The notes under the pieces were generated by a model. It saw only the letters and a list, made by a program, of their open reading frames with translations. It was not told where the DNA came from and searched no databases. Positions 1-64,000 of a DNA stretch of 64,000 nucleotides are shown here, piece after piece. Each line of letters begins with the position of its first letter. Position 1 is the stretch's first letter. The DNA is from Prevotella sp. (GTDB taxonomy: Bacteria; Bacteroidota; Bacteroidia; Bacteroidales; Bacteroidaceae): positions 1 through 64,000 of the forward strand of contig JAFTGH010000017.1 of NCBI GenBank assembly GCA_017458005.1. Reading direction: 5' to 3'. The position numbers and the translations under genes were made by a program.

Positions 1-218
1 ACGGGAATCTGACCGCATATTTATTGTATAAATATATTATTATATATATTATATATAATCTATATAATAATAAAATTAGTACCTTGTTTTTTGTATCTTA
101 CAACCTTACCTAACTGTAAGTGTAAGACTGTAAGATTTTAACAATTTTGTTGTGAACACCAATGCTAAATATCGGATTTTTTTGGTGCCTTTTTCATGGT
201 CACCTCGCAAAATAGTTG
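1..218. promoter_or_regulatory. AT-rich upstream region with TGTAAG repeats
   Basis: There is no credible gene here. Bases about 16-75 are almost pure A/T with short inverted repeats. Bases 97-134 hold CTTACA at 97-102 followed by three direct TGTAAG copies (115-120, 121-126, 129-134), so CTTACA and TGTAAG also form an inverted repeat. This looks like a regulator binding region upstream of the lyase promoter at 219-226. The regulator cannot be named from the sequence. Confidence 0.4.
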
Positions 219-226
219 TACCTTTG
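219..226 (+). promoter_or_regulatory. -7 element of the lyase promoter
   Basis: TACCTTTG matches the Bacteroidetes TAnnTTTG consensus. It lies 26 bp upstream of the ATG at 253. A start at 196 would put the coding sequence across the promoter, so it supports the later start. No clean -33 TTTG is seen at the expected distance. Confidence 0.6.
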
Positions 227-252
227 CCATGCAAACTAAAAATAAAACTATA

Positions 253-2976
253 ATGAGAAAACTACTATTGACAATCATGATGCTCGGATGTGCCCTCACG
301 ATGATGGCGCAAAACATCGACTTCGACTTCCCTGGCAGACAGAGTTCAGAAGTGACAGCCATTGACTATATAGCATGGGCTGTACCACGTGTGGAGAGTG
401 ACTCCAAGACGCTGGACAATGGCATGACGATAACCATTGCAGCCAGCGATGGAGCAACGGCACTGGCATCGAACTGGAACAAGAATATCATCCCACAGAG
501 TAAGTTGCTGGGCGATGGCGTCTTTGCTTGTCACCTTGACAACGGCAACTACCAGTGGATTTCAGAGGGGCGTACAGGTATTACAATTACTATCGAGGGA
601 ATGACTGCTGGCGCACATTCCATCCTCGCCTATCATAACGACACCGATCTCAACCAAACTCACCCCAACGTAGAGGTTAGCGTCAATGGCGTTGTGGTAG
701 GAACTGGCACCCACTCTTCTGGTGCAACCAAGACCTCAGACTGTGGTATATCGTACGCCGAGTTTACTGTTACGGAAGGACAAGCGGTAGCCATTACCTT
801 CTCTTGTGTTCCTCAGAGCGGAGAGACCTACAGTCGCACCAGCATCATGATTAACGGTATCGAACTGGATGCGAGTCCATATGCCATCATGGATCCTGTG
901 CCAGCCCATCAGGACTTCCATGTCGATGCTGATGACGGCAGTGTGGATTTCGCATGGATTTCAGCATCCAACGCACAGTCGCACAAACTGGTGTATGGAG
1001 CCAGTGAGGAGGAGGTTGCCAATGCCACAACCTATCAGTATGAGGGGACTAACACACAATACACTGCCAGCGGATTCTCACCACTGCAACGATACTACTG
1101 GAGAGTGGATGAAGTAGACGGTAGCGGTAAGGTGTACAAAGGAAAGGTATACAGTTTCCAACCTCGTCGTCTCGCCTTCCCGGGTGCTGAGGGCTATGGT
1201 CGCTATGCTATCGGAGGACGTGGTGGAACAGTATACCATGTGACATCCTTGGAAGACTATGGTACGGAAGACAGTCCTATACCTGGAACATACCGCTATG
1301 GTATTGAACAAATTCACAGTCCCCGTACCATCGTCTTCGACGTGGCAGGTGTCATCAGCCTAAAACACCGACTGACCTGTTCCGATAAATTCGTGACCAT
1401 TGCAGGACAGACCGCACCAGGCAATGGTATCATGCTACGCACTTGCCCCTTTGGCATGCAGAGTGACGGCATCACCCGTTTCCTTCGTATGCGCTTAGGA
1501 CATAAGAAACTCGTTAACAACGTCATTCCAGGCAATAGGAACGGCTACTCATACGGTGCTGAGGAAGGGACATCAGAAGAGACTACCCTCGGTGGACTGG
1601 ACGGTATGGGTATGGCTGGTAACGACCACGCCATCATGGACCATTGCTCTATCTCATGGACTATCGACGAAGCGTTCAGCAGTCGCAATGCCAAGGGAAT
1701 GACACTACAAAGGACGCTTATCAGTGAGGCTCTGAACCAAGCAGGACACCCCAACTACGACGCAGGTAAGACCCATGGCTTCGCCGCGACTATCGGAGGA
1801 GGAGAACTGGGTGGACTGCCAGCCAGTTACCACCACAACCTGCTGGCACATTGCGAGGGTCGTAACTGGAGCATCAGTGGAGGATTGGACGGCAAGGGTG
1901 CCTATGACGGTCATCACGACATCTATAATAATGTGGTGTACAACTATGGTGGACGAGCCACCGACGGAGGCACTCACGAGATGAATTTCTGCAACAACTA
2001 TTACAAGATGGGAGCCAATAGCACATCGACCATTATGAACTTGCAATTGGAAGGAACTGGAACAGGAACCCAAAGTGTCTACGTCAACGGGAATATCCGA
2101 CAGGCAAAGAATAATGGTACCCTGGCAGAGGACAAGAAGGGTGACACCTATAAGTATAGTACTTCCGGAGGACAAGTCGTCGATTGGGATCCTCTGCCTA
2201 CCACTCCTTTCGATTTCATCAATCCTGAAGGGAATATGGAGACTGCACAAGCCGCCTTCAAGAACGTGCTCTCTGACGTAGGCTGTAACCAACCTTTCTT
2301 TGACAACCACGACCAGCGCATGGTGACAGAAACCCTTTATGGGACAACGTCAACAAAAGGAAGTAGAACTAAGAAAGCAGGTCTCATCGACTCTGAGGAA
2401 GACGAGGGTTGCGAGGGCTTCGACCTTACTAAGTTAGGCATCGTCAACGCCCAGCGTGATGCCAACTGGGACACTGACCAGGACGGTATCCCCAACTGGT
2501 TTGAGGAACTGACAGGAACAGATGCCAATGTTGCCAATAATAACGACGACCGTGACGGTGACTACTATACCGACTTGGAGGAATACCTCAACTGGATTGC
2601 CGTACCAAACTATCGTATAGAGACGACCCAAGAAATCACCCTCAAGGACTTCTTCGCAGGCTACGCTAGTCCTGCCTATACTATCACAGCACCTGCTGGA
2701 GTAACGGCTACGCAAACTGGTGGCAAACTCACTGTCACCCCATCGGCAGAAGCCACCAAGTTATTCACCGTCAAGGTAAAAGCCACTGAGGATGGTATCA
2801 GTCTGGAGCGTGACTTCCATTTTGCTTTCAGTGGTGGTAGTACAGGCATCCAGTCTATAGCAAACGATGATACATTAGAAAAGAATGCAGATGTCTATGA
2901 CCTGCAAGGTCGTCGTATAGAGCGTCCGACGAAAGGAATCTATATCATCAACGGTCGCAAGACCATTTATAAGTAA
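253..2976 (+). CDS. Secreted PL1-type pectate lyase-like protein
   Basis: A 907-residue exported protein. The ATG at 253 begins a clear signal peptide (MRKLLLTIMMLGCALTMMAQ) just after a TACCTTTG promoter; the frame is open upstream to 196. After an N-terminal beta-rich region comes a fibronectin type III-like domain (about residues 205-300, with YYWRVDEVDGSG). The catalytic region follows, starting LAFPGAEGYGRYAIGGRGG, which is the hallmark of Bacteroidetes pectate lyase (PL1) parallel beta-helix proteins. Near the C terminus are calcium-binding repeats of thrombospondin-3/EF-hand type (DTDQDGIPNWFEE, NDDRDGDYYTDLEEY). The end (VYDLQGRRIERP...GIYIINGRK) resembles a Bacteroidetes secretion-sorting tail. 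It probably cleaves pectin-type or related polyuronides outside the cell or at its surface; substrate unproven. No SusC/SusD pair lies next to it. Confidence 0.82.
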   Translation: MRKLLLTIMMLGCALTMMAQNIDFDFPGRQSSEVTAIDYIAWAVPRVESDSKTLDNGMTITIAASDGATALASNWNKNIIPQSKLLGDGVFACHLDNGNYQWISEGRTGITITIEGMTAGAHSILAYHNDTDLNQTHPNVEVSVNGVVVGTGTHSSGATKTSDCGISYAEFTVTEGQAVAITFSCVPQSGETYSRTSIMINGIELDASPYAIMDPVPAHQDFHVDADDGSVDFAWISASNAQSHKLVYGASEEEVANATTYQYEGTNTQYTASGFSPLQRYYWRVDEVDGSGKVYKGKVYSFQPRRLAFPGAEGYGRYAIGGRGGTVYHVTSLEDYGTEDSPIPGTYRYGIEQIHSPRTIVFDVAGVISLKHRLTCSDKFVTIAGQTAPGNGIMLRTCPFGMQSDGITRFLRMRLGHKKLVNNVIPGNRNGYSYGAEEGTSEETTLGGLDGMGMAGNDHAIMDHCSISWTIDEAFSSRNAKGMTLQRTLISEALNQAGHPNYDAGKTHGFAATIGGGELGGLPASYHHNLLAHCEGRNWSISGGLDGKGAYDGHHDIYNNVVYNYGGRATDGGTHEMNFCNNYYKMGANSTSTIMNLQLEGTGTGTQSVYVNGNIRQAKNNGTLAEDKKGDTYKYSTSGGQVVDWDPLPTTPFDFINPEGNMETAQAAFKNVLSDVGCNQPFFDNHDQRMVTETLYGTTSTKGSRTKKAGLIDSEEDEGCEGFDLTKLGIVNAQRDANWDTDQDGIPNWFEELTGTDANVANNNDDRDGDYYTDLEEYLNWIAVPNYRIETTQEITLKDFFAGYASPAYTITAPAGVTATQTGGKLTVTPSAEATKLFTVKVKATEDGISLERDFHFAFSGGSTGIQSIANDDTLEKNADVYDLQGRRIERPTKGIYIINGRKTIYK

Positions 2977-2986
2977 CTGATAACAA

Positions 2987-4855
2987 ATGCCCCAACAAGC
3001 ATCACCCTTACAAGTACTCCAACAGCAACGCCTCCTGTTGCAGTTGGAGTACAATACTGAGAAGGAGGCTTTCCGCAAGCAGACCGAGGAGATGGGTGTG
3101 CAACGGAAAGTCAAGCGGGGTGATGCGTGGTATCCTTTGAAGGCGGGCAAGAGTTACTATAACTCCCTGAACCAACTTGCCATTGAGGTATTCCGTACCT
3201 CCGACCAGGAGATTGAGCATACCTTCGAGTTTGGCAAGACGGTGATGTTCTTCTCCTGCGAGGACAATAAAATCAAATACCTCTCGTTTACCGCTACCGT
3301 CAGTTATGTGGATGGCGACCGCATGGTGTGTATCATTCCCAACAACGGCTATCTGGTGACCCTACAGAATACCCAGAACTTGGGCGTACAACTCTCTTTC
3401 GACGAGACGAGTTATCGCCTGATGCTGGAGGCTCTCGACCGTGCCATCAAGGGGAAAGGACGCATCGGTTATCTGCGTGACCTTTTCTATTCCCACCAGA
3501 AGGCAGAGACCTTTGTCTTCCCACCTATGCAATTCCCTTATCTGAATCCCACACAGGAGGAGGCTGTCAATAGGGTACTACGGGCAAAAGATGTGGCTAT
3601 CGTGCATGGACCTCCAGGTACTGGCAAGACGACCACTTTGGTAGAGGCTATCCGAGAGACCTTGATGCGAGAGAGTCAGGTGTTGGTATGTGCCCAGAGT
3701 AATATGGCGGTCGACTGGATATCAGAGAAACTGGTGGACAGAGGCATCAATGTGCTACGCATCGGCAACCCAACCCGAGTGAATGACAAGATGCTGTCGT
3801 TCACCTACGAAAGACGTTTCGAGGCACATCCCGACTATCCCCATCTGTGGGCGATCCGCAAGGCTATTCGGGAGTTGCGTACCCATCGGAAAAGAGGGGA
3901 CGAGAAATACCATCAGCGATTAGAGAGTCTGAAAGGCAGAGCCACCGAACTGGAGATTCGTATCAACAACGAACTGTTCGGGGAGGCTCGTGTCATTGCC
4001 TGCACACTGGTAGGAGCCGCTAACCGTTTGTTGGACGGACAGAAATTCGGCACACTGTTTATCGATGAGGCTGCACAGGCGCTGGAGGCGGCATGCTGGA
4101 TTCCTATTCGGCGTGTTAGCCGTGTCATTCTCGCTGGCGACCATTGCCAACTACCACCTACCGTCAAGAGCATTGCTGCCTTGAAAGCAGGTTTAGGGAA
4201 GACCCTCATGGAGCGTATCGTGGAGAACAAGCCCGAGGTGGTCACCCTGTTGAAGATACAGTATCGCATGAATGACGATATCATGCGCTTCTCGTCCAAC
4301 TATTTCTATGACGGACAGGTAGAGAGTGCGCCCAATGTAAGATATCGCGGCATCCTCGATTTAGACATCCCGATGGAATGGGTAGATACCTCGGCGTATG
4401 ACTTCAAAGAAGAGTTCATCGGTGAGTCGTTCGGACGCATCAATAAAGAGGAGGCGGAACTGACCCTGAACACCCTACAGCAGTATTTCGAGCGCATTGG
4501 CAAGCAACGCCTGTTGGACGAGCGTATTGATGTGGGTATCATCTCCCCCTACCGCGCCCAAGTACAATATCTCCGTAGGTTGCTGATGAAGCGGGAGTTC
4601 TTCAAGCCCTTCCGCCGTCAGATCAGTGTCAACACCGTTGACGGCTTCCAAGGTCAAGAGCGTGACATCATCGTCATCTCAATGGTGCGCAGCAACGACG
4701 ATGGACAGATCGGTTTCCTGCGTGACCTCCGTCGTATGAATGTCGCCATCACCAGAGCCCGCATGAAACTGATCATCCTCGGTGATGCCCCCACGATGAC
4801 ACGCCACCCCTTTTACCGCCAACTATGGCAGTATATCCAATCGCTCAAAAATTAG
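2987..4855 (+). CDS. SF1 DNA/RNA helicase, UPF1/DNA2/SMBP2-like
   Basis: A 622-residue superfamily 1 helicase. An N-terminal beta-barrel-like region (about 30-140) precedes the motor. Walker A GPPGTGKTTT is near residue 208, Walker B DEAAQA with the following GDHCQLPP near 355-375, and the C-terminal RecA fold contains VDGFQGQERDIIVISMVRSN and NVAITRAR. This order is that of the UPF1-like SF1B group, in bacteria usually annotated as AAA-domain helicase. It should unwind nucleic acid 5' to 3' using ATP; the in vivo role is unknown. It starts 10 bp after the lyase stop, so it may be cotranscribed, but the two functions look unrelated. It converges on the caspase operon with a 14 bp gap. Confidence 0.85.
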   Translation: MPQQASPLQVLQQQRLLLQLEYNTEKEAFRKQTEEMGVQRKVKRGDAWYPLKAGKSYYNSLNQLAIEVFRTSDQEIEHTFEFGKTVMFFSCEDNKIKYLSFTATVSYVDGDRMVCIIPNNGYLVTLQNTQNLGVQLSFDETSYRLMLEALDRAIKGKGRIGYLRDLFYSHQKAETFVFPPMQFPYLNPTQEEAVNRVLRAKDVAIVHGPPGTGKTTTLVEAIRETLMRESQVLVCAQSNMAVDWISEKLVDRGINVLRIGNPTRVNDKMLSFTYERRFEAHPDYPHLWAIRKAIRELRTHRKRGDEKYHQRLESLKGRATELEIRINNELFGEARVIACTLVGAANRLLDGQKFGTLFIDEAAQALEAACWIPIRRVSRVILAGDHCQLPPTVKSIAALKAGLGKTLMERIVENKPEVVTLLKIQYRMNDDIMRFSSNYFYDGQVESAPNVRYRGILDLDIPMEWVDTSAYDFKEEFIGESFGRINKEEAELTLNTLQQYFERIGKQRLLDERIDVGIISPYRAQVQYLRRLLMKREFFKPFRRQISVNTVDGFQGQERDIIVISMVRSNDDGQIGFLRDLRRMNVAITRARMKLIILGDAPTMTRHPFYRQLWQYIQSLKN

Positions 4856-4869
4856 ACGCAAACAGGACG

Positions 4870-6831
4870 CTATCTCTTCAGTTTCATCTTTCCCCAACTT
4901 TCCTGTATATCAGGAGAACAAGTGACGACAGGGGTCTGAATCTTGCGATTAATGACAACAGACTTCTGTTTCACGTTCTCTGTCACATACTTGCAGAGTT
5001 CACCTAATGTCGTGTTGCCCTTTGAACTTTGAAGTTTCTTCAGCAGGAAATAGGTGAAGAGCCCATGACGCTGTTCCTTATAGGGGTAGGCTGTCTCATC
5101 ATCAGAGGCAGCACTGAAAGCAATCAGATTACCACCAGTAGGACGCTCCTGTCGTGCTCTCAGAGAGATTCCACGGGCGGAAGCCATCAGCGTACTGCCG
5201 TCGCCAGTAGCACCACTGAAGCAGGCATCAAGGAAAACGACAACAGACTGCGCGCCTAAGGACGACAACTCGCCATAGAGCCTCTTCAGAGGATAACATG
5301 CCTCTGTCTGTGACCCATCGGCATCAATAGGCAACAGGAAAGCATCGCGTGTCGACTCATTAGGAATGCCATGTCCTGCGTAGTAAAAGATGATATGGAT
5401 GTCGTTATATGCCTTGGCGATATTGGTGATGTCCTGCACGGCACGGATCATCTTGCCGTAAGTGGCATTGGGATAAGAAAGGATGTTTTCTTTCGGCAGT
5501 CCCAATGTCTGCTCGCAATACGTTGCGAAAATGGTTCCATCATTACCCGCCATAGGGACAGGAGGTACCAGAGTATAGTCCTCATTGGCTATGATGACTG
5601 CAAAGGTATTGGTATTGGTGTTCTTATTGCGGGGAATATTGACATCGACATCTGACAATCCCACAACGACCTCTGTCTTTCCGACGTGTTGTTTGCTTTG
5701 GCTACCTCCTGAATTAGACAGCATACCATAATCGATGGGAGCGAAGTTGGCTGCCACCTCTGTCTGGTTGTAAGCGAGCACTTGCTGGTTATTATATTCA
5801 TAGAGTTTGCCAGTAGGTGTGGAGAAGGTAAGACTTGCCAGTGCCAGTTTCTTGTCGGCAATGACAAACTTCTGGTTGTAAACATTCACGCTTGTCCAGT
5901 TCTCGGCAAACTGGCGCGCCTCGTTATCAGTACGGGGCACCTTCAACAGGATGTCGCCATAGGGTGTCTCTATGAGAAACGACTGGTTCTCTGCGTCGTA
6001 AGGCATGATCTTCATGTCTGCGACTGTCATATTCTTGGCAAAACGCTGTACATACTCGTCCATCAGGATTTTCTGTAACTCTTCCTGCTTTTTCTTCGCA
6101 GTCTCTTCGTTCACACGTTTCTTGTATTCCTCTATCGTCTCATAGGGATCCTTCTCTTTCCATTTGTTCATGCTTTTCTCAATAGACTCCTTGGCAAAAA
6201 CATCGAAATAGGGAATCCCTTTGTATACGTCCTCGAACTTCTCTTCGCTTTTCTTCTTCTGGGCTACTAATCCTTCTGCCTCTTTCAAATAGGCGAGCAC
6301 ACGGGTATGCTTCGAGGCATCAGTCACGTCCATATACTCCTTCAGATAGATAATGGCATTCTCATAATCCTCCTTGTTGTAGGTACGTGCAGCGATGAAA
6401 TACACCAACTCTGGATAGTAGTTGTCCTTACGCAAGTTTTTGCTCTGCATCTCCTTCATCATGGCGAGATCGACCGCCTCCTTGGCAAAAACCATAGCGA
6501 GAGAGTCCTGCCGTGCCTGTGAGTTATATCCCGCACCTGCTTTCAGAAAGGGATAGAGCGTTGCCAAGACGGCACATGACTTATCAAAACTCTCCACTCC
6601 ACTAGGTGACGAGATAAGCACCTGTTTATAGTCACGAGCACACTCCAACGCCTTCAGGTAGATATCGCCCTTACTGATGGTGTCAATGCTACGCATCATA
6701 ACAAACTGCTTGTAATTATTATCTGCCTGTGCGATGGATTGTCCGTGAGTTGCTGTCGTACAGACAAGAAGAATCATCACAACCCATAATGACTTGTGAT
6801 GATTGAAGAGATATTTGATTGCTTTATCCAT
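4870..6831 (-). CDS. Exported caspase-family (C14) peptidase
   Basis: A 653-residue protein with an N-terminal hydrophobic export segment (about residues 14-30, ending near THGQ), so it probably acts in the periplasm or envelope. Residues about 60-220 are helical and TPR-like. Residues about 222-368 form a module that is homologous to one in the gene upstream (ETIEEYKKRVNE, then ANFAPIDY). The caspase-like domain is at about 405-640: FAVIIANEDY starts the fold, the catalytic His is H487 in FYYAGHGIP and the Cys is C537 in FLDACFSGA, so the dyad is intact. It is the second gene of an operon, 2 bp after the propeller protein. Bacterial caspase homologues cleave after basic residues in several cases, but the substrate here is unknown. 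Confidence 0.85.
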   Translation of the reverse strand: MDKAIKYLFNHHKSLWVVMILLVCTTATHGQSIAQADNNYKQFVMMRSIDTISKGDIYLKALECARDYKQVLISSPSGVESFDKSCAVLATLYPFLKAGAGYNSQARQDSLAMVFAKEAVDLAMMKEMQSKNLRKDNYYPELVYFIAARTYNKEDYENAIIYLKEYMDVTDASKHTRVLAYLKEAEGLVAQKKKSEEKFEDVYKGIPYFDVFAKESIEKSMNKWKEKDPYETIEEYKKRVNEETAKKKQEELQKILMDEYVQRFAKNMTVADMKIMPYDAENQSFLIETPYGDILLKVPRTDNEARQFAENWTSVNVYNQKFVIADKKLALASLTFSTPTGKLYEYNNQQVLAYNQTEVAANFAPIDYGMLSNSGGSQSKQHVGKTEVVVGLSDVDVNIPRNKNTNTNTFAVIIANEDYTLVPPVPMAGNDGTIFATYCEQTLGLPKENILSYPNATYGKMIRAVQDITNIAKAYNDIHIIFYYAGHGIPNESTRDAFLLPIDADGSQTEACYPLKRLYGELSSLGAQSVVVFLDACFSGATGDGSTLMASARGISLRARQERPTGGNLIAFSAASDDETAYPYKEQRHGLFTYFLLKKLQSSKGNTTLGELCKYVTENVKQKSVVINRKIQTPVVTCSPDIQESWGKMKLKR

Positions 6832-6833
6832 TT

Positions 6834-8933
6834 TTAGAATGCGTCAATAAATGTGCAATGCACGCTGATGCGACGGAACTTACTGCCTTCCTGCTCAGAC
6901 ACTTCTATATGATATTCGTAATCGCGCTTCATCTGCTCGAAAGTAGCAAGTTCTTTCTCAATATAGTGGTTTACACCAACGGCACGGGCAAATGCCAGTT
7001 GCTCGTTAGTTCCGATACCATCTTTCTTATTCAATGACACATTAGTCATCTCACTATTCTTGTAGACAGGCTCGCCATCGTATTCGCCATAGGCACCGTC
7101 ATAAGCGAGGGCGCGGTTGATTGGTGAGGCGTCGGCAGTACCCTTGATAGCAATCTTCACGCGCTTGCCCTCAGCAATATATTTAGCGAAGTCGTTCTCA
7201 AAGGCTTTCCTCATAATCTTCAGCATCGACATGGCAGCACCCGACTCCTCGGTGTGGTAGTGTCCTGGCTTGAAATCGTCGCGAGCCGAGAACTCTTCCT
7301 CTACCTCATAAGAGAACTCCACAGAGTAGTTGATGATGTTCTTACCATCAGCATCCACCGCTGGGTCAGCATGGGTATTTACAGAGATATGCGTCTTGTC
7401 GGAAATGGTCTGCTCCTGCTTGGCGAGACTGATAATATCCTCTTTGATACTCTCCAAGGCAAGTTCCTCCATGTTGGTGGCACGGATAACGTCAATAGGC
7501 ACAAAGTTAGCATCTTCTGACATGTAAGACAAAGACTTGCGCTCCTTGTTGTCGAAGATATAGGTTTGACCGTTCTCTGGATTGTAAACCTCGGCATAGA
7601 CAATCTCAAACTTATCGTCAGGGTTCAAGCCATACTGGACATTGCGGAACTCCAGACGGGCACCATCGGCAAACTGTTTAACCTCGTCCAAGGGGACTTC
7701 AAGGAAGATGTCTGGCATGGTGCTGAAGGCAAGTGTCAGCATCTTGGTCTTGGTATTATAGTCACCCACCGACCACTCGCTATTGTCTAACACACCTACA
7801 GCCATCTTTGTAGCGATATCTCGTTCCAGCCCCATAGCCATCTCTCTGCGTGATGCCTCATTGACACGAGCATTGTATTCTTCCAAGGTCTCACCAGGCA
7901 TCTGCTTCAACCATTGGTCGAGTTTCTCGTTTAGTTCACTGCTCATCATCTTATTATAATAAGGTGTAAGCCCGTCGACCACCTGATATACAAGTGCGTT
8001 ATTAGTATTATAGATAAGAATATCGTTTTCGCTGTTATTGTTGAAAATACCACGAATGGCTGATGTGCCACCATCGGCATTGTCAATGAACTGGCGCTCG
8101 GTGGGATCCAATAGGTTAATTACGCAGATACGGGTAGGAGAATACAAAACATAAGCATATTTCCCGCTGTTGTTAGCCTGACATGCCAAAGCGCTACCGA
8201 TATCATCGATGGTGCTCTTTACCGTGAAGGTCGCCGTGTCATAAACCGTCAGTTTTCCGTCTGCGGTAGCCACCAGCATCTTAGTGTTACTATCTGCAAA
8301 AGTAACATCATTGATACGACTATCTGTCTTGATGGTCGTACGAACAGTTTTTCGCTCCACATTCCAAATCTCCAATGTCTTGCCCTCAATGGCAGCGAGG
8401 AAGAAATTATTACCACTATAGACCATCTTCTGAGCGGCAACAGATGATTTCAATGTTGTCTCGATATTCTTTCCAGCACCATCAAATAGAAGAATTTGCT
8501 TGTCGTTAGTGGCTACTGCCAGACGGCGTGCATCAGCACTATAAGCAAGGGCGGTGATACTCTGGTTCTTCAGTTTGATTTTCTGGAGCGGGAGCATCTT
8601 CCAGTCTACCCTATACGTCTGAGCGAACTGTCGTCCGTTCTTGGGTCGTTCCAGACTGGCCACTGTACTGAATGACGGATTAATCTTAATATCCTTGATA
8701 GAGTCGCCCTCGAATATTTCCATGCCTCGGTTGTTATAGGCATGCTTTCCATTAAAATACAAGATAGCAAACGACGTGTTGTCATAACCCTGAGGGTAAA
8801 TCTTCTGGGCTATTTTATGCACTTTCTTAACTTCCTTGGCGGGTTCCTGTGCCTGGTTAACGCCTTCATTTCCTGCCAAACAAAAATTTCCTGCAAGCAA
8901 CGAGAGGGCTAAAAAAATAAAATGCTTTTTCAT
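6834..8933 (-). CDS. Exported beta-propeller protein with OmpA-like C terminus
   Basis: A 699-residue protein with a signal peptide (MKKHFIFLALSLLAGNFCLA). Residues about 120-320 carry WD40-like blades (ITALAYSADARRLAVATND, LEIWNVERKTV, KLTVYDTATFTV). Residues about 339-482 form a module homologous to the downstream caspase protein (ETLEEYNARVNE ... ANFVPIDV). The C terminus (about 515-699) has an OmpA-like look: VKIAIKGTADASPINRALA, then NEQLAFARAVGVNHYIEK, which may bind peptidoglycan. It leads the caspase operon from the promoter at 8990-9020. The natural reading is a scaffold or sensor that works with the caspase; this is inference. The family name is uncertain, but the domain pattern is readable. 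Confidence 0.7.
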   Translation of the reverse strand: MKKHFIFLALSLLAGNFCLAGNEGVNQAQEPAKEVKKVHKIAQKIYPQGYDNTSFAILYFNGKHAYNNRGMEIFEGDSIKDIKINPSFSTVASLERPKNGRQFAQTYRVDWKMLPLQKIKLKNQSITALAYSADARRLAVATNDKQILLFDGAGKNIETTLKSSVAAQKMVYSGNNFFLAAIEGKTLEIWNVERKTVRTTIKTDSRINDVTFADSNTKMLVATADGKLTVYDTATFTVKSTIDDIGSALACQANNSGKYAYVLYSPTRICVINLLDPTERQFIDNADGGTSAIRGIFNNNSENDILIYNTNNALVYQVVDGLTPYYNKMMSSELNEKLDQWLKQMPGETLEEYNARVNEASRREMAMGLERDIATKMAVGVLDNSEWSVGDYNTKTKMLTLAFSTMPDIFLEVPLDEVKQFADGARLEFRNVQYGLNPDDKFEIVYAEVYNPENGQTYIFDNKERKSLSYMSEDANFVPIDVIRATNMEELALESIKEDIISLAKQEQTISDKTHISVNTHADPAVDADGKNIINYSVEFSYEVEEEFSARDDFKPGHYHTEESGAAMSMLKIMRKAFENDFAKYIAEGKRVKIAIKGTADASPINRALAYDGAYGEYDGEPVYKNSEMTNVSLNKKDGIGTNEQLAFARAVGVNHYIEKELATFEQMKRDYEYHIEVSEQEGSKFRRISVHCTFIDAF

Positions 8934-8989
8934 TGCAATTCACGATTAAAAGATTGTTTTTCTATAATAAAGATGTATTCTATCAAATG

Positions 8990-9020
8990 CAAATTTACAG
9001 AATAAGGACGAAACAACAAA
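8990..9020 (-). promoter_or_regulatory. Promoter of the caspase operon
   Basis: Read on the minus strand: TTTG (9020-9017), 19 bp, then TAAATTTG (8997-8990). This is a full Bacteroidetes promoter, 57 bp upstream of the ATG at 8933. It lies beside the divergent DUF4384 gene promoter. Confidence 0.65.
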
Positions 9021-9036
9021 ATAATTTTTGATGAAA

Positions 9037-9069
9037 TTGATGGAATATCAAAAAAAAAGCATACTTTTG
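9037..9069 (+). promoter_or_regulatory. Promoter of the DUF4384 gene
   Basis: TTG at 9037-9039, 22 bp, then TACTTTTG at 9062-9069. It sits 34 bp upstream of the chosen ATG at 9103 and inside the longer open frame that begins at 9028, so it argues against the earlier start. Confidence 0.55.
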
Positions 9070-9102
9070 CACGTAGTAAAAAATCTTCTATTGTTGCAGA
9101 GT

Positions 9103-9963
9103 ATGAAAAAACTCTTTTTGTTGGTCGTTTTTTTGATGGCTTTATCGGCTTCAGCACAAGATGTCAGGACGGTGGTGGCAGAGTATGTCTATCATGTCCC
9201 TGAGAACATGTCGTTGGCTGAGGGCAAGAAAACAGCACTAGAGAATGCAAAGATACAGGCTATTGCCGATGCCTATGGCACGATTGTGTCGCAGACAAAT
9301 ACGACAAGGATGGCTAATCGTAACGGAGTCTCGTCAGTGGATTTCCTGTCGATAGGTGGAAGTGATGTGAAAGGCGAATGGATAGAGACCATCGGAGAAC
9401 CAGAATATCAGATTAACTATGAGGGTGAACAACTGATTATCCAAGTCAAAGCGAAAGGAAGAATCCGTGAGTTAATCTCAAACGGAGTGGACTTCAATGC
9501 AAAAGTATTACGCAATGGTACGGGAGACGAGTTCGCATCAGAGAAATTCTATAATGGTGACAATTTCTTTGTCTCTTTCTCATCACCTGTAGCAGGCTAT
9601 GTGGCTATTTATCTAGTGGATATTGGCAACGACGCCATCTGCCTCCTGCCGTATCAACGTCAACAAGAGGGAATCTATGCCGTCAAGGCAAATCAACGCT
9701 ATGTGTTCTTCAGCACAGACGATGCTTCCCCTGTAGAAAAGCCCTTGGTAGACTTGTATAATCTGACTGCTCTCTATCCCGTGGAACAGAACCAGGTATA
9801 TGTTGTATTCTCAACACAGCCCTTTGTGAAAGCCTCCGACAACTTGACGAGGGAACAGTTGCGCCAAATCAAAGGTGACGATTTCCAGAAATGGTTGGCT
9901 AAGTGCCGCAAGCGGGATGTGAATATGACGGTGAAAATGATTCCTATCGCTATCTGGAGATAG
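9103..9963 (+). CDS. Exported LPP20/FlgT-like plus DUF4384 protein
   Basis: A 286-residue protein with signal peptide MKKLFLLVVFLMALSASAQ. Residues about 35-125 (SLAEGKKTALENAKIQAIAD ... LIIQVKAKGRI) resemble the LPP20/FlgT N-terminal fold found in many envelope proteins. Residues about 148-210 (FFVSFSSPVAGYVAIYLVD, then a segment ending YVFFS) match the DUF4384 pattern. DUF4384 is known as a fusion partner or neighbour of caspase domains, which fits the divergent caspase operon 169 bp away. A role as an accessory envelope subunit of that system is inferred. The ATG at 9103 is preferred because the promoter lies just upstream. Confidence 0.7.
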   Translation: MKKLFLLVVFLMALSASAQDVRTVVAEYVYHVPENMSLAEGKKTALENAKIQAIADAYGTIVSQTNTTRMANRNGVSSVDFLSIGGSDVKGEWIETIGEPEYQINYEGEQLIIQVKAKGRIRELISNGVDFNAKVLRNGTGDEFASEKFYNGDNFFVSFSSPVAGYVAIYLVDIGNDAICLLPYQRQQEGIYAVKANQRYVFFSTDDASPVEKPLVDLYNLTALYPVEQNQVYVVFSTQPFVKASDNLTREQLRQIKGDDFQKWLAKCRKRDVNMTVKMIPIAIWR

Positions 9964-9985
9964 TCCTAAAAACTAATGGGGAAAT

Positions 9986-10017
9986 TTTGGTTATTCGGTG
10001 AATAATTCCTAATTTTG
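9986..10017 (+). promoter_or_regulatory. Promoter of the U32-sufE pair
   Basis: TTTG at 9986-9989, 20 bp, then TAATTTTG at 10010-10017, 8 bp upstream of the ATG at 10026. The sequence matches the Bacteroidetes consensus fully. The leader is very short. Confidence 0.7.
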
Positions 10018-10025
10018 CGCCCAGA

Positions 10026-11288
10026 ATGAAAGAAAGTATCAGAGATTTTGAGATTATGGCTCCTGTGGGGTCACACGATTCATTGGCGGCAGCATTGAAA
10101 GCGGGGGCAGGATCGGTGTATTTTGGCGTGGAGCAACTGAACATGCGATCGCACTCAGCCAACCACTTCACCATCGAGGACCTAAGGGAAATTGCCGCTA
10201 CCTGTGAGGAGCATGGCGTGAAGAGTTATCTCACGGTGAATACGATTATCTATGGGGAAGACATCGAACTGATGCATCAGATTATCGATGCTGCCGTCGA
10301 GGCACATATCTCCGCTGTCATCGCCTGCGACATCGCCGTGATGACGTATTGCCGACAGAGAGGGATGGAGGTACACCTCTCTACCCAATTGAATATCTCG
10401 AATATTGAGGCTTTAAAGTTCTACGCCCAGTTTGCCGACGTGGTAGTCCTTGCCCGTGAGTTGAACCTTGATCAGGTCGTCGAGATCTATCAGCAGATAG
10501 AGGAGCAGCATATCTGTGGACCCTCTGGTGAGCAGATCCGTATCGAGATGTTCTGTCATGGTGCTCTCTGTATGGCTGTGAGCGGCAAGTGCTACATGAG
10601 TCTCGATAACACAGGACGCTCTGCCAACCGTGGAGAGTGCATGCAGATTTGTCGTCGCTCCTACATCGTAACGGATCGAGAGACAGGAACAGAATTAGAG
10701 ATAGACAATAAGTATATTATGAGTCCTAAAGACCTGAAGACCATCCGTTTCATCGATCGAATGATGAAGAGTGGTGTGAGAGTCTTCAAGATTGAGGGAC
10801 GAGCCCGAGGTCCAGAATATGTGCTGACCGTGGTGCAATGCTACAAGGAAGCAATACAGGCGGTACTAGACCACACGTTTACAGAAGAGAAGAAAGACGC
10901 ATGGGACGAACGCCTTGCTACTGTCTTCAACCGTGGCTTCTGGGATGGCTACTACCAAGGGCAACGCCTAGGAGAGTGGAACAAGCATTATGGATCGTGC
11001 GCCACAGAACGCAAGCAATATGTGGGAAAAGGAGTGAAATACTTCTCTAAACTTGGTGTTGCAGAATTCACCTGTGAGGCTTGTGAGTTCTCTGTGGGTG
11101 ACAAGATGCTTATTACGGGTCCCACAACAGGTGCGCTTTACGTCACCGTTGATGAGATTCATGATGATGTGCAAGCCGTGCAGACCGCACAGAAAGGCAC
11201 ACGGGTCAGTATCAAAGTACCAGAGAAGGTGCGCCCAAGCGATAAGTTATTCAAGATAATAAAAATAGAAAACGATGGCGACAATTAA
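10026..11288 (+). CDS. Peptidase U32 family protein (TrhP/RlhA-like)
   Basis: A 420-residue U32 protein. The N-terminal TIM-barrel start MAPVGSHDSLAAALKAGAGSVYFG, the middle VHLSTQLNISN and the signature IEMFCHGALCMAVSGKCYMS ... NRGECMQICRRSY are diagnostic; the cysteines in this block are those thought to bind an Fe-S cluster. U32 members known in detail (TrhP, RlhA) hydroxylate tRNA or rRNA bases with prephenate as co-factor source, despite the old peptidase name. The C-terminal domain (about 330-420) fits the YegQ/TrhP branch. Its end overlaps sufE by 14 bp, which links it to Fe-S supply. Exact target RNA is not shown. Confidence 0.85.
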   Translation: MKESIRDFEIMAPVGSHDSLAAALKAGAGSVYFGVEQLNMRSHSANHFTIEDLREIAATCEEHGVKSYLTVNTIIYGEDIELMHQIIDAAVEAHISAVIACDIAVMTYCRQRGMEVHLSTQLNISNIEALKFYAQFADVVVLARELNLDQVVEIYQQIEEQHICGPSGEQIRIEMFCHGALCMAVSGKCYMSLDNTGRSANRGECMQICRRSYIVTDRETGTELEIDNKYIMSPKDLKTIRFIDRMMKSGVRVFKIEGRARGPEYVLTVVQCYKEAIQAVLDHTFTEEKKDAWDERLATVFNRGFWDGYYQGQRLGEWNKHYGSCATERKQYVGKGVKYFSKLGVAEFTCEACEFSVGDKMLITGPTTGALYVTVDEIHDDVQAVQTAQKGTRVSIKVPEKVRPSDKLFKIIKIENDGDN

Positions 11289-11703
11289 TGAGATACAAGA
11301 CGAGATCATCGAGGAGTTTGCTGGTTTTGACGACTGGATGGACAAATATCAGTTGCTGATAGACTTAGGTAACGAGCAGGAGCCTCTAGATGAGAAATAC
11401 AAGATAGAGAGCAACCTGATAGACGGTTGTCAGAGCAGGGTATGGCTGCAAGCCGACTATCATGACGGCATCATCGACTTCACGGCAGAGAGTGATGCCT
11501 TAATCGTGAAAGGTATCGTGGCACTGCTAATCCGTGTGCTTAGCGGGCATACCCCACAGGAGATTCTGGATGCGGACCTTTACTTCATTGAGCAGATTGG
11601 TTTGAAGGAGCATCTATCGCCTACGCGCAGCAATGGACTGCTTGCCATGGTGAAGCAGATGCGGATGTATGCCCTCGCCTTCAAGACAAAAGAGGGTCTT
11701 TAA
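11275..11703 (+). CDS. sufE: SufE family cysteine-desulfurase activator
   Basis: A 142-residue SufE-like protein. The motif IESNLIDGCQSRVWL holds the sulfur-accepting Cys; the later region ALLIRVLSGHTPQEI and LSPTRSNGLLAMV are typical SufE. SufE takes persulfide sulfur from SufS and passes it to the SufBCD scaffold in Fe-S cluster assembly in the cytoplasm. The start lies inside the U32 gene (14 bp overlap), so translation is probably coupled. Its stop shares bases with the stop of the convergent phosphatase gene (TTAA at 11700-11703). Confidence 0.88.
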   Translation: MATINEIQDEIIEEFAGFDDWMDKYQLLIDLGNEQEPLDEKYKIESNLIDGCQSRVWLQADYHDGIIDFTAESDALIVKGIVALLIRVLSGHTPQEILDADLYFIEQIGLKEHLSPTRSNGLLAMVKQMRMYALAFKTKEGL

Positions 11704-12989
11704 GGACACTCGTAACTATCGAGTTTCTTCAGGTAATAGTCTCTGAAGTCACTCCACCGGTAATAAGGGGCAATGTTGGACGCTATGGGCAGCGTTGCCT
11801 CTTTCTCGTTGAGTAATATTTTGAAGAGGACATCTTTATCGGAAGGATCTGTGCGATAGAAAATAAATTGTAGGTTTGCAGCCATGGGAAAGGCACGATA
11901 AGAAATCCAACCTTTTGGTTCTATTTCCTCTAAATCCATCGTCTGGAAACCATAGCCGTCAAGATCCATCAGACAAGTCAGTGGTAGGACCATCGTGTCA
12001 TGTCCATAACGTAAAGTGGCTCCAGGTTTCTCCAGCATGATGCAACTGTCTGCCTCCTCGATGATACGCCTCAACAGATTACGTTGAGTGTAAGGCTCTT
12101 TCCCGCCATTCAACAACGAGGGACCGTAGTTAATATACCACCAGGCGTTCTCCTTCTGCCAGATACGATAAAGTTCCTCGGCAGTAAAGAGGTCTATCAG
12201 ATGGAGGCTATCGGCAAGGTGGGTATTCTGTTGGATAGAGGCAACCTTAAAGAGATAGTAATTCAAGGTTCCGTCATCCACATATTGGCGTACGTATGCG
12301 CTATCGTTGAAAAGGCATCCCATCAGTCGCTCATTATGTTCTCGCTTTTGCGTAAAAGCCATATATGCCTGTTGGGCGGCATAGGTCATCATACTATCAC
12401 GCAACTGCTTGTCCTGATAATTCATATACCACATGTCATGTTGAGAGGCATCCATCCGAATCTGTAGTTCCGGATTGAGCGCTGCCATCTGTTGGATTGC
12501 CGCTCCCATAGAAAGGATACATCGTATCTTTGTCGTACTACGGACATCCACATTCGCTGTCCCCTCAAACACCTCAGGGAAATGCTCCATCATACGACGG
12601 ATGATATGCTGATGTTGCTGATGCCCTAATGCTGTCAGTTCTCCAAAACGCCCCTGCACATCCTCTCTGGCGATAAGTAGTTGGCGCAACGCATCCTTCC
12701 CCAATGGTGTCAATTTCCCCATCGTGTCAGCCTTGCTGAGGATATCCACAGGAATATTATAGGCTTTCACCTGACTCAGATAGCGGGAGCCATGTCGCCC
12801 GTAATGGCTGATATAGAAAGGGTGTTTCCCCTCAGGAGCCTTAGTATATTGATAGGTCTCACTATCTGGATAGATGCAATAGTTATTGGCGGCAAGGTGT
12901 GGATTCCTCGCAATCTCCTCAAAGACGTCCTGTGCATAGGACGCATTGATCAGGCAGGAGAGGATTATGATAACTATTGAACGCGACAT
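11700..12989 (-). CDS. Secreted histidine acid phosphatase, copy 3 of 3
   Basis: A 429-residue branch-2 histidine phosphatase with a signal peptide (SIVIIILSCLINASYAQ). The catalytic RHG motif is SHYGRHGSRY with His66; the second, acid-bearing motif is RYGHDTMVLPL, so this copy has His-Asp. Similarity to the Bacteroidetes MINPP/phytase-like enzymes suggests release of phosphate from inositol phosphates or similar esters in the periplasm or outside the cell. It is the last gene of a three-paralogue operon, 9 bp after copy 2. The ATG is followed directly by the export segment. Confidence 0.82.
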   Translation of the reverse strand: MSRSIVIIILSCLINASYAQDVFEEIARNPHLAANNYCIYPDSETYQYTKAPEGKHPFYISHYGRHGSRYLSQVKAYNIPVDILSKADTMGKLTPLGKDALRQLLIAREDVQGRFGELTALGHQQHQHIIRRMMEHFPEVFEGTANVDVRSTTKIRCILSMGAAIQQMAALNPELQIRMDASQHDMWYMNYQDKQLRDSMMTYAAQQAYMAFTQKREHNERLMGCLFNDSAYVRQYVDDGTLNYYLFKVASIQQNTHLADSLHLIDLFTAEELYRIWQKENAWWYINYGPSLLNGGKEPYTQRNLLRRIIEEADSCIMLEKPGATLRYGHDTMVLPLTCLMDLDGYGFQTMDLEEIEPKGWISYRAFPMAANLQFIFYRTDPSDKDVLFKILLNEKEATLPIASNIAPYYRWSDFRDYYLKKLDSYECP

Positions 12990-12998
12990 AAGTTAATA

Positions 12999-14321
12999 CT
13001 AGTTACTTTTTTCGTAATTCTCTATCTTATCCAGATAATATTGGCGTACATCGCGCCATTTATAATAGGGTGCCGTCTCACTCTTAATAGGAAGGGTCGC
13101 CTCCTCCTCGTTCAGTAACACCTTGACAAGGACATCCCTATCGGAAGGACTCTCGCGATAGAAGACAAACTGCAGGTTTGAGGCCATGGGGAATACCAGA
13201 CACGCCCACCAGCCGTGCTCCTCCAGTTCCTCCAAGTCGTAAGTCTGATAACCAAAATGATTCAGTTCCAACAGACAGGTCAATGGCAACAGTATCGTCT
13301 CATGTCCAAAACGTAACTGTACACCAGGTTTCCTCAATTGCAGACAACTGTCAGCCTCTTCTATGATACGCCTCAACAGATAACGCTGGGTGAAAGGCTG
13401 TTTTCCGCCATTTAGCAACGAGGGACCATACATAAAATACCACCATGCATTCTCTTTCTGCCAGAACTGGTGGATATCCTCATAGGAAAACAGATCAAGG
13501 AAGTCAACGAGGTTGCCCATTCTCGTGTTCTGCTGAATCAACGCAGACTTTAAAAGGTAGTAGTTCAACCACACCTCGTCTACCTGTTCTTTCACATAGA
13601 CAGAGTCGTTAAACAACAACGCCATCAGTCGAGGATTATGCTCCCGATTACTGCAATAGGCATCATACACCTTTTTCGTGGCAGGAGTCATCATACTGTC
13701 TCTCAAGTTCTTGTCCTGATGGTTCAAATACCACATGTCATGCGTCGAGGCATCCATGCGAACTTGCAACTTGGGATTCCTTGACACCATTCCCTGGATA
13801 GCAGATCCCATGGAGAGTATGCAGCGGTTGACAGTCGTACTTTTGGCATCGATATGTGCTTTCCCCTCAAAGACATCAGGAAAACGTATCATCATTCGAC
13901 GAGCGATACCTCGGTGCTGCTGCTTGCCTAAGTCTGTGAGGTCTCCCCATCGTCCCTCGCAGTCCTGCAGGATCTGCTCCAACTGGCTTTTCACATTCTT
14001 TCCCATAGGAGTTAGTTTTCCTAGAGAGTCTGCTTTCTGCAGCATTTTATAGGGGATATCATAGCCCTTGCGGTTGCTCAGATAACGAGAGCCATGTCGA
14101 CCGTAATGACTGATATAGAAAGGGCGCTTACCTATAGGTGGAGGCGTCTGCTTGATTAGCAGCGTGTCAGGATAGATGCAATAGTTACTTGCAGAGAAGC
14201 GGCGGTCCTTACTGATTCGCTCGAAAGCCAGTCGAGACTGCGCATACCCTCCCGTTGCCATACCAGCAAGCATGACTACTATAAGCAACAGGGCGTATCT
14301 CACTTCAATCTTGGTAGGCAT
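12999..14321 (-). CDS. Secreted histidine acid phosphatase, copy 2 of 3
   Basis: A 440-residue paralogue. The hydrophobic signal segment is at about residues 9-28 (ending GGYAQ). The RHG motif is SHYGRHGSRY with His76, and the second motif is RFGHETILLPL, so the acid is Glu rather than the Asp of copy 3. MINPP-type enzymes are known to use Glu in the equivalent motif. It starts 17 bp inside copy 1, so translation is probably coupled. The middle region (NPKLQVRMDASTHDMWYLN) is nearly identical to the one in copy 3, which marks a tandem duplication. Confidence 0.82.
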   Translation of the reverse strand: MPTKIEVRYALLLIVVMLAGMATGGYAQSRLAFERISKDRRFSASNYCIYPDTLLIKQTPPPIGKRPFYISHYGRHGSRYLSNRKGYDIPYKMLQKADSLGKLTPMGKNVKSQLEQILQDCEGRWGDLTDLGKQQHRGIARRMMIRFPDVFEGKAHIDAKSTTVNRCILSMGSAIQGMVSRNPKLQVRMDASTHDMWYLNHQDKNLRDSMMTPATKKVYDAYCSNREHNPRLMALLFNDSVYVKEQVDEVWLNYYLLKSALIQQNTRMGNLVDFLDLFSYEDIHQFWQKENAWWYFMYGPSLLNGGKQPFTQRYLLRRIIEEADSCLQLRKPGVQLRFGHETILLPLTCLLELNHFGYQTYDLEELEEHGWWACLVFPMASNLQFVFYRESPSDRDVLVKVLLNEEEATLPIKSETAPYYKWRDVRQYYLDKIENYEKSN

Positions 14322-15591
14322 CGAGTTTCTTTAGATAATAGTCACGTACATCACTCCATTTATAATAGGGCTCCTCCTTTGTCTTCACGGGCAATGTCAC
14401 CTCATTCTCATTCAGCAACACTTTCACCAGGACGTCCTTGTCTTGCGGATTGCTTCTATAGAAAATGAACTGGATATTGGCTGCCATGGGGAATATTCTG
14501 AAATTCACCCAGCCTTTACGCTCTAACGACTCTAGGTTATCGGTCTGAAGACCATAGCCGTTGAGTTCCAAGAGACAGGTCAGAGGCAGTACCATCGTCT
14601 CATGCCCATAACGAAGGGTAGCACCAGGATGTTCCTGTTGCAGACAACTATCGGCCTCCTCTATGATACGCCGTAGCAAGTTACGCTGGCTATAGGGCTG
14701 GGTAGCACCGTTGGGGGTATAGAAACCATAATTAATATACCATGCGATATTACTCACCTTCCAATAGTCATATACCTCCTCGTCAGAGAATAGGTCATAG
14801 AGAGTCAACTTCTTGCGCGACTCCGTGTTCTGGACATTTGACGCCAAGTCAAAGAGCCCTCTTGCCAATTGTCGGGCATCTACCTGTTCACGGACATAGT
14901 CCATATCATTGAACAGTTTCGCCATTAAGGATTGGCTATGGTCGTATTTCTTAGCATACGACTCTAGCCTCGCCTTGATAACGGTATCCATCTTCTGGTC
15001 GTTCAGTTTCTTGTCATGGAGATTCATGTAATACATGTCATGATAAGAGGCGTCATGACGGACATGTAGACTGGGATTCAGCATCATCAGTTGCATCAAG
15101 GCATTCTCCATAGAGAGAATGCAACGGATCACCACCGTGCTCTTGGCATCAAGGTAGACATTACCCGCAAAGACCTCTGGGAAACGCTCATACATCCGTT
15201 TGGCGATCTCCCTGTGCTGCTTGGCTCCTAACGGAGTGAGTTCACCCCAACGGGAGTCTGCCTCATCACTTAATATACCCACCCGTCGCAACACATCTTG
15301 CCCCAGTGGAGTGAGTTTCCCTAGCGAGTCTGCTTTAGCAAGTGTGTGATAAGGAACGGTATATGCCTTTTTCTCTATCAAAAAGCGAGAGCCATGACGA
15401 CCATAATGGCTAATATAAAAGGGAGTCTTCCCACCAGGGGCAGGAGTCAATTGTGACTGCTTAGGACCCGGATAGGCAAGATGGTTGGATGCCGAGTTAT
15501 GAATATCTTTCAGTATTTCCTCTTGCGCGGTCTGTGCGTAGAGCCCCGCAGAGACACATAAAAGAGTAATCGTTATTATTAGTTGCCTCAT
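14305..15591 (-). CDS. Secreted histidine acid phosphatase, copy 1 of 3
   Basis: A 428-residue paralogue and the first gene of the operon. The ATG at 15591 begins a signal peptide (MRQLIITITLLCVSAGLYAQ); the frame is open to 15690, but the extension is not a signal sequence and would cover the promoter at 15616-15623. The RHG motif is SHYGRHGSRF with His66, and the second motif is RYGHETMVLPL with Glu. Function as in the other two copies: acid phosphatase or phytase-like activity. It is the most divergent of the three in the N-terminal and middle parts. Confidence 0.82.
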   Translation of the reverse strand: MRQLIITITLLCVSAGLYAQTAQEEILKDIHNSASNHLAYPGPKQSQLTPAPGGKTPFYISHYGRHGSRFLIEKKAYTVPYHTLAKADSLGKLTPLGQDVLRRVGILSDEADSRWGELTPLGAKQHREIAKRMYERFPEVFAGNVYLDAKSTVVIRCILSMENALMQLMMLNPSLHVRHDASYHDMYYMNLHDKKLNDQKMDTVIKARLESYAKKYDHSQSLMAKLFNDMDYVREQVDARQLARGLFDLASNVQNTESRKKLTLYDLFSDEEVYDYWKVSNIAWYINYGFYTPNGATQPYSQRNLLRRIIEEADSCLQQEHPGATLRYGHETMVLPLTCLLELNGYGLQTDNLESLERKGWVNFRIFPMAANIQFIFYRSNPQDKDVLVKVLLNENEVTLPVKTKEEPYYKWSDVRDYYLKKLDAYQD

Positions 15592-15615
15592 GAGTAATTT
15601 ATGCCTTACAATCTG

Positions 15616-15623
15616 CAAAGATA
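15616..15623 (-). promoter_or_regulatory. -7 element of the phosphatase operon
   Basis: Minus-strand TATCTTTG, 24 bp upstream of the ATG at 15591. No good -33 element is seen. It supports the shorter start of the first phosphatase. Confidence 0.55.
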
Positions 15624-15672
15624 AGCAATTTTTTTGACATTCGTGCGAAAAGAGAAGAAAATTCCATTTTCT

Positions 15673-15783
15673 ATTTGGTTTTCTTCTCACTTATTCGTAC
15701 CTTTGATACTTCGTCTCGAAAGTACTCTCGCTCAAGAAAACTCAAATAATATTTGGTTTTCTTCTCACTTATTCGTACCTTTG
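15673..15783 (+). promoter_or_regulatory. Tandem duplicated promoter
   Basis: A 33-bp sequence occurs twice without mismatch at 15673-15705 and 15751-15783 (78 bp apart). Each copy contains a whole consensus promoter: TTTG (15674-15677; 15752-15755), 20 bp, then TACCTTTG (15698-15705; 15776-15783). The second copy ends 21 bp before the ATG at 15805. The frame is open across both copies because 78 is a multiple of three. Confidence 0.75.
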
Positions 15784-15804
15784 CCATTGGAACAAAAAGA
15801 AAGA

Positions 15805-16455
15805 ATGATGGCAAAGTATCAGCAATGGCAAGATGATGACTGGCTCCTTGTGATGCAACTGTATCTCATGAGACCTGTAGGGGTGAAACCAATGTATAGC
15901 AAAGCAATGGTCGATCTTAGCATGGAACTGCATATTGCCCCACAGATTTTGTTTAACAAGATGTGTGAGATTGCCAATCTGGAGACTCCACGCATCGAGC
16001 GCATCTGGCAGGAATACGGTAAGAACCCACGCAGGCTGAAACGCGCGGTGGGGCTGCTACGCCAGATGAAAGGCTTTGGCAGCAATGACCTGTTTTATGA
16101 AGGTGTGGACATACAAGAGACCTTTGAGGGCGATTTCCGTCCAGTCAGTGACAATAGTCCTATTACCCCTGTTATGTTGATTCTGATACTCGACCTGTAT
16201 TTCCGCCTGACCCCTATTACCATGGTGCCGGAGACTCCAGAGATACAGCAACTGAGCCGATTGATAAAGATTCCCGCCCGCGAGATAGCCGATATCATGG
16301 ATATCTTCCAGCACTGCGACCCCTACCTCCATCGCAAGGATGTGATGTTCAGTCCTCTCTTCCCTGCCTGCCAGACGATATGGCAGCGATACGGCAATAG
16401 TGATACGGAGCAACTTGCCTCCTATGCCAATCAGTTAAAAGAATACTTCAAATAA
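15805..16455 (+). CDS. Conserved hypothetical protein upstream of rpoN
   Basis: A 216-residue, mostly helical cytoplasmic protein of unknown function. It begins MMAKYQQWQDDDWLLVMQLY; no signal peptide or membrane segment is seen. The frame is open upstream to 15634, but this extension only translates the duplicated promoter (IWFSSHLFVP twice), so the ATG at 15805 (or 15808) is chosen. It lies 40 bp before rpoN, which has its own promoter. No catalytic motif was recognised. Confidence 0.7.
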   Translation: MMAKYQQWQDDDWLLVMQLYLMRPVGVKPMYSKAMVDLSMELHIAPQILFNKMCEIANLETPRIERIWQEYGKNPRRLKRAVGLLRQMKGFGSNDLFYEGVDIQETFEGDFRPVSDNSPITPVMLILILDLYFRLTPITMVPETPEIQQLSRLIKIPAREIADIMDIFQHCDPYLHRKDVMFSPLFPACQTIWQRYGNSDTEQLASYANQLKEYFK

Positions 16456-16487
16456 TTGTCGTAATCCTAGATTATTTTGTAATTTTG
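16456..16487 (+). promoter_or_regulatory. rpoN promoter
   Basis: TTG at 16456-16458, 21 bp, then TAATTTTG at 16480-16487. The ATG at 16496 follows after 8 bp, giving a very short leader. The TTG starts at the base right after the stop of the preceding gene. Confidence 0.6.
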
Positions 16488-16495
16488 CAGTCGGT

Positions 16496-17992
16496 ATGGC
16501 GCAGGAACAGATACAAGAACAGCAACAGACCCTGGCGTTGAAACAGACACAGAGTATTACGCAGCAACAGTTGTTGCAGGCGCAACTCATAGAACTGCCC
16601 ATTACCCAACTGCTGGAGCGTGTCAATGCCGAAATGGACGACAACCCCGCACTGGAGCAGAAGGCGGAGGACCCCGACTACTCTGAATACCCCGATTACT
16701 CCGAGAATTCCGAGACCTCTGACAACACCAATGACTTCGAGCAGGAGGAACGCCAGTCGGCGCTGGATGCCGCGTTGGAGAGTATCGGCAGAGACGATGA
16801 GGAACTACCTGTTTACCAAGGCGGACAGGCATACCATGAGGAACGCGAGGAGATGGTCTATGGCGAGAGTCTGTCGTTCTACGACCAGTTGAAAGAGCAG
16901 ATGGGAGTCCTTGAGATGGATGACCGCCAACGAGATATCATGGAATATCTTATAGGGTCACTGGATGAGGACGGATTGCTTCGTAAGTCACTCGACAGTA
17001 TCAGTGATGAACTTGCCATCTACCATGCAGTCGATGCCACCCCACAAGAGATAGAACAGGTGCTACGGCGCTTACAAGAGTTTGACCCCGCAGGTATTGG
17101 AGGCCGCTCCTTACAGGAATGCCTGTTACTGCAAATCCACCGACGGGAGCCCTCTCATCTTCGTAGTCTGATGGAGCGGGTTGTCGAAGACTTCTTCGAG
17201 GCTTTTACCAAAAAGCACTGGCAGAAGATCCAGCAGTCACTACAACTGAACGACTTGCAGACAGAGACACTGATGGGAGAGTTACGGAAACTCAACCCCA
17301 AACCAGGCGCTTCCTTGGGAGAAACGATGGGACGCTCCCTACAACAGATTACTCCCGATTTCATCATCGACACGCAAGACGATGGAACCGTCACTTTCCA
17401 GTTGAACACCTCAGAGTTACCGGAACTTCATGTCTCACAGTCATTTACGGATACCCTTCGTGAATATCAGGACAACAAAGAGAATATGAGCCGCCAGATG
17501 AAGGAGGCATTGCTCTATACCAAGAAGAAGGTGGATGCCGCCCAAGGGTTTATCGAGGCGATACGGGTGCGTCGGCAGACTCTCACTACTACGATGAGAG
17601 CCATCATCCAGTGGCAACATCGATATTTTGAGGAAGGCGACGAGTCTTTGCTACGCCCTATGATCCTGAGGGATATCGCAGAGAAAACAGGACTTGACCT
17701 CAGCACCATCTCACGTGTCAGCAACTCAAAATACGCACAAACTCGTTGGGGCACTTTTCCCCTGCGCCATTTCTTTAGTGACAGTTATGTCACAGCGGCA
17801 GGTGAGGAACTCTCCACCAGAGAGATCAAGTCTACCCTGCAGGATATCATCCATACGGAAGACAAACAGCATCCGCTCAGTGATGAGGCGCTGGGAAAAC
17901 TGCTCGCAGAGAAAGGCTACCCCATCGCCCGACGTACCGTGGCGAAATATCGTGAACAATTAGGAATACCCATCGCAAGATTAAGGAAATGA
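16496..17992 (+). CDS. rpoN: RNA polymerase sigma-54 factor
   Basis: A 498-residue RpoN. The N-terminal region I is Gln/Leu-rich (ALKQTQSITQQQLLQAQLIEL) and binds core and activators. An acidic linker follows (about 45-100, with a small DYSEYPDYSE repeat). The core-binding domain is at about 120-300. The C-terminal RpoN box ARRTVAKYRE, which reads the -24 promoter element, is intact. It directs transcription that needs AAA+ enhancer-binding proteins; none is encoded in this window. The next gene overlaps by 4 bp. Confidence 0.93.
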   Translation: MAQEQIQEQQQTLALKQTQSITQQQLLQAQLIELPITQLLERVNAEMDDNPALEQKAEDPDYSEYPDYSENSETSDNTNDFEQEERQSALDAALESIGRDDEELPVYQGGQAYHEEREEMVYGESLSFYDQLKEQMGVLEMDDRQRDIMEYLIGSLDEDGLLRKSLDSISDELAIYHAVDATPQEIEQVLRRLQEFDPAGIGGRSLQECLLLQIHRREPSHLRSLMERVVEDFFEAFTKKHWQKIQQSLQLNDLQTETLMGELRKLNPKPGASLGETMGRSLQQITPDFIIDTQDDGTVTFQLNTSELPELHVSQSFTDTLREYQDNKENMSRQMKEALLYTKKKVDAAQGFIEAIRVRRQTLTTTMRAIIQWQHRYFEEGDESLLRPMILRDIAEKTGLDLSTISRVSNSKYAQTRWGTFPLRHFFSDSYVTAAGEELSTREIKSTLQDIIHTEDKQHPLSDEALGKLLAEKGYPIARRTVAKYREQLGIPIARLRK

Positions 17993-18609
17993 AGCAACGA
18001 CAACAGATGATATTGGCAGCACGGGTGATTAGCATGCTCTTCACTCCCTTCTATCTCCCTATCATTGGGTTGATAACGCTATTTACCTTCAGTTATATGA
18101 GCATCTTCCCTTGGGCGTATAAGTTACAGGTACTCATCATGGTCTACTTCTTTACCATCCTGTTGCCTTCTGTGATGATTCATCTCTATCGACGCTATCA
18201 AGGGTGGACACTCATAGAACTCGGACAAAGGGAGCGTCGTATGGTGCCATATATCCTCTCTATCGTCTGCTATTTTACCTGTATCTATGTGATGACGCGG
18301 TTGCACTTGCCGCATTTCATCATCTCCATCGTCATAGCGGCGCTGATGGTCCAGATTATCTGTGCGCTTATCAATGTCTGGTGGAAAATATCTACCCATA
18401 CGGCAGCCATTGGAGGAGTGGGTGGAGCCTTGTTCGCCTTCGCTGAGTATCTGGGCTTTAATCCTGTCTGGTGGCTGTGTGTCATCTTTTTGGTGGCGGG
18501 TGTCTTAGGCTCTTGCCGGATGGTGCTTCGCCAGCACACCCTGTCGCAAGTCATTGGGGGCTTCTGGATAGGCTTTGCCTGTGCCGCCCTCGCCATCCTC
18601 TTCTTGTAG
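17989..18609 (+). CDS. PAP2-like integral membrane phosphatase
   Basis: A 206-residue membrane protein with about six hydrophobic segments. The C-terminal motif CRMVLRQHTLSQVIGGFWIG matches the PAP2 C-terminal signature, with its His and Gly, and THTAAIGG near residue 137 fits the central motif. PAP2 enzymes dephosphorylate lipid phosphates such as undecaprenyl diphosphate or phosphatidylglycerophosphate. The first conserved Lys-Arg motif is weak, so activity is not certain. The start overlaps the rpoN stop by 4 bp. Confidence 0.65.
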   Translation: MKQRQQMILAARVISMLFTPFYLPIIGLITLFTFSYMSIFPWAYKLQVLIMVYFFTILLPSVMIHLYRRYQGWTLIELGQRERRMVPYILSIVCYFTCIYVMTRLHLPHFIISIVIAALMVQIICALINVWWKISTHTAAIGGVGGALFAFAEYLGFNPVWWLCVIFLVAGVLGSCRMVLRQHTLSQVIGGFWIGFACAALAILFL

Positions 18610-18640
18610 TCATGTTGAAATATCGAAATAACAAAAGAAT

Positions 18641-19147
18641 ATGAATCCAATTGTCAGTATTATCATGGGCAGTACGAGTGACCTGCCTGTTATGGAGAAA
18701 GCCTGTAAACTCTTAGACGAGATGCAGGTACCTTTTGAAGTCAATGCCCTCTCGGCACATCGTACGCCAGAGGCTGTCGAGGAGTTTGCCCGCAACGCCA
18801 AAGGGCGTGGCATCCGCGTGATTATCGCCGCAGCAGGAATGGCGGCAGCCCTGCCTGGTGTGATAGCAGCCTCTACCACCCTGCCTGTCATCGGTGTTCC
18901 TATCAAGGGAATGCTCGATGGTCTTGACGCCATGCTCTCAATCATCCAGATGCCTCCAGGCATCCCTGTCGCCACCGTGGGAGTGAATGGTGCCCAAAAC
19001 GCAGCCATCCTCGCTGTGGAGATGCTTGCGCTCTCCGATGAGGCTATCGCACAGCGCCTTAGTGACTATAAGAGTGGGCTCAAGGCGAAGATAGAGAAGG
19101 CAAACAAAGAACTCGCCGAAGTAAAATTCCAGTATAAGACCAACTAA
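18641..19147 (+). CDS. purE: N5-carboxyaminoimidazole ribonucleotide mutase
   Basis: A 168-residue PurE, the usual length for class I enzymes. The N terminus VSIIMGSTSDLPVMEKA forms the phosphate-binding loop, and SAHRTPE holds the catalytic His. It converts N5-CAIR to CAIR in purine synthesis in the cytoplasm. ispG starts at the next base after its stop, so the two are cotranscribed. Confidence 0.95.
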   Translation: MNPIVSIIMGSTSDLPVMEKACKLLDEMQVPFEVNALSAHRTPEAVEEFARNAKGRGIRVIIAAAGMAAALPGVIAASTTLPVIGVPIKGMLDGLDAMLSIIQMPPGIPVATVGVNGAQNAAILAVEMLALSDEAIAQRLSDYKSGLKAKIEKANKELAEVKFQYKTN

Positions 19148-20524
19148 ATGAATTACCAAAGAAGAATCTCGTCCGTCACCCATGTCGGCAATATCACCAT
19201 CGGTGGCGACAGTCCTATCCGCATCCAGTCGATGGGAACAGTGGACACCAACAATACCGAAGGATGTGTGGCACAGGCAAAACGCATCATCGATGCTGGT
19301 GGCGAACTGGTACGATTCACTACTCAAGGCACTCGTGAGGCGGAGAACATGAAGAACATCTCGGCTCGTCTGAAAGCAGACGGCTACACCACCCCCTTGG
19401 TGGCTGACGTGCATTTCACTGCACATGTCGCAGATGTTGCCGCCCAGTATTGTGAGAAGGTGCGTATCAACCCTGGCAACTATGTCGACCCAGGACGTGT
19501 CTTCAAGCATCTGGAATATACCGACGAGGAATATGCTGAGGAGTTGAAGAAGATAGAAAACAAACTCGTGCCTTTCCTGAATATCTGTAAGGAGCATCAT
19601 ACCGCCATCCGCATCGGAGTGAATCACGGTTCCCTCAGCGACCGTATCATGTCGCGCTATGGCGACACGCCGGAAGGTATCGTGGAGAGTTGTATGGAGT
19701 TCCTGCGAATCTGCAAGCGGGAGGACTTCAACGACATCGTCATCTCTATCAAGGCGAGCAATACCGTCGTCATGGTTACCACCGTTCGTCTGTTGGTCAA
19801 GACAATGGACAAAGAGGATATGCACTATCCGCTACACCTAGGGGTGACGGAAGCCGGCGAGGGTGAGGATGGTAGGATCAAGAGTGCCGTAGGCATCGGA
19901 GCCTTATTGACAGAAGGCATTGGCGACACCATCCGTGTGTCTTTGAGTGAGGAACCCGAATATGAGATTCCCGTGGCACGCCAATTAGTCGATTCCATCG
20001 AAGAATGTGCCCGCCTGCGCACTGAGGCAGAGGCTTCTATCAAGGACGACACTATCACGCTTTCCCTCGATGAGCCAGATTGGGAAACCTTCCAACTGAA
20101 AGCCGCCATGGCTGTCGGCGCCCTGCTCATTGACCGTAAGGCGACCAAATTAGTCATTAATTCTAGTTCTTTTAAAGATCCTAGATTGACTAGTCTTGCA
20201 GATGCTATTCTGCAGGCGGCAAGAATCAAATTCACCAAGACGGAGTATATCTCCTGTCCTGGGTGTGGTAGAACGCTGTATAACCTCCAAGAGACGATCG
20301 CCCGGATCAAGGCAGCCACCAGTCACCTGGTAGGTTTGAAAATCGGCATCATGGGCTGTATCGTCAACGGACCTGGCGAGATGGCTGATGCTGACTACGG
20401 CTATGTAGGAGCGGGCAGAGGCAAGATCAGCCTCTACAAGCAGAAAGTCTGTGTAGAAAAGAATATCCCGGAGGAAGAAGCCGTGGAGAAACTCCTTGAA
20501 TTGATTAATAACGACCAGAAGTAG
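19148..20524 (+). CDS. ispG: 4-hydroxy-3-methylbut-2-enyl-diphosphate synthase
   Basis: A 458-residue GcpE/IspG that makes HMBPP in the non-mevalonate isoprenoid pathway. The N-terminal TIM barrel (about 1-270) has IQSMGTVDTNNTEG and RINPGNYVDPG. The C-terminal domain has the 4Fe-4S ligands in ISCPGCGRTLYNL and GIMGCIVNGPGEMADADYGY. The enzyme is longer than the two-domain E. coli type (372 residues) but, from memory, shorter than the three-domain forms of about 600 residues usual in Bacteroides. The insert between barrel and Fe-S domain is therefore reduced. Codon use changes to A/T-rich codons with three CTAG sites at 20163-20193. Confidence 0.92.
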   Translation: MNYQRRISSVTHVGNITIGGDSPIRIQSMGTVDTNNTEGCVAQAKRIIDAGGELVRFTTQGTREAENMKNISARLKADGYTTPLVADVHFTAHVADVAAQYCEKVRINPGNYVDPGRVFKHLEYTDEEYAEELKKIENKLVPFLNICKEHHTAIRIGVNHGSLSDRIMSRYGDTPEGIVESCMEFLRICKREDFNDIVISIKASNTVVMVTTVRLLVKTMDKEDMHYPLHLGVTEAGEGEDGRIKSAVGIGALLTEGIGDTIRVSLSEEPEYEIPVARQLVDSIEECARLRTEAEASIKDDTITLSLDEPDWETFQLKAAMAVGALLIDRKATKLVINSSSFKDPRLTSLADAILQAARIKFTKTEYISCPGCGRTLYNLQETIARIKAATSHLVGLKIGIMGCIVNGPGEMADADYGYVGAGRGKISLYKQKVCVEKNIPEEEAVEKLLELINNDQK

Positions 20525-20526
20525 TT

Positions 20527-21708
20527 TTATTCTGCTTGCAGCCGTTCTGCCATTGCCCTGCCTAACGCTTCACACTGGGCTTTGGTCTCTGGAGTTAGAC
20601 TCTGTTTGATCTCTACTGGCTCACCCACGGGCTCATAGTGCAATTTCTCCTCATTCCATCGGGAAATCTCGCTCACTGCCTTGGAAGCCCAGCCATAGGA
20701 GCCGAACCATCCCAAGAGGTGGTTCTTGATGTCCTTGCCCGCCAATTCAGAGAGCAGCACGTCCATCTCATGATAGAGGGCGGTGTTATAGGTGGGAGCA
20801 CCAACGATCAGCCCCTTATAACGGAACACATCACGGATGATATAGGAGTGGTGAGTCTTGGAGACATTATACATCACGATGTTTTTCACACCAGCCTCCG
20901 AGGCAGCACGTGCGATGACCTCTGCGGCACGCTCGGTATTGCCATACATCGTACCGTAGCAGATGACAAGTCCTGGCTCTGTCTCGTATTTCGACATGCG
21001 GTCATACTCGGCGATCACCTTATCAATATACTGATGCCATACAGGACCATGGGTAGCGCAGATGTAATCGAGTTTTACGTCAGCGAGTTTCTTAAGGGCA
21101 TTCTGTACGGGTGTACCATACTTACCCACGATATTCGAGTAGTAGCGCACCATCTCCAACCAGAAAGTGTCACAATTGATCTGCTCATCGATGACACCAC
21201 CGTTCAAAGCGCCGAAACAGCCAAAGGCGTCGCCACTAAATAAAACATTAGCCCATAAAGTCACCATCGTCTCAGGCCAATGGACCATCGGTGTCAACAC
21301 GAAGTTAAGTGTATGGCTTCCTAACTCGATGGAATCGCCGTTTTTCACTTCTATTGTTCCATCAGCGATACCATAGAAGCCTTCCATCATCTGGAAAGTC
21401 TTCTTGTTGCCAATGATCTGGATATTCGGATAGTATTTCTTGATGAGGGCGATAGATCCGCTATGGTCAGGCTCCATATGGTTGATGACCAGATAGTCGA
21501 CAGGGCGCTCCCCAATCACCTCGTGGATATGCTCGATGAATTGGGTAAAAAAGTCTACTTCTACAGTATCTATCAGGCACACTTTCTCGTCGTCAATCAG
21601 ATACGAGTTATAACTCACGCCATTGGGCAGCGGCCAGAGTCCCTCAAAGAGCGACTTGTTGCGGTCGTTGACACCCACGTAATAGATTTTGTTAGTAATC
21701 TCTTGCAT
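20527..21708 (-). CDS. FprA-type flavodiiron protein
   Basis: A 393-residue A-type flavoprotein. The metallo-beta-lactamase-like diiron domain (1-245) has the HMEPDHSGS metal motif. The C-terminal flavodoxin domain (about 255-390) begins LVICYGTMYGNTERAAEVIA, the FMN phosphate loop. Such enzymes reduce O2 to water, or NO to N2O, and protect anaerobes from oxygen or nitrosative stress. It lies downstream of the PfkB gene across a 43 bp gap of 14-bp tandem repeats. Gene symbol left empty because fprA, norV and others are used for this family. Confidence 0.9.
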   Translation of the reverse strand: MQEITNKIYYVGVNDRNKSLFEGLWPLPNGVSYNSYLIDDEKVCLIDTVEVDFFTQFIEHIHEVIGERPVDYLVINHMEPDHSGSIALIKKYYPNIQIIGNKKTFQMMEGFYGIADGTIEVKNGDSIELGSHTLNFVLTPMVHWPETMVTLWANVLFSGDAFGCFGALNGGVIDEQINCDTFWLEMVRYYSNIVGKYGTPVQNALKKLADVKLDYICATHGPVWHQYIDKVIAEYDRMSKYETEPGLVICYGTMYGNTERAAEVIARAASEAGVKNIVMYNVSKTHHSYIIRDVFRYKGLIVGAPTYNTALYHEMDVLLSELAGKDIKNHLLGWFGSYGWASKAVSEISRWNEEKLHYEPVGEPVEIKQSLTPETKAQCEALGRAMAERLQAE

Positions 21709-21719
21709 AGTAATATTTA

Positions 21720-21756
21720 TTAATCTTTAATGTTTAATCTTTAACGTTTAATCATT
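21720..21756. repeat. 14-bp tandem repeat between PfkB and FprA genes
   Basis: TTAATCTTTAATGT (21720-21733) is followed by TTAATCTTTAACGT (21734-21747) and a partial third unit (21748-21756) that runs into the PfkB stop codon. It fills the space just upstream of the FprA start, so it could affect its translation or transcription. Confidence 0.7.
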
Positions 21757-22714
21757 CTTCCATTGCTGCTAATGCCGCTTCCAGTTCCTGCCTCTTCTGG
21801 GCTCCAAACTCCGCAGACACGCTGTTGTTAATGCTTTGGCAGCACTCGGCAGAGAACTGCAAGGCACTCTGGATGACGCCATCCCATTGCGTCTCGCTCA
21901 GTCCCTGCTCTATCTCCTGACGGGTGATACCGTTCTTGATCATGCCATAGATGAAGCCCGCGTTGAAGTTATCGCCAGCCCCTATCGTGCTGACCGTCTC
22001 GCCTTGTATCACAGGGTACTGCTTTTGGAAACTGCCTTCCGCTCTTAGTTCCACAGGCTCAGCGGCACGTGTGAAAATAAACTTCTTGGTATAGAAAGAG
22101 ATCTGGGAGCGATAGACGGCATCGGGGTCGCTCTTCTTAAAGAGGATCTCAAAATCCTCTGACGAGCCACGCACGATATCGGCAAGTTCCAGGTTCTCCA
22201 GCAGGTTGGGGGTAATCTTCATGACCTCATTCTTATGGGAGGCACGGAAATTAACGTCATAATAGAGGATGGCGCCATGCTGGCGGGCATAGTCCAAGAA
22301 GGCATAGACCTGAGGACGGATGACGGGGTTCAAAGCGAAAAAACTGCCAAAAAGGACGATGTCATCGGGCTGTATGTCGGGATAGACATATTCTATACGG
22401 TCGTTGGGATGGTCTTTGTAGAAGATATACTCCGCATCATTCCTCTCATTCAGGAACGCCAGCGACAGGGGAGTCTTTGACTCGGGATAGACATTGATAT
22501 GGGAGGCATCCACGCCATTCTTCTCCAGGAAGTGGATGATATTCTGCCCCACACGGTCGTTGCCTGTCTCACTGATCATACTAGAAGGCACCCCTGCCCT
22601 ACCTAACGACACGACGGCATTAAACGTGCTGCCTCCAGGAACAGCGCTGATGGGCTGCTCGTTGCGGAAAATGATGTCCAGTACGGTCTCTCCTATTCCT
22701 ATTACTTTACGCAT
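21752..22714 (-). CDS. PfkB-family carbohydrate kinase
   Basis: A 320-residue ribokinase/PfkB-fold sugar kinase, probably a fructokinase-like enzyme. The N-terminal GGSTFNAVVSLGRAG is the substrate-binding signature. The C-terminal TIGAGDNFNAGFIYG holds the anion hole and catalytic Asp. It phosphorylates a sugar or nucleoside with ATP in the cytoplasm; the exact sugar cannot be told. The ATG at 22714 is chosen because a TTG start at 22735 would lie within the -7 element at 22733-22740. Confidence 0.87.
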   Translation of the reverse strand: MRKVIGIGETVLDIIFRNEQPISAVPGGSTFNAVVSLGRAGVPSSMISETGNDRVGQNIIHFLEKNGVDASHINVYPESKTPLSLAFLNERNDAEYIFYKDHPNDRIEYVYPDIQPDDIVLFGSFFALNPVIRPQVYAFLDYARQHGAILYYDVNFRASHKNEVMKITPNLLENLELADIVRGSSEDFEILFKKSDPDAVYRSQISFYTKKFIFTRAAEPVELRAEGSFQKQYPVIQGETVSTIGAGDNFNAGFIYGMIKNGITRQEIEQGLSETQWDGVIQSALQFSAECCQSINNSVSAEFGAQKRQELEAALAAMEE

Positions 22715-22732
22715 AAAATGTATAATTTCCTG

Positions 22733-22740
22733 CAAAGATA
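22733..22740 (-). promoter_or_regulatory. -7 element of the PfkB gene
   Basis: Minus-strand TATCTTTG, 18 bp upstream of the ATG at 22714. It is back to back with the M16 promoter. Confidence 0.6.
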
Positions 22741-22782
22741 CAACTATTTTTCAAAAATCCGCCATCTTTCCTTTTATTTCAT

Positions 22783-22790
22783 TACCTTTG
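22783..22790 (+). promoter_or_regulatory. -7 element of the M16 peptidase gene
   Basis: TACCTTTG, 8 bp upstream of the ATG at 22799. It excludes the longer frame that begins at 22718. Confidence 0.6.
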
Positions 22791-22798
22791 CATCAGAA

Positions 22799-24022
22799 AT
22801 GACACATTATAATATTCATACGCTGCCCAACGGCTTACGAGTCATCCATCTCCCCTCCGACTCGCCAGTCATCTATTGTGGCATTGGTATCAAAGTGGGG
22901 TCGCGCCATGAGCAACAAGGCGAGGAGGGCTTAGCGCATTTCTGTGAGCACGTCACCTTCAAGGGCACCCGCCGCCGTTCCGCACTCCAGATCCTAAACA
23001 GTCTGGAGAGTGTAGGTGGTGATCTGAATGCCTTCACGAATAAGGAGGACACCATCTTCTATGCGGCAATCCTCAAGGAGCACCTTCCACGTGCTGTCGA
23101 CCTCCTGACGGATATCGTCTTCAACAGCACGTACCCCGATCAGGAAATAGCCCATGAGGTGGATGTCATCTGTGATGAGATCGAGAGTTATAACGACTCA
23201 CCAGCCGAACTCATCTATGACGAGTTTGAGAACAAACTCTTCCAAGGGCACCCCCTGGGGCACCATATTTTAGGAACTCGTGAGCGGGTGAAATCATTCA
23301 CCTCTGAGGATGCCCGCCGTTTTACCCAGCGCTACTATCGTCCTGACAATGCTATCTTCTTCGCCTATGGCAATCTGAACTTCCTGCAACTCGTCAGGAA
23401 ACTGGAGAGTGCGGGGGTGCGGAGGTACGAAGATGCGAGGGAGCGAGAAATGCCCAAGTACAACCCGTCGCCTTCGAGCCTCAGTCTCCCATCGCCCTCT
23501 CATCATCAGTCGCACGTCATGTTGGGTTGCAAGACTTATGCCTTCAACGACCCACGGCGCATGCCCCTCTACCTCTTAAACAATATCCTAGGAGGTCCTG
23601 GGATGAATGCCCGTCTGAACCTCTCGCTGCGAGAGCGTCACGGACTGGTATACACCATCGAGAGTTCGATGGCAAGTTATAGTGATACAGGTTGCTGGTC
23701 GGTCTATTTTGGATGTGACCATCATGATGTGAAACGCTGTCTGCGACTGGTCAATAGGGAACTCGACCGTATGATGCAGCACCCGTTATCGGAACGTCAG
23801 TTACTCGCTGCGAAACGACAACTGAAGGGACAGATTGCCATCGCCTGTGACAACAGGGAACAGTTTGCCCTCGATTTTGCCAAGAGTTTCCTGCATTATG
23901 ACAAGGAGCGAGACATCGACTACCTCTTCCAACAGATTGACGCCATCACCGCCCTACAGTTGCAAGGGGTAGCCCAAGAATGTTTCGACCCCCAACGGCT
24001 CACTACCTTGATGATACAATAG
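22799..24022 (+). CDS. M16 family zinc metallopeptidase
   Basis: A 407-residue insulinase-like peptidase. The inverted zinc motif HFCEH is at residues 47-51, and the distal Glu lies in the EVDVICDEIESYNDSP stretch about 75 residues later, so the metal site looks complete. The second half (about 170-400) is the M16_C domain. No signal peptide is seen, so it is probably cytoplasmic and degrades peptides. An unusual Ser/Pro/Arg-rich segment (about residues 203-238, from a purine-rich stretch at 23405-23515) interrupts the start of the C-terminal domain. It ends 5 bp before the convergent barrel gene. Confidence 0.88.
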   Translation: MTHYNIHTLPNGLRVIHLPSDSPVIYCGIGIKVGSRHEQQGEEGLAHFCEHVTFKGTRRRSALQILNSLESVGGDLNAFTNKEDTIFYAAILKEHLPRAVDLLTDIVFNSTYPDQEIAHEVDVICDEIESYNDSPAELIYDEFENKLFQGHPLGHHILGTRERVKSFTSEDARRFTQRYYRPDNAIFFAYGNLNFLQLVRKLESAGVRRYEDAREREMPKYNPSPSSLSLPSPSHHQSHVMLGCKTYAFNDPRRMPLYLLNNILGGPGMNARLNLSLRERHGLVYTIESSMASYSDTGCWSVYFGCDHHDVKRCLRLVNRELDRMMQHPLSERQLLAAKRQLKGQIAIACDNREQFALDFAKSFLHYDKERDIDYLFQQIDAITALQLQGVAQECFDPQRLTTLMIQ

Positions 24023-24027
24023 GGAGC

Positions 24028-26241
24028 CTAATTGCCTTTTGTGATACCACCCACGACATCATCGTTCTCAATGGTGCGCTCTGCTTTCTTGACGGATGCC
24101 TTGAGGGAGCCGAAGCGGTAACTGACAGAGATGGCAAACTGCCTGCCACGGTTATAGGACGTGCTAAGGTCACGGAAGTCGCCGTTGACGGCTTCGTTAC
24201 AGTATTTGGTATAGTGGTCGAAGGGGTCGTCGGTCATGAGCCGTACCGTCAGGCGGTCGTCTTTCAGGAACGAGCGTTGCAGCGAGGCGTAATAACCATA
24301 CCACGAGTGCTGCATATAATAGACATTGGAGGGGTTGTGTCCTATCTTACCATACGCGCTGAGCGACAGTTGCAGTCGCCATGGCAGTTTCTGTGTGAGG
24401 TTGACATAGTAGTTGTCAGACCATCCGAAGGTACGATAGCCGAGATTGGGATTCTCATAGTGCTCATAGCGTGCCGTATTGTTGAAGACAAGGGTCGTGG
24501 TCTCGAAAGGCCGCCATTGCACATACTGCTCGAAGGTGGCACGTCGGTAACGCTGGATATTGTCGTAGGTCAAGTAGCGTACATCACCATCTGCTGTCTG
24601 GACAGAGGCAATACCACCATTACTGAACTGATAGCCTGGAGCCAGTTGAAGGGTTAATCGCTTGCCCACAAACATATAGATGAGGTTGACACGCTGGGAG
24701 TGGGAACTGACCAACTCCGGGTTACCGCTTTGTATGATAGTCGGTGAGACGATAACGGCAGGATTCAAGTAGGAGATACCAGGACGGTTGATGCTGGTGG
24801 TGTAGTTCAGTTTCAGCGACTGCGCATCGGTTATCTGGTATTTCAGACTCGCCTGCGGTACCCAGTCGCTCAACCGGTGTCGGAACGTCTCACCACTACC
24901 ATCTGGATAACAGCCTTTCATAAAACTATACTCATAGCGCAGTCCCGCACGAGCCGACCATTTATCCTTGTTATAGATATAGTCCGCATAGCCAGCCATG
25001 ACACGGGTGGTATGCTCAAACTCACTGTTGGTCTCTGGCAGCACATCGCCATAACTTTGGGTGTTATGGCTGTTGTTATGACGGTCGATATACTTGGCTC
25101 CCAACTCTAGTTGATGTCCCTTGCCCAGAGGGCGCAACCAGTCGATCTGGAAGGTATGCTCCGTAAACCGCTCCCGCTCCTTCTGGAGTGAGTTCGTGTA
25201 AGGGAAGGGGGCGTCCATGAGGTCGGTATACTCATTCTCCTGATCCGTATGTTGACGCGTCAGGGCGAGCATGTAAGAGAGTGTAAACAACTCGCCCTCT
25301 CGACGCGTCTTATGCTCGAAGTCCAGTCGTCCGTTCCATGACTGATGACTGTAACCCGGCATCCAATAGTGGTTGTTATAACGATAGAGGGATCCCCTCC
25401 CATCCTCCCCTGTCGAGGGGAGAAGTTCTGTGGTTCCATCACCCTGTACGTTCAGTTTATAGAAATAGCCGCCAAACGAGGCAGACAGCAGGTTGAGGGA
25501 ATCGATATCATAACTGGCATTGATATCCCCGAAATGGATGCTGCCAGGGTTAGTCCCTTCTGAGTGGGTAAGCAGTCGATTACCAGTCTGGAGAAAGGTT
25601 CGCTCCACGTCATTGCTACTTTCCGTCTCGCGTCTCGACATGCCTCCATAGCCATAGTTGGCTGATAGCAATAACTTGCCCACCTGTCCTGTCAAGGAGG
25701 TGTAGAGGTTAGGGTGATTCAAGGAATTGTAATAGAGGTTGACGACTCCAGTCACACCATCGAACTTCGAGCCATCCACCATCACGATATTCAGGATAGC
25801 GTCTACCCCCTCGGCATCCTCACGGGCACCAGGGTCAGTGATGACCTCTATACGCTTCACCATCGAGGCAGGCATCGACTTGAATATCTCCTTGGCGTTC
25901 TTCGACAGGTTGGGGTCGTAGTGTCCGTTCTTATAGATTTTGAAGTTGCTGTTTCCCTTTACCTTGATGTTATCATCGCCGTCGACCGTCACCATCGGCA
26001 CCTTGCGGAGCATGTCCATCACCGTCTGTGTCTTCGACTCCTCGTCGGCCTGCACATCATAGCCGATACGGTCAATCTCCTGTTTGATGAGTTGCCGTTG
26101 TGCCTTCACCTCGATACCCTCCAGTTCCTGGTCCCAGGTAATGGAGTCGTTCTCCACTCTCAGACTGTCGGTCTGAGCCATAACAGTCCCTGCTTTCACT
26201 GCCATTAGGAGTGAAAGGCATACTAATTTGCCATATTTCAT
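24028..26241 (-). CDS. TonB-receptor-like outer membrane beta-barrel protein
   Basis: A 737-residue outer membrane protein with a signal peptide ending VMAQ. Residues about 45-155 are plug-like (VMDMLRKVPMVTVDGDD, MVKRIEVITDPGARED), followed by a long barrel typical of the OMP_b-brl family (PF14905-like). It is the last gene of the ECF sigma operon and may be its main target. No TonB-dependent substrate can be assigned. A palindromic hairpin sequence (25405-25422) is inserted in frame and encodes part of a loop (LLPSTGEDGRGSL). It starts 6 bp after the preceding gene. Confidence 0.85.
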   Translation of the reverse strand: MKYGKLVCLSLLMAVKAGTVMAQTDSLRVENDSITWDQELEGIEVKAQRQLIKQEIDRIGYDVQADEESKTQTVMDMLRKVPMVTVDGDDNIKVKGNSNFKIYKNGHYDPNLSKNAKEIFKSMPASMVKRIEVITDPGAREDAEGVDAILNIVMVDGSKFDGVTGVVNLYYNSLNHPNLYTSLTGQVGKLLLSANYGYGGMSRRETESSNDVERTFLQTGNRLLTHSEGTNPGSIHFGDINASYDIDSLNLLSASFGGYFYKLNVQGDGTTELLPSTGEDGRGSLYRYNNHYWMPGYSHQSWNGRLDFEHKTRREGELFTLSYMLALTRQHTDQENEYTDLMDAPFPYTNSLQKERERFTEHTFQIDWLRPLGKGHQLELGAKYIDRHNNSHNTQSYGDVLPETNSEFEHTTRVMAGYADYIYNKDKWSARAGLRYEYSFMKGCYPDGSGETFRHRLSDWVPQASLKYQITDAQSLKLNYTTSINRPGISYLNPAVIVSPTIIQSGNPELVSSHSQRVNLIYMFVGKRLTLQLAPGYQFSNGGIASVQTADGDVRYLTYDNIQRYRRATFEQYVQWRPFETTTLVFNNTARYEHYENPNLGYRTFGWSDNYYVNLTQKLPWRLQLSLSAYGKIGHNPSNVYYMQHSWYGYYASLQRSFLKDDRLTVRLMTDDPFDHYTKYCNEAVNGDFRDLSTSYNRGRQFAISVSYRFGSLKASVKKAERTIENDDVVGGITKGN
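25405..25422. repeat. In-frame palindrome in the outer membrane barrel gene
   Basis: CTCCCCT at 25405-25411 and AGGGGAG at 25416-25422 form a 7-bp hairpin around GTCG. The C/G-run flanks (CCCCTCCCATC) differ from the surrounding codon use. The encoded residues lie in a predicted barrel loop, where insertion is likely tolerated. Confidence 0.6.
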
Positions 26242-26247
26242 ATCTTC

Positions 26248-27102
26248 TTATTTCTTGAGTCGTTCGACGCTCATGTCGAATAACTGCTGGATAAACTCAT
26301 CTTTTGTTTTCTTCTTCAGTTTCAGGATCTCTGTCGCCACCATGTTCTTCTCCACGTCCTCCAACGACTGGGCATCCTTACAAAGTCGGTAGATTTCCGT
26401 AGCATAACTATTTGCCGCATTGCCGTCAGGGTTTTTCAGGAAGTGGTTCTTGTAGGTATTGAACTCCGTGAGCCATATCTCCGAACTTTTCTCATTCATA
26501 TTGAAACTGAAACCATTGCCCAAACCCTCAAGTACCTGCATCGTATTGCCATTGATACTAATCGTTCGCCTCTGTGTGGTCTTGCCTTGTCGAAATTTCA
26601 GTGTCGTCGCATAGGTCTTGACGATACGCCCTCTTATCTTATTGCCGTCCTCCGCCCACTCCAAGGCATAAGCATAACGGTGCTGGCGCAGTGAGTCGTT
26701 GGGATCGAGGAAACAGGCGTAAATCCATTTCGAGCCTTTTATCAGTCCGATGGCAACACCTCCTTTATTATTGTCGCCCACGGCAAGTGAGACGAAATCC
26801 TCGCTATTGCCTTTCGACCCTGTACTGACACTATAGGCATTAGCCTCGTCCTGATCGAAGGCTTTCCTGATGTCATTTATCAGTCGCTTATCCCGATTAT
26901 CTGTGAGTTCAAAATCGTAGGTGTCTTCCAATCCTTCCATCCTTCCTGAGTCAGGATCCTTCTCCATACTGTGTCTTGAACTTACTTCTTTGATGTTACT
27001 CTTCCTCAAGGCATCGAAAGCCTGTTGGATGTGTTGCTGTGCAAGGACTGCCGAGGGCAGTAGCATCAGCAAACCTGCGATAAGGATGTTTTTACTCTTC
27101 AT
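26248..27102 (-). CDS. Secreted protein of the ECF operon (DUF5024-like)
   Basis: A 284-residue protein with a signal peptide (MKSKNILIAGLLMLLPSAVLAQ). The ATG at 27102 is inside the end of the anti-sigma gene (11 bp overlap); the frame is open to 27132, but the extra residues spoil the signal. It resembles small secreted Bacteroidales proteins of the DUF5024 type (HIQQAFDALRKSN, a VGDNNKGGVAIGLIKGS region), though this family call is from memory. Its place between anti-sigma factor and barrel suggests an envelope job, perhaps sensing. Charged C terminus (VERLKK). Confidence 0.62.
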   Translation of the reverse strand: MKSKNILIAGLLMLLPSAVLAQQHIQQAFDALRKSNIKEVSSRHSMEKDPDSGRMEGLEDTYDFELTDNRDKRLINDIRKAFDQDEANAYSVSTGSKGNSEDFVSLAVGDNNKGGVAIGLIKGSKWIYACFLDPNDSLRQHRYAYALEWAEDGNKIRGRIVKTYATTLKFRQGKTTQRRTISINGNTMQVLEGLGNGFSFNMNEKSSEIWLTEFNTYKNHFLKNPDGNAANSYATEIYRLCKDAQSLEDVEKNMVATEILKLKKKTKDEFIQQLFDMSVERLKK

Positions 27103-27709
27103 ATGCGAAATATTCTTCTGGTTCATCAACATAAATAATCGTTCCGTCTTCCAACATCACAGGCACAAAACCTGCTGCTGTCAACTGCACACGAGTAATC
27201 TCCTGTCGTGCCTGCTCTATCTGTTGCTTGACAGCCTGTTGCTCTTGCTCCACCTCCGCCATCAGCGTATATGCCTTGTCGTAATCGTGGATGGTTGGCT
27301 CAGGCTTGCGGATGCGTGGTCGCCTTGGTTTGACAGGCTGCTGCCTCTGTAAGGCTGTGGTGTCGGGTAAAGGTTGCTCGTTGGGTGCCTCCGGACGTAA
27401 CACCGTGGTTGTGTCAGCCTTTGCAGTCAGGGTGGGATTCTGCTGGGCAGGTTGCCATAACATGGCAACAGACAGGACAGCCGTTCCTACTACGGCGGCA
27501 GCGGCACTCCAGCCCAGCCAGCGTCTCTTTGCCTTCTTAGGTCTCATGCCCTCTATCTCCGCAAACAACAGGCGATATTCCTTCCATTCCTCAGGCACGT
27601 TACCTTGAGTGAAGTACTGGTTAAGGACGTCCTCCTCCTCCAGTGTCGTCGTGCCGTCCATAAACTTGGTCAGCAGACTTTGGATATATTCCTTGGTGTA
27701 TTGTCTCAT
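27092..27709 (-). CDS. Membrane anti-sigma-like protein
   Basis: A 205-residue single-pass protein. The cytoplasmic N-terminal part (1-62) resembles the sigma-binding domain of small anti-sigma factors (QSLLTKFMDGTTTLEEEDVL). One membrane segment follows a basic stretch (KKAKRRW) at about 66-85. The periplasmic part is Thr/Pro/Gln-rich with a coiled-coil-like segment (VEQEQQAVKQQIEQARQEI). It overlaps the sigma factor gene by 4 bp, so it very likely binds and holds that sigma factor at the membrane. Confidence 0.72.
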   Translation of the reverse strand: MRQYTKEYIQSLLTKFMDGTTTLEEEDVLNQYFTQGNVPEEWKEYRLLFAEIEGMRPKKAKRRWLGWSAAAAVVGTAVLSVAMLWQPAQQNPTLTAKADTTTVLRPEAPNEQPLPDTTALQRQQPVKPRRPRIRKPEPTIHDYDKAYTLMAEVEQEQQAVKQQIEQARQEITRVQLTAAGFVPVMLEDGTIIYVDEPEEYFAYEE

Positions 27710-28200
27710 ATCTGATATCTCTTTTTGATGTCTTCTAATAATGCCTTTCTTGCTCTTGCCAGCAGGGTACTGACGGACGACACCTTGATGTCCAGCAAGC
27801 GGGCTATCTCCTCATGGCTGCGCCGTTCCACCTGTCGCATATATAATAAGGTACGTTGTGTGGTGGGCAGTTGCCCCAGTTTCTTTGTCAGCCATTCCTC
27901 ATTCTCTTTTGTTTCCAGCAGTTCCTGAGGACTCTCTGTCAACAGTGTCACGGTCTCCTCTTTCAGGGGTTCCATCGACCGTCGTCGTTGGTGGTTTCTT
28001 ACCAGATGTCGTGTCATCAGTGCCACCAGAGCCTCAACGGAATGGTATTTCTCCAGTTCATCGCGCATCTGCCACAGGTGGAGCATCACATCCTGTGCGA
28101 TGTCCTCTGCCTCCTCATTGCCCGCTCCACAGCGATGTCCTACGCTCAGAGACAACAGATGCCATGTGCGGGCTTTTTGTTCAAATGCGCTTTTGTCCAT
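27706..28200 (-). CDS. ECF-type RNA polymerase sigma factor
   Basis: A 164-residue sigma-70-like ECF factor. Region 2 is at about 10-75 (EAEDIAQDVMLHLWQ) and region 4 at about 105-160 (LPTTQRTLLYMRQVERRSHEEIARLL, then VSTLLARARKALLEDI). It heads an operon with anti-sigma factor, secreted protein and outer membrane barrel, which points to envelope sensing. Its promoter (28284-28315) is of the primary sigma type, and a 20-bp operator-like site is just upstream at 28324-28343. A palindrome lies in the 5' leader at 28245-28265. Confidence 0.88.
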   Translation of the reverse strand: MDKSAFEQKARTWHLLSLSVGHRCGAGNEEAEDIAQDVMLHLWQMRDELEKYHSVEALVALMTRHLVRNHQRRRSMEPLKEETVTLLTESPQELLETKENEEWLTKKLGQLPTTQRTLLYMRQVERRSHEEIARLLDIKVSSVSTLLARARKALLEDIKKRYQI

Positions 28201-28244
28201 TCTTTCAGATCTGCCTTACACTATTATAACACTTAAGGTGTCGA

Positions 28245-28265
28245 ATACTAAACTAGTTTTAGTAT
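28245..28265. promoter_or_regulatory. Palindrome in the ECF operon leader
   Basis: ATACTAAA and TTTAGTAT arms surround a CTAG-containing centre, between the promoter and the sigma factor start. It could be an operator for repression or an ECF autoregulation site; which one cannot be told. Confidence 0.4.
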
Positions 28266-28283
28266 ACCTTAACAATTCGCTCG

Positions 28284-28315
28284 CAAAAGTAGGAAGATTT
28301 CTCAATACTCTCAAA
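28284..28315 (-). promoter_or_regulatory. Promoter of the ECF sigma operon
   Basis: Read on the minus strand: TTTG (28315-28312), 20 bp, TACTTTTG (28291-28284). It fits the consensus fully. The leader to the ATG at 28200 is about 80 nt. Confidence 0.7.
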
Positions 28316-28323
28316 GATAAAGA

Positions 28324-28343
28324 CTGACATTTGTCTGACAATT
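28324..28343 (-). promoter_or_regulatory. Operator-like site, copy 1
   Basis: On the minus strand this reads AATTGTCAGACAAATGTCAG, identical over 20 bp to the site at 29299-29318. It holds two TGTCAG half-sites 11 bp apart, the usual layout of PhoB/OmpR-type binding sites. It ends 8 bp upstream of the -33 element of the ECF operon promoter and overlaps the stop codon of the 28342 gene. Confidence 0.7.
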
Positions 28344-28806
28344 AATAATTATCAAGTATCTGCTTCAGTTTCTCACGCTCGCGTTCTTTCTTTGACTTGC
28401 GATGTGGGAGGATCTTGCTGAGGACATAACCGATGAGAGATAGCGGATTAACACCTATCATCATGGCTCCCCCTTGCTGCTCCTTGCGTTGTTCCTCCAA
28501 CCAATGACTCTGGTAGGCAAGTTGCATCTCTGTCTTGAATGCCGGTGTCATGATATTAATGGAGACTTCAGGGTGCTTTGGCTTCAGTTCTGACGGTGGG
28601 ACAATAGGCATTTGCGGCATCATGGGCGCTACCGTCAGACTGTCAGAGGAAGACTTTTGAGGCTCATTGCGTAGCCATTCCTCATAGTCGTTCCTCAATG
28701 AGTCTTGCCGCAGGCGGTGCTTGTCATCGTCAGACACTTGCGCATGGCATGTCGTAGTCATCAGCAACAGGACGAAAGGCAATATATAAATAAGGTGATG
28801 AACCAT
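28342..28806 (-). CDS. Hypothetical exported protein beside the regulator
   Basis: A 154-residue protein I do not recognise. It has a signal peptide (LIYILPFVLLLMTTTCHAQ), a charged and Pro-rich middle, and near the C terminus a hydrophobic stretch (about 115-133, GGAMMIGVNPLSLIGYVL) followed by a very basic tail (HRKSKKEREREKLK). The tail could be an inner-membrane anchor with a cytoplasmic end, or lie on a membrane surface. It starts right after the stop of the RprY-like gene, so the two are cotranscribed. A link in signalling is inference. Confidence 0.62.
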   Translation of the reverse strand: MVHHLIYILPFVLLLMTTTCHAQVSDDDKHRLRQDSLRNDYEEWLRNEPQKSSSDSLTVAPMMPQMPIVPPSELKPKHPEVSINIMTPAFKTEMQLAYQSHWLEEQRKEQQGGAMMIGVNPLSLIGYVLSKILPHRKSKKEREREKLKQILDNY

Positions 28807-29121
28807 TCAAAACTGTATCAAGCGATAGCCGAGCCCCCGTGCATTGATAATTTTAAGGGATGGGTCGGCAGAAAGAATATGTTTCATACGTGACATGAAA
28901 ACATACAATGAATTAAGGTTATACACATTATCATCATCCCAAAACTCAAGGAGAAGGATGTGGTTCTCCACGATGTCACCATGAGCCTCTATCAGCATGC
29001 CAAGGATAGAAGCCTCACGAAACGATAATTTCCTAGAGGACGATGCCCCATCTGGAGCATGATACGATAGTTCCTGCTTCTGAACGTTTAACTCAAAACG
29101 TCCGATTTTCAAAATGTCCAT
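28807..29121 (-). CDS. Receiverless RprY-like winged-helix DNA-binding protein
   Basis: A 104-residue protein that is only an OmpR/PhoB-type DNA-binding domain. The pattern (LSFREASILGMLIE, then a block ending FWDDDNVYNLNSLYVF, and IINARGLGYRLIQF) closely recalls the C-terminal half of Bacteroides response regulators such as RprY. No receiver domain is encoded upstream, and the gene has its own -7 element (29162-29169), so this is a complete small regulator rather than a frameshifted one. Identical PhoB-like operator sites lie on both sides of this gene (28324-28343, 29299-29318) and are the natural candidates for its targets. How it is controlled without phosphorylation is unknown. Confidence 0.75.
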   Translation of the reverse strand: MDILKIGRFELNVQKQELSYHAPDGASSSRKLSFREASILGMLIEAHGDIVENHILLLEFWDDDNVYNLNSLYVFMSRMKHILSADPSLKIINARGLGYRLIQF

Positions 29122-29161
29122 AACTTTGCGTTACTTTTTATCAGTATTTGGATTGACGGCG

Positions 29162-29169
29162 CAAAGTTA
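29162..29169 (-). promoter_or_regulatory. -7 element of the RprY-like gene
   Basis: Minus-strand TAACTTTG, 40 bp upstream of the ATG at 29121. There is no clear -33 element at 19-21 bp, which fits a promoter that needs an activator. Confidence 0.6.
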
Positions 29170-29200
29170 TAGTGAATAAACAAAATAAGCAGGCAGATTT

Positions 29201-29220
29201 ACCTTACAAAACCTTACAGA
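29201..29220. repeat. 10-bp direct repeat upstream of the RprY-like gene
   Basis: ACCTTACAAA is followed at once by ACCTTACAGA. It begins 31 bp upstream of the -7 element, the same place as the 20-bp operator sites at the neighbouring promoters, but the sequence is different. It may be the binding site of another regulator. Reverse complement TGTAAGG resembles the repeats at 97-134. Confidence 0.5.
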
Positions 29221-29298
29221 TGATTAAATTAAGGCTTTCTTAAAGTATTTTTGGTTTAAAAATCTTTCATCAGAATAATAAAGATTAACGGAATCATG

Positions 29299-29318
29299 AA
29301 TTGTCAGACAAATGTCAG
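29299..29318 (+). promoter_or_regulatory. Operator-like site, copy 2
   Basis: The sequence AATTGTCAGACAAATGTCAG is identical to copy 1 at 28324-28343 on the other strand. TGTCAG half-sites are at 29302-29307 and 29313-29318. It ends 33 bp before the -7 element at 29352, against 32 bp for copy 1. The rest of the 29122-29373 gap holds only promoters and A/T-rich sequence. Confidence 0.7.
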
Positions 29319-29329
29319 GATAATCATCC

Positions 29330-29359
29330 TTGTCTTATTTCATTGTTTTCCTATCTTTG
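29330..29359 (+). promoter_or_regulatory. Promoter of the 29374 gene
   Basis: TTG at 29330-29332, 19 bp, TATCTTTG at 29352-29359, followed by the ATG at 29374. The operator-like copy 2 lies 11 bp upstream of the -33 element. Confidence 0.65.
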
Positions 29360-29373
29360 CATGAAAAACAAAG

Positions 29374-29925
29374 ATGGGAATCAAACAATTTACTTTGCTG
29401 GCACTCTTGTTGATTGTCATAGGAACGATAGTCGTTTTGTGGGAAGAGAAGGAGGAGTTACCCACCTTCCCTGAAAAATTGGAGGAGGCGATGAGATATG
29501 GGCGCATGAAAACCTATCACCAACCTTATTATGACTATGAGGTGAGATTTCCCGCATTCTTTGAGCAGGTGCCAGACTCCCTGATCGACGGAGAAGGTAC
29601 CTGTTTGTTCCGTTGTGGAAATGTAGAGTTGTCGGCACAGGTCATTCCTAATAGCGACAGCCTCAGTGTTCAAAACGGAATGCAATATTTCGCTACTCTC
29701 CATCATGCAGAACAGCAACAATCAGACAGCCAATCCTTCATTCTGTCTGGTCAACTATATATGAATGACAGCCCCATTCCTAACTATCGTTTCTATGCCA
29801 AGTATGTTTGCCATCGCAAATTCTGGTTCGTACAGACACTCACCTATCCCGACAATTGTGCCAAAGCCGTAGAACGCCTTGTCCAACAAATCAACAACTG
29901 GACAGTGTGGGAAAACCCTATATAA
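29374..29925 (+). CDS. Hypothetical membrane-anchored protein
   Basis: A 183-residue protein of unknown function. One N-terminal hydrophobic segment (IKQFTLLALLLIVIGTIVVLW) acts as anchor or signal, and the rest is probably periplasmic: YDYEVRFPAFFEQVPDSLIDGEG, then a mixed alpha/beta domain with an aromatic C terminus (VCHRKFWFVQTLTYPD). Such short proteins resemble domains that measure envelope load, but no family can be named. Its promoter carries operator copy 2, so it is probably controlled together with the ECF operon. Confidence 0.65.
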   Translation: MGIKQFTLLALLLIVIGTIVVLWEEKEELPTFPEKLEEAMRYGRMKTYHQPYYDYEVRFPAFFEQVPDSLIDGEGTCLFRCGNVELSAQVIPNSDSLSVQNGMQYFATLHHAEQQQSDSQSFILSGQLYMNDSPIPNYRFYAKYVCHRKFWFVQTLTYPDNCAKAVERLVQQINNWTVWENPI

Positions 29926-29970
29926 AGTTAAATCGTGCAAACAGATGAGTGTTGTATCAGGCAAAAGCAG

Positions 29971-29978
29971 TACTTTTG
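29971..29978 (+). promoter_or_regulatory. -7 element before the MutS-like gene
   Basis: TACTTTTG ends only 6 bp before the ATG at 29985. The transcript would start at or next to this codon, so a leaderless message or a later start is possible. Confidence 0.45.
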
Positions 29979-29984
29979 TACACG

Positions 29985-31787
29985 ATGAATGACCATCTTA
30001 GTACTCATTATACCGATCAGATATCATCAACAAAGGCAGAGATACTACGGTTAAGGCAACGAGGGAAAAATTTCCTGGTCGCTTCATTGGCAACGTTTTC
30101 TTTCCTCATTGTCACAATTGTCATCTACACGATATGGAAAGAAGTATGGTTTCTGGGGCTTGCGTTCCTCATGCTGTTGGCATATATCTTGGTTCGCCAA
30201 ATGGACATTCATAACTCAACAAGTATCAAGGAAAAAGAGAACTTGCGTAGTGTTTATGAGAAGGAACTGGCATATATTCACGGTGACTTCTCTTGCTTCT
30301 CTGCTGGTGAGAATTACCTGAATCCTCACCATGAATATGCGCTTGATTTGGACATCTTTGGATCGCAATCCTTGTTTCAGCGTATGAATCGAACGGTGAC
30401 AACAGGGGGGAGTGACTTACTTGCCAGTGAACTCACAAAGACACAAATACGGACAATCTACGAAATAGAGACACAACGTGATGCCATTCGTGAATTGACA
30501 GAACACCAAGAACTATGTACACGATTTAAAACACATGGGCAACAGAAGATTATAGACACCCAACATATCATGGAGGCACTGTTGGCAATCCGGCAAATAA
30601 CGATTCCTCGTTTTGCCAACAAGAATTGGTCATTAGCAGTTGTCATGATGATGCTAACAGGATTGGGCGTTTCCATTATTCTCGCTTTCATAGGCAAGAT
30701 TGCCATCTCATTACCAATATGGTGGGCTTTGGTGCAATTTGTAGTTGCCTATTCTATTTGCTCAAAACCTTTGCGACTTATCAATAAGATAGTCAATCAA
30801 CTACATCATCAGATACAAGCATACATCAGTCTGATTACCATCATCTCCTCTTCCAACCTGCAAAGCAAAGGAAATGTATCTCTGATACATCGACTAACAG
30901 GCAATAACCATCACGCTTTGGCTTCATTTAAAGAACTCAAAAGACTCCTTGATGACATCGATCGTCGTGGTAATGAGTTATGGGCATTTTTTTCTAATGC
31001 TCTTTTCATGAGCGATTTCTTCATCATTCGACGTTATCTGCATTGGCAGGATTCTTATTTGATGGAGGTGGAGAAATGGATTGATGCTGTCAGCCATTTT
31101 GACGCATTAGTCTCTATGGCAACTTTCCGATATAATGAGCCAGAAGCCGTGGAGGCAGAGTTTGTGGAGGAGGACAAGGTCGTCTATTCCGCCAAAGGGC
31201 TTTACCATCCATTCTTGGGTGCTAAGGCTATACGCAACCATTTTCAAATAGAGGATCATCATTATTATATTATAACAGGTGCTAATATGGCGGGTAAAAG
31301 CACTTTCTTACGTGCAATTGGCATCAACTATATTTTAGCCTGCTGTGGGTTACCTGTTTTCGCAGAGCAACTGACCGTGTCTGTCTTTTCTATCTTTAGT
31401 AGTATGCGGACCAACGATGATCTTGCTCATGGTGTCAGTTTCTTTAACGCTGAACTTTTGCGACTTCAACAACTGATCACCACATGCCGTAACAATCACC
31501 ATACCCTTATTATCTTGGATGAGATCCTCAAGGGAACCAACTCTCTCGATAAGTTGAACGGCTCACGCCTTTTCTTAAAGTCTATTGCCTCGTTGCCAAT
31601 CACTGGCATTGTCGCTACCCATGATTTGGAACTGTCAAAGATGCAAGAGGAATACCCAGACCGCTTCCATAATTATTGTTTCGAGATTCAACTCTCAGAA
31701 CATATCCATTATTCATACCGTATCACAGAAGGAGTTGCCCGCAATCAGAATGCCACCTACCTACTGAAAAAGATTCTAAACCAATGA
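29985..31787 (+). CDS. Membrane-bound MutS-like ATPase
   Basis: A 600-residue protein with the ABC-type ATPase domain of the MutS family: Walker A ITGANMAGKSTFLRAIG at about residue 430, the MutS helix motif SSMRTNDDLAHGVSFFNAELLR, Walker B HTLIILDEILKGTNS and the switch IVATHDLELS. It lacks the mismatch-reading N-terminal domain (no Phe-x-Glu motif). Instead it has two pairs of membrane helices (about 31-70 and 205-255). The lever/clamp region lies between them and the ATPase. The role is unknown, but it is unlikely to be normal mismatch repair. It leads a tightly spaced operon (gaps 7, 11 and 6 bp) with an outer membrane protein and a membrane regulator. The frame is open to 29949. Confidence 0.8.
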   Translation: MNDHLSTHYTDQISSTKAEILRLRQRGKNFLVASLATFSFLIVTIVIYTIWKEVWFLGLAFLMLLAYILVRQMDIHNSTSIKEKENLRSVYEKELAYIHGDFSCFSAGENYLNPHHEYALDLDIFGSQSLFQRMNRTVTTGGSDLLASELTKTQIRTIYEIETQRDAIRELTEHQELCTRFKTHGQQKIIDTQHIMEALLAIRQITIPRFANKNWSLAVVMMMLTGLGVSIILAFIGKIAISLPIWWALVQFVVAYSICSKPLRLINKIVNQLHHQIQAYISLITIISSSNLQSKGNVSLIHRLTGNNHHALASFKELKRLLDDIDRRGNELWAFFSNALFMSDFFIIRRYLHWQDSYLMEVEKWIDAVSHFDALVSMATFRYNEPEAVEAEFVEEDKVVYSAKGLYHPFLGAKAIRNHFQIEDHHYYIITGANMAGKSTFLRAIGINYILACCGLPVFAEQLTVSVFSIFSSMRTNDDLAHGVSFFNAELLRLQQLITTCRNNHHTLIILDEILKGTNSLDKLNGSRLFLKSIASLPITGIVATHDLELSKMQEEYPDRFHNYCFEIQLSEHIHYSYRITEGVARNQNATYLLKKILNQ

Positions 31788-31794
31788 CTCGCCT

Positions 31795-32610
31795 ATGAAC
31801 ATCAAACACATATCCTTCATGATACTCCTTTTACCACTGTTGCCAATCAATATGATGGCACAGGTGGAGATAGGCGGTTCACAGGTACCAGATAAAGTGA
31901 TGGATGTGATACCGACGGATATGAATAATCATTTCCTCATGGACTCTCTTCGTTTCCAGACAGATGTCATGCAGCCCCAACTGTCAATTCCCAAGGAACC
32001 ACAGGTGGTAAGTTATACCCATCAAATCAAACAAGGAGGCACAGGACTGAATCTTTGGAAAGGTGCCTCTTTGGGATTCTATGGGTCGACTAGTCAGATG
32101 CCTGGACTGATGAATACAGAAACAGGCATGATGATGCTCAACCAATATACAGGACGATGGCATTTCACAGTCTCTGCCCAAGCCAATAAATACTGGATGC
32201 CTTGGCAAAGGACTCTTGCAACACAATACGGCTTTGGAGGAATGGTAGGTTATCATCTTAGTGAGGCGGTTTCTCTTCATGCCTTTGGATATTATTATGC
32301 TAATCAAATGCAAGTAGGACCAGCCATGAGTCCGTATGTAAACAATACGACGTATGGCGGTTATGCTGATATCCGTTTCAATAAGACCTTTGGAACTCAT
32401 GTGGGGGTACGCCGTTATGTCAACCCTATGAACGGCAAATGGACGACAGAGCCCATCGTCAACCCATATATCAAAATAGGAGACTCTAAATTGGAGTTCC
32501 CCCTTGGCGGTCTGCTGAAGGCTCTAGTCTGGGGCGATCGGGACAACCCGATGCGCTATCAGCCCCGTCCACAAACACCCAATCAACCTGTTCGAAGAAT
32601 CAGAAGATAA
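31795..32610 (+). CDS. Putative outer membrane protein of the MutS-like operon
   Basis: A 271-residue exported protein with a signal peptide (about 1-22, ending MMAQ). From about residue 85 it shows alternating beta strands with aromatic ends (LWKGASLGFYGS, RWHFTVSAQANKYWMPW, SLHAFGYYYANQMQ, YGGYADIRFNKTF), as in a small beta-barrel. The C terminus is Pro/Arg-rich (RPQTPNQPVRRIRR), so the last strand is not at the very end. Family unknown. It starts 7 bp after the MutS-like stop and precedes the membrane regulator. Confidence 0.65.
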   Translation: MNIKHISFMILLLPLLPINMMAQVEIGGSQVPDKVMDVIPTDMNNHFLMDSLRFQTDVMQPQLSIPKEPQVVSYTHQIKQGGTGLNLWKGASLGFYGSTSQMPGLMNTETGMMMLNQYTGRWHFTVSAQANKYWMPWQRTLATQYGFGGMVGYHLSEAVSLHAFGYYYANQMQVGPAMSPYVNNTTYGGYADIRFNKTFGTHVGVRRYVNPMNGKWTTEPIVNPYIKIGDSKLEFPLGGLLKALVWGDRDNPMRYQPRPQTPNQPVRRIRR

Positions 32611-32621
32611 ATCATCATTAT

Positions 32622-33293
32622 ATGAAACACCATTATGTCATTGTGCTTTTTGCACTCATCGTAACTTCCAGTATGGTTAGTTTTACAAGTTATAGGGCAA
32701 CGGAACACGAAGTGAATGAGGACATGAACCAGGCGCTTGCCCTGGCACTGGAGGAACAGCAGTCGGATGTCATTAGCGCTGACACGATACAAGTGTTCAA
32801 CAGGAGCCTTCGTATGGAGGCGTTAAAAGGAAAGGCAATGCTTGCGGTGGACACCCGACTGGGCTTCCGCCCTCGTCCCCAATGCTCGATGGCTACTATC
32901 CTCGCTTTGTCTGATCAGCGTCCTGCCATGATCTTGTGGATGATAACCTTGCTGTGGGGTACGTTCTGTCTATGGCAGCGAAGAAAGCATTTGCCCTTGG
33001 AGTGTGGCTATGGCGGATTAATGTATGCTGAAGACGACAGGCGTTTCTATGATGCGCAAGGTGAGCAAGTGAAATTGACTCCGATGCAACTGCAACTGAT
33101 GGAGATGTTCTGGCAATCTCCCTCGCATCTTCTGACAAAAACAGAGATATGTAACACCTTGTGGCCTAAGAAAGATGATGCTAACGAGACGCTCTATACC
33201 CTTATCAGAAGACTGAAGCCCGTCATAGAGCAACATTCTGAATTGAGGATAGAGTCAGACAGAGGTCGTGCCTATGAACTGAAAGTCAAGTGA
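32622..33293 (+). CDS. Transmembrane winged-helix transcription regulator
   Basis: A 223-residue protein with a ToxR/CadC-like idea in reverse order. Membrane segments lie at about 5-22 and 101-118 and bound a short periplasmic part (23-100). The cytoplasmic C-terminal domain (130-223) is an OmpR/PhoB-type winged helix (KLTPMQLQLMEMFW, LLTKTEICNTLWP, then a block ending TLYTLIRRLKPVIE, and a wing ending GRAYELKVK). It could sense the periplasm and bind DNA while still in the membrane. The operon with the outer membrane protein and MutS-like ATPase suggests one envelope signalling unit. No kinase or receiver gene lies nearby. Confidence 0.75.
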   Translation: MKHHYVIVLFALIVTSSMVSFTSYRATEHEVNEDMNQALALALEEQQSDVISADTIQVFNRSLRMEALKGKAMLAVDTRLGFRPRPQCSMATILALSDQRPAMILWMITLLWGTFCLWQRRKHLPLECGYGGLMYAEDDRRFYDAQGEQVKLTPMQLQLMEMFWQSPSHLLTKTEICNTLWPKKDDANETLYTLIRRLKPVIEQHSELRIESDRGRAYELKVK

Positions 33294-33299
33294 TTATCT

Positions 33300-34550
33300 A
33301 TGAATGAAGCAACGTGGAAGTATGTGAAAGCACACCGGATGGAGGATGTGCGGCGACTTGCCTTAAGTGGTTCAAAGGCAGAAGGTGTTGACATGCTCTT
33401 CGCTTTGCAACAGATTGCGGGATGGCAGACGGCAAGGAAGAAACTGCCGTCGTGGGCTGCCGTCGATGGCATTGTCTACCCTCCTCATCTGAACATGGAG
33501 CAATGTTCCTCAGAGCAGACGGCACGGTATAAGGGAAAGGTGGTCGCTCGGGATTTCGATATATCGATATATCGAGATAACGATATATCGACAAAAAACG
33601 AAAGTTTTGTCGACCTGACGGGAGGCTTGGGTGTCGATTTCTCGTTCATGTCCCGTCCTTTTAGTAAACGCACCTATGTCGAGCGCAATCCTAAACTCTG
33701 CGAGATCGCCCGCCACAATTTCCAACTGTTGGGCTTGGAGGCGGAGGTGATCTGCGATGATGCAGTCTCGTTTCTCGCAAAAATGCCCCATTCCAACGTG
33801 GTTTTCCTTGACCCAGCCCGCAGGAATGAGCATGGTAGCCGCACCTATGGTATCGAGGATTGTACGCCCAATGTCCTCGAACTGCTTCCTTTGCTGAAGG
33901 AGAAAGCCGACACGATTATCCTGAAACTATCGCCCATGCTCGACTGGCGTAAGGCAGTCAGCGACCTTGGGGGTGTCTCGGAGGTGCATATCGTCAGTGT
34001 TGACAATGAGTGCAAAGAACTCTTGCTGGTCATCTGCCAAGACCTTTCCACCACTCCCCTATTGGCTTGCGTCAACGGAGATAGTAGTTTCCAGATAGTT
34101 CCCAACGTGGGAACTGACAGTTTCCGCCTAGGAAACTCACAGTTTCTGCCAAGGAAACTGACAGTTCCCGCCAAGGAAACTATTCGGGAACTAACTCTTC
34201 TCGAACCGAATGCCAGTATCATGAAAGCAGGATGCTTCAAGGAAATAGCGCAGATGTACGGTATCCAGCAGTTGTCGGCAAACTCCCATCTCTTTGTCTC
34301 TGACCATGACATCGAGGACTTCCCTGGCAGGAGATTCACGATTGAGCGTATGACCTCAATGAACAAGCAGGAACTGAAGACCGCGATGGCTGGTATTGAC
34401 AGGGCGAATGTGGCTGTCCGCAATTTCCCTCTGACGGCGGAACAACTGCGAAAGAAACTGAAAATCAAGGACGGAGGCGATGTGTTTATTTTCGGAGCCA
34501 CCCTGCAAGAAGGGTCGCATCAGTTGTTTATTTGCCGTAAAATAGGTTAA
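33300..34550 (+). CDS. THUMP-like SAM-dependent methyltransferase
   Basis: A 416-residue class I methyltransferase. Motif I is VDLTGGLGVDFSFMS (about residue 101), motif IV VVFLDPARRNEHGSR, and the C-terminal THUMP-like part starts about residue 320 (HLFVSDHDIEDFPGRRF). It is a common Bacteroidetes protein, probably an RNA methyltransferase; target unknown. Two repeat insertions are read in frame: ATATATCG-rich repeats at 33556-33591 just before motif I, and a 22-bp repeat array at 34087-34195. It begins 6 bp after the regulator gene. Confidence 0.8.
   Translation: MNEATWKYVKAHRMEDVRRLALSGSKAEGVDMLFALQQIAGWQTARKKLPSWAAVDGIVYPPHLNMEQCSSEQTARYKGKVVARDFDISIYRDNDISTKNESFVDLTGGLGVDFSFMSRPFSKRTYVERNPKLCEIARHNFQLLGLEAEVICDDAVSFLAKMPHSNVVFLDPARRNEHGSRTYGIEDCTPNVLELLPLLKEKADTIILKLSPMLDWRKAVSDLGGVSEVHIVSVDNECKELLLVICQDLSTTPLLACVNGDSSFQIVPNVGTDSFRLGNSQFLPRKLTVPAKETIRELTLLEPNASIMKAGCFKEIAQMYGIQQLSANSHLFVSDHDIEDFPGRRFTIERMTSMNKQELKTAMAGIDRANVAVRNFPLTAEQLRKKLKIKDGGDVFIFGATLQEGSHQLFICRKIG
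33556..33591. repeat. CGATATATCG repeats inside the THUMP-like gene
   Basis: The 10-bp palindrome CGATATATCG occurs three times (33557-33566, overlapping at 33563-33572, and 33581-33590). It encodes the linker FDISIYRDNDIS, which sits directly before the methyltransferase fold and looks like an insertion. Confidence 0.65.
34087..34195. repeat. 22-bp tandem palindromic repeats inside the THUMP-like gene
   Basis: Three clear units start at 34109, 34131 and 34153, each with GGAAACT-type and AGTTTCC-type arms around a GAC or CAC centre, and degenerate half-units are on both sides. Since 22 is not a multiple of three, successive units are read in different frames, yet the gene stays open. Confidence 0.7.
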
Positions 34551-34553
34551 AAC

Positions 34554-34585
34554 TTTGGGAATTTGCCTGAATTTCACTACCTTTG
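34554..34585 (+). promoter_or_regulatory. Promoter of the acetyltransferase-parE-S41 group
   Basis: TTTG at 34554-34557, 20 bp, TACCTTTG at 34578-34585; the ATG follows at 34613. It begins 3 bp after the preceding stop. Confidence 0.7.
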
Positions 34586-34612
34586 CATGAGTTATATCAA
34601 TAAAGTGTAATC

Positions 34613-35770
34613 ATGTCATCAGTAGAGATTCGGAAAGTCACTGATAAGAAAAGCCTGGAAGCCTTTATCCAGTTTCACTACGACTTATATCGTGGCAACC
34701 CATACGATGCCCCCAACCTCCATACAGACGAGGTCCATACGTTGAGCAAGGACAAGAACGCTGCCTTCGAGTTTTGCGAGGCAGAGTATTTTCTTGCCTA
34801 TCGGGACGGGAAAGTAGTAGGACGTGTTGCCGCTATCATCAACCATCGTGCCAATGAGCGATGGGAGCGGAAGAGCGTGCGTTTCGGCTGGATTGACTTC
34901 ATCGATGACATCGAGGTGTCACGCGCCCTTCTGGAGGCTGCTGAGACATGGGGCAGGGAGAAGGGCATGACAGAGATGGTGGGACCGCTGGGTTTCACCG
35001 ATATGGACCCGGAAGGTATGCTCATCGAGGGCTTTGACCAGTTGGGCACGATGGCAACCATCTACAATTACGACTATTATCCCAGACATATCGAGCAGAT
35101 AGGCGGATGGGAGAAAGACAACGACTATGTGGAGTTCAAACTCATCGTCCCCAAGGACGGTGGGATGCCAGAGAAATACAAGAAGATCGCAGAACTGGTG
35201 ATGAAGCGCTATAACCTGCATCCGATGCACCCCAAGCGCAGTCAGGTGTTCGGCAAGGAGCAATACGGACGCAAGGTTCTTGATGTCGTCAACAAGACCT
35301 TTGGCAACCTCTATGGCTACTCACAGATGACAGAGGCTCAGATTGACGAGTATCTGAAGATGTATTTCCCCATGCTCGATATGAACCTGCTCTGTCTGAT
35401 AGAGGACTGGAACACGCCAAACCATGAGGTGATAGGTGTGGGCATCAGCATCTCATCGATGACACGTGCCTTGCAGAAGTGCAAGAACGGCAGGTTGTTC
35501 CCCTTTGGCTGGTGGCACTGTCTGAGAGCCCTGAAGTTTCGCAAGGCGGAGTGTGTCGACCTGATGCTGGTGGGCATCCTGCCAGAGTATCAGCAAAAAG
35601 GAGCCAACGCCCTGTTGTTCTACGACCTCATCCCTTGGTATCAGAAATATGGTTTCAAATGGGGTGAGACTAATGTGGAGATGGAGACCAATGAGAAAGT
35701 GCAGTCGCAGTGGCAGTATCTGGAGCATCAGCAGCACAAGCGTCGCCGTTGTTTTAAGAAAAGTATATAG
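34613..35770 (+). CDS. GNAT-like N-acetyltransferase domain protein
   Basis: A 385-residue cytoplasmic protein conserved in Bacteroidetes. The N-terminal half resembles a GNAT fold ([20 protein letters not shown], then [22 protein letters not shown]), and the C-terminal part has a second one ([21 protein letters not shown], an acetyl-CoA-loop-like stretch). Substrate unknown. It is 8 bp upstream of parE, but no functional link is known. Confidence 0.7.
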
Positions 35771-35778
35771 AAAGAGAT

Positions 35779-37728
35779 ATGAGCGAAGAGAAGAATATCA
35801 TAGAAGAGAACAAACCCGTCGACTATGACGAGGGTAATATACAAACCCTCACTGGACTGCAGCATATCAGGTTGCGTCCTGGTATGTATATCGGTCGACT
35901 GGGCGACGGCTCTTCCCCAGAGGACGGTATCTATGTGTTGTTGAAGGAAGTGTTCGACAACTCCATCGACGAGTTTAAGATGAAGGCTGGCGACCGCATC
36001 GAGGTGAATGTGGACGACAACCTGCGCATCTCCGTCCGTGACTATGGTCGAGGCATCCCGCAGGGAAAACTCATTGAGTCGGTCAGTATTCTGAACACCA
36101 GTGGCAAGTTCGACTCGAAGGCTTTCAAGAAATCTATCGGACTGAATGGTGTGGGTGTGAAAGCCGTTAATGCCCTGAGTAAGCACTTTGAGGTTCATAG
36201 TTACCGTGACGGCAAGGTGCGCAAAGCGACATTCGAATGCGGTGAGTTAGTCAGTGACGTGACGGAGCCTACTCAGGACGAGAATGGCACTTACATCTAT
36301 TTCGAGCCCGACAACACGAAGTTCGTCAATTACCAGTTCCACGATGAGATTGTGGAGAACATGCTTCGCAACTACACCTATCTGAACATCGGGCTCACCA
36401 TCATGTATAATGGTCGCCGCATCCTCAGTCGTCATGGACTGGAGGACTTGCTGAAAGACCGTATGACCAATGACGCCCTTTATCCTATTGTCCATCTGCA
36501 GGGCGAGGATATCGAGATTGCCTTCACCCATGCCAACCAGTATGGCGAGGAATACTATTCCTTTGTCAACGGTCAGCATACCACACAGGGTGGAACGCAC
36601 CAGAGCGCTTTCAAGGAGCATATCGCCCGCACTATCAAGGAATACTTTGGGAAATACGAGTATGGGGATATCCGAACGGGTATTGTTGCCGCCATCTCCA
36701 TCAACGTGGAGGAGCCTATCTTCGAGAGTCAGACAAAGATCAAGTTAGGCTCAACGACGATGTCGCCTGACGGGGTGAGCATCAATAAATATATTGGCGA
36801 CTTTATCAAGAAGGAGGTAGACAACTACCTGCATATCCATGCTGATGTGGTAGAGGTGCTGGAGCAGAAGATCAAGGAGTCAGAGCGGGAGCGTAAGGCA
36901 ATGGCTGGTGTGACGAAACTGGCTCGTGACCGTGCCAAGAAAGCAAACCTCCACAATCGCAAACTGCGTGACTGCCGTATCCATTTCTGTGATGCGAAAA
37001 ACGACCGTAAAGAGGAGTCGAGCATCTTCATCACAGAGGGCGACTCGGCTAGCGGAAGTATCACCAAGAGCCGTGATGTGAACACACAGGCTGTGTTCTC
37101 TCTGCGCGGTAAGCCAAAGAACACCTTTGGACTGACAAAGAAGATTGTCTATGAGAACGAGGAGTTCAATCTTCTGCAAGCAGCCTTGGATATTGAGGAA
37201 GGATTGGACACCCTTAGATATAATAAGGTGATTGTTGCCACGGATGCTGATGTCGACGGCATGCATATCCGCCTGTTGATCATCACCTTCTTCCTGCAGT
37301 TCTTCCCCGAGTTGGTGAAGAAGGGGCATGTGTATGTGCTCCAGACTCCTTTGTTCCGAGTGCGCAACCGCAGGACGAAGATCAAGAGCAAGAAAGTACT
37401 TGCCGAGGCTGATGCGAAGACAGAGGGGAAGAAGGGCGACTTCATCACCCGTTATTGCTATAGCGACGAGGAGCGTCTGAAGGCGATCCAAGAGTTAGGA
37501 CCCGACCCTGAGATTACCCGCTTCAAGGGTCTTGGTGAGATTTCCCCAGAGGAGTTTGCCGGCTTCATCGGTCCTGATATCCGTCTGGAGCAGGTGACCC
37601 TTCATAAGAACGACCAGGTTCAGAAACTCATGGAATACTATATGGGCAGTAACACGATGGAGCGCCAGAACTTTATTATCGACAACCTCGTCATAGAGGA
37701 AGACCGTCCAGAAGAAGAAATCTATTAA
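35779..37728 (+). CDS. parE: DNA topoisomerase IV subunit B
   Basis: A 649-residue type IIA topoisomerase ATPase subunit. The GHKL domain has [17 protein letters not shown] and [14 protein letters not shown]; the Toprim domain has [17 protein letters not shown] (the Bacteroidetes ParE form, against EGDSAGGS in GyrB) and later [10 protein letters not shown]. It relaxes and decatenates DNA with ParC. parC is not adjacent in this window, although in many Bacteroides it is near. GyrB is the alternative call. Confidence 0.88.
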
Positions 37729-37831
37729 AAGTAAAAAGGTAAATATATGAAGACAAAGAGTAGAATGACAGGGATGAGAGGTTCGTTAAAATGGATTTTA
37801 CCTTTTTACTTTTTTACCTTTTTACCTTTAT
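37727..37831. repeat. 17-bp inverted repeat around the S41 start codon
   Basis: AAAAGTAAAAAGGTAAA at 37727-37743 is the exact reverse complement of TTTACCTTTTTACTTTT at 37798-37814. The left arm includes the AAAAGG stretch that acts as ribosome binding site for the ATG at 37747, and the right arm plus further TTTTTACC copies (to 37831) encode the core of the signal peptide. Confidence 0.7.
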
Positions 37832-39378
37832 CCGCTCAACTCCGCATCAATATGGGCGACGACAGTCCGATTCGCAAGTTACAGATTGCCGAGATGGCGA
37901 TCTCCAATCTCTATGTGGATAGTGTCGACGAGCAGAAACTGGTGGAGGACGGTATCCGTGGCATGATAGAGAAACTCGACCCTCACAGTAGTTATATGAC
38001 CGCCAAGGAGGTGAAGGCTGCCAATGAGCCCCTACAAGGTAACTTCGAGGGTATTGGTGTGCAGTTCAATATGGTGGAGGACACCCTCTTGGTGGTACAG
38101 CCCGTCACGGGAGGACCCTCAGAGAAACAAGGTGTGCTGGCTGGTGACCGTATTGTCTATGTGAACGATACGACGATAGCAGGTGTCTCGATGCCGAAAG
38201 AGGAGATCATGCGTCGTCTGCGTGGTCCTAAGGGTACGAAGGTGCGACTGGGTGTCGTTCGTAGAGGTATTGCTGACACCCTGCGCTTTGTCATCACCCG
38301 TGATAAGATTCCTGTGAAGTCGATAGATGCCGCCTATATGATTCGTCCAGGCATCGGCTATATCCGTATCGGCAACTTCGGAGCCCAGACACATGATGAG
38401 TTCTGTCAGAGCCTGATGAAACTGACAGGAGAGGGAATGCAGTCGCTGATTCTCGACCTGCAAGAGAATGGAGGCGGCTATCTGCATGCTGCCGTTGAAA
38501 TCGCCGAGGAGTTCTTGTCAAAGGGCGATTTGATTGTCTACACCCAAGGTCGACGCGCCCCTCGTAATGAGTATTTTGCGACGGGAGACGGACTTTTTCA
38601 AAACGGAAAGGTCGTCGTCCTGGTAGATAGTTACTCCGCTTCTGCCGCTGAGATTGTGACGGGTGCCATACAAGACCACGACCGTGGTTATGTGGTAGGC
38701 AGGAGAACTTACGGTAAGGGACTGGTGCAACGACCTATTGACCTGCCCGACGGCTCCATGATCCGTCTGACCATAGCGCATTACTATACCCCGTCTGGAC
38801 GCTGTATCCAAAAGCCCTATGAGAAAGGAAAGGCTGCCGACTATGCGATGGATGTGATTAACCGCCTGAAGAGTGGTGAGTTAATGCATGAGGACAGCAT
38901 CCATTTCGTGGACTCTTTGAAATACTACACCTTGAAAGAGCATCGTGTGGTATATGGCGGTGGTGGTATTATGCCCGACTATTACGTTCCTCTGGACACG
39001 ATGCGATATACACGCTTCCATCGGGAACTCTCCGCTCGCTCCTTCATCATCAATGCCAGTCTTCGCTATGTGGACCAGCATCGCAAGCAACTGAAGAAAC
39101 AATATCCTACCTTTGCGCACTTCAAACAACAGTTTGAGGTACCCCAGTCAGTGACAGATAATATCTTCAAAGAGGCAGAGAAGCAACAGATCAAGCCCAA
39201 GGACGACGAGGAGTTGCAAAAGACATTACCCTATCTGCGCTTGCAACTCAAAGCGCTTATTGCTCGTGACCTCTGGGAGACGAGTCAGTATTTTGCCATT
39301 ATGAACGAGAGTAACGATGTGGTCTCTCAGGCTTTGAAGTTACTTCTTGGTGGCTCGGATGAAGTAGGCAATAAGTAG
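37747..39378 (+). CDS. S41 C-terminal processing peptidase
   Basis: A 543-residue CtpA-like serine protease. The signal peptide (WILPFYFFTFLPLSAQ) is encoded by T-rich tandem repeats. A PDZ domain at about 95-180 (VQPVTGGPSEKQGVLAGDRI) precedes the protease fold with the catalytic Ser in VDSYSASAAEI and the Lys in RRTYGKGLVQ. It should act in the periplasm on unfolded or C-terminal tagged proteins. An inverted repeat may hide its ribosome binding site. The gene overlaps the convergent OPT gene by 39 bp. Confidence 0.9.
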   Translation: MKTKSRMTGMRGSLKWILPFYFFTFLPLSAQLRINMGDDSPIRKLQIAEMAISNLYVDSVDEQKLVEDGIRGMIEKLDPHSSYMTAKEVKAANEPLQGNFEGIGVQFNMVEDTLLVVQPVTGGPSEKQGVLAGDRIVYVNDTTIAGVSMPKEEIMRRLRGPKGTKVRLGVVRRGIADTLRFVITRDKIPVKSIDAAYMIRPGIGYIRIGNFGAQTHDEFCQSLMKLTGEGMQSLILDLQENGGGYLHAAVEIAEEFLSKGDLIVYTQGRRAPRNEYFATGDGLFQNGKVVVLVDSYSASAAEIVTGAIQDHDRGYVVGRRTYGKGLVQRPIDLPDGSMIRLTIAHYYTPSGRCIQKPYEKGKAADYAMDVINRLKSGELMHEDSIHFVDSLKYYTLKEHRVVYGGGGIMPDYYVPLDTMRYTRFHRELSARSFIINASLRYVDQHRKQLKKQYPTFAHFKQQFEVPQSVTDNIFKEAEKQQIKPKDDEELQKTLPYLRLQLKALIARDLWETSQYFAIMNESNDVVSQALKLLLGGSDEVGNK

Positions 39379-41214
39379 GATATACGCCACTAGAGAGAGA
39401 AGTTCACTCAGTGGGTTGCTCCACCATTCGGCATACTCAAACTGGATACCGCCAAAGCGTAACAAAGCACTGATGACACCCATCAAGGCACCACCGGCAA
39501 TGAATCCTGATGCGATGAGGTTTCCCTTCTCTCCACGCTCCTTGTTGACCTCTGCGTCTTTAGAGCGAGTAGTCACATACCAGTTAACAGCGCCACCAAT
39601 GACCAGAGGAACATTCAGTTCCATGGGGATAAACATACCCAAGGCAAAGGCAAGGGCGGGAATCTTACAGAGTGTGAGGATGATGGCTATCGCAGCACCA
39701 ATGGCATAGAGTGCCCAAGGAGCACCAACACCATTCATCAACGGGTCGATAACTGCAGCCATCGCATTAGCCTGTGGAGCAGCAAGGGCGCCAGAGGCAA
39801 AGCCGTAGGTCTCGTTAAGGAGCATCATCACGCCACCGACAGTGGCAGCACTTACCAACGTTCCCAGAAACTTCCATGTCTCCTGCTTCTTAGGCAACGT
39901 GTCAGTCCAGTAACCAATCTTCAAATCGGTAATGAAAGAGCCAGCCATGGAGAGTGCCGTGCAAACCACACCTCCCATGATCAATGCCGCAACCATTCCT
40001 CCTGTACCCTTCAATCCAACGGCGACCATGACGACAGAGGCAAGAATCAACGTCATGAGCGTCATGCCCGATACGGGGTTACTGCCCACAATAGCAATGG
40101 CATTTGCCGCAACAGTAGTAAAGAGGAATGCGATAACGGCTGTCAGGATAATGGCGACAGCAGCGAAGAGCAAGTTACCATCCATCACCCCAAACCAGAA
40201 GAAAAGGAAAGTGATGATGAGGGTGATACCTGCGGCAATGGCGATAAACTTAAATGGCAGGTCCTGTTGTGTCTGCTGTGACTCTGCCGCAGCACCAGCC
40301 TTGGTGGCAAGTCCCACCGCACTCTTGATGACACCCCACGATTTGATGATACCGATGATTCCTGCCATTGCAATAGCACCAATACCAATCGACTTGCCAT
40401 AAGAGGTGAAGATCTGTTCTGGCGACATATCACCGACGGCTGTCGTGATAGCAGGATTCCACTGGTTCAGGACGGTATCGCCAAAGATCAGCGCCATGCC
40501 TGGTACAACAAGCCACCAGACAAACAAGGAGCCTAAAGTGATGATCAAAGCATAACGGAAACCGATGATATAGCCCAGTCCTAAGACGGCGGCACCCGTA
40601 TTGTTCTTGAACACTAACTTTGCCTTCTCGGCAAGATCCTCCCCAAAAGGAATCATACGACTGGTGACATTCTCATTCCACCATCCGAAGGTTGCCACGA
40701 TGAAGTCATAGAGTCCTCCTACCAGTCCTGCTATCAACAGGGGTTTAGCCTGTGAGCCACCCTTATCACCACTCTTCAATACCTGTGTGGTTGCCGTAGC
40801 CTCAGGGAAGGGAAACTGCTCTTGGGGTGCCTCTACGAAATATTTACGGAAGGGGATGAGGAAAAGAATACCCAACACACCACCTAATAGAGAGGCTATA
40901 AATATCTTGAGGAAGTCGGCAGACATCTCAGGGTATTTCGCTTGGAGAATATAAATAGCAGGTAAAGTGAAGATAGCACCAGCCACCACAGCACCAGAGC
41001 AGGCACCGATAGACTGGATGATGACATTCTCACGAAGGGCGTTAGAACGTTTTGCCGCAGCAGAGACTCCTACGGCAATAATAGCGATAGGGATGGCGGC
41101 CTCGAAAACTTGTCCTACCTTTAGTCCCAGATAGGCGGCAGCGGCAGAAAAGAGTATTGCCATCAGCACGCCCCATGTCACAGACCATGTGTTTACCTCA
41201 CTTCTTTGTTTCAT
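39340..41214 (-). CDS. OPT family oligopeptide transporter
   Basis: A 624-residue membrane protein with about 16 hydrophobic segments. The N terminus (WGVLMAILFSAAAAYLGLKVGQVFEAAIP) and the block ATATTQVLKSG are typical of the bacterial OPT/YSL family. It would import small peptides or metal chelates with protons. It is the last gene of a four-gene operon and starts 4 bp inside the PatB gene. Its 3' end overlaps the S41 gene by 39 bp on the other strand. Confidence 0.9.
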   Translation of the reverse strand: MKQRSEVNTWSVTWGVLMAILFSAAAAYLGLKVGQVFEAAIPIAIIAVGVSAAAKRSNALRENVIIQSIGACSGAVVAGAIFTLPAIYILQAKYPEMSADFLKIFIASLLGGVLGILFLIPFRKYFVEAPQEQFPFPEATATTQVLKSGDKGGSQAKPLLIAGLVGGLYDFIVATFGWWNENVTSRMIPFGEDLAEKAKLVFKNNTGAAVLGLGYIIGFRYALIITLGSLFVWWLVVPGMALIFGDTVLNQWNPAITTAVGDMSPEQIFTSYGKSIGIGAIAMAGIIGIIKSWGVIKSAVGLATKAGAAAESQQTQQDLPFKFIAIAAGITLIITFLFFWFGVMDGNLLFAAVAIILTAVIAFLFTTVAANAIAIVGSNPVSGMTLMTLILASVVMVAVGLKGTGGMVAALIMGGVVCTALSMAGSFITDLKIGYWTDTLPKKQETWKFLGTLVSAATVGGVMMLLNETYGFASGALAAPQANAMAAVIDPLMNGVGAPWALYAIGAAIAIILTLCKIPALAFALGMFIPMELNVPLVIGGAVNWYVTTRSKDAEVNKERGEKGNLIASGFIAGGALMGVISALLRFGGIQFEYAEWWSNPLSELLSLVAYILLIAYFIRATKK

Positions 41215-42419
41215 CTTGTTATCGTTGCTTTTATTCGTTTCAATCCTTCCATCATCTGACGCTTGGGGCAGGCAATATTAATACGGATATAGCCTTTCCC
41301 GCTTTCTGCCCCATACATCGTTCCAGGGTTGACCCACACCTTTCCTTCTGTCAACAGGTGGTCACAGAGTTCCTCTACGTTGTCGTATGCTGCGACCGTG
41401 TCGCAGTAATAAGAGACATCCACCCAGACGAGATAGGTGCCCTCTAATGGACATACCTTACACGATGGTAACTCCTCCGCAAAGAACTGGCGAAGCGCTT
41501 GATAGTTCTTCCAAAGATATTGGTTGAGTTCATCTATCCAGTCCTCACTCTCATTATAAGCAGCCTTTAAGGCAACAGGTCCGAAGGGGTTGACATCACA
41601 CACCTCATTGATATTAATTGCACGGTCGATACGGCGACGCCATGCTGGCTGAGAGCAAATGATATTAGCGATCTGCAATCCTGCGATATTAAAGGACTTG
41701 GTTGGAGAGTTGAGAATAATCGCATCAGGAGCGACAGTTCCCATCGGACAGAATTGATGTCCTGGCATGATAAGTTCGCAATGGATCTCGTCAGAGATGA
41801 TATAGACATGATGGCGATGACAGATTTCCGCCATACGCTCTAATTCCTCTTTGGTCCACACACGCCCTGTAGGATTATGAGGGTTGCAGAGCAGAAAAGC
41901 AGTGGTTTTCTCATCCGCACACCGCTCTTCAAAGTCTTCCCAGTCCACCTCGAACCCATGTTCCTGTATATTACGACCAGGTCGCAACACTGACTCAGAC
42001 ACCTCACAGCCATTATTACGGATAGAGGAGAAGAAACAGTTGTAGTCTGGAGAGAGTATCAATACTTTCTCCCCTGGCATGGTCAATGCCTTGATAGCAC
42101 ACGACATGGCTGGGATAACACCGGTAGTATAGAGGATATCCTCTCGCTGAATCGCCCAGTGATGACGGCGCTGGAACCATGAGATGATAGCGTCGTAATA
42201 GTCTTCCTCCACGATAGTATAGCCAAAGACTCCATGCGCTGCTCGTTTACTGACAGCGTCTAGAATAGCAGGAGCAGCCTTGAAGTCCATATCGGCAACC
42301 CACATGGGGATAATGCCCCCTGGCGGAAGCCAGCCCCCCGTTTGTCGGGGGGCTTCCGCATCCCATTTCACGCAACCAGTGCCTCTCCGCTCTATCGGTT
42401 CATCAAAATTATAAGGCAT
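41211..42419 (-). CDS. PatB/MalY-type PLP-dependent C-S lyase
   Basis: A 402-residue fold type I aminotransferase-like enzyme of the MalY/PatB group (cystathionine beta-lyase). PLP motifs are FLLCNPHNPTGRVW, ISDEIHCELIM and the Lys in LNSPTKSFNIAGLQ. It probably cleaves cystathionine or cysteine to release sulfur products, pyruvate and ammonia. Residues about 21-35 (AEAPRQTGGWLPPGG), between VKWD and IIPMWVADMDF, are an extra segment encoded by a GC-rich palindrome at 42323-42359. Its operon partner OPT might bring in sulfur-containing peptides (inference). Confidence 0.88.
   Translation of the reverse strand: MPYNFDEPIERRGTGCVKWDAEAPRQTGGWLPPGGIIPMWVADMDFKAAPAILDAVSKRAAHGVFGYTIVEEDYYDAIISWFQRRHHWAIQREDILYTTGVIPAMSCAIKALTMPGEKVLILSPDYNCFFSSIRNNGCEVSESVLRPGRNIQEHGFEVDWEDFEERCADEKTTAFLLCNPHNPTGRVWTKEELERMAEICHRHHVYIISDEIHCELIMPGHQFCPMGTVAPDAIILNSPTKSFNIAGLQIANIICSQPAWRRRIDRAININEVCDVNPFGPVALKAAYNESEDWIDELNQYLWKNYQALRQFFAEELPSCKVCPLEGTYLVWVDVSYYCDTVAAYDNVEELCDHLLTEGKVWVNPGTMYGAESGKGYIRINIACPKRQMMEGLKRIKATITR
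42323..42359. repeat. In-frame GC-rich palindrome in the PatB gene
   Basis: GCGGAAGCC at the left end pairs with GGCTTCCGC at the right end, and inner CCCCCC/GGGGGG runs pair around a TTTGT loop, with a small bulge (AGC). It would form a strong hairpin in the message. It encodes the extra loop of the protein between two conserved motifs. Confidence 0.75.
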
Positions 42420-43265
42420 CTACTTCCTGACCTCTATTACACAGTTATTAGGCTGGCGCACATTCTCGTCAATGGTTATCGACCCGATAGAGTCAGCGAT
42501 GATATGTCCGCTGGTAGGATTCTTGATGTTCTCGATATGTCCACGGATGTCTGCCTCCACGGTAGAGTACTCAAAGACACGGTCACACATCTTGTCGAAC
42601 GTGCAGTTCTCCAAAACGAGGTTCTGGGTATAGCATAACAACTGCTCACCAGCCAGATGACAGTTGACCAGTCGTACGTTCTTAGAATGCCAAGCAAGAT
42701 ACTCACCGTCCAATACGGAGTCATAGACGGTCACGTTCTCACACTCCCAGAAGGAGTCTTTGGTGAGAATATCAGCATGGTGCACTTCTACATTCTTACA
42801 ATACTGGAACACATACTTGGCATCACTCTTCAGTCCATCCACATAAATATTCTCCGAGAACATAAAGGGATAAGTGCCGCCATGCAGGGTGACATTCTTC
42901 AAGCGTAAGTCCTTGACCTTCCAGAATGTCTCGTCCGCATCAGTAATTATCACGTCCTCCAGTTCCACATGGTTCATCTCACGGAAGAACTTAGGACCAT
43001 CAATACGGCTTCGACGCATGACGAGGTCATTCGTATACCAGATCGCCGAACGTGACCCTAAGGCAAAGTAACAGTCCTCAATAAGAGCACCATCCACATG
43101 CCACCAAGGATATTTTCCATAGAACCTACAATTGTGTGCCTCCATATTCTGGCATTGCTTAATGCCACTCTCACCATCGGTGATGGTGATATTCTCCAAT
43201 CGGAGGTCATGGGTGGCAAACAAAGGACGCTCACCACCAAACTCTTTATCTTTAATTATTTCCAT
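42420..43265 (-). CDS. DUF3737 family right-handed beta-helix protein
   Basis: A 281-residue cytoplasmic protein that is almost one pure series of short beta rungs (LRLENITITDGESGIKQCQN, VELEDVIITDADETFWKVKD, VRLVNCHLAGEQLLCYTQN), as in a pectate-lyase-like helix. The start IIKDKEFGGERPLF is the mark of DUF3737. No catalytic role is known. It abuts the PatB start with no gap and follows the beta-flower gene by 6 bp. Confidence 0.88.
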   Translation of the reverse strand: MEIIKDKEFGGERPLFATHDLRLENITITDGESGIKQCQNMEAHNCRFYGKYPWWHVDGALIEDCYFALGSRSAIWYTNDLVMRRSRIDGPKFFREMNHVELEDVIITDADETFWKVKDLRLKNVTLHGGTYPFMFSENIYVDGLKSDAKYVFQYCKNVEVHHADILTKDSFWECENVTVYDSVLDGEYLAWHSKNVRLVNCHLAGEQLLCYTQNLVLENCTFDKMCDRVFEYSTVEADIRGHIENIKNPTSGHIIADSIGSITIDENVRQPNNCVIEVRK

Positions 43266-43271
43266 ATTTCT

Positions 43272-43685
43272 TTAGAAGAAAAAGAAGAAATAGGCAGCAG
43301 CCCATTCCTTAGGCACCCCTTGCACCTTGCCAATACTTGAGCCATTACCGTTACGAACGGTTCCATCGCTCTCTACCTTGCCAATTTTACTGCCATTTCC
43401 ATTGCGGACAGTGCCGTCACTCTCTACCTTACCGATACTGCTGCCATTGCCATTACGAATGGTACCGTCACGGTCGATCTTGCCAATGCGACTGCCACTA
43501 CCATTACGGACAATACCATCACTCTCAATCTTACCAATGCTGCTGCCACTGCCATTGCGGACAGTACCATTGCTCTCTATCTTCCCGCAACTGCTGCCAT
43601 TGCTGTTGTAAACGGTCTGGGCAGAAGCACCAGTTGTCATCATCACCATGAAAGCGACAAATAAAACGCGTAGGAATTTCATCAT
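43272..43685 (-). CDS. Exported 5-fold beta-flower repeat protein
   Basis: A 137-residue protein. The signal peptide (FLRVLFVAFMVMMTTGASAQ) is followed by five and a half copies of a 17-residue unit of the form NGxGSxIGKxESDGTVR, then a short tail with a Phe run (YFFFFF). It fits what RefSeq calls 5-fold beta-flower protein in Bacteroidales (name from memory). Function unknown; it may bind at the surface or periplasm. The ATG at 43685 (or 43682) is used because the promoter lies at 43713-43743. It heads the operon with DUF3737, PatB and OPT genes. Confidence 0.75.
   Translation of the reverse strand: MMKFLRVLFVAFMVMMTTGASAQTVYNSNGSSCGKIESNGTVRNGSGSSIGKIESDGIVRNGSGSRIGKIDRDGTIRNGNGSSIGKVESDGTVRNGNGSKIGKVESDGTVRNGNGSSIGKVQGVPKEWAAAYFFFFF
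43316..43607. repeat. 51-bp coding tandem repeat
   Basis: About five and a half copies of a 51-bp unit encode the 17-residue repeats of the beta-flower protein. The copies differ at third codon positions and in a few residues (K/R, I/V, S/D), so the array is not a fresh duplication. Confidence 0.75.
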
Positions 43686-43712
43686 TTCATTAAGTTTTGG
43701 TAAATATCGGTG

Positions 43713-43743
43713 CAAAAATACGAAAAAAAGCGTAACTTTGCAA
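43713..43743 (-). promoter_or_regulatory. Promoter of the beta-flower operon
   Basis: Read on the minus strand: TTG (43743-43741), 20 bp, TATTTTTG (43720-43713). It overlaps the miaB -7 element at 43733-43740, so the two divergent promoters share bases. Confidence 0.6.
43733..43740 (+). promoter_or_regulatory. -7 element of miaB operon
   Basis: TAACTTTG, 19 bp upstream of the ATG at 43760; no clear -33 element. It lies within the spacer of the divergent beta-flower promoter. Confidence 0.6.
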
Positions 43744-43759
43744 GCAAAAAGGAAAAAAC

Positions 43760-45073
43760 ATGAAGAAACTCTATATAGAGACTTATGGTTGTCAGATGAA
43801 CGTAGCCGACTCTGAGGTGGTGGCAAGTGTCATGCAAATGGCAGGCTATGAGGCGACTGAGGATATCAATGAGGCTGATGCCGTATTCCTGAATACCTGC
43901 TCCGTCAGAGACAATGCGGAGCAGAAGATATACCATCGTCTGGATGCGCTGGCTGCCATGAAAAAGAAACACCCGTTAATCATCGGTGTTCTTGGCTGTA
44001 TGGCGGAACGTGTGAAAGACGACCTGTTGGAAAATCACCATTGTGATTTGGTGGCTGGTCCTGACGCTTATCTGTCCCTACCTGACTTGATAGCACAAGC
44101 AGAGACTGGGCATAAGGCAATGAATATTGAACTGTCGACCTCAGAGACTTACAGGGATGTCGTTCCGCAACGTATCGGACTGGGGCATAAGATTGGGGGC
44201 TTTGTCAGCATCATGCGAGGTTGCAACAACTTCTGTCATTATTGTATCGTACCCTATACCCGTGGCCGGGAACGCTCCCGAGACGTAGAGAGTATCCTGC
44301 GTGAAGTTCGCGACTTACGAGACCGTGGATTTAAAGAAGTGACGCTGCTGGGGCAGAATGTGAATAGTTATCGCCTAGACGACCTAGAATCTCTAGGATT
44401 TCCTAAATTATTAAGAAAGGTAGCCGAAGAGGCTCCGGAGATGCGTATTCGCTTCACAACCTCACACCCAAAGGATATGAGTGATGAGACGTTGCGGGTC
44501 ATCGCAGAGATGCCTAATGTCTGTAAGCATATCCACTTGCCCGTACAGAGTGGCAGCGACAGAATCCTGAAACTGATGAACCGCAAATATACCCGTGAGT
44601 GGTATCTCGACCGTGTGGCGGCTATTCGTCGCATCATCCCTGACTGTGGACTGTCGACGGATATCTTCGTAGGCTATCACTCCGAGACGGAAGAGGATCA
44701 TCAACTTAGTTTGGACCTGATGCGTGAGGTGGGATATGACTCCGCTTTCATGTTCAAGTATTCTGAGCGACCAGGCACTTATGCCTCCAAACATTTGCCT
44801 GACGACGTACCAGAGGAAGAGAAGATTCGGCGTCTGAACGAACTCATCGCTTTACAGACAGAAATCTCTGCCCAGCAGAACAAGAAAGACGAAGGCAAGG
44901 AGTTTGATGTGTTGGTAGAAGGTTTCTCAAAACGAAGTCGTAGTCAACTTTGTGGGCGTACCGAGCAAAACAAGATGGTGGTGTTCGATAAGGGTTCTCA
45001 TCATATTGGGGAAATGGTACGAGTGAGAATAGTGAATAGTACAAGTGCAACCTTATTCGGAGAAGAAGTATGA
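43760..45073 (+). CDS. miaB: tRNA-2-methylthio-N6-dimethylallyladenosine synthase
   Basis: A 437-residue radical-SAM methylthiotransferase. The UPF0004 domain has Cys in YGCQMNVADSE, LNTCSVRDNAEQ and LGCMAERV; the radical SAM cluster is RGCNNFCHYCIVPYTRGRERSR-like (about 153-173); a TRAM domain ends the protein. It adds a methylthio group to i6A37 of tRNA. Codons at 44375-44412 shift to A/T-rich ones with three CTAG sites. The stop overlaps the ABC gene by 4 bp, so an envelope operon hangs on its promoter. Confidence 0.94.
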   Translation: MKKLYIETYGCQMNVADSEVVASVMQMAGYEATEDINEADAVFLNTCSVRDNAEQKIYHRLDALAAMKKKHPLIIGVLGCMAERVKDDLLENHHCDLVAGPDAYLSLPDLIAQAETGHKAMNIELSTSETYRDVVPQRIGLGHKIGGFVSIMRGCNNFCHYCIVPYTRGRERSRDVESILREVRDLRDRGFKEVTLLGQNVNSYRLDDLESLGFPKLLRKVAEEAPEMRIRFTTSHPKDMSDETLRVIAEMPNVCKHIHLPVQSGSDRILKLMNRKYTREWYLDRVAAIRRIIPDCGLSTDIFVGYHSETEEDHQLSLDLMREVGYDSAFMFKYSERPGTYASKHLPDDVPEEEKIRRLNELIALQTEISAQQNKKDEGKEFDVLVEGFSKRSRSQLCGRTEQNKMVVFDKGSHHIGEMVRVRIVNSTSATLFGEEV

Positions 45074-46899
45074 AAGATTTTATGCAAGTGCTGAGGCGTT
45101 TTGTGATGCCTTATAAGAAATATGTCGCTCTGTCGATTATCTTTAATATTCTGTCGGCATTACTAAACATATTCTCTTTTGCGGCATTGATACCGATCTT
45201 GCAGATTCTTTTTAAGACAGGTGATCAAGTCGTTGTCACCTCTTTAATGTCATGGGGTGAAGGAAGTTTTAAGGATGTATTGATTAATAACATCTACTAT
45301 TACATTAATTATTTTATCGTTGATGTTGGTTCTACAACAACATTGTTGTTTATTGGTATCTTCCTTATCATCGCTACGCTACTGAAAACTTTCGCTTATT
45401 TCCTTGCCTCATCCAGTGTGGTACCTATCCGTACAGGTGTCGTAAGGGATATGCGCAACCAATTGTACAACAAGATAGTAAGTCTGCCATTAGGTTTTTT
45501 CACTGAGGAGCGAAAGGGTGATATTATTGCACGTATGACTGGTGATGTGCAGGAGGTGGAGACAAGTATCATGTCGTCACTTGACTTGATGTTCAAGAAC
45601 CCTATCTTGATTATTTCCTATTTTACAACTTTGATTGTCATCTCATGGCAGTTGACCCTTTTCTCTGTGGTCATCATTCCTGCAATCGGTTGGTTTATGG
45701 GTTGGATTGGTCGTAAACTGAAGGCGCAAAGCATCAAGGCACAGTCGTTATGGAGTGACACGATGAGTGTGGTGGAAGAGACATTAGGTGGACTCCGCAT
45801 CATCAAGGCTTTTTGTGCGGAGGACAAGATGCGTCATAAGTTTGATACTATCAATTCTACTTATCGTAATGACATCATGAGAGTAAATATCCGTCAGAAC
45901 ATCGGACATCCTTTGTCTGAGTTTCTGGGTACTTGCATGATAGTCATTGTATTGTGGTTTGGTGGTGTTTTGGTACTAAACAACCAAAGTCTTTCTGGTC
46001 CTACCTTTATATATTACATGGTGATTCTCTATTCGATTATCAACCCCTTAAAGGAAGTTTCCAAAGTTGGATATAACATCCCCAAGGGACTTGCCTCCAT
46101 GGAGCGTATTGATAAGATCCTGCTTGCCGAGAACACCATTAAGGAACCCGCCCAGCCGAAACATATCGCATCTTTCGAGCACCAGATAGAGTTCCGTGAC
46201 GTGTCTTTCCGCTATGGTGAGACCTGGATACTCCGTCATATCAATCTCATCATCCCTAAGGGCAAGACCATCGCCATTGTGGGACAGAGTGGTAGTGGCA
46301 AGTCGACGATGGTCGACCTAATACCTCGTTACTATGACGTACAGGAGGGCGAGGTGCTGATTGACGGCATCAACGTCAAGGACTTGGGCATTCAAGACCT
46401 GCGCCAGTTGATTGGTAACGTCAACCAAGAGGCGATACTCTTTAACGACTCCTTCAGGAACAATATCTCCTTTGGCGTGGAGTCCGCTACGGATGAGCAG
46501 ATAGCCGAAGCGGCAAAGATTGCCAACGCCTATGACTTCATCATGCAGAGTGAGCACCAGTTTGACACCAATATCGGTGATCGTGGCGGGCGCCTCTCTG
46601 GTGGACAGCGCCAACGTGTGTCCATTGCCCGTGCCATCTTGAAGAATCCTCCTATCCTGATTCTCGACGAGGCGACCTCTGCCTTGGACACAGAGAGTGA
46701 GCGACTGGTGCAGGATGCCCTGGAGCGACTGATGAAAACACGTACAACAGTAGCCATTGCCCACCGCTTGTCGACCATCAAGAATGCCGACGAGATATGT
46801 GTCCTGCACGAAGGACAGATCGTCGAGCGTGGCACCCATGATGAGTTGCTGAATATCGATGGCTATTACAAGAAATTGAACGATATGCAGAGTCTATGA
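45070..46899 (+). CDS. MsbA-like ABC exporter (fused permease-ATPase)
   Basis: A 609-residue half-transporter: about six membrane helices (1-320) and an ATPase with Walker A GQSGSGKST, signature LSGGQRQRVS and Walker B ILILDEATSALD. The group exports lipids or lipid-linked glycans; with LtaS-like and LpxL-like genes next to it, lipid A or a glycolipid is a good guess, not proven. It overlaps miaB and the next gene by 4 bp each. Confidence 0.88.
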   Translation: MKDFMQVLRRFVMPYKKYVALSIIFNILSALLNIFSFAALIPILQILFKTGDQVVVTSLMSWGEGSFKDVLINNIYYYINYFIVDVGSTTTLLFIGIFLIIATLLKTFAYFLASSSVVPIRTGVVRDMRNQLYNKIVSLPLGFFTEERKGDIIARMTGDVQEVETSIMSSLDLMFKNPILIISYFTTLIVISWQLTLFSVVIIPAIGWFMGWIGRKLKAQSIKAQSLWSDTMSVVEETLGGLRIIKAFCAEDKMRHKFDTINSTYRNDIMRVNIRQNIGHPLSEFLGTCMIVIVLWFGGVLVLNNQSLSGPTFIYYMVILYSIINPLKEVSKVGYNIPKGLASMERIDKILLAENTIKEPAQPKHIASFEHQIEFRDVSFRYGETWILRHINLIIPKGKTIAIVGQSGSGKSTMVDLIPRYYDVQEGEVLIDGINVKDLGIQDLRQLIGNVNQEAILFNDSFRNNISFGVESATDEQIAEAAKIANAYDFIMQSEHQFDTNIGDRGGRLSGGQRQRVSIARAILKNPPILILDEATSALDTESERLVQDALERLMKTRTTVAIAHRLSTIKNADEICVLHEGQIVERGTHDELLNIDGYYKKLNDMQSL

Positions 46900-48707
46900 A
46901 GCAAAGAGTATTCTATCTGTTGAAGTTCTATGTGGTGACCGTCATCCTCTTTGTGGTCGCCAAGGTTTTCTTTATCATCTACCATATTAGCAGAGAGGAC
47001 TTGTCTTTCCTCGATTTCTTCCAGGTGATTCGTCACGGATTGAGTTTAGACCTGAGTATGACACTCTATCTGCTTATCATTCCTTTCCTCTTGGTGATGG
47101 CATCGCTATGGGTTCGAATACCTAAATGGGTATTTCGGATTTATGACGGCATTATCGCCTTTCTGCTTTCCCTTGCCTTCGTGGCGGACACGAGCCTTTA
47201 TGAGTTCTGGCAGTTTAAATTGGATGCCTCCTGCCTCTCCTATTTAGAGACGCCTACCGAGGCTATGGCAAGTGTTAGTACGGGCTATATCCTGATACGC
47301 CTGCTCTGTGTCCTTCTGGCAAGTCTTGTCATCTTTTGGATATACGATATACTGACTCCCTTGTTTTCTAAACTGAATAGTCTCAGCCAAAAGTTAATAG
47401 CCACCCTTATCTTCCTGCTGCTGATTCCTCTTATCATTATCGGAATCCGTGGTGGTGTGGACGAGTCGACAACGAATATCGGACAGGTGTATTACTCGCA
47501 GAACCAATTCCTGAATCATTCGGCTGTCAACCCTGTATTCTCTTTCTTTGCCTCTTTTGAGAAGACAGCAAGTAATAATGTGACCTATCATTTTATGGAG
47601 GATGGCGAGTGCGAGAGGATAGTCAACGAGTTATACAATACGCAAAGTATTGGAACCGATACACTATTGACCACGCAGACACCTAACATCATCGTGATCC
47701 TGTTGGAGAGTTGTGGAGGGCAGTTTACGGAAATCAGTGGTCGTTCGGATATCACCCCCAACCTCAACCGTCTGGCACAAGAGGGCATCTATTTCACCAA
47801 CTGTTATGCTAATTCCTGGCGCACAGATCGTGGCACGGTATGCACATGGAGCGGTTATCCTTCCTTCCCCACCATGTCTGTCATGAAGATTCCGTCAAAG
47901 TCACGTACGCTTCCAAATATCGCCCGAACCTTACAGACAGAACGAGGCTATAATACCCATTATCTCTATGGTGGTGATATCAACTTCACCAATATGCGCA
48001 GTTATCTGGTCTCTGGTGGCTTTGGACAATTGACTTGGAAAGACGACTACACAAAAGAGGAACAGGCTTCCGCAAAATGGGGTGTGCGTGATGATATTAC
48101 CTTTGAGACGCTCTATCAATTGACGACAACGATGCAAGAGCCTTATCTTATCGGTTATTCCACCCTCAGCAGTCATGTGCCTTGGGATGTGCCTATTCAC
48201 CATTTCGATGATGAGGTGCTTAACGCCTTCTATTACCTTGATCAGTGTGTAGGGCAGTTTATTGAGAAAATGCGGAAGAGTGGGACTTGGGATAAGACGT
48301 TGATAGTGATGCTCCCAGATCATGGAATAGTTTACGATGGTCTTAATGAGTCGACACCTTTGCTTAACCATATTCCCATGATATGGGCGGGAGGCGCTGT
48401 CAAGAAGACTCAGCGTATCGAACAGATATGTAATCAGACAGACCTTCCTGCTACCTTATTAGGACAATTAGGACTCAACCACGATGATTATACGTTCAGT
48501 CGTGATGTGTTGAGTAAGACATATGCCCATCCAATGGCAATCCACACCTATGATGATGGTTTCACGATGATGGACGGCACCAGTTTTGTTAATTACGACT
48601 TTATTAGCGACAGACTGGTGAAAGGTGAGGGTATGGCTACTGAGAGACTTATCCTGCAGGCAAAGGCGATTCTGCAGGCTGCATCTAAAGACTTGAACGG
48701 ACGATGA
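46896..48707 (+). CDS. LtaS-like sulfatase-fold transferase 1
   Basis: A 603-residue membrane protein with about five N-terminal membrane helices (1-190) and an exposed alkaline-phosphatase/sulfatase domain. Metal and catalytic motifs: NIIVILLESCGGQF, then SWRTDRGTVCTWSGYPSFP with the likely catalytic Thr, and VMLPDHGI near the end. The family moves phosphoglycerol or phosphoethanolamine from phospholipids onto glycans or lipid A. Acceptor unknown; the neighbouring glycan genes suggest LPS or a periplasmic glycan. Confidence 0.85.
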   Translation: MKQRVFYLLKFYVVTVILFVVAKVFFIIYHISREDLSFLDFFQVIRHGLSLDLSMTLYLLIIPFLLVMASLWVRIPKWVFRIYDGIIAFLLSLAFVADTSLYEFWQFKLDASCLSYLETPTEAMASVSTGYILIRLLCVLLASLVIFWIYDILTPLFSKLNSLSQKLIATLIFLLLIPLIIIGIRGGVDESTTNIGQVYYSQNQFLNHSAVNPVFSFFASFEKTASNNVTYHFMEDGECERIVNELYNTQSIGTDTLLTTQTPNIIVILLESCGGQFTEISGRSDITPNLNRLAQEGIYFTNCYANSWRTDRGTVCTWSGYPSFPTMSVMKIPSKSRTLPNIARTLQTERGYNTHYLYGGDINFTNMRSYLVSGGFGQLTWKDDYTKEEQASAKWGVRDDITFETLYQLTTTMQEPYLIGYSTLSSHVPWDVPIHHFDDEVLNAFYYLDQCVGQFIEKMRKSGTWDKTLIVMLPDHGIVYDGLNESTPLLNHIPMIWAGGAVKKTQRIEQICNQTDLPATLLGQLGLNHDDYTFSRDVLSKTYAHPMAIHTYDDGFTMMDGTSFVNYDFISDRLVKGEGMATERLILQAKAILQAASKDLNGR

Positions 48708-50632
48708 GACAATGGCTCACTAAGATATGGTCCCCGTTGCTGGCAGTGTTGTGGAACCTGCTGCTGGTCTATCTGGTCTACCAGATAGCACGACTGGCGT
48801 ATTACTGGGAGAATGCGGACTATCTCTCATATTCATGGGATGTCTTTCGTGGGGGACTCCTCTTCGATACCTCCGCCATTCTCTATACCAATGTGCTCTA
48901 TGTGGTACTGATGCTCTTTCCGCTGCATTGGAAGGAGAACCAACGCTATCACCTGGTCTGCAAGTGGTTGTTCGTGCTTGTGAACAGTGTCGCCCTTGCC
49001 ATCAATCTTGCCGACTCTGTCTATTTCCGATACACCATGCGTCGAACCACGACGACCGTCTTTGAGGAATTCTCCAACGAGGGTAATCTGGGTAGTATCA
49101 TTGGGGTGGAGTTCCTCAGTCACTGGTATCTGGTACTGTTGTTCGCTGTCGTGGTATTTGTCCTTTGGAAATGCTATGCCACACCGTCCCTGCGGAAGAA
49201 GGTTGTTTGGTGGCAATATGACATCGCCTGCCTTTTGTCGCTATTGCTATTCGCTCCTTTCTGTGTGGCGGGAATGCGAGGAGGCTTTACGACGGCGGTA
49301 CGTCCTATCACCCTGTCGAATGCGAATCAATATGTGGAACGTCCGACAGATGCGGCATTGGTGCTGAACACGCCTTTCTCGTTGATTCGCTCTATCGGCA
49401 AGAGCGTCTTCGTCGTCCCCCAGTATTTTGACACCGAAAAGGAACTGGAGGCAGTTTATTCCCCAATACATACTAGTTCTCCTAGTGCTACCAGTTCTCC
49501 TAGAAAAAATATCGTCATCCTCATCGTCGAGAGTTTCGGACGGGAGTATATCGGTGCTTTGAACAAAGACCTTGAGGGAGGGCGTTACAAAGGCTATACT
49601 CCTGCTGTCGACGCGTTGATTGCCAAAAGCACGACATTCCGATATAGTTTCTGCAATGGGCGAAAGAGCATTGACGGCATGCCCAGCATCCTCTCCAGCA
49701 TCCCGATGTTCGTAGAGCCGTTTATCCTCACCCCTTCCTCGATGAACGACTATACAGGACTGGCAGGCATCTTAGGGGCTGAGGGCTATGAGACGGCATT
49801 CTTCCATGGTGCACAGAATGGCTCGATGGGGTTTCAGGCCTTTGCGCAGAAAACGGGTTTTCAGCACTATTACGGTCGCACGGAATATGAGGCTGCCAAA
49901 GGCACCTCTGACTTCGATGGCACATGGGCTATATGGGATGAGCCTTTCCTACAGTATTACGCAGAGGAGATGGGCAAGATGAGAGAGCCCTTTATGACTG
50001 CTGTCTTCACGGCATCCAGCCATCATCCTTTCGTGGTGCCAGAGAAATACAAAACACAATTCCCAGAGGAGCATCTCGCCATCCAGAAGTGTATCCGCTA
50101 TACGGATATGGCTATCGGCAAGTTTCTTGAGGCGGCAAGCAGGCAACCTTGGTATGAGAACACTATCTTTGTGCTCACCAGTGATCATACTAATATGAGT
50201 GATCATGCTTTCTATCAAACCGACTTGGGTGGTTTCTGCTCTCCTATTATTATCTTTGAGCCAAGCAACCCCACTGGCGAGATACAGGATAAGGTCGCCC
50301 AGCAGATAGATATCCTGCCAACCCTTCTTGGGATGCTGGGTTACGACAAGCCGTATTTCGGCTTTGGTATCGATGTGCTGAACACGCCCAAGGAAGATAC
50401 ATGGGCTGTCAATTATCTGAATGGTGTCTATCAGTATGTGAAGAACGGCTATGTCCTCCAGTTTGACGGACAGGAATCAAAGGCGTTATATGCGTTTAGC
50501 GACTCCTTGATGCAGCATAACCTCAACCATCAGCCGTCAACCATCAGCCGTCAGTCCCAGATGGAACGTGAGTTGAAGGCGATTATCCAACAGTATATGG
50601 AGCGCATGACACAGGACAGGCTGCACCCTTAG
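48704..50632 (+). CDS. LtaS-like sulfatase-fold transferase 2
   Basis: A 642-residue paralogue of the preceding protein: membrane helices in 1-195, then the sulfatase domain with NIVILIVESFGREYIG, the catalytic block CNGRKSIDGMPSILSSIPMF (likely Ser) and TSDHTNMSDH. The Ser-rich stretch TSSPSATSSPRK just before the domain comes from a CTAG repeat insertion (49473-49503), and a 14-bp repeat near the end gives NHQPSTISRQSQ. It overlaps transferase 1 by 4 bp and shares stop bases with the LpxL-like gene. Confidence 0.85.
   Translation: MRQWLTKIWSPLLAVLWNLLLVYLVYQIARLAYYWENADYLSYSWDVFRGGLLFDTSAILYTNVLYVVLMLFPLHWKENQRYHLVCKWLFVLVNSVALAINLADSVYFRYTMRRTTTTVFEEFSNEGNLGSIIGVEFLSHWYLVLLFAVVVFVLWKCYATPSLRKKVVWWQYDIACLLSLLLFAPFCVAGMRGGFTTAVRPITLSNANQYVERPTDAALVLNTPFSLIRSIGKSVFVVPQYFDTEKELEAVYSPIHTSSPSATSSPRKNIVILIVESFGREYIGALNKDLEGGRYKGYTPAVDALIAKSTTFRYSFCNGRKSIDGMPSILSSIPMFVEPFILTPSSMNDYTGLAGILGAEGYETAFFHGAQNGSMGFQAFAQKTGFQHYYGRTEYEAAKGTSDFDGTWAIWDEPFLQYYAEEMGKMREPFMTAVFTASSHHPFVVPEKYKTQFPEEHLAIQKCIRYTDMAIGKFLEAASRQPWYENTIFVLTSDHTNMSDHAFYQTDLGGFCSPIIIFEPSNPTGEIQDKVAQQIDILPTLLGMLGYDKPYFGFGIDVLNTPKEDTWAVNYLNGVYQYVKNGYVLQFDGQESKALYAFSDSLMQHNLNHQPSTISRQSQMERELKAIIQQYMERMTQDRLHP
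49473..49503. repeat. CTAG-rich repeat in LtaS-like gene 2
   Basis: The unit CTAGTTCTC / CCAGTTCTC recurs with CTAG at 49473, 49482 and 49500. It encodes SSPSATSSP in a linker ahead of the catalytic domain. Confidence 0.6.
50523..50554. repeat. 14-bp tandem repeat in LtaS-like gene 2
   Basis: TCAACCATCAGCCG at 50523-50536 and 50537-50550, with a partial third copy. The unit is not a multiple of three, so copies are read in different frames. It lies near the C terminus, where change is tolerated. Confidence 0.65.
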
Positions 50633-51564
50633 GTCTGCGGGCTTTTTGCTATGACTTTTCCATCAATGACCTCAAAGCGCTCGTTAAACTCCTCATGCGT
50701 GCGGCTCCATCGGTTGTGACTCCATAGCCAATACTCTGGAGCCTTTCGAATACTCTCCTCCAACATCTGATAGTAAATATCCGTGATCTGATATTCCTCC
50801 ATCTTCTGGGGCTCACGGGTCATCAGTTTGAACTCCGCCTCGTAGTAGCCACGCTTGATACGACGCACATCCATATAGAAAACAGCATGGTTGACCTTTC
50901 GGGCTATGCGCTCTGTACCTGTCAGTACTGGTGTGTCGTGGTGCAGGAAGTCCACCCAGTGGTGGATATTAAACCAATTGGGTTTCTGGTCGGAGATATA
51001 ACCGATGACCACAGGCTGTCCCTCTTTGCGGAACTCCAGAATCTTGCGCAGGGTGTCCTGCATGGAGATGCATACTGCCCCCATCCGTTGCCGTAGGCGC
51101 AGGAACAGGGTGTCAAAGACGGAATTCTCAAGAGGGTGGTAAATCTGTCCGCACTGTGCCTTAGGCGTCACCCACAAAGGCAATGAGGTAATCCACTCCC
51201 AGTTGCCGTAATGTCCAAGATAGACGGCACATGACTGTCCGCTCTCCACGATTTCATCCACTACTTCCGTACCTTTGAAGACCATGCGTTTCTGAAGGTT
51301 CCCCTTGCTGATGGTCATCAGTTTGACGCTCTCCGCCAGATAGTCGCAGAACCAATGGTAGAAGCCTTTCTCTATTTGTCGTAATTCTGGTTGGGTCTTC
51401 TCTGGAAAAGAAGACGCCAAGTTCTTTCTTACCACTTGCAAGCGGTATCTGATAACATAATACAGGAGATAGTACAACACGTCTGCAAAGAGATAATGTA
51501 ACCACATGGGCAATAAGGACACCATGTAGAACAGACAAAGTAAAGAACTGTACAAAACTTTCAT
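50629..51564 (-). CDS. LpxL/MsbB-like lipid A acyltransferase
   Basis: A 311-residue inner-membrane acyltransferase of the HtrB/LpxL group. An N-terminal hydrophobic segment is at about 3-35; the catalytic HX4E motif is HYGNWEW; MGAVCISMQDTLRKI and YWLWSHNRW (close to the family's C-terminal WxHxRW) follow. It adds a secondary acyl chain to lipid A. The ATG at 51564 is used because the frame start at 51570 is TTG. It converges on LtaS-like gene 2 with shared stop bases. Confidence 0.85.
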   Translation of the reverse strand: MKVLYSSLLCLFYMVSLLPMWLHYLFADVLYYLLYYVIRYRLQVVRKNLASSFPEKTQPELRQIEKGFYHWFCDYLAESVKLMTISKGNLQKRMVFKGTEVVDEIVESGQSCAVYLGHYGNWEWITSLPLWVTPKAQCGQIYHPLENSVFDTLFLRLRQRMGAVCISMQDTLRKILEFRKEGQPVVIGYISDQKPNWFNIHHWVDFLHHDTPVLTGTERIARKVNHAVFYMDVRRIKRGYYEAEFKLMTREPQKMEEYQITDIYYQMLEESIRKAPEYWLWSHNRWSRTHEEFNERFEVIDGKVIAKSPQT

Positions 51565-51632
51565 TAGCAATGAGGTTTTAAGTGCACAAAGATAGTTATT
51601 TCATGGCTATTAAGCAAATAATTATACCAATT

Positions 51633-51664
51633 TTTGCCTAATTGCAAGAAAATCTGTAATTTTG
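51633..51664 (+). promoter_or_regulatory. Promoter of the GT90-GT11-DUF6492 group
   Basis: TTTG at 51633-51636, 20 bp, TAATTTTG at 51657-51664; ATG at 51684. Full consensus match. Confidence 0.7.
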
Positions 51665-51683
51665 CAATAATTAGTTCAAGGGT

Positions 51684-52694
51684 ATGACAAATAAGCGAAA
51701 GATATATTATATGCTGCATAGTGGAAAGAACAGCAAGATGAAGTTCTTTGCTAAAGCCTATCTGCGGCAATGTGTACCCACATGGATAACACGTCGTTTG
51801 TTGAGGAAAGAGTTGCGGCAGTTGGAGAAACGGGATGACTGCAACGATGTCCGGCGGCGTGTTGACTATTACTGCAAACTGACTCCTGACACACCGTATA
51901 ATCACGAGGACTTTAACCATACAGCGATCTGTATCAAGGACCAACCAGTCATCCAACCCAAGGTTTACTATTTTGATGCCATGAATACAGCACGCTATTT
52001 CAATCAGCACTTTCGCTGGATTCTGAAAGCGGGTGATGTCGCAGACTTACAGACGCTACCTACCATTTTAAAAAGTCGTCCCATTGGGGATGAGAACTAT
52101 TGCTCTGTCCTGTTGAATCTCAATAAGGTTCGTCATTTCTTGTTTGTCAACGACTCCAAGCCTTGGCGGGAGAAGCGTGACATGGCTATCTTCCGTGGGG
52201 ATGTGGGCAATCCTAAAGATGGTAATGTCAAACCCAATAGAGTTACCTTTATGAATCGTTGGTACGGACATCCTCTTATAGACGCTGCCTCTATCGACCA
52301 GATAGAAGGTCATCCAGAATGGCAGCGTGAGAAACTGACGATTAACGAACACCTCGACTATAAGTTTGTTATGTCGCTGGAGGGCAATGATGTCGCCTCG
52401 AATCTAAAATGGATTATGTCATCCAACTCTATCGCAGTGACTCCTCGCCTTTCTTGTGAGACATGGTTTATGGAGGGAAGACTCATTCCCAACTATCACT
52501 ATATAGAGGTGAAAGAGGATTTCTCTAATCTGGAGGAGCGGCTGACCTATTACATCGAGCATCCGGAGGAGGCGGAGGCTATTATTCAGCATGCTCATGA
52601 GTGGGTTGCGCAGTTTATGGATAAGAAGCGAGAGAAACTCATCTCTCTTTTGGTCTTGAAGAAGTATTTTGAAATCACAAATTCTCCCCTATGA
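51684..52694 (+). CDS. GT90/CAP10-like glycosyltransferase
   Basis: A 336-residue cytoplasmic protein. The core AIFRGDVGNPKDG, then HLDYKFVMSLEGNDVASNLKW and SCETWFMEGRLIPNYHYIEV, is typical of the family that includes bacterial LPS glycosyltransferase LpsA and eukaryotic CAP10 (GT90). It would transfer xylose or glucose-like sugars to an LPS core or glycan. It overlaps the fucosyltransferase by 4 bp. Confidence 0.82.
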   Translation: MTNKRKIYYMLHSGKNSKMKFFAKAYLRQCVPTWITRRLLRKELRQLEKRDDCNDVRRRVDYYCKLTPDTPYNHEDFNHTAICIKDQPVIQPKVYYFDAMNTARYFNQHFRWILKAGDVADLQTLPTILKSRPIGDENYCSVLLNLNKVRHFLFVNDSKPWREKRDMAIFRGDVGNPKDGNVKPNRVTFMNRWYGHPLIDAASIDQIEGHPEWQREKLTINEHLDYKFVMSLEGNDVASNLKWIMSSNSIAVTPRLSCETWFMEGRLIPNYHYIEVKEDFSNLEERLTYYIEHPEEAEAIIQHAHEWVAQFMDKKREKLISLLVLKKYFEITNSPL

Positions 52695-53518
52695 TATTTG
52701 CCAGAGACAAAGCCCAGATGTGCAACAACTTGTTGCAATATGCCCATGTTTATGCATGGGGCAGGGAGCATGGACGTAAGGTCATCTCCATGCGTTTCAG
52801 TTATAAGTACCAATACTTCCATATCTGTCACACTAATCTGACAGGTTTTGGCTGGTACCTCCTTGCCAAGTGTCTTGCAGCACTTAGACTTTTGCCAACG
52901 GCAAGTTTCAAATATCGTGACTGTGATAGGGAAGCCTTAGAGCAGAAGATGCTTAAACATAAGCATATCGTGGTGAGCGGTTGGTTTGTTCGTTATTACG
53001 ATCTGTTTCTGAAATATCGTGATGAGATTTGTAAACTATTCACATTGGATAGTCAGTATACGGAACCTGTCAAAATTAAAATGAAAGAGGCAGAGGTCTC
53101 AAAAGAGAATATCGTCCGTTTGGGCGTACATATCCGACGTGGTGATTATGCGAAATGGCATGATGGCGCGTTTTTCTATGATGATGAGGTATATGCCCGA
53201 CATATTAATCGCTTTCAAGAGTGGTATCCGAATAAGACTCTACATGTCTATCTCTCCACCAACGATCCTTCTGTTACAGAGGAATCGTTTCAGAAGCAGT
53301 GTCCTTTGGCACAGATTCACTATCTACAGGGCAGCGCCCCAGAAGATCTCTACATGCTTTCGGAATGTGACTATCTCATAGGACCACCTAGTACGTTCTC
53401 TCTTGTCGCTGCTATGTATCGGGATATCCCTATTTATAGGATGGACAGCAGTGATGTCAGTCAGATGACACCTGATGCCTTCCGTTTGTTTGACTATTTA
53501 TTCAGCCATATGGTATAA
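52691..53518 (+). CDS. Alpha-1,2-fucosyltransferase family (GT11)
   Basis: A 275-residue GT11-like protein. The GDP-fucose-binding motif is LGVHIRRGDYAKW, and the downstream blocks HVYLSTNDPSVTEESF and CDYLIGPPSTFSLVAAMY fit the family. It would add fucose to a surface glycan, in line with the fucose-rich glycans of gut Bacteroidales. No GDP-fucose synthesis gene is in the window. It begins 4 bp inside the GT90 gene and is 5 bp before the DUF6492 gene. Confidence 0.85.
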   Translation: MIFARDKAQMCNNLLQYAHVYAWGREHGRKVISMRFSYKYQYFHICHTNLTGFGWYLLAKCLAALRLLPTASFKYRDCDREALEQKMLKHKHIVVSGWFVRYYDLFLKYRDEICKLFTLDSQYTEPVKIKMKEAEVSKENIVRLGVHIRRGDYAKWHDGAFFYDDEVYARHINRFQEWYPNKTLHVYLSTNDPSVTEESFQKQCPLAQIHYLQGSAPEDLYMLSECDYLIGPPSTFSLVAAMYRDIPIYRMDSSDVSQMTPDAFRLFDYLFSHMV

Positions 53519-53523
53519 CGGTT

Positions 53524-54357
53524 ATGTCACAAATTAGAAAAATCAGATATCGCCTGTTTGCCTGGCGGAAGTTCCCTAAGTTGACACCTGCTACAGACCC
53601 TATTGATGTGGTCATACCCATCATTGCTAAAGATTTGCATATCTTACCTCTTTGTTTGGAAGGGGTCAGAACTTGTGTACTACATCCTATCAAAGATATT
53701 TATATTGTGGCTCCAGCCCAACAGGAGATTATTCAATTTTGTGAATCACACCAGTTAAGATTCGTAGATGAGAATAGTATTTGGGGATTCTCTCCAAAAG
53801 AGTTGAATCTTATCATTCACAATCCCGATGGCTCTACCCGTGACCGTAGTGGATGGCTCTTCCAACAATTAGTAAAACTTTGCGGAAAAATCGGTACCTG
53901 CCGCTATTATCTTTGCATTGACGCAGACCATGTACTTATCCACCCACATGTTTTCCTGACAGAAGACCAGAAAACTGTCTTCTATATGAGTTATGAAGAG
54001 CATCAACCCTATTATGAGAATATCCATCGTCTATTACCTGATGTCGCTTTAGATACGCTGTCATATGTAGACCATAAGATGCTTTTCGACAAAGAACAAC
54101 TGGCTCTCCTCCACCAAACACTTAGCAAACTGTCTGGGAGATCATGGGTCGACACCATCATAGATGGTTATGACCGTACCAATTTTGCAGGTTTCTCTGA
54201 GTTTGAGACCTATGGTAATTTCGTACAGAGGAAAGTACGGCGTCCTTGGTTACAAAAGCGTTTGTCGTATAAAAAGTTGACAGATTATGCCACCCTTCAG
54301 AGAAAATGGCAGAGTAGCCGTTGGTCCCTGACTTTCCCTGACTATATAAATAAGTAA
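53524..54357 (+). CDS. DUF6492 glycosyltransferase-like protein
   Basis: A 277-residue protein with a GT-A-like layout: PIDVVIPIIAKDLHILPLCL at the start and a DxD-like YLCIDADHVLI block with metal-binding acids. The later part (SGRSWVDTIIDGYDRTNFAGFSEFETYGNFV) is characteristic of DUF6492. It is the third gene of a glycosyltransferase operon. Donor and acceptor unknown. Confidence 0.75.
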   Translation: MSQIRKIRYRLFAWRKFPKLTPATDPIDVVIPIIAKDLHILPLCLEGVRTCVLHPIKDIYIVAPAQQEIIQFCESHQLRFVDENSIWGFSPKELNLIIHNPDGSTRDRSGWLFQQLVKLCGKIGTCRYYLCIDADHVLIHPHVFLTEDQKTVFYMSYEEHQPYYENIHRLLPDVALDTLSYVDHKMLFDKEQLALLHQTLSKLSGRSWVDTIIDGYDRTNFAGFSEFETYGNFVQRKVRRPWLQKRLSYKKLTDYATLQRKWQSSRWSLTFPDYINK

Positions 54358-54361
54358 GCCT

Positions 54362-56263
54362 CTATTGGATATCCATTACTAATCGGAATCCAACTTCCAT
54401 CCGTCGTCGACGTTGGTCATACATAAAACGATTGGTGATACGACTGTACATAGAAGAACAATCATAGGCACCACCTCGGATAACATGGAAATTGCCAGAA
54501 GGTTTGCTGGCAGGTGTCTTCTGATACCAGTCCTTGCAAAACTCCCACACATTTCCCGACATATCATAAAGTCCTAACTCGTTAGGTTTCAATTGCCCCA
54601 CAGACTTATGGTGGTCGTCAAAATCATTCTCCAACGTATAGGCAACCTCCGCAGGATTATTGCTACCTGCATAAAGGTAACCCTTTGACTTCCTGCCGCC
54701 CTTAGCGGCATACTCCCATTCCGCCTCTGTTGGCAGTCGGAATTGCTTGCCAGTCAGTTTGTTAAGTTGTGCGATAAACTCCTGACACTGCTCGTAGGTG
54801 ACATATTCCACAGGCATCTTAGCACCTTTTTGCTTCGAGCGGTTCTTAGGCATTACTGCCTCCCACAACTCTTGTGTCACCTCTGTCTCTCCGATATAAT
54901 AATCTTTCAGAGTCACTTGATGTCGCACTTCATCAGCATCGGCAAGAGTGTCGTTAGGAAGAGACCCCATCGTAAAAGTCCCTCCTTCCACATACCTCAG
55001 TTTATAGGTTACCCCTTTCACCTTCAAGATACGGAGAGTAGACTTTGTCTGTGCTTGCATCCCTAATGGCAACAGGAGCATCAGCAACGGCAACAATACT
55101 CTTACCTCTAACTTTTTACCTCTTACATTATCCTGCAGACCTTCTTCCGGACCTACTGCCCACCAGATGATGCGCAGCCAGCAGAAGAAATAGGTATAGA
55201 CATCCAACCAGAAAGTGCGATGGATGAAGTTATGCAACCATGCAGGGCAGAGCACATCCGTTGGAAGAATCATGAAATTGACTACTAATGACCAGAACAG
55301 CGTCCAGTCAATCCAGTTGCGCTTGGGCTGCAACCAAAATGCCATCGCATAGAAGGGGAAGGTAATGACATAGGTATGGGTCTCAGGACAGTCGCTGAAG
55401 AGAATCATAAAACCAGTCAGTACCGCCAATGCCTGAACACGGAAACGAAATTCTTTCCAACGCCTATAACGCCAGAAGAAAAGAATACCCAGCATCACCA
55501 TAACGATGACCTGTACTATACGATAGTTTGGTAACAAAAAGGGTTTTAGTCCTACGGCAAAGAGAATGCCGATATAGTCTGAGTCACTATGATGCGCCGC
55601 TATCATATCGAACATCTGTTGATAGAGTACAAAGGGATTGTCAAAGTTGGGATTTAGCAAAGGCAGGCACAAGAAGAATGCGCCACATAGGAGGGCATAG
55701 CCGAAATTACGCCATACTTTCGGATAACAGAACAAGATGGCAAGTTCTGCGGCTCCGTAAATCTTTGTCGTTGCTGATAACATGATGAGAAATACAGCCC
55801 AGAAACCCTTGCCTCGCTCTAATAGGATAAAGGCGAAGAGGTAGATGTAGGCGACGATGATGTTATGCTGATAGCAGAAGACGGTCTGTAAGATGACTGA
55901 CAACAGGAATACGAAAATATAGAGTTTATACTTGTCGAGTTGCTGTGGCAACCACTTGATGGCTAACGAGAAGAGGGTATAGTTGCCTATGTTCCAGACA
56001 TAGGGTCCCAACCACCACGGCAAATAGAAGATTGGGGCGAAGAGGACGCTGAACACAGGAGAGTAGAGAAAATATATCTGATGTGCCTGTGCATACTCTA
56101 AATTATAAGGACTCAAACCTTCCCAGAACATACGAGTGGAGTCCTGATAGTCGAAATAGTTGGTGTTACGACCACGAAACACTTCCACAGAGGTGGCTAT
56201 TAAGACGATTACGAGTCCTAACCCCCACCAGAAATACTTGCTCGAGAAGATTTTCTTATTCAT
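54362..56263 (-). CDS. DUF2029 membrane protein fused to a SUMF1 domain
   Basis: A 633-residue fusion. Residues 1-375 are a DUF2029/GT87-like polytopic membrane glycosyltransferase, similar in size and layout to the complete 386-residue protein at 57242-58402. Residues about 384-405 (KLEVRVLLPLLMLLLPLGMQAQ) look like a signal peptide that is now internal. Residues 416-633 are a formylglycine-generating-enzyme-like (SUMF1/EgtB) domain: VEGGTFTMGS, RLPTEAEWEYAAKGG, LYDMSGNVWEFCKDW, VIRGGAYDC, VGFRLV. The junction is encoded by a purine-rich direct repeat at 55099-55127. The natural reading is two genes joined by repeat insertion or loss of a stop. The gene overlaps the GT2 gene upstream by 4 bp. 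Confidence 0.82.
   Translation of the reverse strand: MNKKIFSSKYFWWGLGLVIVLIATSVEVFRGRNTNYFDYQDSTRMFWEGLSPYNLEYAQAHQIYFLYSPVFSVLFAPIFYLPWWLGPYVWNIGNYTLFSLAIKWLPQQLDKYKLYIFVFLLSVILQTVFCYQHNIIVAYIYLFAFILLERGKGFWAVFLIMLSATTKIYGAAELAILFCYPKVWRNFGYALLCGAFFLCLPLLNPNFDNPFVLYQQMFDMIAAHHSDSDYIGILFAVGLKPFLLPNYRIVQVIVMVMLGILFFWRYRRWKEFRFRVQALAVLTGFMILFSDCPETHTYVITFPFYAMAFWLQPKRNWIDWTLFWSLVVNFMILPTDVLCPAWLHNFIHRTFWLDVYTYFFCWLRIIWWAVGPEEGLQDNVRGKKLEVRVLLPLLMLLLPLGMQAQTKSTLRILKVKGVTYKLRYVEGGTFTMGSLPNDTLADADEVRHQVTLKDYYIGETEVTQELWEAVMPKNRSKQKGAKMPVEYVTYEQCQEFIAQLNKLTGKQFRLPTEAEWEYAAKGGRKSKGYLYAGSNNPAEVAYTLENDFDDHHKSVGQLKPNELGLYDMSGNVWEFCKDWYQKTPASKPSGNFHVIRGGAYDCSSMYSRITNRFMYDQRRRRMEVGFRLVMDIQ
55099..55127. 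repeat. Repeat at the DUF2029-SUMF1 junction
   Basis: On the plus strand CTCTTACCTCTAAC is followed by TTTTTACCTCTTACA, a near-direct repeat of a TTACCTCT unit, which encodes VRGKKLEVRV at the fusion joint. The type is like the TTTTTACC repeats at the S41 start. Confidence 0.6.
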
Positions 56264-57186
56264 TCAAAGTTCAGTTTTTCGTCAATGATATAGGAAGGAC
56301 GGTGCTTCACCTCGTCGAAGATATTACCCACATAGACGGCAACCACACCGATGACCGTTACGAGAATACCGGCAATAAACCACATGGAGACAAACAAAGT
56401 CACCCATCCGCTGACCCGTGTGTCCATCACCAGAGTCTTGATGACCAGGATAAGGGCAAGAAGAATGGCGAAGAAGGTGATGAGGACTCCAAAATACACA
56501 ATCAGTCGTAACGACTTGGTGCTGAAAGATACTGCCGTCGTCACAGCAAGGTCAATACGCTTGCGCATGGAGTATGACGACTCCTTGCCGTCTGTCCTTT
56601 CGTCGTGGTTTACAAGAACTTTTGCGGTCTTGAAACCCACCCATTGGTTCATCAGCGGATAGTAACGGCGATAGTCGCCCATCTGCGCCATGGCATCCAC
56701 CACCTTCCTGCGATAAATGGCAAACTCTGCAAGCGACTCGTCTTGTTTAGTGTCTGTCAGGAACCCCATCAACTTGTTGAAGAGATGGGAGCCTTGGGTC
56801 ATGAAGAAATTGTCAGGACGGTTCTGCCTGCTGGCGAACACGATATCATAGCCCTCCTGAATTTTCTCATAGAGATCTTTGATCTGTGCGGGCGGGTTCT
56901 GCAGGTCACAGTCGAGGGTCACCACATAGTCACCTGTCGAGAGGTCGAAACCTGCGTTCAAGGCATATTGCTGTCCAAAGTTACGACTCAGGAACGCACC
57001 TTTTATTTTCTTGTTAGTCTGACAAATCTCCGTGATAATCTCACGACTATTGTCAGGACTATGGTCCTCTACAAGGATAATCTCATAATCAGGTGTTAAC
57101 TTACTAACCGTTTCCTCTATCTGACGCACCAACTCATGCAAGAGGGTAGGTGCTCCGTAAACAGGACTGATAACTGATATTTCCAT
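56260..57186 (-). CDS. GT2 polyprenyl-phosphate glycosyltransferase
   Basis: A 308-residue DPM1/ArnC-like protein. The GT-A core has ISVISPVYGAPTLLHELV, EIILVEDHSPDNS and the DxD-like VVTLDCDLQNPPAQI; two membrane helices are near the C terminus (about 228-250 and 262-286). It moves a sugar from NDP to undecaprenyl or dolichyl-like phosphate. Its product may feed the DUF2029 enzymes beside it, which use lipid-linked sugars. Confidence 0.87.
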   Translation of the reverse strand: MEISVISPVYGAPTLLHELVRQIEETVSKLTPDYEIILVEDHSPDNSREIITEICQTNKKIKGAFLSRNFGQQYALNAGFDLSTGDYVVTLDCDLQNPPAQIKDLYEKIQEGYDIVFASRQNRPDNFFMTQGSHLFNKLMGFLTDTKQDESLAEFAIYRRKVVDAMAQMGDYRRYYPLMNQWVGFKTAKVLVNHDERTDGKESSYSMRKRIDLAVTTAVSFSTKSLRLIVYFGVLITFFAILLALILVIKTLVMDTRVSGWVTLFVSMWFIAGILVTVIGVVAVYVGNIFDEVKHRPSYIIDEKLNFE

Positions 57187-57204
57187 ATTTTTTTATTTTG
57201 CTCG

Positions 57205-57212
57205 CAAAAATA
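57205..57212 (-). promoter_or_regulatory. -7 element of the GT2-fusion operon
   Basis: Minus-strand TATTTTTG, 18 bp upstream of the ATG at 57186. The divergent TAATTTTG of the DUF2029 gene is 13 bp away. Confidence 0.55.
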
Positions 57213-57225
57213 CAAAAAATATTTG

Positions 57226-57233
57226 TAATTTTG
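57226..57233 (+). promoter_or_regulatory. -7 element of the DUF2029 gene
   Basis: TAATTTTG, 8 bp upstream of the ATG at 57242. TTTG at 57197-57200 is 25 bp off, beyond the usual spacing. Confidence 0.55.
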
Positions 57234-57241
57234 CAGCGAGT

Positions 57242-58402
57242 ATGAGACAAATTCGCGAATTCTTTTCAAAGCCGTTCTTCCACGACTACCGAACGTTGTT
57301 TGGATTATGGATGTTGCTGCCCATTGTCATGTGGATCATGAAGATGACGCGTGCCAACAACTATAACATCTACAGAGGAGCGTTTTGGAATGCGGTAAGG
57401 GGGTGGAATCTCTATCTCCCCAACCCAGAGGAGTATGGTGATATGCACCATTACGGGCCCTTCTTCTCCTTATTGTTCGCCCCCTTTGCCATAGGACCTA
57501 AATGGATAGGGCTATTGCTTTGGGGCATCGCGCTGACAGTATTTCTGTACTGGGCGATCCGCAAGTCGCAGTTTACGAAATACCAACAGATCTTCATCCT
57601 GTGGTTCTGTGCCCATGAGATGCTGACGGCTCTCTTCATGCAGCAGTTTAATATCGCCATTGCCGCCACAATCCTATTGGCCTATTACCTGATAGAAAAG
57701 GAGAAAGACTTCTGGGCTGCCTTCTTTATCATGCTGGGCACTTTCGTCAAGGCATACAGTATTGTGGGACTGGCTTTCTTCTTCTTCTCCAAACACAAGG
57801 GAAAACTGATTGGCGGACTGGTGTTCTGGGCTATCGTGATGTTTTTGGCACCTATGCCTTTCTTCCATGGCTGGGACTATATCGTATCACAATATCACGA
57901 GTGGTATCTCTCGCTGATGAACAAGAATGCACAGAATGCAGAGTCTATCATGCAGAACATCTCCTTGTTGGGAATGACACATCGCATCACAGGGTGGGAG
58001 TTCAATAACCTATGGTTGATTATCCCTGGTATGATACTCTTTGGCTTGCCCTACTTGCGTATCTCCCAATACAAGTATGTGGCTTTCCGTCAGACTATCC
58101 TCGCCTCCGTCCTAATGTTCATTATCCTCTTCTCCACAGGCAGTGAGTCGAGTGGTTATATCACCCCTTTCATTGGTATTGTCATCTGGTATACGGCAGC
58201 ACCTTGGCAGCGTAACGGATGGGACATCTTCCTACTAGTGTTCGCCTTCGTCTTGTCGAGTATGTCACCCAGCGACCTGTTCCCTGCCTATCTCCGTAAG
58301 GAGTATGTGCAGCCCTATGCTCTCAAGGCTTTGCCTGTCACCATCATCTGGTTAAAACTCTGCTATGAGATGTTGACAAAGGACTATACACCGAAAAGTT
58401 AA
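57242..58402 (+). CDS. DUF2029 (GT87-like) membrane glycosyltransferase
   Basis: A 386-residue polytopic protein with about nine hydrophobic segments. It shares with the 54362-56263 fusion the region NYNIYRGAFWNAVRGWNLYLPNPE ... GPFFSLLFAPFA (there TNYFDYQDSTRMFWEGLSPY ... SPVFSVLFAPIF), so the two are paralogues. The family includes mannosyltransferases that use polyprenyl-phosphate sugars on the periplasmic side. It stands as a normal single-domain version. The stop shares bases with the convergent GT2 gene. Confidence 0.8.
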   Translation: MRQIREFFSKPFFHDYRTLFGLWMLLPIVMWIMKMTRANNYNIYRGAFWNAVRGWNLYLPNPEEYGDMHHYGPFFSLLFAPFAIGPKWIGLLLWGIALTVFLYWAIRKSQFTKYQQIFILWFCAHEMLTALFMQQFNIAIAATILLAYYLIEKEKDFWAAFFIMLGTFVKAYSIVGLAFFFFSKHKGKLIGGLVFWAIVMFLAPMPFFHGWDYIVSQYHEWYLSLMNKNAQNAESIMQNISLLGMTHRITGWEFNNLWLIIPGMILFGLPYLRISQYKYVAFRQTILASVLMFIILFSTGSESSGYITPFIGIVIWYTAAPWQRNGWDIFLLVFAFVLSSMSPSDLFPAYLRKEYVQPYALKALPVTIIWLKLCYEMLTKDYTPKS

Positions 58403-59169
58403 AGATATTTTGATACACCATTGTCGCACCATGTTGACTGGTTTCTCTCTGTCTCGCATTGTAGATTGTAATTATGTGATTTGCTTGCCATCGATGGTGC
58501 TCCATGATATATATGTCTTATGACTCCTCCAAATTTGAGCCTTTTTTCCTTAATACCTTTAAACAGAAGTCTAAAAGCAAGTTCTCGGTCTTCATGTCCC
58601 CATCCTATGATGTCTTCATTATAGCCGTTGACAGCGATAAAATCTGTTTTCCAAAAAGCAAAATTGCAGCCACGTACATGGCGAACGGAGAACTTTGTCT
58701 GATAGATTGAAATTAATTTGCGTAATACGCCTATACGTAAAAGATTAATATAATGTGAAGATCGAACAGTACCGTCTTTTTGGAGCATTACACGACTACC
58801 GCAAACGAAATAACCTTGTTTCATCACTTCAATATGGTCCTGGATGAAATGGCGTTCAGGAATGACATCACCATCAATTTCTATAATGTATTCACCCGTT
58901 ACCTGTGCTATTGCTTTATTAAGGATGACAGAACGTCTAAAACCATTGTCCTCATGCCATACATGAATAATGGGCATGGGGAAATGTTTGCGAATGCTAT
59001 CAATATACTTTTTGGTGTCGGAACGTGATCCGTCGTCTGCAATTACAATCTCATCAGGAAGGACGGTTTGTTCTAAAACTCCTTCTAATACACATTTTAA
59101 GGCATCCACCCAATTGTAGGTAGATATTAATAAAGTAATTTTAGGCCTGTTTTCAGTCATATCAGTCAT
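58399..59169 (-). CDS. GT2 family glycosyltransferase downstream of the RNA
   Basis: A 256-residue soluble GT-A enzyme: KITLLISTYNWVDALKCVLE, DEIVIADDGSRSDT, the DxD metal motif EIDGDVIPER, and C-terminal RGCNFAFWKTDFIAVNGYNEDIIGWGHEDREL as in galactosyltransferase-like GT2. The ATG at 59169 (or 59160) is used; the frame is open to 59370, but that stretch translates the structured RNA. No TAnnTTTG promoter is seen between the RNA terminator and the start, so read-through from the RNA could matter. Confidence 0.85.
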   Translation of the reverse strand: MTDMTENRPKITLLISTYNWVDALKCVLEGVLEQTVLPDEIVIADDGSRSDTKKYIDSIRKHFPMPIIHVWHEDNGFRRSVILNKAIAQVTGEYIIEIDGDVIPERHFIQDHIEVMKQGYFVCGSRVMLQKDGTVRSSHYINLLRIGVLRKLISIYQTKFSVRHVRGCNFAFWKTDFIAVNGYNEDIIGWGHEDRELAFRLLFKGIKEKRLKFGGVIRHIYHGAPSMASKSHNYNLQCETERNQSTWCDNGVSKYL

Positions 59170-59226
59170 CTTTTGTTCTGACTGATACCCAATTGTCAGA
59201 GGATTGCTATTTTCATAAATGACACA

Positions 59227-59263
59227 CAAAAAAAGCGGGGTATCCTCACCTGCCCGTCCCGCT
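59227..59263 (-). terminator. Pseudoknot-like terminator of the structured RNA
   Basis: AGCGGG (59263-59258) pairs with CCCGCT (59239-59234), then seven or more U residues follow. The loop also pairs outside (TGAGG with CCTCA at 59271-59267), so termination could be linked to folding. Confidence 0.65.
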
Positions 59264-59552
59264 ATCTGAGGTCTTCCACAACCCAACCAGTGAACGAACA
59301 GAGTCTGAATACCCACGCCGATAAGTATACTATGCACCCTTAAGTGTGCATGAGGGCATTGTAAGCACAATTAGCCCTCGGCACACTCCGGGAGTATATA
59401 CTACACCCGTAGCATTCATCTCCGCTATTGCTCTTGACTGGTTTATCTGCATTGTGGAAGTTTCAGATAGCCAAAAACAAAGCATCAATGACGCTTATTC
59501 CATAATGTCATGTCCACCCCCATAGCCCAAAGACGTGGGCGTGGGTATAGAC
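59227..59552 (-). ncRNA. Structured noncoding RNA of about 325 nt
   Basis: The minus strand holds a transcript-like unit: a TAACTTTG promoter (59565-59558), a 5' segment (59552-59538) that pairs with 59319-59303 in an 11-bp perfect closing stem (ATACCCACGCC with GGCGTGGGTAT) plus a 4-bp extension (GTCT/AGAC), an inner long hairpin built of GTGTGC/GCACAC, GAGGGC/GCCCTC and ATTGT/ACAAT, and at the end two interleaved stems CCTCA/TGAGG (59271-59267 with 59248-59244) and AGCGGG/CCCGCT (59263-59258 with 59239-59234), followed by a U run. It does not fit RNase P, tmRNA or SRP RNA. 6S-like RNA or the Bacteroidales-1 class should be considered. Its exact ends are estimated. Confidence 0.7.
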
Positions 59553-59557
59553 GGGTG

Positions 59558-59565
59558 CAAAGTTA
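59558..59565 (-). promoter_or_regulatory. -7 element of the structured RNA
   Basis: Minus-strand TAACTTTG followed after about 6 bp by the 5' arm of the closing stem. A TTG at 59585-59583 is 17 bp upstream, a little closer than usual. Confidence 0.55.
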
Positions 59566-59687
59566 TGATTTATTTTCGAGAACAATTTCTAATTAGGCAA
59601 AAATCTCATAAAAAACTTACGAATTTCCTTGGAAATATGAAAACTTAATTCTAACTTTACACCAACAAGTACAAATGTTTTACTTTT

Positions 59688-59789
59688 ATGAGTCAGCAAG
59701 AGAAAGAAGAAAAGGCTAAAGAGTTCTGGAAGTACTACGAGGCCACACAGGGCAGCATTACCATCGTTGATCCTAAGGTGCTGGATTGA
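59688..59789 (+). pseudogene. Antitoxin-like remnant of 33 residues
   Basis: The frame MSQQEKEEKAKEFWKYYEAT ... DPKVLD looks like the C-terminal, toxin-binding part of a small Bacteroidales antitoxin; the N-terminal DNA-binding part is absent, and a stop codon lies upstream in this frame. Its stop TGA overlaps the ATG of the toxin frame (ATGA), the usual layout of antitoxin-toxin pairs. Confidence 0.5.
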
Positions 59790-59920
59790 TGAGGTTGCTG
59801 CTTGACACAATCATCTATGTCTATATGGTCAGCGATACAGATTCTCTGACACTTGTAAGTTCTGACTCCAAATTCCCCTTTTATCGCAAGCAGGGTTTGA
59901 AACTTATAGAAAACGTATAG
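59789..59920 (+). pseudogene. PIN-domain toxin (VapC-like) with internal deletion
   Basis: The 43-residue frame starts MRLLLDTIIYVYMV, like the first strand of PIN toxins (normally LLDTN, with Asp kept and Asn changed to Ile), and ends TLVSSDSKFPFYRKQGLKLI, like their last part (SSDxKFxxY). About 80 middle residues are missing in frame, including the other acidic residues, so it cannot be an active RNase. Confidence 0.6.
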
Positions 59921-60013
59921 TCAAAGGAGTGATTACTGATTTAAATGCAAAACTGCCAAGTTTTCTATTGTAAGAAATCACTCTTCCTGATGTCAGAAGA
60001 CGTTTTAGCAATT

Positions 60014-60076
60014 GCAATTTAATCTAAATTGCACAGCAATCCAATTTAAATTACTCAGCAATTTAATCTAAATTGC
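60014..60076. repeat. 19-bp palindrome, two copies
   Basis: GCAATTTAATCTAAATTGC (arms GCAATTTA/TAAATTGC) occurs at 60014-60032 and 60058-60076, with a related GCAATCCAATTTAAATT stretch between. It looks like a dispersed palindromic element or a small regulatory array. Confidence 0.7.
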
Positions 60077-60105
60077 AACAACTGCCTTGGTCGTTGACCA
60101 TCATG

Positions 60106-60474
60106 CTAGTGCTTGAAGACATATCTAACCAATAGGAAATTGGTGGGGACTGCGATGGCGTACACACCTAAAGGCGCAACCTCCTTGCTCAGACCAACCC
60201 ATAGCCAGAAGTTCAGGAGGGCGATCTGCAGACAGTAGTTAAACAGGTGGGCACCACCGAAACCGACACCATTGCGCTTCGTCGCCTTCTCGTGAAACGT
60301 GAAATGGGCGGTCAGGTAATAATTCACTAGGAAACTCAGTCCATAGCCGATGGTGTAGGCGATGTTCACGTTCATCCAGTGCTGCAACACCCAGTAGATG
60401 CCGTAGTGCAGTGCCGTAGAGATAACACCCACGATACCAAAACGCAAAACCTCTCCTATTGTCTCTTTTTTCAT
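60106..60474 (-). CDS. GtrA family membrane protein
   Basis: A 122-residue protein with four membrane segments: LRFGIVGVISTALHYGIYWV, a TIGYGLSFLVNYYLTAHFTF block, FNYCLQIALLNFWLWVGL and PLGVYAIAVPTNFLLVRYVF. This is the GtrA/DPMS pattern. The family helps flip or present polyprenyl-phosphate sugars. The ATG at 60474 is used because the frame to 60663 crosses the promoter and the start of the divergent gene. Confidence 0.85.
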   Translation of the reverse strand: MKKETIGEVLRFGIVGVISTALHYGIYWVLQHWMNVNIAYTIGYGLSFLVNYYLTAHFTFHEKATKRNGVGFGGAHLFNYCLQIALLNFWLWVGLSKEVAPLGVYAIAVPTNFLLVRYVFKH

Positions 60475-60480
60475 CTTCTG

Positions 60481-60516
60481 TTTGCAAAAGTACAAAATAA
60501 TTCGTAACTTTGCAAA
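60481..60516. promoter_or_regulatory. Fully overlapping divergent promoters
   Basis: Plus strand: TTTG (60481-60484), 20 bp, TAACTTTG (60505-60512). Minus strand: TTTG (60516-60513), 20 bp, TACTTTTG (60492-60485). Each -33 element abuts the -7 element of the other, forming TTTGCAAA at both ends. The promoters serve RffA/GT4 and GtrA and cannot both be occupied at once. Confidence 0.75.
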
Positions 60517-60534
60517 AATAATTGCAATAAGACG

Positions 60535-61680
60535 ATGATTCCATTTAACAAACCCTATTGTTCTGGTCGTGAACTGGACTATATCAAGGAGGTGTGCGGC
60601 TCGATGACCATGTCGGGCAATGGTGAGTTCACCAAGCGCTGTCATGCGTTCTTCGAGAAGCATTATGGTTTCAAGAAGTGCCTGTTATGTACCTCTGGTA
60701 CGGATGCGTTGGAGATGTGTGCCATGCTTTGTGAGTTGAAGCCAGATGACGAGGTGATAGTACCCTCTTATACCTTCGTATCGTCAGCCATCGCTTTCCT
60801 GCGTGAGGGTGCCAAGGTGGTGTTTGCCGATAGTGGTGCTGACAATCCCAATATCACGGCAGAGACCATTAAGCCACTTATCACAGAAAAGACCAAAGTC
60901 ATTGTGGTCGTTCACTATGCGGGAGTTGCCTGTGATATGGACAACATTATGCGGTTGGCTGAGCAACACCACCTCCTTGTGGTCGAGGACGCAGCCCATT
61001 CCATAGACTCATTCTATAAGGGTCTTCCCTTAGGTGGCATCGGTCATTTGGGGGCTTTCTCTTTCCATGAGACGAAGAACATCAATTGTGGTGAGGGTGG
61101 TATGTTGGTCGTCAACGACGAGCGTTTCATCCGCCGCTCCGAGATTATCTGGGAGAAAGGCACCAACCGTGCGGAATTCTATCGGGGAATGGTCAATAAA
61201 TACGGCTGGTGTGACATCGGTTCGTCGTTTCTCCCTTCCGAGTTCAACGCAGCCTTCTTATGGGCACAGTTAGAGCAGTTGGAAGATATTCAGGGAAAGC
61301 GAAAGCATATCTGGAAGATTTATGACAGTATCTTACGTGGAAACGTGGAGGACTGCGGCATCCAGTTGCCACAGATTCCTGACTATGCCACCAACAACGG
61401 GCACATGTATTATCTTGTATGCCCCAGCCTTGACTTCCGTACCAAATTGATGGCAGGACTGAAAGAGCAAGGCATACAGACCACCTTCCATTATCTGCCC
61501 CTCCACTCCAGTGCATACTATAAAGACCAGTTCACTGGAGAGCCTTTGGTGAACTGTGATCGGTATGGTGATTGTCTCGTCCGCCTTCCACTCTATTATG
61601 AGTTGACCGATGAGGAGGCAACCCGTGTTGCACAGTTAGTGTTAGAGGGCATCAAAACGCTAACCCCTAACCGGTCATGA
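60535..61680 (+). CDS. rffA: dTDP-4-amino-4,6-dideoxygalactose transaminase
   Basis: A 381-residue DegT/DnrJ/EryC1/StrS aminotransferase, close to RffA/WecE: IPFNKPYCSGRELDYI at the start, LLCTSGTDALEMCAML, VVEDAAHSIDSFYKG, and the PLP Lys in SFHETKNINCGEGG. It makes the 4-amino-4,6-dideoxyhexose used for surface glycans. It overlaps the GT4 gene by 4 bp. Related sugar transaminases are the alternative. Confidence 0.88.
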   Translation: MIPFNKPYCSGRELDYIKEVCGSMTMSGNGEFTKRCHAFFEKHYGFKKCLLCTSGTDALEMCAMLCELKPDDEVIVPSYTFVSSAIAFLREGAKVVFADSGADNPNITAETIKPLITEKTKVIVVVHYAGVACDMDNIMRLAEQHHLLVVEDAAHSIDSFYKGLPLGGIGHLGAFSFHETKNINCGEGGMLVVNDERFIRRSEIIWEKGTNRAEFYRGMVNKYGWCDIGSSFLPSEFNAAFLWAQLEQLEDIQGKRKHIWKIYDSILRGNVEDCGIQLPQIPDYATNNGHMYYLVCPSLDFRTKLMAGLKEQGIQTTFHYLPLHSSAYYKDQFTGEPLVNCDRYGDCLVRLPLYYELTDEEATRVAQLVLEGIKTLTPNRS

Positions 61681-62780
61681 TTATCGGTTTCGACGCGAAG
61701 CGCATCGTACGGAATGGGACGGGACTCGGCAGTTATGGTCGTACCCTCGTCAACGACCTTATCAGACAGGGGGAGGAGGGTGCCGAATACCTTCTCTATG
61801 CCCCTGACAAGGGACGTGACGACCTGCGCTCACAGATCATCGAGGGAGCCCAGTTCCGCTATCCGCAAGGCAATCCCTCCTCCCTCCGCAAGGCATGGTG
61901 GCGCACCCACGGTATCGTCAGCGACCTGAAGCGTGATGGTGTGCAAGTCTTCCATGGCTTGTCGGGAGAACTGCCCATCGGGCTCCGCAAGGCGGGCATC
62001 CGAGGGGTGGTGACCATCCACGACCTCATCTTCCTGCGCCATCCAGAGTATTACCATTGGCTGGATACGAGAATCTACGAGTGGAAGTTCCGCCAGACAC
62101 TCAAGGAGGCAGACCAGATCATCGCCATCAGCGAGTGTACCAAGCGTGACATCATGGAGTTAGGAGGAGTCAACGAGGACCATATCAAGGTCGTCTACCA
62201 GAGTTATGGCCCCCGTTTCTCCGCAACCGTCACCCCTGCCCAGCGACAAGAGGTACGCCAGCGTTACCACCTCCCCGAGCGTTACATCCTCCATGTCGGC
62301 ACCATCGAGCGTCGTAAGAACCTCCGCCTTGCCGTCGACGCACTGCCGTTGCTGCCCTCCGACCTCCATCTGGTGGCGGTAGGGCGACAGACCCCCTATG
62401 TCAAGGAGATACCCCAGAGCGACAGGCTCCATCTGCTCAGTGGAGTCCCCGACAGCGACCTTGCCGCCATCTATGCGATGGCAGAGGCTTTCGTCTATCC
62501 CTCCCGCTACGAGGGCTTTGGCATTCCCATCCTTGAGGCGATAGCCGCAGGACTCCCTGTCGTCGCCTGCACGGGCTCCTGCCTGGAGGAGGCGGGAGGT
62601 CCCTCCTGCCTGTATGTTGCCCCCGATGACGTCGAGGGAATGGCTGCTGCCGTCCTCTCTGTCTTACGAGGCTCCCCAGACCGTGACCTCCGTATTCGCC
62701 AGAGTCAAGAGTACATCCAACGCTTCCGTGGCACAGATGTCGCAGGTCAAGTCCTAGAGGTCTATCGACAGTTCCTTTAG
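61677..62780 (+). CDS. GT4 family glycosyltransferase
   Basis: A 367-residue GT-B enzyme. The N-terminal start MIIGFDAKRIVRNGTGLGSY and the C-terminal domain with YILHVGTIERRKNLRLAVDA and EAFVYPSRYEGFGIPILEAI (the EX7E motif) match GT4 mannosyltransferase-like proteins. It has higher G/C use than most neighbours (many CCC, GCC, CTC codons). It probably acts after RffA on the same glycan. Its stop shares bases with the next convergent gene. Confidence 0.87.
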   Translation: MIIGFDAKRIVRNGTGLGSYGRTLVNDLIRQGEEGAEYLLYAPDKGRDDLRSQIIEGAQFRYPQGNPSSLRKAWWRTHGIVSDLKRDGVQVFHGLSGELPIGLRKAGIRGVVTIHDLIFLRHPEYYHWLDTRIYEWKFRQTLKEADQIIAISECTKRDIMELGGVNEDHIKVVYQSYGPRFSATVTPAQRQEVRQRYHLPERYILHVGTIERRKNLRLAVDALPLLPSDLHLVAVGRQTPYVKEIPQSDRLHLLSGVPDSDLAAIYAMAEAFVYPSRYEGFGIPILEAIAAGLPVVACTGSCLEEAGGPSCLYVAPDDVEGMAAAVLSVLRGSPDRDLRIRQSQEYIQRFRGTDVAGQVLEVYRQFL

Positions 62781-64000
62781 AATTTCCATTTAATCTGTAC
62801 ATCTATATCCGCCATGGAGGAGCCGTTAATCTCCTGATAACTGCTGGATATCTTTGAGCGGTCGAAATAGTTAGTGACTCCTATCTTTGCCGTGACCATC
62901 AGGCGCTTCCCGATGTCGGCACGAGACATCAGCACATAACGGATGCCCTTCCCATAAAGCATCAACGAGGAGTATTCATAGAGCATGGGACGCTCATAGA
63001 GGTAAAGGCGACTCTCATAACTGTCAGTTTGGAAATAGGCAAAACTGGCAGTACATTGAAGCCATTGTCGCTGGTAGACAACCTGTTGAGACAGCAGCCA
63101 TCCCTTGTCGTATTGATGATAGTTGACAAAGATGCCGTCGACCTGTGTCTGCAAGGAGAGCCCGAAACGGGTCTCATGGCTGAGACGGAGCCTTGCCCTG
63201 TGCTCTATGCGGTTGATGAGCCATGTCTTATCGTCATTATCCTTCTGACGGATATGCAGTCGGTAGCGTCCCTCCAACTTCCATCCTTTACATAATAAGG
63301 TGCGCAAAAGTACCATGGTATCAAACGCATCACTCGGCAGACTGACTTGATAGCGCATATAGGGGAAATGGGCATAGTCCGCATACCAGTTCAGCGAGAA
63401 TGTAGAGGAGGGTTGCCAGGTCACCCCGACATAGGCGCCATGCTCATTCTGAATGGCAGAGCCCTCGCAGAAACTCTGTGCATGATGGGCTGTATACCTC
63501 TTGTCATAATAACGATGCAGCAATAGCGCATTCAGATAGCGGCTGGCACGATAGTTGAACTGATGGATGGCGGCAAAGGCACCCGTCCTATTGACTGCCG
63601 TCTCGCCAGAGAACGAGAGGCGAGCATTGGTATAGCCATAGTCAATACTCATATTCATGAAATCGTTACCTTCAGCGGCATACAGGCGATAGGGCATGCT
63701 CTCCTTTTGAGGGACCAGCGTCCTGTCGAAATGGGTATAGAGGATATTAGCGTGCGCATAAAGCATTCCCTTGCGCCACCCGATACTACCTCCCAGGTCT
63801 GTCTCATGGGTGTTGTGCTTCTTTCCCATCTCCGTCTTGGTGCGATGATAACTGCTGGTGAGCAATGTGCGAGCCGTGCTGTCCTTGTTCAATGTCGCAT
63901 CCAAAGGGCGATAGGAGGCGAAGGCTGTCAACTGCCAGTTCCGATGGAGTCGGAATGTGGCCGCTGCCCCTTGCAGATACCCTTGTGCCGAACGAGAGGA
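62777..64000 (-). CDS. Outer membrane beta-barrel protein, C-terminal part
   Basis: The frame is open to the window edge (408 residues visible; the start is outside). It is made of repeated beta strands with aromatic ends and ends DIDVQIKWKF, a typical outer membrane barrel C-terminal Phe. Segments: TSSYHRTKTEMGKKHNTHET, SIDYGYTNARLSFSGETAVN, TFSLNWYADYAHFPYMRY. From memory it recalls the barrel part of Bacteroidales helix-hairpin-helix proteins; this cannot be shown without the N terminus. Confidence 0.7.
   Translation of the reverse strand, partial: SSRSAQGYLQGAAATFRLHRNWQLTAFASYRPLDATLNKDSTARTLLTSSYHRTKTEMGKKHNTHETDLGGSIGWRKGMLYAHANILYTHFDRTLVPQKESMPYRLYAAEGNDFMNMSIDYGYTNARLSFSGETAVNRTGAFAAIHQFNYRASRYLNALLLHRYYDKRYTAHHAQSFCEGSAIQNEHGAYVGVTWQPSSTFSLNWYADYAHFPYMRYQVSLPSDAFDTMVLLRTLLCKGWKLEGRYRLHIRQKDNDDKTWLINRIEHRARLRLSHETRFGLSLQTQVDGIFVNYHQYDKGWLLSQQVVYQRQWLQCTASFAYFQTDSYESRLYLYERPMLYEYSSLMLYGKGIRYVLMSRADIGKRLMVTAKIGVTNYFDRSKISSSYQEINGSSMADIDVQIKWKF

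Follow-up and report, generated by a model that had tools for sequence, protein, structure and literature searches.

The window analysed here, a stretch of 64,000 nucleotides from Prevotella sp. (assembly GCA_017458005.1, contig JAFTGH010000017.1, positions 1 to 64,000), raises the question of which protein reads two identical 20-bp sequences that lie at two promoters with the gene of a small DNA-binding protein between them. The sequence AATTGTCAGACAAATGTCAG was found exactly at 28324-28343 on the minus strand and at 29299-29318 on the plus strand. These were the only two matches in the window at up to three mismatches, against 0.01 expected (100 shuffles), and the pair is not a chance repeat. 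Both copies contain TGTCAG-N5-TGTCAG, with half-site starts spaced 11 bp apart. The predicted operators and promoter elements are as follows:

28324-28343, minus strand: operator 1, assigned to the ECF sigma operon (exact 20-mer)
28312-28315, minus strand: -33-like TTTG of the predicted ECF promoter (from sequence), 8 bp past operator 1
28284-28291, minus strand: -7 element TACTTTTG of the predicted ECF promoter (from sequence), starting 32 bp past operator 1
29299-29318, plus strand: operator 2, assigned to the gene row p183-MutS-like-p271-TMreg (exact 20-mer)
29329-29332, plus strand: weak -33-like CTTG of the predicted p183 promoter, 10 bp past operator 2
29352-29359, plus strand: -7 element TATCTTTG of the predicted p183 promoter (from sequence), starting 33 bp past operator 2

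The consensus of the -7 site is TANNTTTGY (PMC12632263); in the ECF promoter the -7 element is separated from TTTG by a 20-bp spacer. The 20-mer of operator 1 overlaps the stop codon of the ORF 28342-28806 by 2 bp. Judged by these elements, both 20-mers are predicted to be operator-promoter units with a Bacteroidota-type promoter. An earlier sequence-only reading of the window had described the two identical copies, the 11-bp spacing of their half-sites and their service to the ECF sigma operon and the gene at 29374; the copies and their spacing were confirmed, and the third description agrees with a predicted promoter of matching geometry at each site. The spacing that it gave for the promoter elements, 8-11 bp to the -33 and 32-33 bp to the -7, agrees with the -7 boxes at 32 and 33 bp and the -33 elements at 8 and 10 bp, the "-33" of p183 being imperfect.

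The genes of the two rows were annotated as follows:

29374-29925, plus strand: p183, small, with a hydrophobic segment at the N-terminus; the first gene past operator 2 (ORF, hydropathy)
29949-31787, plus strand: MutS-like ATPase lying between p183 and p271 and containing hydrophobic segments (MutS_V 6.5e-25, hydropathy)
31795-32610, plus strand: p271, probably exported (ORF with an N-terminal hydrophobic segment)
32622-33293, plus strand: TMreg, 223 aa, proposed reader of both operators (Trans_reg_C 2.7e-10; linkage, co-occurrence, hydropathy)
27706-28200, minus strand: ECF sigma factor of the PG0214/GFO_1088 family (NF058625, 131.9 bits, NCBIfam cut-off 130)
27092-27709, minus strand: putative membrane anti-sigma factor of 205 aa (from gene position and a single hydrophobic segment)
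26248-27132, minus strand: p294, probably exported, in the ECF operon (ORF; order conserved in several loci)
24028-26241, minus strand: outer-membrane beta-barrel, TonB-receptor-like, last of the ECF operon (OMP_b-brl_3 1.1e-68)

The putative anti-sigma factor matched no family above cut-off in the Pfam and NCBIfam profile searches. In the ECF mRNA, the predicted 5' untranslated region (window 28200-28280, minus strand) folds into a long hairpin of -14.4 kcal/mol (82 nt folded, start codon included).

TMreg is our own name for the protein encoded at 32622-33293 and its homologues. The predicted layout consists of a first transmembrane helix (TM1), a periplasmic part, a second transmembrane helix (TM2) and a C-terminal PhoB-type winged helix, the Trans_reg_C match (40.6 bits, cut-off 26.2) covering residues 147-219 of 223. 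The membrane helices were assigned from hydropathy alone. TM1 is clear, with a mean Kyte-Doolittle value of 2.45 (17 residues, 44 homologues), and TM2 is moderate, with a mean of 1.78 and a minimum of 1.45 (17 residues, measured in 43 of the 44 homologues); over 19 residues, TM2 of the window TMreg falls below the 1.5 cut-off. Among the Pfam matches up to E 1, no receiver or kinase domain was detected in TMreg, and its conserved small periplasmic part had no Pfam match. At E 1e-20, TMreg is single-copy in its own genome and present in 231 of 398 genus genomes. ToxR and CadC carry an N-terminal winged helix followed by a transmembrane segment and a periplasmic domain. TMreg differs from them in having the winged helix C-terminal, behind two predicted membrane helices, and with the domain at residues 147-219 the N-terminal winged helix of ToxR/CadC-like proteins is absent. 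According to PMC10269533, the transmembrane transcription regulators (TTRs) (ToxR, CadC and TcpP) are a known class, rich in Bacteroidota; like TMreg, they are one-component proteins with a membrane segment and a DNA-binding domain in one chain. TMreg fits this class in three features, namely a DNA-binding domain, a predicted membrane segment and the lack of a receiver or kinase. The word Prevotella is absent from the main text of PMC10269533.

The operators of the window's own clade lie 3.3 and 4.3 kb from TMreg, so their assignment to this protein rests on relatives. An 18-mer of the operator, at up to two mismatches, gave 67 matches in 37 of 119 related genomes, 36 of own genus (reversed control, 12 matches in 11), and in many of these loci a TMreg homologue ends just ahead of the operator. 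Named genomes were scanned with TMreg alignment A1 (22 sequences), and the best 80 of 441 coding places were used; they form 79 loci (numbered with L below, genomes with G), which belong by title to Prevotella, Prevotellaceae, Xylanibacter, Bacteroidaceae or Bacteroidales. A same-strand TGTCAG-N5-TGTCAG was found up to 300 bp past the stop codon in 59 of these best 80 TMreg ORFs, which came from 78 of the 79 loci (one lost by the non-overlap rule), compared with 11 of 546 further ORFs (150 aa or longer). Both the opposite strand and the reversed motif gave 0. The operator commonly stands 9 or 20 bp past the TMreg stop. Two units occur there in 31 of the 59 cases, overlapping to give three half-sites, and 35 such triples were counted in the 79 loci. 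Among the 21 ORFs without an operator at this place are those of the own clade (L163-L167), where it is upstream of p183; for the others, it was located elsewhere in the locus or was not seen. L165 (strain tf2-5) shares the layout of the window, and in L173 (strain tc2-28) the operator comes directly after TMreg. In an earlier, partly overlapping set of 45 TMregs, 28 had the operator with at most one mismatch in the 12 half-site bases, 1 had it with two mismatches, 5 had TGTAAG-type repeats (one imperfect), and 11 had no repeat near.

The promoter geometry of the window recurs in the relatives. Past 79 distinct operators from the 79 loci, the -7 motif TAnnTTYG was found at 32 bp in 63 cases, at 33 bp in 12, at 31 bp in 1 and at 43 bp in 2, so that 76 of 79 operators have it at 31-33 bp; the background rate is 0.0006 per position. 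The operator of L225 has a match at 4 bp only; at 22 others, a match at that distance is present in addition. The gene following the operator was p183 (26), a TMEM260-like gene (19), OMP700 (18), the ECF sigma gene (10), OMPb3 (3) or p271 (1), and none was found in 2 cases. The TMEM260-like proteins are O-mannosyltransferase homologues (PF11028), and OMP700 is our name for a roughly 700-aa protein that has no Pfam match, its barrel nature being a guess. Apart from the sigma factor, the targets look like envelope proteins. TMEM260-like genes were seen behind the operator in L114, L115, L129, L130, L132-L134 and others, and also after TGTAAG-type TMregs (judged by the sequence start).

Operator and TMreg also occur together at the genome level. 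The operator (17-mer, at most one mismatch) was detected in 181 of the 398 genus genomes and the reversed 17-mer in 6. Both operator and TMreg were present in 169 genomes, the operator only in 12, TMreg only in 62 and neither in 155 (odds ratio 35, Fisher p 2e-43, with shared descent ignored). The mismatched genomes, 62 of the 231 with TMreg that have no near-perfect operator and 12 of the 181 with the operator that have no TMreg at E 1e-20, are perhaps partly due to incomplete assemblies. In G013 and G038, the two operator-only genomes inspected, the operator precedes the -7 element of an OMP700 gene by 32 bp, and from this geometry the site may work there with its regulator missed or lost. 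In G032, which has one TMreg, three operators on other contigs lead OMP700-like, TMEM260-like and OMP700-like genes with the -7 at 32-33 bp, as expected for a trans-acting regulator. A search of 374 genomes from the order detected TMreg (E 1e-15) in 8: two belong to the own genus, and the other 6 include one from the own family. Of the five readable loci outside the genus, three (L266, L268 and L269) keep TGTCAG-N5-TGTCAG with the -7 at 32-33 bp; no operator was seen behind TMreg in L267 and L270, and L272 was unreadable by the helix pattern. Several TMreg paralogues per genome stand beside the same operator in G025, G028 and others, which raises the question of crosstalk.

From the sites, their promoter geometry, linkage and co-occurrence, together with the half-site covariation and cassette-free operators described below, all read from sequence, both 20-mers are very probably activator operators of TMreg, which would drive both the ECF sigma operon and the p183 operon to which its own gene belongs. 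In the mechanism that we infer, a periplasmic signal would lead TMreg to bind the two TGTCAG half-sites head to tail, and bound TMreg would recruit the housekeeping sigma factor at the -33/-7 promoter, with the -7 box 32-33 bp on. Operator 2 would drive p183-(MutS-like)-p271-TMreg, through which TMreg would raise its own level, and operator 1 would drive the ECF operon with its sigma factor, putative anti-sigma factor, exported protein and outer-membrane barrel. The operator stands right after TMreg in most of the relatives compared (59 of 80 TMreg ORFs); in this lineage the p183 and ECF parts are divergent, each with an identical operator. The best reading of the targets here is a small envelope regulon, and they weakly suggest that the signal is the state of the envelope or of surface glycans.

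The half-sites lie head to tail on one helix face (11 bp), the operator is just upstream of the -33, and according to PMC3973317 the PhoB transactivation loop faces sigma region 4 in the complex with pho box DNA; TMreg is therefore taken as a probable activator contacting the housekeeping sigma factor. That TMreg reads the sites as a repressor is unlikely, compatible as repression is with evidence of this kind: the operator lies upstream of the -33 and does not overlap the promoter, and the near-fixed 32-33 bp to the -7 suits a sigma-contacting activator.

The gene between the operators belongs to a two-gene cassette with the following features:

28807-29121, minus strand: 104-aa receiverless RprY-like DNA-binding protein (Trans_reg_C 1.4e-10)
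28342-28806, minus strand: p154, probably exported, after the 104-aa gene (adjacent in all 8 genomes with a 104-aa orthologue)
29202-29218, minus strand: TGTAAGGTTTTGTAAGG, candidate operator for the gene of the 104-aa protein (repeat present ahead of 8 orthologues, both half-sites being exact in 7)
29162-29169, minus strand: -7 element TAACTTTG of the predicted 104-aa gene promoter, 32 bp past the 17-mer and 33 bp past the last TGTAAG

The description of this protein as an RprY-like DNA-binding domain agrees with its Trans_reg_C match. It matched the DNA-binding part of NF051850 (RprY), profile positions 133-227 only, and it differs from RprY in its score of 58.4 bits against an NCBIfam equivalog cut-off of 370, in its own TGTAAG repeat and in the lack of a receiver domain with a phospho-acceptor, the open frame being 107 aa. 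Orthologues at E 1e-30 were found in 8 of the 398 genus genomes. The cassette lies between both operators in four of them (own, G035, G218 and G353). In G440, it is located about 1.7 kb downstream of an operator leading ORFs like p183 (30%) and p271 (73%); in G190 and G240, it lies a few kb from the ECF operon, with no exact operator within the 16 kb examined; in G292, it stands among other genes (6.8 kb examined). In 7 of the 8 genomes the cassette thus has p183, p271 or ECF homologues nearby, an association that may reflect a functional tie; it does not always have the operator nearby. The operator is present somewhere in 7 of the 8 genomes; in G190, both operator and TMreg were absent at the thresholds used.

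In L163 and L164, which lack the cassette at this place, the two operators share a single divergent promoter region, their starts separated by 47 bp, and the only matches to the 104-aa protein in these genomes (completeness not given) were of full RprY length with 32-35% identity. In the tree of 44 TMregs, L163 pairs with L164 (98/86); the pair falls in a well-supported clade of six rows (99/95), beside the cassette-bearing L165 and L166, whose own grouping is weak (91/0). Loss of the cassette with both operators retained appears the simplest reading for L163 and L164.

The repeat TGTAAG-N4-TGTAAG upstream of the 8 orthologues is exact in 7 and has CGTAAG as its first half in G292, and the -7 motif follows at 33 bp in 6 and at 32 bp in 2. 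In the own genome, one site was found at up to two mismatches (minus strand, 29202-29218), the same number as with the reversed control. With the sequence SLYVFMSRMK, the recognition helix of this protein carries the Phe/Ser combination seen in TGTAAG readers. The 104-aa gene is probably autoregulated via its own repeat, and the cassette that it forms with p154 between the operators would most likely read that repeat. A second conserved block, AAAAATA-TTTAAGAAAG..TTA.TTTAA, was seen upstream of the TGTAAG repeat at about 29220-29260 (minus strand) in most of the 8 orthologues. Upstream of full-length rprY, no TGTAAG repeats were found in 10 loci of 23 (L010-L032), one of which, L020, is a wrong-frame ORF, and the accessible parts of PMC6032018 and PMC3646045 contained no RprY consensus.

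The sequence-only reading had taken the 104-aa protein as the activator that binds both 20-mers and activates both promoters. Its claim of one activator with a small local regulon stands, in line with the two promoters, their equal geometry and the PhoB-type direct repeats; the choice of the 104-aa protein as that activator is very improbable. The protein has a PhoB-type DNA-binding domain and is encoded between the sites, and with the operator in 7 of its 8 genomes and a shared neighbourhood in 7 of 8, binding of the 20-mer is unlikely rather than impossible. However, the operator occurs in 181 genomes and the protein in 8, G190 has the protein without operator or TMreg, L163 and L164 retain both operators without the protein, and its own promoter bears the other repeat, matching a helix pair of TGTAAG readers.

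The reading by TMreg is further addressed by its recognition helix. Among 127 distinct ORFs with the TMreg helix pattern, for which an exact repeat was sought within 300 bp, Phe plus Cys or Ser at the positions aligned with PhoB 198 and 200 was found in 11, of which 10 had TGTAAG-N5-TGTAAG and 1 had no exact repeat. The ORFs with TGTCAG carried other pairs in 81 of 81 cases (Leu-Arg 66, Leu-Lys 9, Leu-Ser 4, Leu-His 1 and Phe-Lys 1), and 36 of the 127 had no exact repeat within 300 bp (35 outside the Phe plus Cys/Ser group). The half-site thus appears to change together with the TMreg recognition helix. The two-position code is post hoc, and the TGTAAG TMregs look like one clade with a shared helix, so the covariation may be a single event. 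The helix numbering follows the PhoB sequence, and the alignment to it uses residues named in PMC3264566 and PMC3973317; in the latter, the guanine-bonding PhoB residue is Arg201, not Arg200. A one-residue code at the PhoB Arg200 position (Arg/Lys versus Cys/Ser) was refuted by L260-L263, which have Ser with TGTCAG.

We tentatively propose, with slightly less than even confidence, that two dialects exist: membrane-anchored TMregs would read TGTCAG repeats, and a group of TMregs and, independently, the receiverless 104-aa protein would read TGTAAG, the choice being set mainly by Phe plus Cys/Ser at PhoB 198/200. Both dialects are present in one 250-bp intergenic region of the window with the same 32-33 bp to the -7, which would leave two local regulators insulated despite their related DNA-binding domains.

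A soluble response regulator, PhoB or full-length RprY, might instead read the sites as Pho-type boxes: the direct TGTCA repeats, spaced at 11 bp, are similar to the half-site TGTCA(T/C) given for PhoB in PMC3264566, and the Trans_reg_C winged helices are of the PhoB type. We consider this highly unlikely, since only these two of the 15 TGTCA-N6-TGTCA sites in the own genome have TAnnTTYG within 60 bp (the 13 others have no -7 box within that distance), and since the motif tracks TMreg, which, unlike PhoB, has no receiver and has a predicted membrane anchor.

The conservation of the two sites was compared in six loci chosen by TMreg similarity (own and L163-L167). The 17-mer cores are exact at both positions in all of them (12 of 12). 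Between species, the operator flanks have 42-46% identity upstream and 60-72% downstream, and the flanks of the two copies within one locus have 11-43%. Exact cores with diverged flanks argue for selection and against recent duplication. The genome scan at up to three mismatches that had been proposed with the sequence-only reading covered 3,052,525 bases (3.05 Mb, stated 92% complete) and returned the two window copies only, with 0 for the reversed-pattern control, in disagreement with a dispersed repeat. Two exact copies in one place might suggest a recent duplication or a repeat that is dispersed or mobile; this reading is rejected given only two copies in the genome, their promoter context and mutually unrelated flanks, and cores exact in six loci with diverged flanks. 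In these loci, p271 is kept ahead of TMreg in L163, L165 and L166. No MutS-like ATPase is listed in L163-L167 at the place that it has in the window; a homologue of it (56%) precedes TMreg in L240.

The ECF family of the PorXY-SigP cascade of Porphyromonas gingivalis presumably differs from the ECF family here. As described in PMC4800418, that cascade likewise has a regulator above an ECF sigma gene, but it is a two-component system, whereas a one-component membrane regulator is proposed here. In the literature searched, which mostly excluded subscription journals, no account was found of the operator, the regulon, a C-terminal winged helix behind two membrane helices or the TGTCAG/TGTAAG split. 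The present reading would provide a membrane-bound family, found in more than half of the genus genomes sampled, with its target site, promoter geometry and regulon. The proposed regulon comprises OMP700 proteins, TMEM260-like O-mannosyltransferase homologues, p183 and the ECF sigma operon. It yields testable predictions on how a membrane-anchored factor may feed an ECF sigma cascade in rumen Prevotella, and the covariation of half-site and helix offers natural material for testing PhoB-type specificity. A TMreg homologue (34%) was also found at 193-1116 of L273 (MT835691.1), a record from human faeces titled "UNVERIFIED: Bacteriophage sp."; it has no operator directly behind it, and the record may be a mislabelled bacterial contig.
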